NCBI GenBank assembly: GCA_009886465.1
Contig: QXZH01000131.1
Location: 1-36,134 of the forward strand
DNA length: 36,134 nucleotides
DNA from: Opitutaceae bacterium
GTDB taxonomy: Bacteria; Verrucomicrobiota; Verrucomicrobiia; Opitutales; Coraliomargaritaceae
Direction of reading: 5' to 3'
Both the position numbers and the translations under genes were made by a program. Numbering within the stretch: the first letter of the stretch is position 1; each line of letters starts with the position of its first letter. Positions 1-36,134 of this stretch are shown in pieces. The notes under the pieces are model-generated. The model had not been told where the DNA came from and made no database searches. It saw nothing but the letters and a program-made list of their open reading frames with translations.

Positions 1-2
1 AG

Positions 3-89
3 ACCAAGCATGCCATCATCATTCGCGTGATGGACGCCGTCTCCGCCGCCGGCATTACTGGGGTTAACTTTGCGATTGAGCTAGAATAG
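3..89 (+). CDS. ExbD/TolR-family biopolymer transport protein, C-terminal end (partial)
   Basis: Only the last 28 codons are in the window, in frame 3, ending at a TAG at 87-89. The peptide includes RVMDAVSAAGITGVNFAIEL, which matches the end of the ExbD/TolR fold, where family members carry a VMDAVRxAG-type helix followed by a short strand. ExbD is a proton-channel partner of ExbB that powers TonB-dependent uptake across the outer membrane. The assignment rests on this short tail only, so the exact paralog (ExbD or TolR) cannot be told. The gene is separated from the next one by about 250 AT-rich bases and is probably the last gene of its operon. Confidence 0.6.
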   Translation, partial: TKHAIIIRVMDAVSAAGITGVNFAIELE

Positions 90-341
90 GGTGAACTCTT
101 TAAAAAAAATGAGCGATTTGTGCATTAATCACTGATAAACCCCCCGTTTACTAGTAAAATTGATCACAAGCGGAAAATAATGCTGGAAATGCAGGTAAAA
201 ATCTAACATTTTTCAAATATGGTAAGCGATTAGCTATACAAATAATAAACGCAATTGTCCTAATTTTGTAACTATCGCCTATTAATATTTTTATTTATTC
301 TTAAATTTAAAAACTACCCCAACATCTAGACTTCGACTTAT

Positions 342-1022
342 ATGAAAATTAAAACTATAATTGTAGCTATTGCGCTCAGTGCTGGCTTTAGCATAGCGGT
401 TCAAGGACAAATTGTCTTTAGCCAGTATGCAGAAACAAATTCTGGAACTACTCCCAAAGGAGTAGAATTATGGAACCACTCGACCTCAACTGTAGACTTC
501 TCTGTTACTGGTCTTAACATTTTAAAAGGCACCAACGGCGCGGCGCCGTCTTCTGATTTCACCCTCACCTCAGGCACAATGAGTGCTGGAGAGGTAATTG
601 TAATAGGCACCTCGGACATAGGTAATTACTTGAACACTACATTCGGTGTAGGAGTGATACAGTTTTTTACTGAGGGATTCACATTCAATGGTGATGATGC
701 TCTAGTCCTGCAACTTGGTGGAAGCACTTTAGACACGTTCGGCATAGCAGGAACAGATCCAGGCTCTGAATGGTCTGCTAATGGTGTGAGCACAAAAAAT
801 CAAAACATAGCTCTCATAGAGGGGGGAACCATCACAGGAACTGGATTGGTAGGATTTTCAGACCCTAGCACAAGATTTAGCACAATTTCAACAAATCCTA
901 GTGGGTCTGGCGGACTAAGCGGTTTTGGAGTAGCTCCAGTGCCCGAGCCTAACACCTACGCCCTCCTCGCGGGCATGTTTGCACTCGCTTCAGTGATGGT
1001 TCGTCGCCGTTCGGTAAAATAA
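342..1022 (+). CDS. PEP-CTERM sorting domain protein with lamin-tail-like domain
   Basis: This is a 226-residue exported protein. Residues 1-22 form a signal peptide with a short basic start and a hydrophobic core, cleaved near VQG-Q. Residues of about 24-170 look like a lamin-tail (LTD) beta-sandwich: KGVELWNHST, a stretch ending GEVIVIG, then FNGDDALVLQLGG and LDTFG. The C-terminus carries a PEP-CTERM sorting tag: VPEP at about 200-203, a hydrophobic helix, and the basic tail RRRSVK. In this family the tag is read by an exosortase that cuts and delivers the protein to the surface or matrix. The exosortase is not in this window. The roughly 250 bases upstream are very AT-rich and hold no other ORF. 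The gene stands alone with its own terminator. The function of the mature domain is unknown; LTD domains often occur in surface or nuclease-associated proteins. Confidence 0.85.
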   Translation: MKIKTIIVAIALSAGFSIAVQGQIVFSQYAETNSGTTPKGVELWNHSTSTVDFSVTGLNILKGTNGAAPSSDFTLTSGTMSAGEVIVIGTSDIGNYLNTTFGVGVIQFFTEGFTFNGDDALVLQLGGSTLDTFGIAGTDPGSEWSANGVSTKNQNIALIEGGTITGTGLVGFSDPSTRFSTISTNPSGSGGLSGFGVAPVPEPNTYALLAGMFALASVMVRRRSVK

Positions 1023-1047
1023 TTCTAAATTACAATCTTTCTCAAAA

Positions 1048-1079
1048 GGTCTCTCCATTTGGAGGGGCCTTTTTCTTTT
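1048..1079 (+). terminator. Rho-independent terminator after the PEP-CTERM gene
   Basis: The arms GGTCTCTCC and GGAGGGGCC pair over 9 positions (two as G-U) around the loop ATTT and are followed by TTTTTCTTTT. It lies 25 bases after the stop codon and on the same strand. Confidence 0.85.
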
Positions 1080-1136
1080 GAAGGGCTTCAACCCAAAGGT
1101 TTCAAAAGGATCTGGGCACATTCTGCGAATTCTATT

Positions 1137-1266
1137 ATGCCGGGCAGCTCACGTATTGAAATACTCACTAGCCGTCTATCACGTGATGAACCGTGGGGCG
1201 TATCGGAGCTGAATTTTTGAGACGAAGTGCACGCCAAAAGGTTTCTTCGTTTTCGATTCAGTGGAA
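1137..1266 (+). pseudogene. Remnant of a Y1 (IS200-like, REP-associated) transposase, N-terminal fragment
   Basis: From the ATG at 1137 the frame reads MPGSSRIE. After a +1 shift at about 1161 it continues YSLAVYHVMNRGAYRS, then a TGA at 1210, then IFETKCTPKGFF in the same frame up to the coaC stop. The Y1_Tnp family (REP-associated tyrosine transposases) starts in the pattern 'RIEYPGAxYHVMNRG...IFE', so the order and spacing fit closely. The piece has one frameshift and one stop, and it lacks the catalytic HUH histidines and the tyrosine, which lie further on. It is therefore a dead 5' fragment, cut off where coaC begins. I saw no REP palindromes beside it. Identification is by motif memory only, without a search. 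Confidence 0.6.
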
Positions 1267-1833
1267 CTAAGTTTTTTGAAAGAAGTTAATGACGGAATCG
1301 ACGATTGTCTCCACGGCGGCTAATTTACCTTCTCCCTCGTAGCCACATGCTAGCATACCGCTCTGAGGTTCTATAAAGTGGCAGCCGCGCTCACGCAGGG
1401 TGGCGATATTTGCCTGCGTAGCAGGATGTGTCAGCATCTTACCATTCATGGCTGGCGCGATCATAACAGGCGCAGCCGTGGCGAGATGGATCGAAGTCAA
1501 CAAATCCGGCGCGAGTCCGTGAGCGAATTGAGCGATACAGTGTGCGCTGGCTGGAGCGACCAGCAGGAGGTCTGCACGGTCAGCGAGGTCGATATGCCCG
1601 GGCTGCCAGCTCTCACCCTCGTTCCAGATGTCGGAGGCGACTGGATTACGCGAAAGGGTCTGTAAGGTAAGCGGCTGGATAAAGCTGCAGGCACCCGCCG
1701 TCATAATCGGGAACACATCCGCACCTGCCTCGCTTAAGCGACTGGTGATGTCCGCCGCCTTAAATGCAGCGATCGATCCAGTGACGCCAAGTAGGATGGT
1801 GCGACCTTTTAGAATGGAAGTAGTCTCTGACAC
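1267..1833 (-). CDS. coaC: Phosphopantothenoylcysteine decarboxylase (flavoprotein, CoaC domain only)
   Basis: This FMN-dependent enzyme decarboxylates phosphopantothenoylcysteine to phosphopantetheine in coenzyme A synthesis. The 188 residues cover only the CoaC half of the usual bifunctional Dfp/CoaBC (about 400 residues). Visible family motifs are GVTGSIAAFKA near residue 16 (flavin phosphate site), His80 in HIDLADRADLLLVAPASA (the catalytic histidine position), PAMN with Asn130, and the substrate flap ACGYEGEGKL with Cys163. The CoaB synthetase half is missing and must be a separate gene. The start is GTG at 1833; no ATG fits. It is divergent from leuA, with about 190 bases between them. 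coaE, another CoA gene, is also in the window but 32 kb away. Confidence 0.88.
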   Translation of the reverse strand: MSETTSILKGRTILLGVTGSIAAFKAADITSRLSEAGADVFPIMTAGACSFIQPLTLQTLSRNPVASDIWNEGESWQPGHIDLADRADLLLVAPASAHCIAQFAHGLAPDLLTSIHLATAAPVMIAPAMNGKMLTHPATQANIATLRERGCHFIEPQSGMLACGYEGEGKLAAVETIVDSVINFFQKT

Positions 1834-2023
1834 AGGGTAATCAATGGGGGGTATTTACCAGACAAACAAGACTCAAGTATGCCTTCTAATCGCAGTAAAA
1901 AAGACTATGTTTAATACAACTTACGGAAGCCCTCGAATTTTTTTCACGGTGAAGCGATCAAGATATACGCTTTCGTTTTTCTCAAATATGCATTTTATTA
2001 GGTTTTATTGAACCAGGATCCCC

Positions 2024-3703
2024 ATGCAAAAAGGCAAGATCACTAAATACACACCCTTCCCACAAATCGATTTACCTGACCGTCAATGGCCGAGTAGGAC
2101 GATCACTCATGCACCCATCTGGGCAAGCGTAGATCTACGCGACGGCAACCAAGCACTCGCTACGCCGATGACGGTGAACGAAAAATTGGAGATGTTTGAA
2201 CTCTTGGTCAAAATTGGCTTTAAAGAGATCGAAGTCGGCTTCCCCTCCGCGAGTGATACGGAGTTCAACTTTATCCGCCGCTTAGTGGATGAAAAACGCA
2301 TACCTGCGGATGTGACTTTGCAGGTACTTGTGCAGGCGCGTGAACATTTGATTCGTCGCACTTTTGAAAGCCTCGAAGGCGTCTCAAAGGCGATCGTGCA
2401 TTTGTATAACTCAACCTCGCCTGTGCAGCGACGCGTTACTTTTAACAAAACGAAGGACGAAATCAAAGCCATCGCCGTCGAAGGCACTCGCTTGGTCAAA
2501 AGCCTCGTTGAAACGATTCCTGGCACGCAGATACGCTTTCAATACTCGCCTGAGAGTTTCTCCGACACTGAGGTAGACTACGCCCTCGAGGTCTGCGAAG
2601 CTGTTATGGCGGAGTGGGCGCCCTCCGAGGATGACAAGATCATCCTCAACTTGCCCGCCACCGTCGAAGTCGCGACGCCCAACGTGCATGCCGATCAGAT
2701 CGAGTGGTTTTGCCGCAATTTAAAGGAGCGCAATAAAGCCTACATTAGCTTACACACACACAACGACCGAGGCACGGGTATCGCGGCGACGGAGCTTGGG
2801 CTATTGGCTGGAGCGGACCGCGTGGAAGGCACCCTCTTCGGTAACGGTGAGCGCACAGGCAATCTCGATATCGTGACAGTCGCCTTGAACCTCTACACGC
2901 AAGGCGTCGATTCGGCACTTGATTTGAGTGAACTAGAAGAAATTCGTAGGATCTATGAACGTATCACTCGCATGACGGTACACGACCGACACCCCTACTC
3001 AGGAGATCTAGTCTTTACTGCATTTTCTGGCTCGCATCAGGATGCGATTAAGAAGGGCATGGATTTGCGCTCTAAGAAAGACACGGAGGGCGCACGCTGG
3101 GAAGTCCCCTATCTCGCGATCGACCCTGCAGATATTGGGCGCGACTACGAGGCAATCATCCGAATTAACAGCCAAAGCGGCAAGGGGGGCGTCGCCTACA
3201 TTTTAGAGCGAGACTTCGGTCTCGATTTGCCCAAAGCAATGCACCCCGAAGTCGGTATGGTCGTGAATGAGACCGCTGACAAAGGGAGTCGCGAGCTCTC
3301 ACCGGATGAGGTTCACGAGGTTTTCATGCAAGCGTATGTTAACTTGGAAGCACCCATGGAATTGTTATCGATTGAACGTGAGGACTTTTCCCAGTCAGGA
3401 GAGGTCAAAGTCGATGCCGAGATTTGCATGAATGGAAAATCAAATAAGGTCACTGGAACAGGCAATGGCCCCATCAGCGCCTTCGTCGATGCACTTGAGC
3501 AAGAGGGCTACAAAGACTTCCAACTACTCGATTACCGACAGCACTCGATTGGAGGCGGATCGAAAACGGAAGCTGCGGCCTATATACAGATTAAAAATGA
3601 CGATGGCTCTGTTAGCTTCGGTTGCGGCATCAATGCGAACATCGAGTTAGCGGGCTTACACGCACTTGTTAGCGCTTTTAATCGAGCGCACTCAAAAGTG
3701 TAA
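2024..3703 (+). CDS. leuA: 2-isopropylmalate synthase (long, type 2 form)
   Basis: This enzyme condenses acetyl-CoA with 2-oxoisovalerate, the first committed step of leucine synthesis. The 559-residue length and the start (KYTPFPQIDLPDRQWPSR) fit the type 2 LeuA group found in actinobacteria, fungi and some other bacteria, rather than the roughly 510-residue E. coli type. The catalytic DRE-TIM barrel shows SVDLRDGNQAL near residue 35, LHTHNDRGTG with the metal-binding HxH, and GNGERTGNLD. The last 130 or so residues, with GGGSKTEAAAYIQ, form the leucine-sensing regulatory domain, so leucine feedback inhibition is likely. ATG 2024 is preceded by AGGA at a suitable distance. The 190-base upstream region holds no obvious T-box or leucine-rich leader peptide. 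It is convergent with holA, 16 bases away. Confidence 0.95.
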   Translation: MQKGKITKYTPFPQIDLPDRQWPSRTITHAPIWASVDLRDGNQALATPMTVNEKLEMFELLVKIGFKEIEVGFPSASDTEFNFIRRLVDEKRIPADVTLQVLVQAREHLIRRTFESLEGVSKAIVHLYNSTSPVQRRVTFNKTKDEIKAIAVEGTRLVKSLVETIPGTQIRFQYSPESFSDTEVDYALEVCEAVMAEWAPSEDDKIILNLPATVEVATPNVHADQIEWFCRNLKERNKAYISLHTHNDRGTGIAATELGLLAGADRVEGTLFGNGERTGNLDIVTVALNLYTQGVDSALDLSELEEIRRIYERITRMTVHDRHPYSGDLVFTAFSGSHQDAIKKGMDLRSKKDTEGARWEVPYLAIDPADIGRDYEAIIRINSQSGKGGVAYILERDFGLDLPKAMHPEVGMVVNETADKGSRELSPDEVHEVFMQAYVNLEAPMELLSIEREDFSQSGEVKVDAEICMNGKSNKVTGTGNGPISAFVDALEQEGYKDFQLLDYRQHSIGGGSKTEAAAYIQIKNDDGSVSFGCGINANIELAGLHALVSAFNRAHSKV

Positions 3704-3719
3704 AACCCTTGCCGGAAAG

Positions 3720-4817
3720 CTAGCTGAGACAGCGGATGGCTAGTTCACGGCAGACTTCTCCCTGCTCATTGGGACGCTCGATAATGGCCTCGAAGGCCTC
3801 GGTGAACGCAATCTGAAAATCGATCAGCTTTTTCAAGGGCACCTTATTCGCCGTCTCCGCAAGTCGACCCAGATACCACGGATTCTGGGTGAAGACATTC
3901 AAATTACTCTTCTCTTCGCTATCACCAAAATGCTGCCCATAGGTGCGGGCAGCCGATTCCAGATCACTCTTGGAGATGCCGCGGCCACCCAGGCGAATCG
4001 CACCTGCATCGAGTAAAACACGCAACTGAATGAGCAAGCGATTACGCGATTGAAGACTGCCGAGTAATGGCCGCGATTCACTCTGGGTAAAAAAGTGACG
4101 GCGCAGCGCCTCGAGCGTCCAAGAAAGTTTGAGCGAGTAAAAAGCGTCCGCTGCTTCGAAGAAGTCAGCATCTCCGAAGTTCGGCACAAGATCAGTCACG
4201 AGGCGCTCACTAATAGGTTCAGCCCCCTCCCCTGCAAAGGTCAGTAACTTACGCGTCTCCTCAACGATCAGCCGGGTGTTGCCGTTGACCTTCCCGATGA
4301 GCAATTCAATCGCAGCACGCGTCATCGTATTGCCCGCCTGAGTGCACTCTTCAGCGATCAAAGCGGCACAAGTCTGCGCGGTGTCTTTACCCGCAGCCAT
4401 CGCGGTAAAATCAGAATTTTTCTGGCACCATTTAAAAAAAGTACGGCGCTTATCGACAGGCTGTGCGGTAATCAAAACACCCACACTCGTCGCATCGAGG
4501 CCTTCGAGCATCGCTTTTAAATTATCGAGTAAATCGAGGGTGCCTTGCGCACGACCCGTTGGACTATCGGCCATAAAATTGACATCCTTAAGCCACACAA
4601 CCTTGCGCTCGCCAAAGAGAGAGAGCGTCTGCGCGGCGCTGGTGAAGCGGTTGATCGCATCCTCGACTTCCGCGACATTCGCAGCACGCCCATCAACGAC
4701 CTCCTTCGAAAGATCATCCATCAAGTCCTTTGTCTGCTCAGTAAACCAAGACTTACCCTTTTCCGTAACAAGGTAATCGTCGTCCCCACAGATAAATGTA
4801 AATGGCTTCGCTGGCAT
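3720..4817 (-). CDS. holA: DNA polymerase III, delta subunit
   Basis: The delta subunit is the clamp-loader 'wrench' that opens the sliding clamp during DNA replication. The start I favour is ATG 4817, giving 365 residues beginning MPAKPFTFICGDDDYLV, which matches the family's opening 'YLLyGdexyL' pattern. The ORF track extends this to 4931 (403 residues), but that extra piece is Arg-rich, runs into the end of cinA, and is unlike any HolA N-terminus. Later parts fit the family: AQTLSLFGERKVVWLKDVNF in the first domain, an alpha-helical lid with NGNTRLIVEETRKL, and a C-terminal collar region with LLIQLRVLL and NPWYLGRLAE. It follows cinA on the same strand, with 95 bases between them. HolA is poorly conserved, so the call rests on the overall pattern. 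Confidence 0.87.
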   Translation of the reverse strand: MPAKPFTFICGDDDYLVTEKGKSWFTEQTKDLMDDLSKEVVDGRAANVAEVEDAINRFTSAAQTLSLFGERKVVWLKDVNFMADSPTGRAQGTLDLLDNLKAMLEGLDATSVGVLITAQPVDKRRTFFKWCQKNSDFTAMAAGKDTAQTCAALIAEECTQAGNTMTRAAIELLIGKVNGNTRLIVEETRKLLTFAGEGAEPISERLVTDLVPNFGDADFFEAADAFYSLKLSWTLEALRRHFFTQSESRPLLGSLQSRNRLLIQLRVLLDAGAIRLGGRGISKSDLESAARTYGQHFGDSEEKSNLNVFTQNPWYLGRLAETANKVPLKKLIDFQIAFTEAFEAIIERPNEQGEVCRELAIRCLS

Positions 4818-4912
4818 GAAGGCGCTCAGTCTCGGAGACCACTTTAAAGAGCGCAAGACGGAATGCGGGCGAGCGTAACTTGCTCGTACTATTTTATCGT
4901 GGCGTGCTCGCC

Positions 4913-6196
4913 TTAGTCCCGCTCGCCGCAACTAAGGAACTCAGCTACTTTATTCTCGCGCAATTTTCGGCGCATCCAGTCGAGCGCAGCGTGAACGGCA
5001 CGTGCTTTAACGTCGAGTCTGCCACCCGCGTAACGAACTGTTTTACACCACACGCCGACAGGCGAATGATAGCCTAAGTGAATGGTGCCGACGGGATTTT
5101 GTTCATTGCCACCATCAGGCCCCGCGAAGCCGGTCACACTGAGGCCATAATCAGTCGAGAGGCGCTCGGCGATACCAGAGGCCATTGCAATGGCGCATTC
5201 GGCACTGACGGCGCCGTGCTGTTCGATGATCGATTCGGGCACACCCACTTTAGAGACTTTCACATCATTCGCATAGCAAACGACCCCGCCAACGAAGACC
5301 TTGGAAGCACCCGATAAATTCGTAAAGGCATCGCATAGCATACCACCGGTGCAAGACTCGGCGATGGCGAGGGAGCGATCAAGCGCACGTAGCTCATGAA
5401 AAACGACTTTTGCGAGTGAACAGTGACCGAAACAGACGAAATCCTCCCCCAATAGCACGCAGGCTTCTTGCCCAATGGCCTTGAGTTGCTCCATGCTCAG
5501 CTTACGATCAAGCGAGCTCAGACGCACATCGACGATGCCGTAGTGCACACAGTAGGCCACGGACAAATCGGGATAGGCTTTGGTAATAGGCTGCATTGTT
5601 TCTTCCACACTCGACTCACCTGAACCAAAGGTGCGGATCTGAAGGTAAGCTTCTTCCTCGCTCAGCGCACCGAGTGCTTGGAGCATGGGAATGGCCTCTT
5701 TCTCAAACATTGGGATCAGCTCATTAGTGGGGCCAGGCAGCATGATCAAAATCTTACCATCGCACTGATAAGCCATACCGGGTGCCGTTCCGCGCTCGTT
5801 ATGAAGCACCTCGCCATCAACAAAGCGGTAGCACTGCTTCCGGTGATGGTCTGCCATGGAATGACCGACCACTTTAAAACGTGCCTGAATGAGCGCTTCG
5901 ATTTCTGGTTCGAAAACAAGCTCCGCACCCAGCGCTTCGGCAATTTTTTCCCGTGTCATATCATCTGCAGTCGGACCGAGGCCACCCGTAGTAATGACGA
6001 TATCCGAGTTCGCCCAAGCCTCGAGAAAGGCACGTTTGATCTCTTCCGACTCGTCTGTAATCACGCGATTGCGGCGGATAGGCAGACCGTATCTAGCCAG
6101 CTGCGCGCCTAGGTAGGTGAGGTGCGAGTTCTCTCGAATTCCGACGAGTAGTTCATCTCCAAAGTTGATTACTTCGACAATTGGCGTTTTAGACAT
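4913..6196 (-). CDS. cinA: CinA-family protein (MoCF-like domain plus nicotinamide-nucleotide amidase domain)
   Basis: This is a two-domain CinA of 427 residues, the normal length. Residues of about 6-180 are the molybdopterin-binding-like domain (DELLVGIRENS, then ITTGGLGPTADDMTRE), which in studied members hydrolyses ADP-ribose-type compounds. Residues of about 260-415 are the amidase domain (AIAESCTGGMLCD, then GGVVCYANDVKVSKVGV, then VTGFAGPDGG), which deamidates nicotinamide mononucleotide and recycles pyridine nucleotides. The name comes from competence genes, but a direct role in DNA uptake is not established for most species. ATG 6196 faces uvrC across a 62-base divergent spacer. holA follows downstream, so the two are probably co-transcribed. 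Confidence 0.93.
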   Translation of the reverse strand: MSKTPIVEVINFGDELLVGIRENSHLTYLGAQLARYGLPIRRNRVITDESEEIKRAFLEAWANSDIVITTGGLGPTADDMTREKIAEALGAELVFEPEIEALIQARFKVVGHSMADHHRKQCYRFVDGEVLHNERGTAPGMAYQCDGKILIMLPGPTNELIPMFEKEAIPMLQALGALSEEEAYLQIRTFGSGESSVEETMQPITKAYPDLSVAYCVHYGIVDVRLSSLDRKLSMEQLKAIGQEACVLLGEDFVCFGHCSLAKVVFHELRALDRSLAIAESCTGGMLCDAFTNLSGASKVFVGGVVCYANDVKVSKVGVPESIIEQHGAVSAECAIAMASGIAERLSTDYGLSVTGFAGPDGGNEQNPVGTIHLGYHSPVGVWCKTVRYAGGRLDVKARAVHAALDWMRRKLRENKVAEFLSCGERD

Positions 6197-6258
6197 AGTG
6201 ATTACTTAAAAAGAGTGCAGCTTAAGCAGAACTGCAAACGAAATGTAAGATTCTAAAA

Positions 6259-7728
6259 ATGCCCGAAGGACCCAAAGCCCAGTTAAAAGAAAAAGTCCGC
6301 CGCCTCCCTCATAAGCCGGGAGTTTACCAGATGAAAGATCGTATCGGGCAGGTTATCTATGTGGGTAAGGCCAAGGACTTAAAGAAGCGCGTCAGCACTT
6401 ACTTCCAAGCCTCGCGCAAGATGACGGTCGCGCAGCCAAAGGTGCGTGCCATGCTCGACCTGATCCACGACTTCGAGATCATCACCGTCAATTCCGAAGC
6501 AGAGGCATTGCTACTCGAAGGGCAACTGATCAAAAAGTTCAAGCCCCGCTACAATACCGACTTTACGGACGACAAGCGCTTCCTCCTCGTTCGTATCGAC
6601 CCACGTGAATCACTCCCTCGCTTCCGGCTAACGCGTAACCGCACCGACAGTAATTCTCGCTACTACGGCCCCTTCGCACACTCCAGCCATTTGCGCAAAA
6701 CACTCACAGAGCTACGGCGTAGATTTGGCATCCTTCTCAGCGATGCCTCCCCCGTAGAACTACCCGACGGTCGCTGGCGCCTTTACGATGACGCCCGCGC
6801 CGAAATCTACGAGCACGACAACGAGATCACCGCTGAGCAATACACCGAGCGTTTAGGAGCAGCCTGCGAGTTCTTAGAAGGGAAAGCCCGCGAGTGGCTC
6901 TCTGAGCTGAAGACCGAGATGAAAGCCGCCTCCGCAGCGAAACGCTATGAAGAAGCCGCTTCACTTCGTGACCGTATCGATGCCCTACAACGCACCGCTA
7001 GCCGTACCCGTAAATTTGAGCGCAACCTAGTCGGCACGCACAATCATCGCCAAGTCGTCAAAAGCCTAAAGGAAAAACTCCACATTGCCCAAGAACCTCG
7101 CCGCATGGAGTGTTTCGATATCTCCCACATCTCGGGTAGTTTTTGCGTGGCCTCGATGGTCGCATTTAAGGACGGCTTGCCTGATCGCAAAAGTTACCGC
7201 CGCTTCAAAATTAAGAGCTTCGTCGGTAACGATGACTTCCGCGCGATGGAAGAGGTGGTCGGTCGCCGCTACCGTCGCATGCATGAAGAGGGCAAAGCCT
7301 TTCCTGACCTAATCGTCATAGACGGAGGTGCGGGGCAAGTTACTTCCGCGCTCAAAGCATTCCTCAGTCAAGGTCTAGAGCCGCCCGAGCTAATCGGTCT
7401 AGCCAAGCGCAACGAGACGGTCATCTACAGTGACGGCCGTGAACCGCTCAACCTAGCTCATCACGATCCCGCACTGCGCCTGCTTCAGCATATCCGCGAC
7501 GAAGCTCACCATTTTGCCAACAGTTTCAACGCCGAATTACGCAGCAAGCGCCTGAAAGAGTCCATCCTAGACGATTTCAAAGGCCTCGGAACGAAGCGTA
7601 AACAACAGTTGCTACAACACTTCGGTTCGCTCGAGAAACTGCGTAATGCGAAAGTCGATCAACTCACGCAGGTCGAAGGAATTGGCAGTGTGACCGCCGA
7701 ACGGCTAGTGGGTTTTTTAAATCCATAA
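6259..7728 (+). CDS. uvrC: UvrABC excinuclease subunit C, compact form
   Basis: UvrC makes both cuts around bulky DNA lesions in nucleotide excision repair. The order of domains is GIY-YIG nuclease at about 17-100 (GVYQMK, IYVGKAKDLKKRV, EAEALLLEGQLIKKF), UVR motif at about 222-245 for UvrB binding, RNase H-like 5' nuclease at about 282-420 (Asp287 in ECFDISH, Asp355 in IDGGAGQ, histidines 417-418), and helix-hairpin-helix repeats at about 440-489. At 489 residues it is about 110-130 shorter than usual. The Cys-rich stretch normally found between the GIY-YIG and UVR parts is absent (the only Cys there is Cys203), and the domain that normally joins UVR to the RNase H part is reduced to about 35 residues. 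All nuclease residues are kept, so I expect it to be active. ATG 6259 is the first start. Confidence 0.93.
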   Translation: MPEGPKAQLKEKVRRLPHKPGVYQMKDRIGQVIYVGKAKDLKKRVSTYFQASRKMTVAQPKVRAMLDLIHDFEIITVNSEAEALLLEGQLIKKFKPRYNTDFTDDKRFLLVRIDPRESLPRFRLTRNRTDSNSRYYGPFAHSSHLRKTLTELRRRFGILLSDASPVELPDGRWRLYDDARAEIYEHDNEITAEQYTERLGAACEFLEGKAREWLSELKTEMKAASAAKRYEEAASLRDRIDALQRTASRTRKFERNLVGTHNHRQVVKSLKEKLHIAQEPRRMECFDISHISGSFCVASMVAFKDGLPDRKSYRRFKIKSFVGNDDFRAMEEVVGRRYRRMHEEGKAFPDLIVIDGGAGQVTSALKAFLSQGLEPPELIGLAKRNETVIYSDGREPLNLAHHDPALRLLQHIRDEAHHFANSFNAELRSKRLKESILDDFKGLGTKRKQQLLQHFGSLEKLRNAKVDQLTQVEGIGSVTAERLVGFLNP

Positions 7729-7801
7729 ATAAGAGTGGCGCCTGTGCTTACTTAGGCCTGAGTCGCCCCATCTTACTCTTGGGTGCGATCAAACTTCCGC
7801 G

Positions 7802-8806
7802 CTATCCTTGCACAAATGCCTTCGCAAAATACGTCAAAATCATATCTGCGCCTGCCCGCCTAATCGCGAGTAGCGATTCGTCGCGGCAGCTCTCTAAATC
7901 GAGCCAGCCCTTCTCAGCCGCGGCCATAATCTGTGCATACTCACCCGACACTTGATAAGCAGCGAGTGGCAACTCGGTCTCTTCGCGCACTTCGCGAATA
8001 ATATCGAGATAGAGCCCAGCCGGTTTAACCATGAGCACGTCGGCACCTTCTTCCTCATCCAGAGCGATCTCAACCAAGGCCTCGCGGCGATTGGCAGGAT
8101 TCAATTGATAGGTGCGCTTATTTAAATTACGAGAGCCTGCATTACTGGCGCTGCCGACCGCATCACGAAAAGGACCGTATAAGGCCGAAGCAAATTTTGC
8201 GGAGTAAGCCATAATGGCCGTCTTTTCAAAATCGTTATCATCCAGCGCGGCACGAATCGCGCCAACACGACCATCCATCATATCCGAAGGGGCCACCATA
8301 TCGACGCCCGCCTCGGCAGCCAATAACGCCATCTCGGTCAGCACCTCAACCGTAGCATCATTGGCAAGATCTTGCGCTGCTGCATCCCAGAGTCCGTCGT
8401 GCCCATGCTCCGTGTAAGGATCAAGCGCCAGATCAGTGATCACCGTAAACTCAGGCACCGCAGCCTTGATCGCACGGATCGCACGTAGCACGAGAGTGTT
8501 TGGATTCAAAGCCTCTCGACCATCGTCCGACTTGAGGCTCTCATCGAGTTTAGGAAAAAGTGCGACACCCGAAATACCGAGCGCGTGCAGTTCACGACAT
8601 TCTGCGACCGTATCTTTGATCGAAAGCCTAGATATGCCTGGCATCGAGTCAATTGCCTCTGGAGGGTCCTCCCCCTCTATAACAAAGACTGGCTGGATCA
8701 AATGCTGCGGTAGAACCTCCGTCTCAGAAGCAAGCGCTCGCAAAGAAGCCGTCCGCCGCATACGACGCGGTCGTCGATTTAGATCGAGTTTGAATTCATT
8801 AGTCAT
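7802..8806 (-). CDS. hemB: Porphobilinogen synthase (delta-aminolevulinate dehydratase)
   Basis: HemB joins two 5-aminolevulinate molecules into porphobilinogen for heme and other tetrapyrroles. The 334-residue length is typical. The two Schiff-base lysines are Lys204 (YSAKFAS) and Lys261 (MVKPAG). The metal loop reads DLALDPYTEHGHDG at residues 125-138, with aspartate or alanine where zinc enzymes have three cysteines, so this belongs to the Mg-type group. The N-terminus has the RRPRRMR arm that packs against a neighbouring subunit in octamers. It is divergent from cysS, with about 80 bases between the starts, and convergent with uvrC. Confidence 0.96.
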   Translation of the reverse strand: MTNEFKLDLNRRPRRMRRTASLRALASETEVLPQHLIQPVFVIEGEDPPEAIDSMPGISRLSIKDTVAECRELHALGISGVALFPKLDESLKSDDGREALNPNTLVLRAIRAIKAAVPEFTVITDLALDPYTEHGHDGLWDAAAQDLANDATVEVLTEMALLAAEAGVDMVAPSDMMDGRVGAIRAALDDNDFEKTAIMAYSAKFASALYGPFRDAVGSASNAGSRNLNKRTYQLNPANRREALVEIALDEEEGADVLMVKPAGLYLDIIREVREETELPLAAYQVSGEYAQIMAAAEKGWLDLESCRDESLLAIRRAGADMILTYFAKAFVQG

Positions 8807-8887
8807 GGTTAAAGGTAGATTTCTATTGGCAGTTACACCTGAAAGGGCACATCTTTCAACACGTAAATCTCCACAAGCAATCTACAA

Positions 8888-10330
8888 ATGTCCGTCGAAC
8901 TCTACGATACTCTAAGTCGATCCATTCAGCTACTCGCTCCAACGAGTTCAGATACTTTGCGTTTCTATTGCTGTGGTCCTACTGTCTATGGCCCCGCGCA
9001 CATAGGGAATTTCCGTACTTTTCTCATTCAAGACACACTTCGCCGTGTATTAGAAGTCGATGGTATGGCGGTCAAACACGTGCGTAACATTACCGACCTC
9101 GACGATAAGACAATCCGGCGCTCACTCGAAGAAGGTAAAAGCCTGATCGAGTTCACCGCACACTGGACAGAAAAATTTCATGCCGATTGCGAAGCGCTCA
9201 ATATGCTCGCGCCGAGCATAGAACCGAGCGCTGTGGCGCACATACCCCAGCAGATCGCGCTGGTCGAGAAGCTCATCGAAAAAGGCAACGCTTATGCGAC
9301 GGATGATGGCTCTGTTTATTTCCGGGTCGGATCTTTCGAAGACTACGGTCGCCTCTCGCGCCTCAAACAGCGCGAACTCAAAACTCAGACTGAAAACTCC
9401 GCCGGCGAGGTCAATGACGCGGACGAGTATGATCGGGAGTCAGTGAGCGATTTTGCACTCTGGAAATCACGCAAGGATGGCGACGGCGACAACTATTGGA
9501 GCAGCCCTTGGGGCGAAGGGCGCCCGGGATGGCACCTAGAGTGCTCTGCCATGGTTGATAGCGCCTTCGACGGCGAAACGATCGACTTGCACGGCGGCGG
9601 TATCGACCTCTGCTTCCCTCACCACGAGAACGAGATCGCTCAGTCCGAATGTGCACACGGGCACGACTTCTGTAAGCACTGGTTCCACAGCGCTCACCTT
9701 ATGGTGGAAGGAGCCAAGATGTCGAAGAGCCTCGGGAACCTCTACACACTGAACGACCTTCGAGAGAAAGGCTTCAGCCCAATGGTCGTTCGCTACACAC
9801 TCATCGCAGGCAGCTATCGACAACAGCTCAACTTTACATTCGACGGGCTACACGCTTCACAAAGTGCGCTGACTCGTTTTGAGCGTTTCGCGGAAACTCT
9901 ACTCGCTAAAACCGGGGAGACGAGCGATCAGTTTAATGCCACTTACGTGGTTGCCAGCGCGCCAGAAGACTTCGGGCGCCTGACCAAAGCATGGGACGCG
10001 CTACGCACCAACCTCAACACGGCTGCCTGCCTCGGCGCGATCTTCGGTGTGATTGGTTCGAACCCCGCCGCCTCGCTCGAAGCAGACGCAGCTCGGGCGA
10101 TGCTCCGAACATTTGGTAGTCTACTCTACGCCCTCGGGCTTAAACTCTTTACTATCGAAGCCAAGCACGTTGATGCACCAGAGGAAATAATCGCTTTAGC
10201 CCAAGCCCGTTGGGACGCAAAGCAATCCAAAGACTGGGTCAAAGCCGACGAATTTCGCGACGAACTTCTAGCGAAAGGCTGGACAGTTAATGACAGTAAA
10301 GATGGCTTTGCTATAGAGCCAACAGAGTAG
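8888..10330 (+). CDS. cysS: Cysteinyl-tRNA synthetase
   Basis: This class I synthetase charges tRNA-Cys in the cytoplasm; its length of 480 residues is normal. Motifs seen are the HIGH-type PAHIGN near residue 36, the zinc site for cysteine selection (Cys29 in CCGPTVYG, then WHLECSAM and CFPHHENE), and KMSKSLGN at 277-284. The C-terminal helical domain ends with RWDAKQSKDWVKADEFRDEL, a typical anticodon-side helix. ATG 8888 directly follows a short spacer from the divergent hemB. The SMP-30-type gene follows 54 bases later on the same strand. Confidence 0.97.
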   Translation: MSVELYDTLSRSIQLLAPTSSDTLRFYCCGPTVYGPAHIGNFRTFLIQDTLRRVLEVDGMAVKHVRNITDLDDKTIRRSLEEGKSLIEFTAHWTEKFHADCEALNMLAPSIEPSAVAHIPQQIALVEKLIEKGNAYATDDGSVYFRVGSFEDYGRLSRLKQRELKTQTENSAGEVNDADEYDRESVSDFALWKSRKDGDGDNYWSSPWGEGRPGWHLECSAMVDSAFDGETIDLHGGGIDLCFPHHENEIAQSECAHGHDFCKHWFHSAHLMVEGAKMSKSLGNLYTLNDLREKGFSPMVVRYTLIAGSYRQQLNFTFDGLHASQSALTRFERFAETLLAKTGETSDQFNATYVVASAPEDFGRLTKAWDALRTNLNTAACLGAIFGVIGSNPAASLEADAARAMLRTFGSLLYALGLKLFTIEAKHVDAPEEIIALAQARWDAKQSKDWVKADEFRDELLAKGWTVNDSKDGFAIEPTE

Positions 10331-10384
10331 ATTTACATAAAATTAGTGGCGAGGACTTAACCGAGCATCCATTATTTACCCGTG

Positions 10385-11257
10385 ATGACACCAACTATCA
10401 AAACGATCGGAAAACGAATATCACAATGGGGCGAAGGTCCTATCTGGTGGGGTAATTCACTCTTCTATGTCGACATCGCAGGAAATAAACTTCTCCGCCT
10501 TAACCCCGACACGAACGAAGAGACCGTATGGGAAATCGGCGAGCGCATTGGCACCGTTGTCCCAAGCGAGAATGACGACGAAGTTATCTACGCTGGCGAT
10601 ACCGGTTACGTGCGCTTCAATTTAAAGACAGGCAGTAAGACGGCGCTCGCCGACCCCGAAGCTTCGATGCGCGGTAAAAACCGTTTCAACGACGGCAAGT
10701 GCGACCCCGCAGGCCGCTTCTGGGCAGGCACAATCAGTATGGTTAAAGATGCAGGTAGCGCAAATCTCTACTGCCTCGATACTGATGGCTCGCTCTCGCT
10801 CAAAGTCTCTGGGGTGACCAACTCTAATGGCATCTGCTGGAACGCTGACGCCACAAAGATGTTCTACATCGACACCCCCACACAAAATGTTCGCGCTTAC
10901 GACTACGACTTAGCAAGCGGTGCTATTTCTAATGCGCGAGTCGTGGTCGAAACAGCGGCACACGGCTACAACAGTTCACCTGATGGTATGACGATCGATG
11001 CGGACGGCATGCTCTGGGTCGCTTTCTGCCACGGTGCTTGCGTGGCGCGCTTCGATCCTCAAGAAGACAAAGAGCTACAGCGCGTCGACCTGCCCTGCAT
11101 CGAGACGACTGCATGCACCTTTGGCGGTGAAAACTTAGACCGCCTCTTCGTCACCACCGGCATCAAAGCCGACCTCGACGAGCCTGATGCAGGCAAATTA
11201 TTCGTCATCGACGGCCTCGGGGTAAAGGGAGTTCCAGCTTTTGCTTTTAAAGGTTAA
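10385..11257 (+). CDS. SMP-30/gluconolactonase/LRE family protein
   Basis: This is a six-bladed beta-propeller hydrolase of 290 residues from ATG 10385 (the ORF track begins one codon earlier at a GTG). The family opens sugar lactones or related esters with one divalent metal. The metal ligands of the SMP-30 family are all found at near-canonical positions: Glu18 (GEGPIWW), Asn148 (SNGICWN) and Asp200 (SPDGM). The substrate-side pair Arg100 and Asn102 lies in KNRFNDGKCDPAGRFWAG. There is no signal peptide, so it is cytoplasmic. The substrate is unknown, since the family includes gluconolactonases, xylonolactonases and others. The neighbours (cysS upstream, a metal importer facing it) do not point to a sugar pathway. 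Confidence 0.88.
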   Translation: MTPTIKTIGKRISQWGEGPIWWGNSLFYVDIAGNKLLRLNPDTNEETVWEIGERIGTVVPSENDDEVIYAGDTGYVRFNLKTGSKTALADPEASMRGKNRFNDGKCDPAGRFWAGTISMVKDAGSANLYCLDTDGSLSLKVSGVTNSNGICWNADATKMFYIDTPTQNVRAYDYDLASGAISNARVVVETAAHGYNSSPDGMTIDADGMLWVAFCHGACVARFDPQEDKELQRVDLPCIETTACTFGGENLDRLFVTTGIKADLDEPDAGKLFVIDGLGVKGVPAFAFKG

Positions 11258-11304
11258 ACATCGAGCTGTCTCCGTAAATAAACGCGCCATGGAGAAAACG
11301 GAGC

Positions 11305-12225
11305 TTACCTCACAGCTTTCGTCTTTCGAACAAGCCTTGGCAACACACCATATTTAGGCGCAAAGAGCATCACAGTCGAAAAGATCAGCCCAGCCATTAC
11401 AGCCATCATTCCGGAGGTAGAGGTATCAGCAAAGCCGAACCAGGCTGGCACGATCAAGGCGCTCAAGTGCCCCAGCACAGCCGAACCCATTGCGATCAGC
11501 ACACTCAGCACAACCATCAACCAGAGCCGATCCGTGAGCAGATGCGCTGTCGCCGCAGGCACAATGAGCATCGCAATCACGATTATACTGCCCACGGCTT
11601 CAAAGCAAGCCACCGTAGTCACAGCCACGAGTGTCATTAAAAGATAATGCATTAGGTTTGAATTAATACCCATCGCCGTTGCTAGCTCTGCATCGAAAGA
11701 CGAGATGCGAAGCTCTTTAAAAAAGGCCACGACAAAGACTGCATTAAATAAGATGACTCCTGCCAAAACCAAGGCAGACCTAGGTACTTCTAGAAAGTAG
11801 CCATAGAGCGTAGGTCGCCAAACAACATCGAGTGGGGTCAACTCAATCGCACCATAAAGCACGCAACTCGGGTCGAGGTCGACATGGTCGGCTCCTTGCA
11901 CGATGAGCAAAAGCCCCAGCGCAAAGAGCGTCGTAAAGACGATTCCCATAGAGGCGCCCTCATCGACCTTACCAAAACGGCTGATCCACTGAGTAAAAAC
12001 AGCCGTCAAAACACCGACGATAGCCGCACCTATAAACATCGACAGGCTGGCACGTGCACCCGTCACCAGAAAGGCAATCGCCAAGCCCGGGAGCACCGCA
12101 TGGCTAATGGCATCGCCCATCATACTCATCTTACGAAGCACGAGGAAGTTGCCTAGCAAGGCACAAGCACCCGCCGCCAAAGCACCGATGACTACGATCC
12201 ATGTATCTATGCTATACCACTCCAT
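11305..12225 (-). CDS. Metal ABC transporter permease (ABC-3 family, TroD/YtgD position)
   Basis: This inner-membrane permease of 306 residues has about eight or nine hydrophobic helices. It belongs to the ABC-3 family that imports Mn, Zn or Fe ions. Family marks include LRKMSMMGDAISHAVLPG near residue 30 (the ATPase-contacting loop and conserved His) and AVGSIIVIAMLIVPAATA near 215. The segment HVDLDPSCVLYGAIE resembles spirochete TroD. It is the last gene of the four-gene importer run, 20 bases after the permease-repressor fusion, and probably forms a heterodimeric channel with it. The metal cannot be told from the permease sequence. Confidence 0.9.
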   Translation of the reverse strand: MEWYSIDTWIVVIGALAAGACALLGNFLVLRKMSMMGDAISHAVLPGLAIAFLVTGARASLSMFIGAAIVGVLTAVFTQWISRFGKVDEGASMGIVFTTLFALGLLLIVQGADHVDLDPSCVLYGAIELTPLDVVWRPTLYGYFLEVPRSALVLAGVILFNAVFVVAFFKELRISSFDAELATAMGINSNLMHYLLMTLVAVTTVACFEAVGSIIVIAMLIVPAATAHLLTDRLWLMVVLSVLIAMGSAVLGHLSALIVPAWFGFADTSTSGMMAVMAGLIFSTVMLFAPKYGVLPRLVRKTKAVR

Positions 12226-12245
12226 TTGTAATTTTTAATTCAAGA

Positions 12246-13595
12246 TCAGTCTCCTGGATGGATCGGGTGCGGACTCTGTGGCACGAGGCTACCGGCACTA
12301 CGGTAGGCTTGTAATTTATTCTCCAAGCGCGTGACCATTTTCTCACCAAGCACGTGCTCAACCATGTCGGCATCCCGGTCGACGCGACTCGTAGCAACAT
12401 CCGCATACTCGATCAGATACATTTCCCATAGTCGATGATTACGCGTGACTTGCGCCGCCTCGGCTAGTCCGGTTTTAGTTAATAAAATAGAATCCACTTT
12501 GTTGGGAGCTTCGACAAGCCCCTCATTATAAGCGCGACGTATATAGTCCCGTAGCTGCGTATCACTCCAAGTACGACGACCACGAATCTGGCGAAAAGGA
12601 ACTGTTCGAATATTCAATTCTTCGGTCACGCGACCTCCCTCCAAGATTTCGTAGAGCGCGCGAAGCAAATGCTGTCGTCCCATACGCTTTTTTAATTGCG
12701 ACTGCCGCAAGAAACGAAACATCACACCACGCTCCGTTCCGATGAGCATACTCACCACAAAAAAAAGTGCCGCGACAAGCACGATCACCGCACCTGCGGG
12801 GAGACGAGGGATGAAAGCACTCAAACTCGCACCAAGCCAACCACTGGCACCGCCAATCAGCGCAGAAAGCACTAGCATGCGGTCGAGCTGATTCGTCCAG
12901 AAACGCGCCGCCGCTGCAGGCGTAATCAGAAAGGCGATAATTAAAATCAAGCCGACCGCTTGCAAGCCAGTTACCGTCACGGCAGTGATGAGCGCGAGTA
13001 GTAGAATGTCGAGAAACTTAACTGGCCAGCCGAGCGCTGCCGCGAAAGTTTCGTCGAAACACAGCAGGCGAAACTCTTTAAAAAGCAACAATGAACAAGT
13101 AATCACACAAATTGTGACGAACACGAGGATTTGGAAATCGCTCATCACCATCGATGCTGTCTTGCCATAGATAAATGATTCCAAACCAGCCGCGCTCCCC
13201 TCGGGCATCGTCTGGATCACACCAAGAATAGCAATGCCTGCCCCGAAGAACACACTGAGTACGATACCCATCGCTGCGTCGTCTTTGATTCGTGTTTGCT
13301 CACGGATAAAGAGCACCGCCGCGCATCCGATTACCCCCGTGATGGCCGCACCCCCCAGTAATATGGGCAACGACTTTCCATCCCCACCCAGTGCAACCGC
13401 GAGGATGAAGGATAAACCAACGCCTGGCAGTGTCGCGTGCGAGAGTGTGTCCCCCATTAAGGAGCGCTTACGTAAAAGCAGAAAGCCACCCATGAGTCCG
13501 CAGGCACAACCCAGTAGCATCGTACAAATCACAACTAGGCGCGTGTTGTAATCGCGGAGAAAGAGAACGTTCCAAATGTCTGCTAACTCAGGCAT
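12246..13595 (-). CDS. Metal ABC permease fused to a DtxR/YtgR-type metal-dependent repressor
   Basis: This is a two-part protein of 449 residues. Residues of about 1-290 are an ABC-3 permease with LLLRKRSLMGDTLSHATLPGVG near 39-60 and AVGLILIIAFLITPAAAA near 213-230. Residues of about 305-449 are soluble and resemble a DtxR-family repressor: a winged-helix region (about 305-380, with SDTQLRDYIRRAYNEGLVE and ILLTKTGLAEA), then RNHRLWEMYL and ADMVEHVLGEKM. In DtxR terms His387 and Glu391 match His79 and Glu83, and Glu413-His414 match Glu105-His106, while the Cys102 position is Asp410. The end SPHPIHPG matches the family's PHG-PIP turn. The same fusion and gene order are known from Chlamydia ytgABCD, where the YtgR part is released by cleavage. 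Release here is inference. There is no stop or frameshift between the parts. Confidence 0.87.
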   Translation of the reverse strand: MPELADIWNVLFLRDYNTRLVVICTMLLGCACGLMGGFLLLRKRSLMGDTLSHATLPGVGLSFILAVALGGDGKSLPILLGGAAITGVIGCAAVLFIREQTRIKDDAAMGIVLSVFFGAGIAILGVIQTMPEGSAAGLESFIYGKTASMVMSDFQILVFVTICVITCSLLLFKEFRLLCFDETFAAALGWPVKFLDILLLALITAVTVTGLQAVGLILIIAFLITPAAAARFWTNQLDRMLVLSALIGGASGWLGASLSAFIPRLPAGAVIVLVAALFFVVSMLIGTERGVMFRFLRQSQLKKRMGRQHLLRALYEILEGGRVTEELNIRTVPFRQIRGRRTWSDTQLRDYIRRAYNEGLVEAPNKVDSILLTKTGLAEAAQVTRNHRLWEMYLIEYADVATSRVDRDADMVEHVLGEKMVTRLENKLQAYRSAGSLVPQSPHPIHPGD

Positions 13596-13631
13596 AGTGA
13601 TCTTGCATAAAACAGATACAACGATGCGCGT

Positions 13632-14444
13632 TCATCGCGACTGCACGACCTCGTTGGCTGCTTGGGTGAATAGCGTCAGCTTACCGCCGTAGGTGCGGCG
13701 GAGATTCTCTTGGGTAAAGACCTCGTCGGTTGGTCCCGCCGCGACAACGCGCATATTGAGCAAAACGGTCCAATCAAAATACTGTGTTACGGTGGCAAGG
13801 TCATGGTGTACGACGAGGACAGTCTTACCCCGCTTCTGCAATTCTTTGAGTAGTTCGACGATGGCACGCTCTGTCGCGGCATCCACTGCGGCGAAAGGTT
13901 CATCCATGAAATAGATATCCGCATCCTGCACAAGCGCGCGAGCGAGAAAGGTTCGCTGCTGCTGCCCTCCCGAGAGTTGGCTGATCTGGCGATGCGCGTA
14001 GTCCGCGAGCCCCACACGTTCAAGCGCCTCCATAGCAAGCGCCTTTGAGCGCTTGCTCACGCGACGGAACCAACCAAGTTTTCCATAGGTACCCATCGCC
14101 ACTACGTCGAGCGCACTCACCGGGAAGTCCCAATCCACACTCTCACGCTGCGGCACGTAGCCAACCCGCTTGCGCGCTTTTTTATAGGACTGACCGTAAA
14201 TACTAACCTCGCCAGAGCTGCGGGGAATCAGGTCGAGACAGGCTTTGATTAAAGTGCTCTTTCCCGCGCCATTGGGACCCACTATACTAACCAGTTTCCC
14301 TTCAGGAATCGAGAGATCGATATCCCAGATCACTGGTTTGCGGTGGTAGGCCACCGTAAGATCCCGGATCTTAAGCGGCAACGACTTTGAGGAGATCCCA
14401 GTCTGTTCAATTTGCATAAATGAATCGGATGTTTGGCTCATCAT
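13632..14444 (-). CDS. Metal ABC transporter ATP-binding protein (TroB/YtgB/MntB-like)
   Basis: This is the 270-residue cytoplasmic ATPase of the importer. It has Walker A GPNGAGKST, the Q-loop region GYVPQRESVDWDFPVS (the family's 'VDWDFP' form, typical of manganese and iron/zinc importers), the signature LSGGQQQR, Walker B DIYFMDEP, and the switch histidine in VVHHDL. The first 20 or so residues are a variable extension before the ABC domain. A second ATG one codon downstream, or MQIEQ, could also start it. It begins 7 bases after the binding-protein stop, so the two are translationally close. The permease fusion starts 36 bases downstream. Confidence 0.94.
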   Translation of the reverse strand: MMSQTSDSFMQIEQTGISSKSLPLKIRDLTVAYHRKPVIWDIDLSIPEGKLVSIVGPNGAGKSTLIKACLDLIPRSSGEVSIYGQSYKKARKRVGYVPQRESVDWDFPVSALDVVAMGTYGKLGWFRRVSKRSKALAMEALERVGLADYAHRQISQLSGGQQQRTFLARALVQDADIYFMDEPFAAVDAATERAIVELLKELQKRGKTVLVVHHDLATVTQYFDWTVLLNMRVVAAGPTDEVFTQENLRRTYGGKLTLFTQAANEVVQSR

Positions 14445-14451
14445 CGATCGA

Positions 14452-15447
14452 TTACTCGCCAGTCACTACTTCGCGAAAGCCCGCAGCTTGGCCGCCGAGA
14501 GCATTGGTGATGGTGGTGACGTTGCTATCAATCATACCGATGTAGGTGCCTTCGTAGGTGCCGGCTTGCCCCATCGCATCGGAGAAAAGAGATCCGCCAA
14601 TAATGACGTCATGCCCACGGGCACGGGCCCCCTCGACCAAGGCACGGACGTTTTTATCCGCCACCGAGCTTTCGACAAAGACGGCAGGGATCTGGCGCTC
14701 AACGATGAAGTCGACTAAATCTTCAAGATCGCGGACGCCCGCTTCAGACTCGGTGCTCATACCTTGGATACCCCTTACCTCAATACCGTATGCGCGACCG
14801 AGGTATTGAAAGGCATCATGCGCCGTGATGAGAACACGCTGCGACTCCGGAATTGTTGACATTACCTCTTTAGCGTATGCGTCGAGTGCTTCGAGTTGCT
14901 CGGCGTATACGGCAGCCTTACTACGATAGGCCTGGGTATTTTCAGGATCGTAGACGGCTAAAGTTTCCGCGACCACAGGTATCGCGCGGAGCCAGCCTGA
15001 GACATCCATCCACACATGCGGGTCGGTGTATGCCGAGCCGTCATCTTTTTCCAAAAGGTAGTCGGTCTCCTCAAGAATGGCTTCGGTCACGGCCTTGACC
15101 AGCTTACCCTTTGAAGCGATGCCTACGAGTACATCGGTCATTTTTCCTTCAAGCAGGAGACCGTTATAAAAAACCACATCGGCCTGACTCAACTTGATCA
15201 CATCGCCACGAGTCGGTTTGTAAAGATGCGGGTCAATGCCCTCGCCTATGATACCTTCCACCTCGGCGTAGTCACCAGCCAGGTTGCCGACAATGTCGGT
15301 GATCATGCCAACCGTGCAGACAATTTTGTAAGGCTCAGCAGATCCATCTGTATCGTAGCTAACATCCGGCTCTCCTGAGCAGCCCAAGAGGAAGTGGCTT
15401 ATCAAAAATACAGATATTGAGCAAAGTGTTGATCTATAGAAATTCAT
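14452..15447 (-). CDS. Metal ABC transporter substrate-binding lipoprotein (TroA/YtgA-like)
   Basis: This is the metal-capturing protein of the importer, a cluster A-I binding protein. I choose ATG 15447 (331 residues); the ORF track's 15462 start is a TTG that lies inside the inverted repeat described separately. The signal ends in the lipobox FLLGC with Cys23, so it is a lipoprotein. Metal ligands by family alignment are His in DPHLYKP, His in DPHVWMD, His in ITAHDAF and Asp in LFSDAMG. The third position is His as in TroA, rather than the Glu of manganese-specific PsaA. QGMSTESEA and FVESSVADKN also resemble TroA. Zinc, manganese or iron all remain possible. It is the first gene of the run. 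Confidence 0.92.
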   Translation of the reverse strand: MNFYRSTLCSISVFLISHFLLGCSGEPDVSYDTDGSAEPYKIVCTVGMITDIVGNLAGDYAEVEGIIGEGIDPHLYKPTRGDVIKLSQADVVFYNGLLLEGKMTDVLVGIASKGKLVKAVTEAILEETDYLLEKDDGSAYTDPHVWMDVSGWLRAIPVVAETLAVYDPENTQAYRSKAAVYAEQLEALDAYAKEVMSTIPESQRVLITAHDAFQYLGRAYGIEVRGIQGMSTESEAGVRDLEDLVDFIVERQIPAVFVESSVADKNVRALVEGARARGHDVIIGGSLFSDAMGQAGTYEGTYIGMIDSNVTTITNALGGQAAGFREVVTGE

Positions 15448-15483
15448 ACTTTGAATACTCAAAGTTATTATGACTTCAAAGTC
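15448..15483 (-). promoter_or_regulatory. Operator-like inverted repeat at the start of the metal importer operon
   Basis: Read on the minus strand, ACTTTGAGTATTCAAAGT (15465 to 15448) is a perfect 7-base inverted repeat with a 4-base spacer, ending right before the ATG of the binding-protein gene. A further copy of the half-site, inside GACTTTGAAGTC (15483 to 15472), lies just upstream. The size and symmetry fit a DtxR/MntR-class operator, and the only DtxR-like regulator in the window is fused to a permease in this same operon. No clear Shine-Dalgarno site lies between the repeat and the ATG. The function is inferred from position and symmetry only. Confidence 0.5.
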
Positions 15484-15529
15484 AAGATTGCAGGGGTATC
15501 ACATGCTAAGCCACTAGCTTAGTGGAATA

Positions 15530-15566
15530 CATACAAAAGGCCGACTCCCTGTAGGGAATCGACCTT
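15530..15566 (-). terminator. Rho-independent terminator after rplT
   Basis: On the minus strand AAGGTCGATTCCCT and AGGGAGTCGGCCTT pair over 14 positions (two as G-U) around a 2-base loop and are followed by TTGTAT. It lies 31 bases beyond the rplT stop. It also separates rplT from the metal importer start. Confidence 0.85.
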
Positions 15567-15597
15567 CATAAAGTAATCACTTACTCTAACTGCCTAA

Positions 15598-15957
15598 TTA
15601 AGCAGCCTGAGCTTCTTTAGCCTTCTCGATGAGCACAAGGAAAGCAGCTTCGTCGTGAATCGCTAACTCGGAGAGTTGTTTACGATCCATGTCGATGTTT
15701 GCTTTCTTCAGCCCGTTGATAAAACGGCTATAGTTGATGCCATTGTTACGGCAAATCGCGTTGATACGGACGATCCAGAGTTGACGAAACTCGGTCTTCT
15801 TTTTGCGACGATCACGGTAAGCGTAGACTTCGGCGCGATCGACGGCGTCTTTAGCGTAGCGAAAAAGACGTGATTTATTTCCAAAATAGCCTTTGGCTTT
15901 TTTCAGAACTTTTTTACGACGAGCAAGCGTCGCGGGACCATTGGTGGCTCTAGGCAT
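15598..15957 (-). CDS. rplT: 50S ribosomal protein L20
   Basis: L20 is an early assembly protein of the large ribosomal subunit that binds 23S rRNA, and in several bacteria it also represses its own operon. The 119 residues match the usual length. The start [20 protein letters not shown] is the basic extension that threads into rRNA, and [20 protein letters not shown] followed by [17 protein letters not shown] is the conserved globular part. It follows rpmI with 97 bases between them and is closed by a strong terminator. Confidence 0.98.
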
Positions 15958-16054
15958 GTTGTGTTATCTCTCGTTTAGGTCGCTGTTGGGTCGCCCATTT
16001 TCATGTTACCCGACTAGCGTGAGTTAATATTATTAAAACAGTCTTCTTGATTGT

Positions 16055-16246
16055 TTAAGCGAAAGGCAGACCACGGATGAGGTTCGCACGTTGGCCAGGA
16101 GCGACCAATTTGCTGCTACCTGCACGGCGGCGTTGCTTGACACTTTTATTGCGAAGGAGGTGACGGTGTCCTGGTGTACGACGCAGGAGTTTACCGGTGC
16201 CTGTCTTCTTGAAGCGTTTTGCGATGGATTTGCGTGTTTTCTGCAT
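16055..16246 (-). CDS. rpmI: 50S ribosomal protein L35
   Basis: L35 is a small basic protein of the large ribosomal subunit, here 63 residues. The conserved features are KTRKSIAKRFKKTGTGKLLR at the start and RRTPGHRHLLRNKS in the middle. It is paired with rplT, the usual partner. In most bacteria infC (initiation factor IF3) comes directly before rpmI; here the upstream DNA holds a gene on the other strand and no infC, so the pair has its own promoter or infC lies elsewhere. The longer ORF at 16033-16446 in another frame is a shadow. Confidence 0.96.
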   Translation of the reverse strand: MQKTRKSIAKRFKKTGTGKLLRRTPGHRHLLRNKSVKQRRRAGSSKLVAPGQRANLIRGLPFA

Positions 16247-16333
16247 GAGAAATTCGGGAAAGTGGAGGAAAGCACAGGTTTCTGGGCACCTTGTAAAGTA
16301 CTAATTTGAACTTCTCGTTGCCGATATCCAATA

Positions 16334-17059
16334 TTGAACTCGCTCTGTACCCAGTTCAACTTGGTCGCCATCAAAGCGAACCCCCCAGTCAATTCACCCG
16401 GAAACCAGAACCGCATCGTCGGCACAACGCCCGGGCGCATACGCAAGCTGGGCGGATACCAAAAGCATCACCACTTGCCAGACGGACATACCGACGCCGC
16501 GCAAAGCTTCGTTCGCAAGGTAGGGCAATCTAAGGTGAAAGAGACTGCCGACAGTCTCTTTACCAGCATTCAAAGCCTCTTTGGCTACAAACGGCGAGAT
16601 TTTCAATATACTTGCGAGGACGGCTTTGCGTGGATCAAAACACCCGATTTCGACCTCCAAATACGAGTCGATCAATGCCCCCAAGACCCGAAAAACTATT
16701 TATTGACTACCGAGATCGTGGCACTTCACACGGAGAAGATCGCGACTGATCCCCGCTTCCACAATTGCTTCACTCACCACTGCGACCATCTGATCGTCGA
16801 ATTCGCCAGTCCGATACAGATCGAAGATAAGATCGACACACTGGAGGACATTCCCGAACTGGCCAAAGCGATGACCTATGAGCCAGATGGTAGCGCCTTC
16901 GAGCTCAAGCTGCCAAAACTAGATCTGAACATCTACGTCGACGAGTCCGCTATCACTTTCAGCCTGCTAACCTTGCGCGACCTTGGTAAACTACTCGACC
17001 ACAGTCAAAAAGCATTCGATATTCTCGCCTGCGCGAATTTGGGGCTGCGATTAAGGTAG
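16334..17059 (+). CDS. Uncharacterised protein
   Basis: I do not recognise this protein. The open frame gives up to 241 residues from a TTG at 16334, with other possible starts at TTG 16361 or GTG 16535 (174 residues). It is soluble, has no signal peptide or membrane helix, and looks like an alpha/beta protein with alternating acidic and hydrophobic stretches (FQYTCEDGFAWIKTPDFDLQ, then LKLPKLDLNIYVDESAITF). The N-terminal part has an unusual polar motif KLGGYQKHHHLPDGHTDAAQ. Codon use resembles the neighbours, and the antisense frames are short, so it is probably real. It lies divergent from rpmI (about 90 bases) and upstream of pyrB, with a 150-base gap. No function is proposed. Confidence 0.65.
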   Translation: MNSLCTQFNLVAIKANPPVNSPGNQNRIVGTTPGRIRKLGGYQKHHHLPDGHTDAAQSFVRKVGQSKVKETADSLFTSIQSLFGYKRRDFQYTCEDGFAWIKTPDFDLQIRVDQCPQDPKNYLLTTEIVALHTEKIATDPRFHNCFTHHCDHLIVEFASPIQIEDKIDTLEDIPELAKAMTYEPDGSAFELKLPKLDLNIYVDESAITFSLLTLRDLGKLLDHSQKAFDILACANLGLRLR

Positions 17060-17211
17060 AGGCTTCACGCTTAAAGACGATCGAAGTAAAGTAACTAACA
17101 GCTGCGGGCGTCAAAATTGAAGCTCTACGCTCAAATATTTATCCAGATTTCTCGTTGCCCTTTCCTCAAGACGGCTCAGATTTCCGACTTCGGAGCCTTA
17201 TTATAAAACTC

Positions 17212-18171
17212 ATGAGCCAAAGCCTATCCTGGAACCGAAAAGATTTGATCGATGTGGAGCCTCTCTCCCGTGAAGAGGTTGAGACGATTTTTACCGCCGC
17301 GACTGCCTTCAAGAAGGCGATGGAAGCGGATAACATGAAGCAGCCCTACCTCAACGGCCGCACAGTGGTGAATCTTTTTCTAGAGCCAAGCACTCGAACG
17401 CGGCTCGCCTTCGAGGTGGCTGCCAGCCGACTCAGCGCAGATACAATCACTGTAACAGGAGGTGCGAGTAGCCTGACCAAGGGAGAGACTCTTCGTGATA
17501 CTGCGCGTAACATGGAAGCGCTCAAGGCAGACATCATCATTATGCGCCACTCTGCTTCGGGTGCGCCCAATTATTTGTCCAAAGTCGTCGACATCCCAGT
17601 GATCAATGCAGGTGACGGCGCTCACTCTCACCCCACGCAAGCGCTTCTTGATGCCTTCACTCTATTGGAAAAATTCGGCTCACTCGACGGCAAGAGGATC
17701 ACCATTCTCGGTGATATTCTTTTTAGCCGAGTCGCTCGATCTAATATCATCTGCCTGCAAAAGCTGGGGGCCAAAGTTACCATTGCTGGTCCTAGCACGC
17801 TAGTGCCAAAAGCATTCGAAGCAATGGGAGTCACCGTAAGCCACAAGCTACAGCCAGCGCTAGAAGGTGCCGACGCGGTCATGCTGCTCCGAATCCAGCA
17901 CGAGCGACAGACCGCCACTCACTTCCCCTCAATTGGTGAATACACCAGTTCCTTCGGTCTAAACAAGGAGCGAGCCTCATGGCTTAAACCTGGGGCGATC
18001 ATCATGCATCCGGGCCCTATCAACCGAGGTGTTGAGATCGACTCCGAACTGGCCGACTCCGACCAGTCCGTGATTCTGCAACAGGTGACCAACGGTATCG
18101 TCGTCCGGATGGCAATTCTCCACCTCTGCTCTTGCGCCTATCACAAGCAAGCCATCGAGCTGCCCGTATAA
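17212..18171 (+). CDS. pyrB: Aspartate carbamoyltransferase, catalytic subunit
   Basis: PyrB joins carbamoyl phosphate and aspartate in the first committed step of pyrimidine synthesis. I choose ATG 17212 (319 residues, beginning MSQSLSWNRKDLIDVEPLS), rather than the TTG at 17155 in the ORF track; the normal length is about 305-320. Motifs are FLEPSTRTRLAFE (carbamoyl phosphate site), HPTQALLD, GDILFSRVARSN and MHPGPINRG. No regulatory subunit gene (pyrI) is present, so the enzyme is probably of the kind that works as a trimer or with dihydroorotase. pyrC follows 33 bases later, which supports co-transcription. Confidence 0.97.
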   Translation: MSQSLSWNRKDLIDVEPLSREEVETIFTAATAFKKAMEADNMKQPYLNGRTVVNLFLEPSTRTRLAFEVAASRLSADTITVTGGASSLTKGETLRDTARNMEALKADIIIMRHSASGAPNYLSKVVDIPVINAGDGAHSHPTQALLDAFTLLEKFGSLDGKRITILGDILFSRVARSNIICLQKLGAKVTIAGPSTLVPKAFEAMGVTVSHKLQPALEGADAVMLLRIQHERQTATHFPSIGEYTSSFGLNKERASWLKPGAIIMHPGPINRGVEIDSELADSDQSVILQQVTNGIVVRMAILHLCSCAYHKQAIELPV

Positions 18172-18204
18172 AATATTAAGACACTGGAATAGAGAAACAC
18201 TATA

Positions 18205-19500
18205 ATGAGTCACATACTTTGGATTAAAAACGGTAGGGTCATTGATCCCGCTAATCAACGTGATGCAGTCGGTGACATTTTTGCTGTCGATGGGAAAATC
18301 GTCGATAGTATTAGTAAAGCACAAGAGGCCGACGCCACCCTAGTCGATGCGACAGGCCTCGTCGTCGCCCCAGGTTTAGTCGATATCCACGTCCACTTTC
18401 GCGACCCAGGTCAGACGCACAAAGAGGATATCCGTAGCGGCACCGAAGCGGCAGCAGCAGGTGGTTTCACCTCTGTCGTGTGCATGCCGAACACAAGCCC
18501 CGTCTGTGATAACGCAGGCACCATCCAACGCATAATGGATAAGGTCGAGCGCGAAGCCGTCGTCCACGTGTATCCCACAGGCTGCCTCACCGTTGGAATG
18601 AAGGGCGAGCAACTCGCGCCGACTGGCCAACTCAAAAAAGCGGGCGTCATCGCCATGACAGATGATGGCGCTTGCGTACAGAGCAACGAGATCATGCGTC
18701 GCGCGGTCGAGTATGCGAAGATGTTTGACCTCCCCATCATGGATCACTGCCAAGACGCGAGCCTAACTGAAGGCGCAGTAATGAACGAAGGCGAATGGTC
18801 ACTTAGGCTTGGCCTGCAAGGGTGGCCAAAAGCCGCTGAAGACATCGTCGTGGCTCGCAATGTCATCCTCGCAGAACTCACAGGCGCGCACATTCACATG
18901 CAGCACATCAGCTCGGCTACTTCGGTTGATATACTGCGTCGCGCCATTGATCGTGGAGCCTCTGTTAGCGGTGAAGCCAGCCCACACCATATCGAATTCA
19001 CGGATGCAGATGTACGCGACTACGATACCGTTTTTAAAATGAACCCACCTCTCCGCACCGATGCCGACCGCGAGTCGCTCATTGAAGGGCTTATCGATGG
19101 AACCCTCGCCTGCATTGCAACCGATCACGCACCTCACTCGCCCACCGAGAAAGATCAAGAGTTCGACGCCGCCCCCTTCGGTATCATCGGCCTAGAGAAC
19201 TCACTAGCTAGTTCATTGACTACGCTCTACCACCATAAGCGCCTCAGCTTGAGTGAAGTCGTTGCCCTACTCACGCACAAGGGAGCTGAGATCTGTAAAC
19301 TCGACGCGGGCACACTCAGTACGGGCGCACCTGCCGATATTTGCCTCTTCAATCCGGACGAGGAATGGAAAGTCGATGCCAATAAATTCTTCAGTAAATC
19401 GCGCAACTGCCCATGGCATGGTAAAATCTTGAAAGGCGTCGTTAAATCGACCTACGTCGACGGGCGACAAGTCTTCGATGGCCAATCCATTACCGCATAA
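18205..19500 (+). CDS. pyrC: Dihydroorotase
   Basis: This zinc amidohydrolase cyclises carbamoyl aspartate to dihydroorotate, the step after PyrB. The 431-residue length and motifs place it in the class I type related to B. subtilis PyrC: DIHVHFRDPGQTHKED near residue 60, TDDGACV, MDHCQD, GEASPHH, and ATDHAPHSPTEK near 305. The metal-binding residues are all kept, so it should be active and not a PyrC-like structural partner. It sits in the order pyrB-pyrC, then a CPBP protease 3 bases downstream. Confidence 0.97.
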   Translation: MSHILWIKNGRVIDPANQRDAVGDIFAVDGKIVDSISKAQEADATLVDATGLVVAPGLVDIHVHFRDPGQTHKEDIRSGTEAAAAGGFTSVVCMPNTSPVCDNAGTIQRIMDKVEREAVVHVYPTGCLTVGMKGEQLAPTGQLKKAGVIAMTDDGACVQSNEIMRRAVEYAKMFDLPIMDHCQDASLTEGAVMNEGEWSLRLGLQGWPKAAEDIVVARNVILAELTGAHIHMQHISSATSVDILRRAIDRGASVSGEASPHHIEFTDADVRDYDTVFKMNPPLRTDADRESLIEGLIDGTLACIATDHAPHSPTEKDQEFDAAPFGIIGLENSLASSLTTLYHHKRLSLSEVVALLTHKGAEICKLDAGTLSTGAPADICLFNPDEEWKVDANKFFSKSRNCPWHGKILKGVVKSTYVDGRQVFDGQSITA

Positions 19501-19503
19501 CGA

Positions 19504-20391
19504 ATGCAGGCAGACCCACAAGTAGATGCCCCACTAATCGTGGCATCGCTATCTGTCTTGCTTATTCTCGGAAGCAGCGTCGCGCTATGGATTCGCCACA
19601 TCCAAAAGCCAGAAAGCACCATAGAACACGATCCAGGGACACCCGCTTGGCCGATCGGCTGGGTCAACTTCGGAATCTTCATCTGCGCGATGCTTATTTT
19701 TGTCTATGTGGTGCAAGTCGCAGCAAGTCTTCTTTTTTTTGATGTGCCTGCGAAAGGCGAAGGGCCACCGGAATTGACACCATGGCTCGCAGTGCTTGCC
19801 GTGCTTTGCCTCCAATTGCCTATGATGGCTGTTTTCTATGGAGCCCGTCGTTTCTACCCCAGCCTCTTTGCAGGCCGACTGAATAACACCAAGCTCTCGA
19901 TCTTTACATCTTTCAAAAAAGCACTCCCACTCTTCCTCATGCTACTTCCGGGCGTGTGGATCGCCGCGCTCCTTTGGGCCTGGGTCCTAGCCGCATTCGA
20001 AGGCTTAGGTCTGATTGAAAATCTTGAGCAACAAGACCTCGTCACCCTATTCCAAGGCGGCGGTGATCCTGTCGCCATCGGCTTGCTCGTCATTGCAGCC
20101 GTCGTACTCGCACCTATCGTCGAAGAACTCATCTTCCGCGGCTGCCTTTACCGTTTCCTCAAAAGCCAAACCACTTTGCTCCCAGCGCAGATCGCTAGTG
20201 GCATCCTTTTCTCAATGATACACTGGAACCTGTTGTCTTTTCTTCCGCTGGTGCTAGTTGGCATCTTCCTAGCACGTATCTATGAAAAAACTGGAAGCAT
20301 ACTCGTCGCGATTTGGTTTCACGCTTTCTTTAATGCCTTCAGTCTGGGTATGCTATTCGTAACTAACTTATCGGACGTCATTCCTAAATAG
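19504..20391 (+). CDS. CPBP family intramembrane glutamic endopeptidase (CAAX protease-like)
   Basis: This is a membrane protein of 295 residues with about eight hydrophobic segments. The C-terminal half carries the CPBP (Abi) motifs: VEELIFRG (EExxxR) near residue 205, FSMIHW (the FxxxH motif), and HAFFNAF (HxxxN type) near the end. Members cut proteins or process prenylated peptides inside the membrane; many bacterial ones have no known substrate. It starts 3 bases after pyrC and is probably co-transcribed with the pyrimidine genes, but a functional link is not evident. No bacteriocin-like small ORF was seen beside it. Confidence 0.88.
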   Translation: MQADPQVDAPLIVASLSVLLILGSSVALWIRHIQKPESTIEHDPGTPAWPIGWVNFGIFICAMLIFVYVVQVAASLLFFDVPAKGEGPPELTPWLAVLAVLCLQLPMMAVFYGARRFYPSLFAGRLNNTKLSIFTSFKKALPLFLMLLPGVWIAALLWAWVLAAFEGLGLIENLEQQDLVTLFQGGGDPVAIGLLVIAAVVLAPIVEELIFRGCLYRFLKSQTTLLPAQIASGILFSMIHWNLLSFLPLVLVGIFLARIYEKTGSILVAIWFHAFFNAFSLGMLFVTNLSDVIPK

Positions 20392-20514
20392 ACATTTATT
20401 CCTTCTCTTACCGTAAGGATAGCCACTTCAATTACTTCTTAGGTCAAATTGTTTCGATCCACCCTCTACTCGCTACTGATGTTCCATCAGTATTTTACTT
20501 TGCCACATTTTAAG

Positions 20515-21570
20515 ATGACTCCTCACGACAATATCCGCATCGCTCAAACACGCCCTCTCCTCGCACCCTCGACTCTAATCGAGGAAGTCCCGCTCACAAA
20601 ATTGGCCACAAAGGTGATTGAACAAGGTCGCCAGGAGAGTAGTGCCATCCTTCGGGGCGACGACGACCGCCTCTGTGTGGTTTGTGGCCCTTGTTCGATT
20701 CACGACACTAAAGCGGCACTCGAATACGCCGAACGCCTGCTGCCTTTGCGCGAAAGATACAAAGACGACCTTCAGATCATCATGCGGACCTACTTTGAAA
20801 AGCCGCGCACTGTGGTCGGCTGGAAGGGTTTGATCAACGACCCAGAAATCGACGGTAGCTTCGAGATCAACCAGGGTCTACGCATTGCGCGTAAACTGCT
20901 GATCGATGTGTGCGAAATCGGCCTCCCCACGGGTACCGAATTTCTCGACACCATCATACCACAATTTATCGCCGATGCCATAGCTTGGTCTGCTATTGGT
21001 GCACGTACCACTGAGAGCCAGATCCATAGAGAACTTGCTTCTGGTCTCTCTATGCCTGTCGGTTTTAAAAACGGTACTAGCGGCAACGTGCAGATTGCAA
21101 TCGATGCCGCACGCTCTGCGGGTCAAGCGCACTGGTTCCCGTCTGTTACCAAGGAGGGCGCGACTGCCATTTTCCAAACCACTGGCAACCCCGACGCCCA
21201 TGTCATTTTACGCGGCGGCAATCGCACGGGCCCTAATTATGAAGCCCAAAGCATCGAGCCGATTCTCGATCAGCTAGCGGGCGTCAATTTACCGCCTCAT
21301 GTGGTCGTCGATTGCAGCCACGGTAACAGCAACAAAGACTACACTCGTCAGAGCGAAGTCGCCCGCGTGTTGGCCGAGCAAATTGCTAAGGGTCAAAAAG
21401 GCATCGCCGGTGTCATGCTAGAAAGCCATCTCGTCGCTGGTCGACAAAACTACGAGTCCGACGGTAGTAGCACTTTCGGACAGAGTATCACCGACGCCTG
21501 TATCGACTTTCCCGCTACTGAGGCTATCTTAGAGACGCTAGCAACTGCCGTCCAAAAGCGGAGGACTTAA
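20515..21570 (+). CDS. 3-deoxy-7-phosphoheptulonate (DAHP) synthase, AroG/F/H type
   Basis: This enzyme joins phosphoenolpyruvate and erythrose 4-phosphate, the first step of the shikimate pathway. From ATG 20515 it has 351 residues and aligns with E. coli AroG from the first codons (HDNIRIAQTRPLLAP). Motifs seen are CGPCSIHD, MRTYFEKPRTVVGWKGLIND, IGARTTESQIHRELASGLS, VGFKNGTSGN, and DCSHGNSNKD. Feedback by an aromatic amino acid is expected for this class, but which one cannot be told, so no aro letter is given. The ORF track starts at TTG 20449. The 22 extra residues contain six Phe or Tyr and are probably not part of the enzyme. It is convergent with rlmN, 7 bases away. Confidence 0.95.
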   Translation: MTPHDNIRIAQTRPLLAPSTLIEEVPLTKLATKVIEQGRQESSAILRGDDDRLCVVCGPCSIHDTKAALEYAERLLPLRERYKDDLQIIMRTYFEKPRTVVGWKGLINDPEIDGSFEINQGLRIARKLLIDVCEIGLPTGTEFLDTIIPQFIADAIAWSAIGARTTESQIHRELASGLSMPVGFKNGTSGNVQIAIDAARSAGQAHWFPSVTKEGATAIFQTTGNPDAHVILRGGNRTGPNYEAQSIEPILDQLAGVNLPPHVVVDCSHGNSNKDYTRQSEVARVLAEQIAKGQKGIAGVMLESHLVAGRQNYESDGSSTFGQSITDACIDFPATEAILETLATAVQKRRT

Positions 21571-21577
21571 GGCGGGA

Positions 21578-22633
21578 CTACTGCCTATTTAGACGTCTAG
21601 CCTTTAGTTGTCCGCACCCAGCAGCCACATCGATTCCGCGCCTTTGGCGCACGGTGCTAGGTAACCCAGACGCTTGGATAATACCTTGAAACTCGCGAAC
21701 GTTCGTCTCCTCGGGAGCTTCACCTCCGTAACCTTCGGTTGCATTGAGTGGGATTAAATTAACATGCGCATCGATGCCTTTGAGGAGTTCTGCCAGTCGA
21801 AACGCATGATCCTTACTGTCATTAACCCCACCAATTAATGTCCAGGCAAAGAACACCCTCGCCCGTTTAATTGCAGTATATTCACGACAGGCACCGATGA
21901 GGTCAGCTAGTGGCCACTTCTTATTCACTGGGATTAGTTTACCGCGTTCTTCATCACTCGCACCGTGTAGACTGACCGCGAGCGAGTAGCGTTTGGGATG
22001 ACGCGCCAGTTTCAAAATACCTGGAATATGACCCACCGTGCTGATGGCGACCCGAGCAGGTCCGATGTTCAGGCCACGGTTGTCTGTTATAATACCGAGT
22101 GCCTCCATCACGGGTTCAAAATTATGTAATGGTTCGCCCATTCCCATCATCACGATGTTACGCAAACGTTCGCCGTGGCTCTCGCGGAGTCCACGCTCAA
22201 CGTGATGGGCCTGCGCCACAATCTCGCCCGTGGTGAGATGCCGAGAAAAACCCATCTGCCCCGTTGCGCAAAAGACACAGCCCATCGCGCATCCGACCTG
22301 GGTGCTTAGGCAGGCAGTAAATCTGCCTGGGAACCCCATCCGCACTGCCTCGACCTCGGCGCCATCGGCGAGACGAAGCATGTATTTTTCGGTGAAGCCA
22401 TCGCCGCTCAGACTGCAATGCGTCTGTTTCGTAGGACAGAGAACGGGTGCTTCCGCGGTCGAGAGCCAGCGAGCGACGGGCGGCAAAATACCCTCGGCCA
22501 CGTTTAAATTTTTACTAACCAGTCGACGTTGCACAGCGCTGAAGAGGGGCTTTGCGTGGACTGGGTTCACCCCTGCACCAGAGAGCATTTGCTCCAGTGC
22601 TCCATAGCTGTAGCCTTCTAGCGAATCACCCAT
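21578..22633 (-). CDS. rlmN: 23S rRNA (adenine-2503-C2)-methyltransferase, RlmN type
   Basis: RlmN is a radical-SAM enzyme that methylates C2 of A2503 in 23S rRNA, and in E. coli also A37 of some tRNAs. From ATG 22633 it has 351 residues. The 4Fe-4S motif is GCAMGCVFC (cysteines 115, 119 and 122). MGMGEPLHN, SLHGASDEERGKLIPVNKKW and the late AAGCGQL, whose cysteine carries the methyl intermediate, are all present. The ORF track's TTG two codons earlier is less likely. The related Cfr resistance enzyme shares these motifs, but the RlmN-like N-terminus and the chromosomal housekeeping setting favour RlmN. Confidence 0.93.
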   Translation of the reverse strand: MGDSLEGYSYGALEQMLSGAGVNPVHAKPLFSAVQRRLVSKNLNVAEGILPPVARWLSTAEAPVLCPTKQTHCSLSGDGFTEKYMLRLADGAEVEAVRMGFPGRFTACLSTQVGCAMGCVFCATGQMGFSRHLTTGEIVAQAHHVERGLRESHGERLRNIVMMGMGEPLHNFEPVMEALGIITDNRGLNIGPARVAISTVGHIPGILKLARHPKRYSLAVSLHGASDEERGKLIPVNKKWPLADLIGACREYTAIKRARVFFAWTLIGGVNDSKDHAFRLAELLKGIDAHVNLIPLNATEGYGGEAPEETNVREFQGIIQASGLPSTVRQRRGIDVAAGCGQLKARRLNRQ

Positions 22634-22950
22634 AGTCAAAAATTCGAGCCTTAGGTTTCAGAAACGTCAAGCCGAAGCATGGAAAGGCTTTGTTCCACCG
22701 TAGTCATGGAAATGTGTTCTATAATAGGATGAATCCGCTTATTTTTCATAGCCTTACTCGCCATGTAGATGGCCTAGGAATTAAAGAAAGCAAGCTGCAC
22801 TTTTGTCAGCTAAAGAAGCGAAAAACAAGCAATCGAAGCCCTTTTGTTACCCTCGATACAGTGAAATTAACTCTTTAACTCGGTGTTTACGCCGTTAGGT
22901 TAGGAATATCTGCGTTTTGCAGTCATACACATATAACAAAATCAACCATC
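22634..22950. other. Intergenic region without a supported gene
   Basis: This 317-base stretch lies between rlmN and the small lipoprotein, whose starts face away from each other. It must hold both promoters, but I could not pick out a convincing -35/-10 pair. The 62-residue ORF at 22690-22878 begins with TTG, is rich in Lys, His and Ser, and shows no domain, so I do not accept it. Confidence 0.5.
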
Positions 22951-23079
22951 ATGAAAATTACAAAACTCGCTCTTACCGGCCTTCTTTTCGCTGCCGCACT
23001 CTTCACAACGGGCTGCGAAAAGAGCCCAGCAGATGACGCCGCCGAAGCAACTGAAGAAGTTACCGAAGCAGCCGAATAA
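22951..23079 (+). CDS. Small acidic lipoprotein, 42 residues
   Basis: This ORF is too short for the supplied track. It begins MKITKLALTG with two lysines and a hydrophobic run, followed by the lipobox TTGC with Cys22. The mature part is only 21 residues (starting CEKSPADDAAEATEE) and is rich in Ala and Glu. It is therefore a membrane-anchored lipopeptide, similar in size and layout to entericidin-like lipoproteins, though I cannot assign it to that family. The gene has a clear terminator directly downstream and stands alone, which supports it as a real expressed unit. Its role is unknown. Confidence 0.75.
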   Translation: MKITKLALTGLLFAAALFTTGCEKSPADDAAEATEEVTEAAE

Positions 23080-23108
23080 GCTTCTAGCTTCAATTATCTA
23101 TACGCGAA

Positions 23109-23137
23109 ACGCGCTCCTTTTTGGGAGTGCGTTTTTT
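23109..23137 (+). terminator. Rho-independent terminator after the small lipoprotein
   Basis: ACGCGCTCC pairs with GGAGTGCGT over 9 positions (one G-U) around a T-rich loop and is followed by a run of six T. It lies 29 bases after the stop of the small lipoprotein gene. Confidence 0.85.
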
Positions 23138-23210
23138 CATGCTGATCTCGCTAAGAGCTAAATTACTATAAGCGACTCGACATCAGTTAAAAAGCCAGCC
23201 TTTGATTTGA

Positions 23211-25949
23211 TTACAGACCTTCCAAAATACGCTGTGTCTCGTCACGCTTTTCGGTCGTCTCTGCTAACTGCTTGCGGGCGCCAGCGACAACTTTTTCGGG
23301 CGCACTTTCGACGAACTTTTGATTCTTTAATTTATTCTCCCCAACGGCGACGAGCTTGTTCAATTTTTCAAGCTCTTTAGCCAGGCGTGCTTTCTCCGCT
23401 ACAACATCGATGCTACTAGTCAAATCTAGGTAGAGGGTTCCGAGCGGTGTCACGATAGCGGGTAAGCCATCAGCGGACTTCTCGCCTAGGGCCTCAAGAC
23501 TACCCAATCCTGCGAGTGTTTGAATCATGCTAGAGTTTTCAGCAATAACAGAGGCTGCGATACCTTCGGCGCCGTGAAAAATGGCGACGTCACGCTTGCT
23601 AGCTAGGTTGTATTGGGCTTTGAGCGCCCGTGCTTGCGAGATTAGCTCCTGCAGATTAGTCACACGACCGATAGAATCGCTGTCTACAGGAACACGCTCC
23701 TCGAGGGTCATGGCCTTTGTAAGCGGGGTGTTTTGTATATAAGCGACCACTTCGCCATAGCCCAGGCCCTCCCACAGTTCCTCAGTAATGTGCGGAATGA
23801 TAGGGTTAGCTAATTGCAATACCTGGCGAATAACAAGGTCTTGAATGGCGAGGCAGTTATCACGTAGCTCTTCGCTACCCTTCAGTTTTCCCTTAGAGGC
23901 TTCCACATACCAGTCACAGAAGTCTCCCCAGAAAAAGGCGTAAATCTGGTGTGTAAGCGGCGAAATCTCGAAGTTGGCAAAGCACTTTTCGAGGTCGGCA
24001 GTGACATGATGGAGGCGACCCAATATCCAGTGATCGTAATCGTCGAACAGATCCGGATGGATACGGCTTATAATGGCCTCGAAGCTCGAGTTGTCGGCCA
24101 TGGGACCACTCATCTGGCGAAAACGCACGGCGTTCCAGAGTTTGTTACAAAAGTTGCGTCCGATCTGAATACGCTCTTCAGAAAACAGAATATCAGAACC
24201 CGAAGGTGCAATATTGCAGACTCCGAAACGAAGGCCATCGGCGCCATATTTCTCGATCAAATCAAGTGGATCTGGCGAATTGCCGAGGGATTTCGACATT
24301 TTACGCCCCTTCTCGTCACGGATGAGACCGTGAATAAAAATATTTTTAAAAGGGATACGCTTTGCGATCTGTTCATCGGTCAGATCTTTGGCATCGTCCC
24401 CATAGAGTTCGATGCCCGCCATGATCATACGAGCGACCCAGAAAAAGATAATATCGAAACCTGTAACCAGAGTGGAAGTCGGATACCAAAAATCGAGCTC
24501 CTTCTGCTGGGCTTCTGTCGGATTCGGCCAACCGAGATTAGCCATTGGCCAGAGGTAGGAGGACGCCCAGGTATCGAGTACATCTTCTTCTTGCTCCCAG
24601 TTTTCGGGATCCGCTGGACCTTCGACCGAAACGTGAACGTGGTCGGGATTTTCAAAGTCGAGCTCCATACGCTCCATTCCTTTTTTGTACCAGACAGGGA
24701 TGCGGTGCCCCCACCAGAGTTGGCGACTAATGCACCAATCTTGGATACCATTAAGCCAGTGGAGGTAAGTCTTTTTCCAACGATCAGGATGAAATTTAAT
24801 AGTGCCATTTTCAACCGCACGCTTGGCTTCCTCGACCTTTGGGTATTTGAGGAACCACTGCTCTGAGAGGCGCGGTTCAACCGGCACATCGCCGCGCTCG
24901 GAAAATCCAACGGTATTCTCATAGGGCTCTCGCTCGAGCAGCAGGCCCATTTCATCTAGCTTTTGCGCGGCTACTTTGCGGGCTTTGAAACGATCCATTC
25001 CATCAAATTCTTTTCCCGCGAGATCATTAAGCTTACCCTCAGCATCGATCACTTCGATCACTTCAAGATTGTGGCGCTGCCCGATTTCGAAGTCGTTCTT
25101 GTCATGCGCAGGTGTGACTTTGAGGCAGCCGGTGCCGAAGTCCCGGTCGACATATTCGTCACCAATAATGGGGATTTCTGCCCTCGGGAAAGGGCGCCAC
25201 ACTGTCTTACCGATTAGGTGCTTATAGCGTTCATCTTCTGGGTGGACGGCTACAGCGGAGTCGCCCATCAGCGTCTCAGGACGGGTAGTTGAAATTTCCA
25301 GGTGCGTGCGCGCACCGTCTACTTCGACGAGCTCATAACGCATTTTGAAAAAGAAGCCGTTCTGTGGCTTCATATTAACTTCTTCGTCGGAGATCGCTGT
25401 ATGGGTGGCAGGGCACCAATTAACCATGCGCTTACCACGATAAATGTAACCGCGTTTGTAGAATTTAACAAAGGCATCTAAGACTGCCTTGGAGTAATCC
25501 TCATCCAATGTGAAGCTGGTGCGATCCCAGTCGCAAGATGCGCCGAGCTTTTGAAGTTGATTGAGTATGACCCCACCCGACTCTTCACGGAAATCCCACA
25601 CTTTATCGAGAAAAGCTTCACGCCCGAGGTCATATTTCGTCTGACCAGTCGCCTCGCGTAGTTGCTTCTCCACCTTCGTTTGCGTAGCGATACCCGCATG
25701 GTCGGTGCCAGGTTGCCAGAGCACCGCCTTACCCTCTAAGCGAGCACGGCGAACGAAGATGTCTTGTAGCGTGTTGTCCAGAACGTGCCCCATGTGCAGC
25801 ATGCCCGTCACATTGGGCGGTGGAATCATGATTGCGTAGGGCACCTTAGCGGAGTCCACCTCAGCTTTGAAGCATCCAGCTTCAAGCCAGTTGGCATACC
25901 AGCGTTGTTCGACTTCTTTCGGTTCGTAGGCTTTAGCGATCTCAGACAT
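23211..25949 (-). CDS. valS: Valyl-tRNA synthetase
   Basis: This class I synthetase charges tRNA-Val and edits mischarged threonine. From ATG 25949 it has 912 residues and begins MSEIAKAYEPKEVEQRWY, the typical ValS start. The ORF track's 26027 start adds 26 residues that run back through the terminator of the pilus operon, so I reject it. Motifs are PPPNVTGMLHMGH near residue 45, the editing-domain STTRPETLMGDSAVAVHPED, KMSKSLGN near 545, and a C-terminal coiled-coil arm (ARLAKELEKLNKLVAVGENK). It is transcribed in the same direction as, and after, the pilus operon, but separated from it by a terminator. Confidence 0.97.
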   Translation of the reverse strand: MSEIAKAYEPKEVEQRWYANWLEAGCFKAEVDSAKVPYAIMIPPPNVTGMLHMGHVLDNTLQDIFVRRARLEGKAVLWQPGTDHAGIATQTKVEKQLREATGQTKYDLGREAFLDKVWDFREESGGVILNQLQKLGASCDWDRTSFTLDEDYSKAVLDAFVKFYKRGYIYRGKRMVNWCPATHTAISDEEVNMKPQNGFFFKMRYELVEVDGARTHLEISTTRPETLMGDSAVAVHPEDERYKHLIGKTVWRPFPRAEIPIIGDEYVDRDFGTGCLKVTPAHDKNDFEIGQRHNLEVIEVIDAEGKLNDLAGKEFDGMDRFKARKVAAQKLDEMGLLLEREPYENTVGFSERGDVPVEPRLSEQWFLKYPKVEEAKRAVENGTIKFHPDRWKKTYLHWLNGIQDWCISRQLWWGHRIPVWYKKGMERMELDFENPDHVHVSVEGPADPENWEQEEDVLDTWASSYLWPMANLGWPNPTEAQQKELDFWYPTSTLVTGFDIIFFWVARMIMAGIELYGDDAKDLTDEQIAKRIPFKNIFIHGLIRDEKGRKMSKSLGNSPDPLDLIEKYGADGLRFGVCNIAPSGSDILFSEERIQIGRNFCNKLWNAVRFRQMSGPMADNSSFEAIISRIHPDLFDDYDHWILGRLHHVTADLEKCFANFEISPLTHQIYAFFWGDFCDWYVEASKGKLKGSEELRDNCLAIQDLVIRQVLQLANPIIPHITEELWEGLGYGEVVAYIQNTPLTKAMTLEERVPVDSDSIGRVTNLQELISQARALKAQYNLASKRDVAIFHGAEGIAASVIAENSSMIQTLAGLGSLEALGEKSADGLPAIVTPLGTLYLDLTSSIDVVAEKARLAKELEKLNKLVAVGENKLKNQKFVESAPEKVVAGARKQLAETTEKRDETQRILEGL

Positions 25950-26009
25950 GAAGTAAAATAGGAAAGTAGCCAACGGTGCGGTCCACCGCGCGGCTTTCAA
26001 GCTTGAAAA

Positions 26010-26046
26010 CAAAAAGCCCGCAGGCACGGCGCGCTGCGGGCTTTAA
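26010..26046 (-). terminator. Rho-independent terminator after pilC
   Basis: On the minus strand AAAGCCCGCAG and CTGCGGGCTTT pair perfectly over 11 positions around a 10-base loop and are followed by TTGTTTTC. It lies about 20 bases after the pilC stop and upstream of the valS start, so it ends the pilus operon. Confidence 0.88.
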
Positions 26047-26065
26047 AAAAACCTTTTCGACAGGA

Positions 26066-27322
26066 TCAGCCAGTGAGTTGCTTAATGATCTCAACGATGG
26101 GCAGGAAGAGCGCGATAACAATGAAACCGACGACGACCGCGAGGAACACGATCATGACGGGCTCAATGATCGAAGTGATCCCTGCCACGGCGTTGTCTAC
26201 GTCTTCGTCATAGTTATCCGCCACTCGATTGAGCATCTCAGCAAGTTCACCCGTCTCTTCACCCACGTCGACCATACTGGTGACCATATTGGGAAAGACA
26301 GTCTCGCGCGACATAGGTGCGGCGAGAGACTCACCATCACGCACGCTGTCGTGAATACGAGTGAGTGCGTTTTCGTAGAATTTGTTACCTGTAATATCCT
26401 TAGTAATTGTGATCGACTGCAAAATAGGAACACCACTGGAGAGGAGCGTGCCGAAGGTGCGAGTGATGCGAGCGATGTTCACCTTACGAACTAGATCGCC
26501 GACCTTGGGGGTGTTGATCGATAGCCAGTTGAACATCTTTGAACCAACAGGCGTATTCATGAAGAACTTAAAGGCAAAGAAAGCGATGACCAGAATAATG
26601 ATGGTCCACAATATATTTCCACTCATGAAATTACTGACGCCGACCACAAGCTGCGTAGGACCGGGTAGTGCGGCACCTTCGAGCATGTCCTCAAAGATAG
26701 TCTCAAACTTGGGAACCACTACAACCATAAGGAGCGCCACGATCGATACAGCGACGCCGACGACCACGATCGGATAGACCATGGCTGCTTTAACCTTTTT
26801 CTTGGTCTTCAATGCCTTTTCCATGAAGCCCGCGAGACGCGCGAGCACAACGTCAAGCACGCCGCCAGCTTCACCAGCACGCACCATGTTGACGAACAGA
26901 CGGTCAAAAATCTTAGGATGTTGCGCAAGTCCGTCGGAAAAGGAATTACCAGACTTAACTTGATCAGCGATCTGCTCGAGGATCGCTTTAAAGCGAAGGT
27001 TTTTCTCTTGGCGGATCATCACTTCGAGCGCCCGGAGTAGAGGCAAGCCTGCATCCAGAAGTGTCGCTAGCTGACGCGTAAAGGTAGTGAGTTCCTCTCC
27101 TTTGATGACTTTACCGAAGCCACCACCCGACTTCTTAGATTTTTTGCCGCCTTTTTTAGGAGCTGCTTTCGCAGTGGCACCGCCGCCTGCGTCGGTGATC
27201 TTTGTGGGCATCAAGCCGGAAGCGCTGAGTTTTGAACTCGCTTCGTCCTGACTGGCCGCTTCGACCGTGCCGGTCTTTTGCTTACCGTTGGCGTCAATCG
27301 CCGTATATTTGAATTTTGCCAT
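26066..27322 (-). CDS. pilC: Type IV pilus / type II secretion inner-membrane platform protein (PilC/GspF)
   Basis: PilC/GspF is the inner-membrane platform on which the assembly ATPases act. The 418 residues match the family. The start [19 protein letters not shown] is the usual N-terminal strand pair, followed by a Lys/Gly-rich linker at about 50-70. Two GspF repeats follow, each opening with an [19 protein letters not shown]-like helix (about 78-205 and 283-410), with membrane helices at about 185-205, 235-255 and 380-410. It is the last gene of the run, 15 bases after the upstream pilB. Whether the machine makes pili or secretes proteins cannot be settled here; the presence of pilT favours pili. 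Confidence 0.94.
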
Positions 27323-27337
27323 GGGGAATATGGATGT

Positions 27338-29026
27338 TTATGTGTATTTAAGAACCTCTTCAATTGTAGAATTGCCGTCAAAAATGGCGCGTAACCCGTC
27401 ATCACGCAAGCTTCGCATCCCCTGCTCAAGGGCTTTTTGTTTAATGGTGAGCGTCGGTGCGCGGTTGTTAATCAATTCGCGGATGGCGTCGGACACAACG
27501 ATCATTTCAAAAAGACCTACACGGCCGCGATAGCCAGTGTTGCTACATTCGGCACAACCATCGCCGTAAAAGAAATCTTTATCGGCGATTTCGAGCGGAT
27601 CGACGTCGAGCATCTCGATGAGCTCGTGGCCAGGTTCGTAAGCGGTGCGGCAACTGGGGCAGATGCGACGAACGAGGCGCTGCGCGAGAATAGCTTCTAG
27701 TGAGGCGGAAATAAGGAAGGGCTCCAAGCCCATATCAATAAGGCGGGTGACAGCACCTGGCGCATCATTGGTGTGAAGCGTACTCAAAACAACGTGTCCT
27801 GTTAGGGAGGCTTGCACGGCGATCTGCGCGGTCTCCAAGTCACGAATCTCACCGACCATGATCTTGTCAGGGTCTTGACGGAGGAAGGCGCGGAGTGCGC
27901 GAGAGAAGTCGAGGCCTACTTTGTGATTCACCGCAACCTGCATAATGCCGTCAATCTCATACTCTACGGGATCTTCGGCTGTAAGAATCTTAGTTTCGAC
28001 GCTGTTAACCTCGCGAAGCGCACTGTAAAGTGTGGTGGTCTTACCCGATCCAGTAGGGCCAGTTACAATAAATATACCATTGGGACGATCCACAAGGTCC
28101 CGAATCGTTTGTAAAATATCGTCGGGCAAACTGAGCGCTTCGAGGTCGAGGTTGACCACTGACTTATCGAGGACACGGAGCACCACGGACTCGCCAAACT
28201 GAGTTGGTAATGTAGATACACGAAGATCCACAGGGCGACCTGCGATGGTCATCTTAATACGACCATCCTGAGGAATCCGTGTTTCGGAGATGTTCATATT
28301 GGACAGCACTTTAACGCGCGAGGTCACGGGAACGGCCAGATTCCTTGGTGGGGGCGCCATCTCGTAAAGAGCACCGTCAATCCGGTAGCGGATCCGGAAC
28401 TGGTCTTCAAAGGGTTCGAAGTGGACGTCAGATGCTTTATCCTTAATTGCCTGCTGAAGCACGAGGTTCACGAAGCGGATGATGGGCGTTTGGTTCGCCA
28501 TGTCCGTAAGATCGCCCTCAGAGAGATCATCCTGGGACTCAGTAAAGCTTTCGCCGAGATCGCCGAGTATATCGTCAATCGATGAATCTTCCTCGCCGTA
28601 GGTCGCAATGAGGAGTGAGTCAATATGCTCAGGATTACAGACGACGATAGTGATGTCTTTATTTAACGTAAAGGTGAGATCATCGATGATCGCGGGATTA
28701 AAAGGATCCTGCGCGAGCAAGGAGACGGAGGTATCGCTGACCTCGTAGGGAACCACGGCATACATGCGAGCCACGCTGGATTGCACGGCGCTGGCAATAT
28801 CCTCTTTCACCTTATTCGGTGGGGTAGCCAAATACTCATAACCGAGATACTCCGCCACAGCGGCGAGAACCTGCTCCCGATCGACTACTTCAGAGTCAAT
28901 CACGGCGTCGGCTAGCGACTTGCCAGTGTGGAGGTGCGACTCGTTGAGCTCTTCAAGCTGAGCTGGTTCAAGCAGGCTGGCACCTTTAATTATTTCGTAA
29001 ACTGTATCGTTATGATCTTCGAACAT
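27338..29026 (-). CDS. pilB: Type IV pilus assembly ATPase PilB / GspE (copy 1)
   Basis: This cytoplasmic hexameric ATPase drives pilin polymerisation; it has 562 residues. Residues of about 1-150 form an MshEN/T2SSE_N-type region ([27 protein letters not shown]). An acidic linker at about 145-175 leads to the nucleotide domain: ASDVHFEP, Walker [10 protein letters not shown] at 323-331, Walker [13 protein letters not shown], and [12 protein letters not shown]. The tetracysteine zinc element typical of PilB/GspE is present as CPSC and CAEC. It lies between pilT and pilC. A second, related ATPase lies two genes upstream. Confidence 0.92.
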
Positions 29027-29065
29027 CGAGGTAGGATCTGTGAATCTTAAGGGTTGAGGAAAGGA

Positions 29066-30145
29066 TTAAGTCGTAAGAGTTGCTCCATTTTCGAGTAACT
29101 TAGCACGCATCGTATCGGAGGTCTGGGATTTACTGAGTGCTTCGTCGGCACTTATTAAGTTGCGTTTAAAAAGACCAAGCAGGTGGGCATCGAGGCCGAT
29201 CATACCACGACTGGCACCGGTCTGTATGTCAGAATTTATGCGGAAGGTCTTGTTCTCGCGGATGAGCTGCGCGATCGACGTGGTCGTGACCATGATCTCG
29301 AATGAGGCGATGCGTCCGCCGCCAGTTTTCTTACAAAGCACTTGAGAAATAACTGCGATGATTGAGGAGGCGAGCTGCGTGCGTATTTGATCCTTCATAT
29401 CTGCAGGGAAGGCGTCGATAATGCGGTCAACGGTGCGTGCCGCGCCAGTGGTATGCAAAGTGGCAAAGACTAAGTGACCAGTCTCGGCTGCACCAACGGC
29501 GGCCTCAATCGTTTCGAGATCGCGCATTTCCCCGACGAGGATGACATCAGGGTCTTGGCGTAGCGCACCGCGAATTGCGGAAGAAAAGGAGGCGACGTCA
29601 TTCCCCACTTCGCGCTGAGTAACGATACACTTTTTATGATCGTGAAAATACTCAATTGGATCTTCAATCGTGATGATGTGGCCGTCGTGGTTTTCGTTGA
29701 TCCAGTTGATCATTGATGCCAGCGTGGTAGATTTACCCGAACCAGTCGGTCCCGTTACGAGGATGAGCCCACGTGGGCGGTTAATCAGTTCTAAGATTGT
29801 ATCGGGCAGGCCAATATCGCTAAGGGAGAAAATATCATTTGGGATCTGGCGAAGCACGAGACCGAAGTGGCCCTTGGAGCGCAGAACACTGACGCGAAAA
29901 CGAGCCTTGCTTTGGTAAGCAAAGCCGAAGTCGGCCCCGCCGGTAGCCTTGACTTGCTCCTGATTGGTCTCCGAGGTGATGGACTTCATCAAACCCTCAG
30001 CGTCTTGGGGGTCGAGCTTCGGCCCCTCGACAGGAAGCATTGATCCGCTGATACGAAGCGTCGGCGGCTGATTGACTTCAATATGAAGATCTGATGCGCC
30101 TTGGTCGATCATCAGTTCCAAGAGGTCATTCATTTCATAGCTCAT
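29066..30145 (-). CDS. pilT: Type IV pilus retraction ATPase PilT
   Basis: PilT is the hexameric ATPase that pulls pili back and powers twitching and DNA uptake. At 359 residues it has the PilT size and lacks the long N-terminus and the zinc cysteines of PilB. Features are GASDLHI near residue 16, Walker [10 protein letters not shown] at 132-140, IEDPIEYFH, Walker [16 protein letters not shown], the His box [20 protein letters not shown], and the C-terminal [13 protein letters not shown], which corresponds to the AIRNLIRE element required for retraction. It sits 39 bases before pilB copy 1 and 15 bases after the other ATPase. PilU is an alternative, but no second PilT-like gene is seen. Confidence 0.94.
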
Positions 30146-30160
30146 CGTAATTAGACTTGG

Positions 30161-31882
<1,722 letters not shown>

Positions 31883-31928
31883 AGATAGATGATGATCAGG
31901 GTGGGTAGAAAATGGTGATGATAGACAA

Positions 31929-33830
31929 TTAACGAGCTACGCTCATCAAGAACTCCGCATTAGTATTGGTCTTCTTGATTCGCTGAATAAGCATTTCCAT
32001 GGCATCTGTAGAAGGTAGGCCCTTCATTGCCCTACGCAATGAATAAATTTTGAGCATTTCGTCGGGATGATAGAGTAGTTCTTCCTTCCGCGTGCCGCTC
32101 TTATCCATACTCAGCGCAGGGAAGATGCGTTTGTCGGAAAGGCCACGGTCGAGGTGTAGCTCCATATTTCCAGTGCCTTTAAACTCCTCGAAAATGACCT
32201 CATCCATCTTACTGCCCGTCTCTACTAGCGCAGTCGCTATAATGGTCAAGCTACCGCCGTCTTCAATGTTACGGGCGGAGCCGAAGAAGCGCTTTGGTTT
32301 TTGCAGGGCATTGGCTTCGACACCTCCAGAGAGGATCTTACCACTACTGGGCATAGTCGTATTGTAGGCACGCGCCAAGCGGGTGATCGAGTCGAGTAAG
32401 ATAACAACATCTTTACCGACTTCGACCATGCGGCGCGCCTTCTCGATTACCATTTCAGCGGCATGAACATGGCTCTCCGCTGTTTCGTCGAAGGTCGAAC
32501 TGATGACCTCGCCACTGACTTGGCGGCGAAAATCGGTGACTTCTTCGGGACGCTCGTCAATCAGAAGGATAATTAGGTGAGAGTCTGGATAATTTTTCTG
32601 AATAGAATTTGCCATGCCTTGCATGAGCACGGTCTTACCCGTACGCGGCGGTGCGACGATAAGTCCTCGCTGACCGAAGCCCACAGGTGTGAGGCAATCA
32701 ACGACACGCATGGAAAGGTTATCCCACTTTGCTTCCGAATCGGCCTCCATCAAGATGCGCGAGGTCGGATAGTAAGGCACACGCTCGGTGAAGGGGACGA
32801 TCTCGCTGAGGGTCTCTGGATCCTGATCCATCACTGATTCAACCCTGACGACGATTGGGCAAGATTCACCCTCACGATGTGGGTGCAGCTGCGCCCGGAC
32901 AATATGCCCACGCTGTAGGCCGTAGTGCTTAATGAAAGCCTGCGGCACATAAGCGCTGAGTGCTTTCACTCGATAACTGTCACGCTCGTAAACAATCAGG
33001 CCGCCCTCATCGTCGTCTAAAATCTCTAAGATGCCTGTGGTCACAATAGCCGCTTTCTTGTCGGCGGCATACTTGGTAATGGCATCGATCAACTGATCGC
33101 GATTCGGCGCGTTCGGCGTATCAATCCCTTGCGCCTCGACCTCTTCGCGCAACTCAGGCAGTAGCATGTTATAAATCCGAACATAATCGAGCGGTTCGCC
33201 ACCGCCCGACATCAGATCTTCGGCCAGAGCGAGGATATCTTCACGCTTTTCGAGCACCTCCCAATCGAGCAGTTCGCCAAATTCGATCGGCGTCTCCTCT
33301 TCACGGTCGCGCTTACCCTTATTTTTATCCCAGCGGTTGTTTTTGCCGCGCTTACGTTTGTTGTTGTTTTTGTTATTCTTGTTAAACTTACCATTGCCCT
33401 TTTGACGATCGTTCGGGTGCTGGTTCTTTGGCCCGTTGTTGTGGTTTGGCTTATGCCCCTTGCCATCGTTTTCGTGGCCTGCTTTGGATTCGCGGGGCTG
33501 CTTTGGGCGATTGGGTTCTGGCTGATCTCCCAAATTTTTTTCTTCGACTTGGTCGACTTTGATGTCGGCGCTAAAAGTCACCTCATCGTCGCCACTCGAA
33601 GAAGTAGATGGCTCAACATCAGATTCTGTTTTCGCTGGTGCGATCTCGCCGGGCGTGAACATGGCTGACCCTGTGTCACCCAAGTCATTTGTGGCAGCAC
33701 TCTTTGGAGTCGCGCGTTTTTTAGTCGCCTTCTTCGCGGCTTTTTTAGTCGCCCGCTTTTTAGGCGCGGCTTCGGCAGGGGTGGAATGGTCCTCTTGAGG
33801 GAGGGCGTCGTTTTCTTCGTCAGTGCTCAT
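31929..33830 (-). CDS. rho: Transcription termination factor Rho with long disordered N-terminal extension
   Basis: Rho is the hexameric RNA helicase that ends transcription. The 633 residues exceed the E. coli form (419) by about 200. Residues of about 1-182 are low complexity: a Lys/Ala-rich histone-H1-like patch ([17 protein letters not shown], about 24-40), an acidic Ser-rich stretch (about 60-100), and an Asn/Lys/Gly-rich basic stretch (about 120-173). The conserved part begins near 183 with the RNA-binding domain ([22 protein letters not shown]) and continues to the helicase with [12 protein letters not shown] (Walker A), [14 protein letters not shown] and [15 protein letters not shown]. 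Such insertions are known in Rho of several phyla and can add RNA binding or condensation. The gene lies 71 bases after coaE. Confidence 0.96.
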
Positions 33831-33901
33831 GGCTATCTATTAGTGAGACTATCAATGCCTCTTAGTAAGTTGCTTGGGTTTCCGAGCCTACGCAGTCCGC
33901 A

Positions 33902-34480
33902 TTAGTGCGCGGTGATCTGCTCAATCAGTCTCGTGGTTTGTTGTTTCAAAAATTGAAGGCTACCCGCATTAGAAATAAGGTAATCGGCGCGCTCGATTTT
34001 TTCTTCGAGGGGCATCTGCTGCTTACGGCGCTGCTCGATCTGCGCTTCTGTGTAAGCTCTGGCAACCATACGGTCGGCGACTACATCAGGAGGGCTAGAT
34101 ACACAGACGGTTAAATCGAAGCGGGTTTCAAGCCTTTTTTCAAAGAGTAAAGGAATCTCCACTAACCAGTTTGCATCTGGAGCCTGGTCGATCGAATCTA
34201 GCCAACTCTTACGGACGAGCGGGTGCAGAAGCTCCTCCAGCCATTTTAAATCGCTCTCGTGGCTGAAAACGCGCTTGGCTATAGCACCGCGATCGACTGC
34301 CCCATCGGCAAAAACCACCTCGCCCCAGCGCGAGCGCAGCTGCGCTTGCACCCCGGCATCCGTAGCCAATAGCTCGCGAACCACTGCGTCTGAATCAACC
34401 GTGCGCCAGCCCGCTTCCCGGAAAAATCCAAGCACAGTCGACTTACCGCAACCAATTCCTCCGCTTAGGCCGACCTTCAT
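33902..34480 (-). CDS. coaE: Dephospho-CoA kinase
   Basis: CoaE phosphorylates dephospho-CoA in the last step of coenzyme A synthesis. From ATG 34480 it has 192 residues; the ORF track's start is a TTG two codons earlier. It opens with KVGLSGGIGCGKSTV (P-loop), then WRTVDSDAVVREL, then the lid region VEIPLLFEKRLETRFD and RMVARAYTEAQIEQRRKQQM, and ends with the family's RADYLISNAG. It is the first gene of the run with rho and the pilus genes, and divergent from comM. Confidence 0.95.
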   Translation of the reverse strand: MKVGLSGGIGCGKSTVLGFFREAGWRTVDSDAVVRELLATDAGVQAQLRSRWGEVVFADGAVDRGAIAKRVFSHESDLKWLEELLHPLVRKSWLDSIDQAPDANWLVEIPLLFEKRLETRFDLTVCVSSPPDVVADRMVARAYTEAQIEQRRKQQMPLEEKIERADYLISNAGSLQFLKQQTTRLIEQITAH

Positions 34481-34552
34481 AAACAAAATAACTTAAATAG
34501 TGACATTAGTGAATAAGTGTTCACCATTGCTCTAATAATTACAATTGAAGCA

Positions 34553-36100
34553 ATGTTAGGAATCACACAATCCGCAGCCCTCGTGGGCGTCGATGCGCAT
34601 CCCGTTCAAGTAGAAGTGAATACTGGCGAGGCGGGCGAGCTTAAATTTATCCTTGTAGGCCTACCCGATACTGCGGTTAAGGAATCGCAAGACCGTGTCT
34701 TCTCCGCCATGTCTAATAGTGGCTTCCGCACGCCAGCGACCCGCACTACCATCAATTTGGCGCCCGGCGGCCTCCGTAAAGAGGGCCCCGCTTACGACCT
34801 ACCCATCGCACTCGCCATCCTTGCATCAATGAAAAAGTGCGAAGATACCGAGTTAGATCACTTCCTGATCGCCGGCGAGCTCAGCCTCTCGGGCAAGACC
34901 CGCCCTGTCAAAGGCACCCTCGCCATGGCTATGCTGGCAAAGAAACTCGGCAAGCGTGGTCTCATTGTGCCGACCGAATCCGCCGACGAAGCGGCACTGG
35001 TTGAAGGCATCGCCATCTACCCTGTCGGCAGTCTCGATGAGGCGGTGCGCTTCCTTAACCACGAGCACATTATTAAGCCATTGCCGGCGAAACAGAGTAG
35101 TTTTTTTCAAACCCCACCCGAGAATCAGCGCATCGACTTCGCCGAGGTCAAAGGTCAGCACGCCGTCCGCCGCGCGATCGAGATCGCGGTCAGTGGCGGC
35201 CACAATCTACTGATGATTGGCTCACCGGGCTCAGGAAAGAGTATGATCGCTAAGCGTATTCCTACGATTATGCCTCAGCCGCAAATCGACGAGTTTCTCG
35301 AAATTCTTAGCATCCAATCCGCTGCAGGCAGCACGCTTTCTGGCAATAACCGCTACTTCCAGCGCCCCTTCCGTTCACCGCACCACACAATCAGTGACAT
35401 CGGCCTCCTCGGTGGTGGTTCAATTCCAGGACCAGGCGAAATCTCGCTCGCACACAACGGGGTGCTCTTTCTCGATGAGTTGCCTGAGTTTAAACGCTCC
35501 GCGCTCGAAGTTCTCCGCCAACCACTCGAAGACGGCCAAGTCAGCATTTCGCGAAGTGCCGGAAAAATCACCCTGCCCTGCTCCGTCATGCTAGTCGCAG
35601 CGATGAATCCATGTCCCTGCGGCTACACAGGTGATAACTCCCGCGAATGCCGCTGCACTGTGCCGCAGATTCAACGCTACCGCTCAAAAATTAGCGGCCC
35701 CCTACTCGACCGCATCGATCTACACATCGAGGCACCCTCCCTGCGAATTGAAGAGCTACGTCATTCCGAGCCTGGCGAAAGCTCGGAAGACATGCGCGCT
35801 CGCTGCGAATCGGCCCGCGCCTTACAAAACGTGCGCTTTGAAGAGACCGAACTCGCATCCAATCGCTGCAACGCCCGCATGTCGCACTCGCAGATCCGTA
35901 AGCATTGCGAGATTAACAAGGAACAAGGTGATCTACTCCAACAAGCGATGGAGCAACTCTCACTCTCTGCCCGTGCTTATGACCGTATCTTAAAAGTTGC
36001 CCGCACCATCGCCGATCTCGCTGGCACTGAACAAATCGAGACCCCCCACCTCCTAGAAGCTATCCAATACCGCAGTCTAGATCGAAATTTGTTTTATTAG
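34553..36100 (+). CDS. ComM/YifB-family Mg-chelatase-like AAA+ ATPase
   Basis: From ATG 34553 it has 515 residues, close to the 506 of E. coli YifB; the GTG at 34517 adds 12 residues that I consider untranslated. Residues of about 1-165 form the Lon-protease-like S5 domain ([48 protein letters not shown]). The AAA+ part has Walker [11 protein letters not shown] near 221, [19 protein letters not shown] (Walker B), and the Cys-rich loop [17 protein letters not shown]. The C-terminal domain has [16 protein letters not shown]. In Vibrio and Haemophilus, ComM is a helicase that extends branch migration during natural transformation. That role fits the nearby pilus motor genes, but it is inference here. 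Confidence 0.92.
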
Positions 36101-36134
36101 AAAGAAAGGCGCTTCGTCGAACCCAGTGGTTCTC

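Follow-up and report, generated by a model that had tools for sequence, protein, structure and literature searches.

The window analysed here, a 36,134-nucleotide stretch from a 1.84-Mb assembly of 143 contigs, carries the operon of a TroA-type Mn/Fe/Zn ABC importer of a marine bacterium. Four open reading frames were confirmed on the minus strand (11305–12225, 12246–13595, 13632–14444, and 14452–15447 or 15462); for the last of these, the ATG at 15447 is a more likely start than the TTG at 15462. The genes, the parts of the fused protein, and the inverted repeats at the promoter are listed below.

15471..15484: second inverted repeat, TGACTT-CA-AAGTCA, overlapping a −35-like TTGACT; uncertain meaning
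15448..15465: operator-like inverted repeat, ACTTTGA-n4-TCAAAGT, abutting the start codon; single copy in the genome
14452..15447, minus strand: TroA-like metal-binding protein (SBP; ZnuA family), 331 residues from the ATG, PF01297 at 1.8e-75
13632..14444, minus strand: importer ATPase, 270 residues, PF00005 (ABC_tran) at 1.6e-29
12246..13595, minus strand: C-type permease fused to a DtxR-type tail, 449 residues without internal stop, PF00950 and PF02742
12741..13595, minus strand: permease half of the fusion, residues 1–285, PF00950 at 19–285
12636..12740, minus strand: connecting helix of the fusion, residues 286–320 (helix 291–320 in the model)
12480..12635, minus strand: degenerate winged-helix segment of the fusion with an R[ST]W[ST] motif, residues 321–372, no PF01325 match
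12306..12479, minus strand: metal-binding/dimerisation domain of the fusion, residues 373–430, PF02742
11305..12225, minus strand: second (D-type) permease, 306 residues, tailless, PF00950 at 1.6e-45

The best solved relative of the SBP is Treponema pallidum TroA (3.4e-78), whose HDAF and SDAMG segments are kept. The top NCBIfam models for the ATPase are Mn/Fe and Zn importer ATPases, none of them over its cut-off. The order of SBP, ATPase, fused permease, and permease is that published for ytgABCD (PMC5599777), as a preliminary description of this DNA had recognized. Directly upstream of the operon and on the same strand lies rplT (ribosomal protein L20; window 15598–15957), a neighbor that two other loci, L103 and L108, apparently share.

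That description also held the third gene to be one unbroken permease–DtxR frame, and so it is: the ABC-3 profile PF00950 matches residues 19–285 (3.5e-62, 210.7 bits against a cut-off of 20.1), and PF02742 (Fe_dep_repr_C) matches residues 373–429 (1.9e-12, 47.4 bits against a cut-off of 27). The metal-site residues it named (His387, Glu391, Asp410, Glu413, and His414) and the PHPIHPG end are all present, and His309 and Asp406 fill further ligand positions, the former replacing Met10 of DtxR and Asp8 of MntR, the latter His98 of DtxR. By equivalence, the ligands fall into two sites, His309/Asp410/Glu413/His414 and His387/Glu391/Asp406. To speak of a full DtxR-type region with a winged helix (wHTH) was generous: a winged-helix-like topology is predicted (tail AlphaFold model, pLDDT 75.9), but PF01325, the DtxR wHTH profile, gives no match to the window tail at E ≤ 1. 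The top Foldseek hits for the tail belong exclusively to the DtxR/MntR family (MtsR, SloR, DR2539, IdeR, and DtxR; E about 1e-3, probability 1.0, TM about 0.5). In the full-length AlphaFold model (pLDDT 81.5), a long helix (291–320) comes after the final membrane helix (267–285) and continues into the first helix of the DtxR-type part, and the basic character of this connecting helix suggests that the tail is cytosolic. The D-type permease of the window ends 14 residues past the conserved Gly, as if a tail had been lost by a cut at the linker; relatives with D-tails exist.

We compared the locus with about 130 relatives. Six ligands (His387, Glu391, Asp406, Asp410, Glu413, and His414) are present in 105 of 105 C-tails, although loci L033–L112 were gathered with metal-motif patterns, so that ligand invariance among them is partly built in. 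A whole-protein search that used no motif patterns yielded 30 Verrucomicrobiota C-tails, and here His309 is kept in 27 and the other six ligands in all 30. In all 105 C-tails and all 22 D-tails measured, the first ligand (His309 in the window) lies exactly 19 residues after the conserved Gly that follows the last membrane helix (Gly290 in the window), and this spacing is also kept, where counted by eye, in divergent Planctomycetota and deep Verrucomicrobiota tails. The HRLWE histidine and the EH glutamate are 26 residues apart in all tails measured. The wHTH span between (His309–His387) ranges from 68 to 107 residues in C-tails, 57 to 74 in D-tails, and 68 to 73 in stand-alone regulators. As a released domain would have no need for such a register, the invariance of the 19-residue spacing indicates that the tail probably functions attached. 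Between species, the metal domain of the tails is 74% identical and the wHTH 39%, versus 60% and 44% in stand-alone regulators (rough values; some MntR-type frames are included in the stand-alone set). The tail wHTH did not prove less basic on testing: its net charge is not below that of stand-alone regulators.

The second, D-type permease is also DtxR-tailed in 22 loci (L024–L031, L083, L087, L091, L092, L094, L098, L101, L102, L105–L107, L109, L110, and L112), with a ligand pattern of its own and a DPHGxxIP motif. Ligands in these double fusions are of Asp/Asp type on the C-type permease and of His/Glu type on the D-type permease, and the two tails could pair as a heterodimer. Several D-tails have complete metal sites and a shortened wHTH. 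Two Planctomycetota loci, L161 and L163, have a D-type tail with a winged-helix-like segment and without the metal domain, next to a complete C-type tail.

The fused permease was found in about 38 of the 289 Verrucomicrobiota and 37 of the 147 Planctomycetota genomes sampled (hand counts by match length and open frame). Scanning genome contigs with a tail alignment added members of Sumerlaeota and Desulfosarcinaceae among the best 80 matches, none of which is from Chlamydiota, and there was no match in the Waddlia and Simkania plasmid records. On these matches, the fusion reaches past the PVC superphylum. It had been proposed that the fusion either predates intracellular life or spread within that superphylum; its age and its wide occurrence among free-living bacteria mean that it did not arise with intracellular life, but neither is it confined to PVC. 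In two loci, L016 (genome G252) and L022 (G158), one TGA falls inside the fused whole-protein match, though the open frame spans nearly all of it. A decayed tail is found on an Azospirillum ramasamyi plasmid (L115, 4878–6101), its ligands replaced and the 19-residue spacing kept, with a separate mntR divergent upstream.

Within the C-type permease clade, 37 of 39 members are tailed, the exceptions being the decayed Azospirillum tail and a frame-shifted contig (L111), while tailed and tailless D-type permeases are mixed. In the metal-domain tree, which is unrooted, a branch with support 100/97 separates all 55 tails from the 34 stand-alone regulators. Because of this split, and because the C-type clade is tailed throughout, the tails look like one transporter-borne family, not a repeated capture of neighboring repressors.

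Stand-alone DtxR/MntR regulators accompany the fusion. At least one was found in each of the 42 fused genomes checked (hand count by open-frame length and position); the window genome has a canonical DtxR on contig C58. PF01325 is over cut-off in 40 of these 42 genomes, yet no fused frame in them matches it at E ≤ 1e-3, and even at E ≤ 1 it matches none of 29 C-tails and none of 8 D-tails, whereas PF02742 matches 29/29 and 8/8. Of the 71 fused loci whose flanks were long enough, 33 contain a stand-alone DtxR or MntR, which in about 29 adjoins the SBP gene, mostly divergently. The window operon has no adjoining stand-alone regulator. For L111, which has a divergent DtxR, the recognition helix of this regulator (VVPGTVTTMVKALAEAGLV) is near-equal to that of the C58 DtxR of the window genome (VVPGTATTMVKALSDAGLV).

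The operator-like repeat at 15448–15465 is also present in seven relatives, and a genome scan found no second site like it with one mismatch or fewer. A chance origin was considered and rejected, the expected number of copies in the window being 0. The repeat at 15471–15484 is not conserved in relatives, and its meaning is therefore uncertain. Where a DtxR-type regulator adjoins the fused operon, TTGA-n4-TCAA is found in 18 of 22 loci and TGTAGC-n4-GCTACA in none; where the regulator is MntR-type, the latter is found in five of seven and the former in none (18:0 versus 0:5; Fisher p 3e-5, kinship ignored). By this measure, operator class tracks the class of the stand-alone regulator and not the tail. 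The operator class of the window is also that of L111; in relatives, operators of this class lie in the gap that separates the operon from a divergently oriented stand-alone DtxR. The R[ST]W[ST] motif of the tail wHTH is kept in every operator class, and no co-variation of the tail wHTH with operator class was seen: identity among tail wHTHs is 0.43 inside the TTGA class and 0.34 inside the TGTAGC class, against 0.35 across the two, a gradient that reflects relatedness alone, since the metal domain shows the same one. A third class, TTAGCC-n2-GGCTAA, lies upstream of seven fused operons (L035, L037, L043, L048, L071, L079, and L092), with no regulator in the flank fetched.

These observations lead us to favor, with somewhat better than even confidence, a DtxR-derived cytosolic metal sensor that works attached and feeds back on transport, while a separate repressor controls transcription. 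Cytosolic metal would occupy both tail sites and switch the state of the domain; a rigid helix of fixed length would relay the change to the membrane helices or the ATPases, and import would slow as a result (feedback or trans-inhibition). The operon would be regulated at the level of transcription by other means, most likely by the C58 DtxR on the 15448–15465 repeat. MetNI and ModBC are precedents in which import is slowed by a cytosolic domain that senses the substrate and forms part of a transporter subunit (PMC10710835), and it is from the anatomy and the likeness to these systems that we infer the transport effect, its direction, and the identity of the metal; metal binding by the tail and rigidity of the helix are likewise proposed.

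The preliminary description took the tail for a repressor of its own operon. Metal-loaded, and either cleaved or membrane-bound, it would bind the operon operator and repress transcription in the manner of YtgR, for which there is experimental precedent in Chlamydia trachomatis (PMC5599777, PMC6504234, PMC7755916). Isolated YtgR binds and represses its own promoter (PMC5599777, PMC6504234), so a DtxR-type fold is able to work on DNA; the fold and the ligands are intact here, and a one-copy operator at the window promoter suits a dedicated autorepressor, which also counts as a point against an attached sensor. However, every tail tested lacks the wHTH signature, some tailed permeases have lost part of the wHTH itself, all 42 fused genomes have a stand-alone DtxR or MntR, and the operator, here of the DtxR-linked class, goes with that regulator; the invariant linker argues in the same direction. 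We consider such autorepression unlikely, and in the window genome, on the comparative evidence, repression of the operon by the tail is less likely than metal sensing and transport control by it. A released fragment of 16–18 kDa had been expected, whereas the product published for Chlamydia is about 28–30 kDa in size (PMC5599777, PMC7755916).

The fixed linker could be reconciled with the Chlamydia data if the attached tail throttled transport and a released fraction, or a promoter tethered to the membrane, added to the repression exerted by the stand-alone DtxR. In that case, the R[ST]W[ST] that C-tails conserve could make a DNA or protein contact, and if it is a divergent DNA-binding surface it weakens the case for a purely attached sensor. 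But no sequence feature of the window tail points to release, and the tail wHTH does not follow operator class; we consider a dual role of this kind quite improbable. Slightly less probable still is a non-regulatory tail that buffers metal, takes it from the translocation path as an exit chaperone, or stabilizes the permease pair. Tails on one or both permeases, their fixed register, and their nearly invariant ligands would fit such a domain; against it stand the sensor-type ligand layout and the retention of both DtxR sites in both tail types, and a simple chaperone would not need a dimerisation domain. That some tails are decayed (Azospirillum) or without a metal domain (L161 and L163) tells to a degree against the attached sensor, which we nevertheless prefer. 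The undiminished net charge of the tail wHTH, the absence of a regulator next to the window operon, and the uncorrected kinship behind the operator counts weigh on the same side.

The window tail has its fold and ligand positions in common with SloR, MtsR, ScaR, DR2539, IdeR, and DtxR; it differs from them in lacking a wHTH profile match and an SH3 domain, in its membrane anchor, and in having RLWE for RLIE in the ligand helix. The importer resembles T. pallidum TroABCD–TroR and other MntR/DtxR-controlled ABC importers, both in its SBP and in the separate DtxR-family repressor that lies near the operon in many fused relatives, but the fused loci additionally have a DtxR-derived tail on one or both permeases. 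In MetNI and ModBC, the sensing domain is on the ATPase, whereas in the window it is part of the permease and DtxR-folded; here a slowing of import is proposed by analogy.

In the literature searched, the permease–repressor fusion is presented as a speciality of Chlamydia from which its iron regulator originates, and we found no paper on DtxR-fused permeases outside Chlamydia. Since the fusion occurs across free-living phyla, with stand-alone repressors alongside and tails on both permeases, the original job of the tail was probably on the transporter, and protein-level feedback for Mn/Fe/Zn importers becomes directly testable. More tentatively, and with somewhat less than even confidence, we suggest an ancient class of importer control in which DtxR-fold sensors in one or both permeases, held in fixed register to the last membrane helix, would stop import; YtgR would then be such a sensor recruited late to transcriptional control, once the stand-alone repressor had been lost. 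It would show how a transport sensor could evolve into a transcription factor. By description, Chlamydia YtgCR (CT069) of ytgABCD likewise joins a permease and a C-terminal DtxR-type domain in one frame, within the same gene order (PMC5599777, PMC6504234). Also by description, YtgR is set apart as the sole known iron-dependent regulator of Chlamydia, its tail reported to be cleaved and DNA-binding, whereas in the window genome a stand-alone DtxR exists in addition to the tail, which is thus not the sole DtxR-type domain there, and the operator belongs to the stand-alone class.

Follow-up and report, generated by a model that had tools for sequence, protein, structure and literature searches.

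The inverted repeat ACTTTGA-N4-TCAAAGT at positions 15448-15465 of the window (the whole stretch of 36,134 nucleotides of an Opitutaceae bacterium that was analysed) can be assigned with high confidence, from sequence comparisons, as a DtxR/MntR-family operator lying on the promoter of a metal importer operon. It is, in all, quite likely both an operator of this kind and one that is read by a standalone three-domain DtxR. The original prediction had named as its reader the DtxR-like fusion domain of one of the operon's permeases, with autoregulation as the outcome. This assignment is unsupported, because the class of the operator follows the standalone regulator and genomes with an unfused permease still have the box.

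The operon is encoded on the minus strand and comprises, in order from the operator, a lipoprotein, an ABC ATPase, a fused permease, and a second permease. The lipoprotein (14452-15447; PF01297) is a substrate-binding protein of the TroA/YtgA type (Mn/Fe/Zn); it belongs to the ZnuA/TroA family, and its closest solved structure is Treponema pallidum TroA (best PDB match, E 3e-78). It is followed by the ATPase of the Mn/Fe type (13632-14444), by an ABC-3 permease (12246-13595) which carries a C-terminal DtxR-like domain (PF00950 at residues 19-285, PF02742 at residues 373-429), and by the second ABC-3 permease (11305-12225). The fusion of a DtxR-like domain to an ABC-3 permease is the arrangement of the YtgR type. 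Relatives in the public record are Puniceicoccaceae/Opitutales of the Verrucomicrobiota, Coraliomargarita included. Elsewhere in the window, positions 342-1022 of the plus strand encode a small secreted protein with a PEP-CTERM-like sorting signal at its end.

The fused domain (12306-12692, minus strand) consists of a divergent winged helix-turn-helix (HTH) and a conserved metal/dimerisation part. The mean column identity was 54% in the HTH, which is Arg-rich in the family, and 77% in the metal/dimerisation part (RNHRLWE ... EH). The HTH family PF01325 was detected in the standalone DtxR and not in the fused permease (12246-13595). The domain is nonetheless predicted to adopt a DtxR fold (pLDDT 76, pTM 0.70), and the best PDB matches of the model were SloR and DtxR (Foldseek probability 1.0, E ~2e-3).

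The repeat was described in the original prediction as perfect and as ending right before the ATG, which is exactly what we found: two 7-bp arms separated by a 4-nt spacer directly adjoin the initiation codon of the substrate-binding protein (15447-15445, minus strand), and the minus strand reads TTGACT-N14-ACTTTGA-GTAT-TCAAAGT-ATG. It is thus an interrupted palindrome at a metal-uptake promoter, of the ~18-22 bp form that marks DtxR/MntR-family operators. Taken alone, the operator repeat is only modestly unlikely by chance: a 7-bp repeat whose loop is 8 nt or shorter is expected somewhere in the 150-nt gap with a probability of ~0.075, and within 10 nt of the ATG with a probability of 0.011. 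Against these modest odds, it is the conservation of the repeat that is decisive for its being real. The genome was scanned by pattern searches. As the original prediction had suggested, we searched for further copies of the motif, and found the exact pattern a single time in the 1.84-Mb genome, in front of the importer operon. Three further exact matches to the core TTTGA-N4-TCAAA were set aside as apparent chance matches, since the control count was also 3 and none precedes an evident metal gene. Two neighbouring elements noted earlier are indeed present, the additional half-site GACTTTGAAGTC at 15472-15483, which overlaps the TTGACT box, and the hairpin CTAAGC-CACTA-GCTTAG at 15506-15522. 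Neither could be retained as a part of the operator, because their conservation does not extend beyond the closest species.

Conservation of the operator itself is strong. The exact pattern was found in 28 of 44 family genomes, nearly always at the same place, while the reversed control pattern gave 0 matches. When this species was compared with 13 divergent relatives, the 18 bp of the operator (-18..0) showed an identity of 0.88, as compared with 0.23-0.29 (~26%, the background level) for the four 18-nt blocks upstream of it in the same relatives. Comparison of the regions upstream of orthologous operons was the check by which the predicted site could have failed; the repeat is conserved (88% versus ~26%), and this supports the view that a DtxR/MntR-type operator overlaps the start of the importer operon. 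Furthermore, the outer positions of the two arms change jointly, from ACTTTGA...TCAAAGT to ATTTTGA...TCAAAAT in five genomes (G004, G006, G026, G043, and G053) and in one operon of G038. Such paired changes are expected where a symmetric dimer recognises the site. Matches to a looser pattern, TTTGA-N4-TCAAA-NN-ATG, were also seen in distant families; most of them were judged to be due to chance and were left uncounted.

The geometry of the promoter places the operator with respect to transcription. The TTGACT -35 box (15480-15485, minus strand) is located 14 nt upstream of the operator, and a match of at least 5/6 to TTGACA lies 11-15 nt upstream of the operator in all 24 family members (24/24; shuffle mean 0.7). 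A Shine-Dalgarno (SD)-like motif was found in none of the 24 leaders (0/24). The fixed -35 box and the missing SD sequence together suggest that the operator covers the -10/start region of a transcript that is probably leaderless, or nearly so, with the +1 position deduced from that of the -35 box. No match to a strict sigma-70 consensus promoter was found on the operon strand. Since the intrinsic terminator of the upstream rplT transcript (15567-15536, minus strand) lies just ahead, the promoter of the operon should fall within the short stretch that holds the repeat. In two relatives, L047 (G036) and L048 (G030), the operator is followed by an ATT codon in place of the ATG; there, translation of the binding protein would have to start from a rare ATT or from a TTG within the operator.

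Across the order, operons of this kind carry either the ACTTTGA-type box (class A) or a different one, TGTAGC-N4-GCTACA (class B), the classes being assigned by eye and by pattern from aligned upstream regions. A three-domain DtxR is encoded in 39 of the 40 class A genomes and in 1 of the 14 class B genomes, whereas a two-domain MntR is found in 2/40 and 14/14, respectively (Fisher p ~2e-10 for the three-domain DtxR and ~4e-11 for the two-domain MntR, relatedness being ignored). Fusion of the permease makes no difference to the operator class (p=1). On the tree of the operon's own proteins the operator has switched at least 3-4 times. Among the independent pairs that were sampled, a difference in operator was matched by the regulator and in no case contradicted by it, the pairs being too few for significance (no tree-based p <0.05). 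Conservation of the site is therefore in step with its cognate DtxR-family regulator in the sense of an association. There are exceptions: G094 combines a class B box with a weak three-domain homologue, and no DtxR was detected in G142, which is 67% complete.

Gene neighbourhood shows the same partners. In ten genomes a three-domain DtxR gene diverges from the operon with the box in between (G044, G109, G113, G124, G131, G132, G144, G156, G163, and G165), and in G044 the box adjoins the start codon of the standalone dtxR. The two-domain MntR gene occupies the equivalent position in G070, G080, G108, and G121. The Verrucomicrobiales possess a third box, A' (ATCTTGA-N4-TCAAGAT), which accompanies an adjacent three-domain DtxR; several of the A' boxes are imperfect. 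Their DtxR has the recognition helix PGTVTxMM where that of class A reads PGTATxM, with the exception of L293, in which a PGTVT-like helix occurs with ACTTTG boxes. A metagenome-assembled genome of Akkermansia muciniphila (L326) has an A'-type box, TTCTTGATCGTTCAAGAT, upstream of its operon with the fused permease. When we asked which protein predicts the operator class, the recognition helix of the standalone regulator gave an AUC of 0.75, and the similarity of the fused HTHs gave 0.41-0.48 with close relatives dropped, which is the level of chance. Across the order, the comparisons thus indicate that the sequence of the operator goes with the standalone regulator and is indifferent to the fused domain.

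The original prediction had noted no other metal regulator. This holds for the window and not for the genome: a full standalone DtxR of 224 residues, with HTH, metal-binding, and FeoA/SH3-like domains, is encoded on another contig (G000:C58:5200-5871), which explains why it was missed, and three Fur-family genes also lie outside the window. The recognition helix of this DtxR reads VVPGTATTM. Its gene is away from the importer operon and no box was found beside it, so that the link between operator and DtxR in this genome rests on orthology.

An alternative is that the fused domain alone reads the site, possibly once released by proteolysis like Chlamydia YtgR, and thereby ensures autoregulation. 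The domain is encoded in the same operon, has a predicted DtxR fold and, in the family, an Arg-rich HTH, and cleavage followed by autoregulation has a precedent in Chlamydia (PMC5599777). However, the class A box is kept before unfused permeases (G020, G066, G133, and G142). Three different operators precede fused operons with similar fused HTHs, those of the Verrucomicrobiales A' operons resembling those of class B operons, and conversely one operator precedes operons with entirely different fused HTHs, those of remote class A operons being quite unlike that of the present operon. Together with the chance-level prediction of operator class and the undetected PF01325, these data make a fused-only reader very unlikely; the operator does not track the fused domain as YtgR-type autoregulation would imply. 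The possibility that both proteins read the site, with the standalone DtxR as the main repressor and the released fused domain as a second reader or heterodimer partner, would fit the retention of two DtxR-fold proteins together over most of the order. It meets the same objections, and the operator stays constant despite the drift of the fused HTH; we regard it as unlikely, if less so than the fused domain acting by itself.

A Fur-family protein (Fur, Zur, Mur, or PerR) would have candidates in the three genes of this genome, and copies of the box are linked to FeoB in some relatives. Yet the operator class tracks the type and adjacency of the DtxR-family regulator, Fur genes having been surveyed in this genome only, and the arms are unlike a Fur box, so that such a reader appears highly improbable. 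The repeat might also be imagined to form a hairpin in the mRNA at the initiation codon and to act in translation control or attenuation, since it touches an ATG that has no SD sequence. Given the fixed -35 box, however, transcription would begin within the repeat or beyond it, and elsewhere the box is located tens of nucleotides upstream of the ATG, or at the start of dtxR on the other strand. We rejected the hairpin on this promoter geometry, and it is hardly credible.

The standalone DtxR (VVPGTATTM; G000:C58:5200-5871), rather than the permease-fused domain, would then repress the operon as follows. With enough Mn2+ or Fe2+ in the cytosol, a metal-loaded DtxR dimer would occupy the palindrome over the -10/start region of the Mn/Fe (Tro/Ytg-type) importer promoter and block RNA polymerase; if the metal is scarce, the repressor would release the palindrome and the importer would be made. 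Because the fused domain has retained its metal-binding motif, it may sense metal for the permease. Tentatively, we propose that in Verrucomicrobiota it could be a built-in sensor of the importer, which would bind cytosolic metal and damp transport in a second feedback loop beside the standalone DtxR, without being the repressor of the operon. A secondary role in DNA binding is conceivable, given that Chlamydia YtgR represses its own operon once cleaved off.

Further boxes in relatives give hints of a regulon. Copies precede PF13557 and porin-like outer membrane proteins, TonB receptors, and FeoB, as compared with the one exact copy in this genome. In G012, a second perfect box (C4:130412-130429; L099/L110) directly adjoins the initiation codon (ATG) of a gene for a PF13557 outer membrane protein, and a protein of the same family is encoded within the importer operon of G044 (L061:2117-3007); the two observations suggest an outer-membrane route for the same metal. 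Class A boxes stand just before TonB-dependent receptors that share the cysteine motif CQNCG (L191/L192 in G046, L195 in G038). In G022 and G032, a box is found before a porin-like gene upstream of feoB, and in G027 a second, larger DtxR-like gene (dtxR) is preceded by a box with 2 mismatches. Class A-like boxes of these two kinds, near feoB or before a second DtxR-like gene, are L186 (G022), L197 (G032), L187 (G164), and L193 (G027); they hint at iron besides manganese. Taken together, the box copies in relatives suggest a regulon for Mn/Fe uptake. Among class B genomes, three tandem boxes spaced by 23 nt (positions 394-458 of L203; G108, Cerasicoccus arenae) precede an OprB porin gene, which heads the importer operon and diverges from a two-domain mntR.

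Permease-repressor fusions are already known (Chlamydia YtgC-R), and neither a DtxR regulon nor a permease fusion of Verrucomicrobia was found described in the literature searched. For metal control in a marine phylum, the analysis offers a defined operator together with its likely reader, as well as two cases in which operator and regulator have been swapped naturally. It also indicates that a permease-fused DtxR domain need not be the repressor of its operon, an inference usually borrowed from Chlamydia YtgC-R; if the sensor reading is true, many of the reported fusions might be transport sensors. The swap is directly testable, because cultured strains exist on both sides: Coraliomargarita sp. 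SDUM461004 for class A, and Cerasicoccus arenae and C. maritimus for class B.

Among known systems, the tro operon of Treponema (troABCDR) likewise encodes a TroA-type importer behind an 18-bp dyad near a sigma-70-like promoter, the T. pallidum operator overlapping the promoter, and T. denticola TroR, which contains an SH3-like domain, is responsive to Mn and Fe (PMC2628430). Here, in contrast, the regulator gene is unlinked, the permease bears an additional DtxR-like domain, and the operator directly adjoins the start codon of an mRNA that is probably leaderless; the likeness is one of layout. The Chlamydia YtgC-YtgR system shares both the operon type and the permease-DtxR fusion, which has been reported in 11 phyla (PMC5599777), and YtgR autoregulates ytgABCD by binding its own promoter after cleavage (PMC5599777, PMC6504234). 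However, no iron regulator other than YtgR has been identified in Chlamydia, whereas a full standalone DtxR coexists here and the operator changes follow it and not the fused domain. Two-domain MntR of the E. coli type is carried by the class B relatives (Cerasicoccus and others) along with TGTAGC-N4-GCTACA, often divergent from the operon. This box presumably resembles the E. coli MntR box, and the present genome has neither such an MntR nor a class B box.
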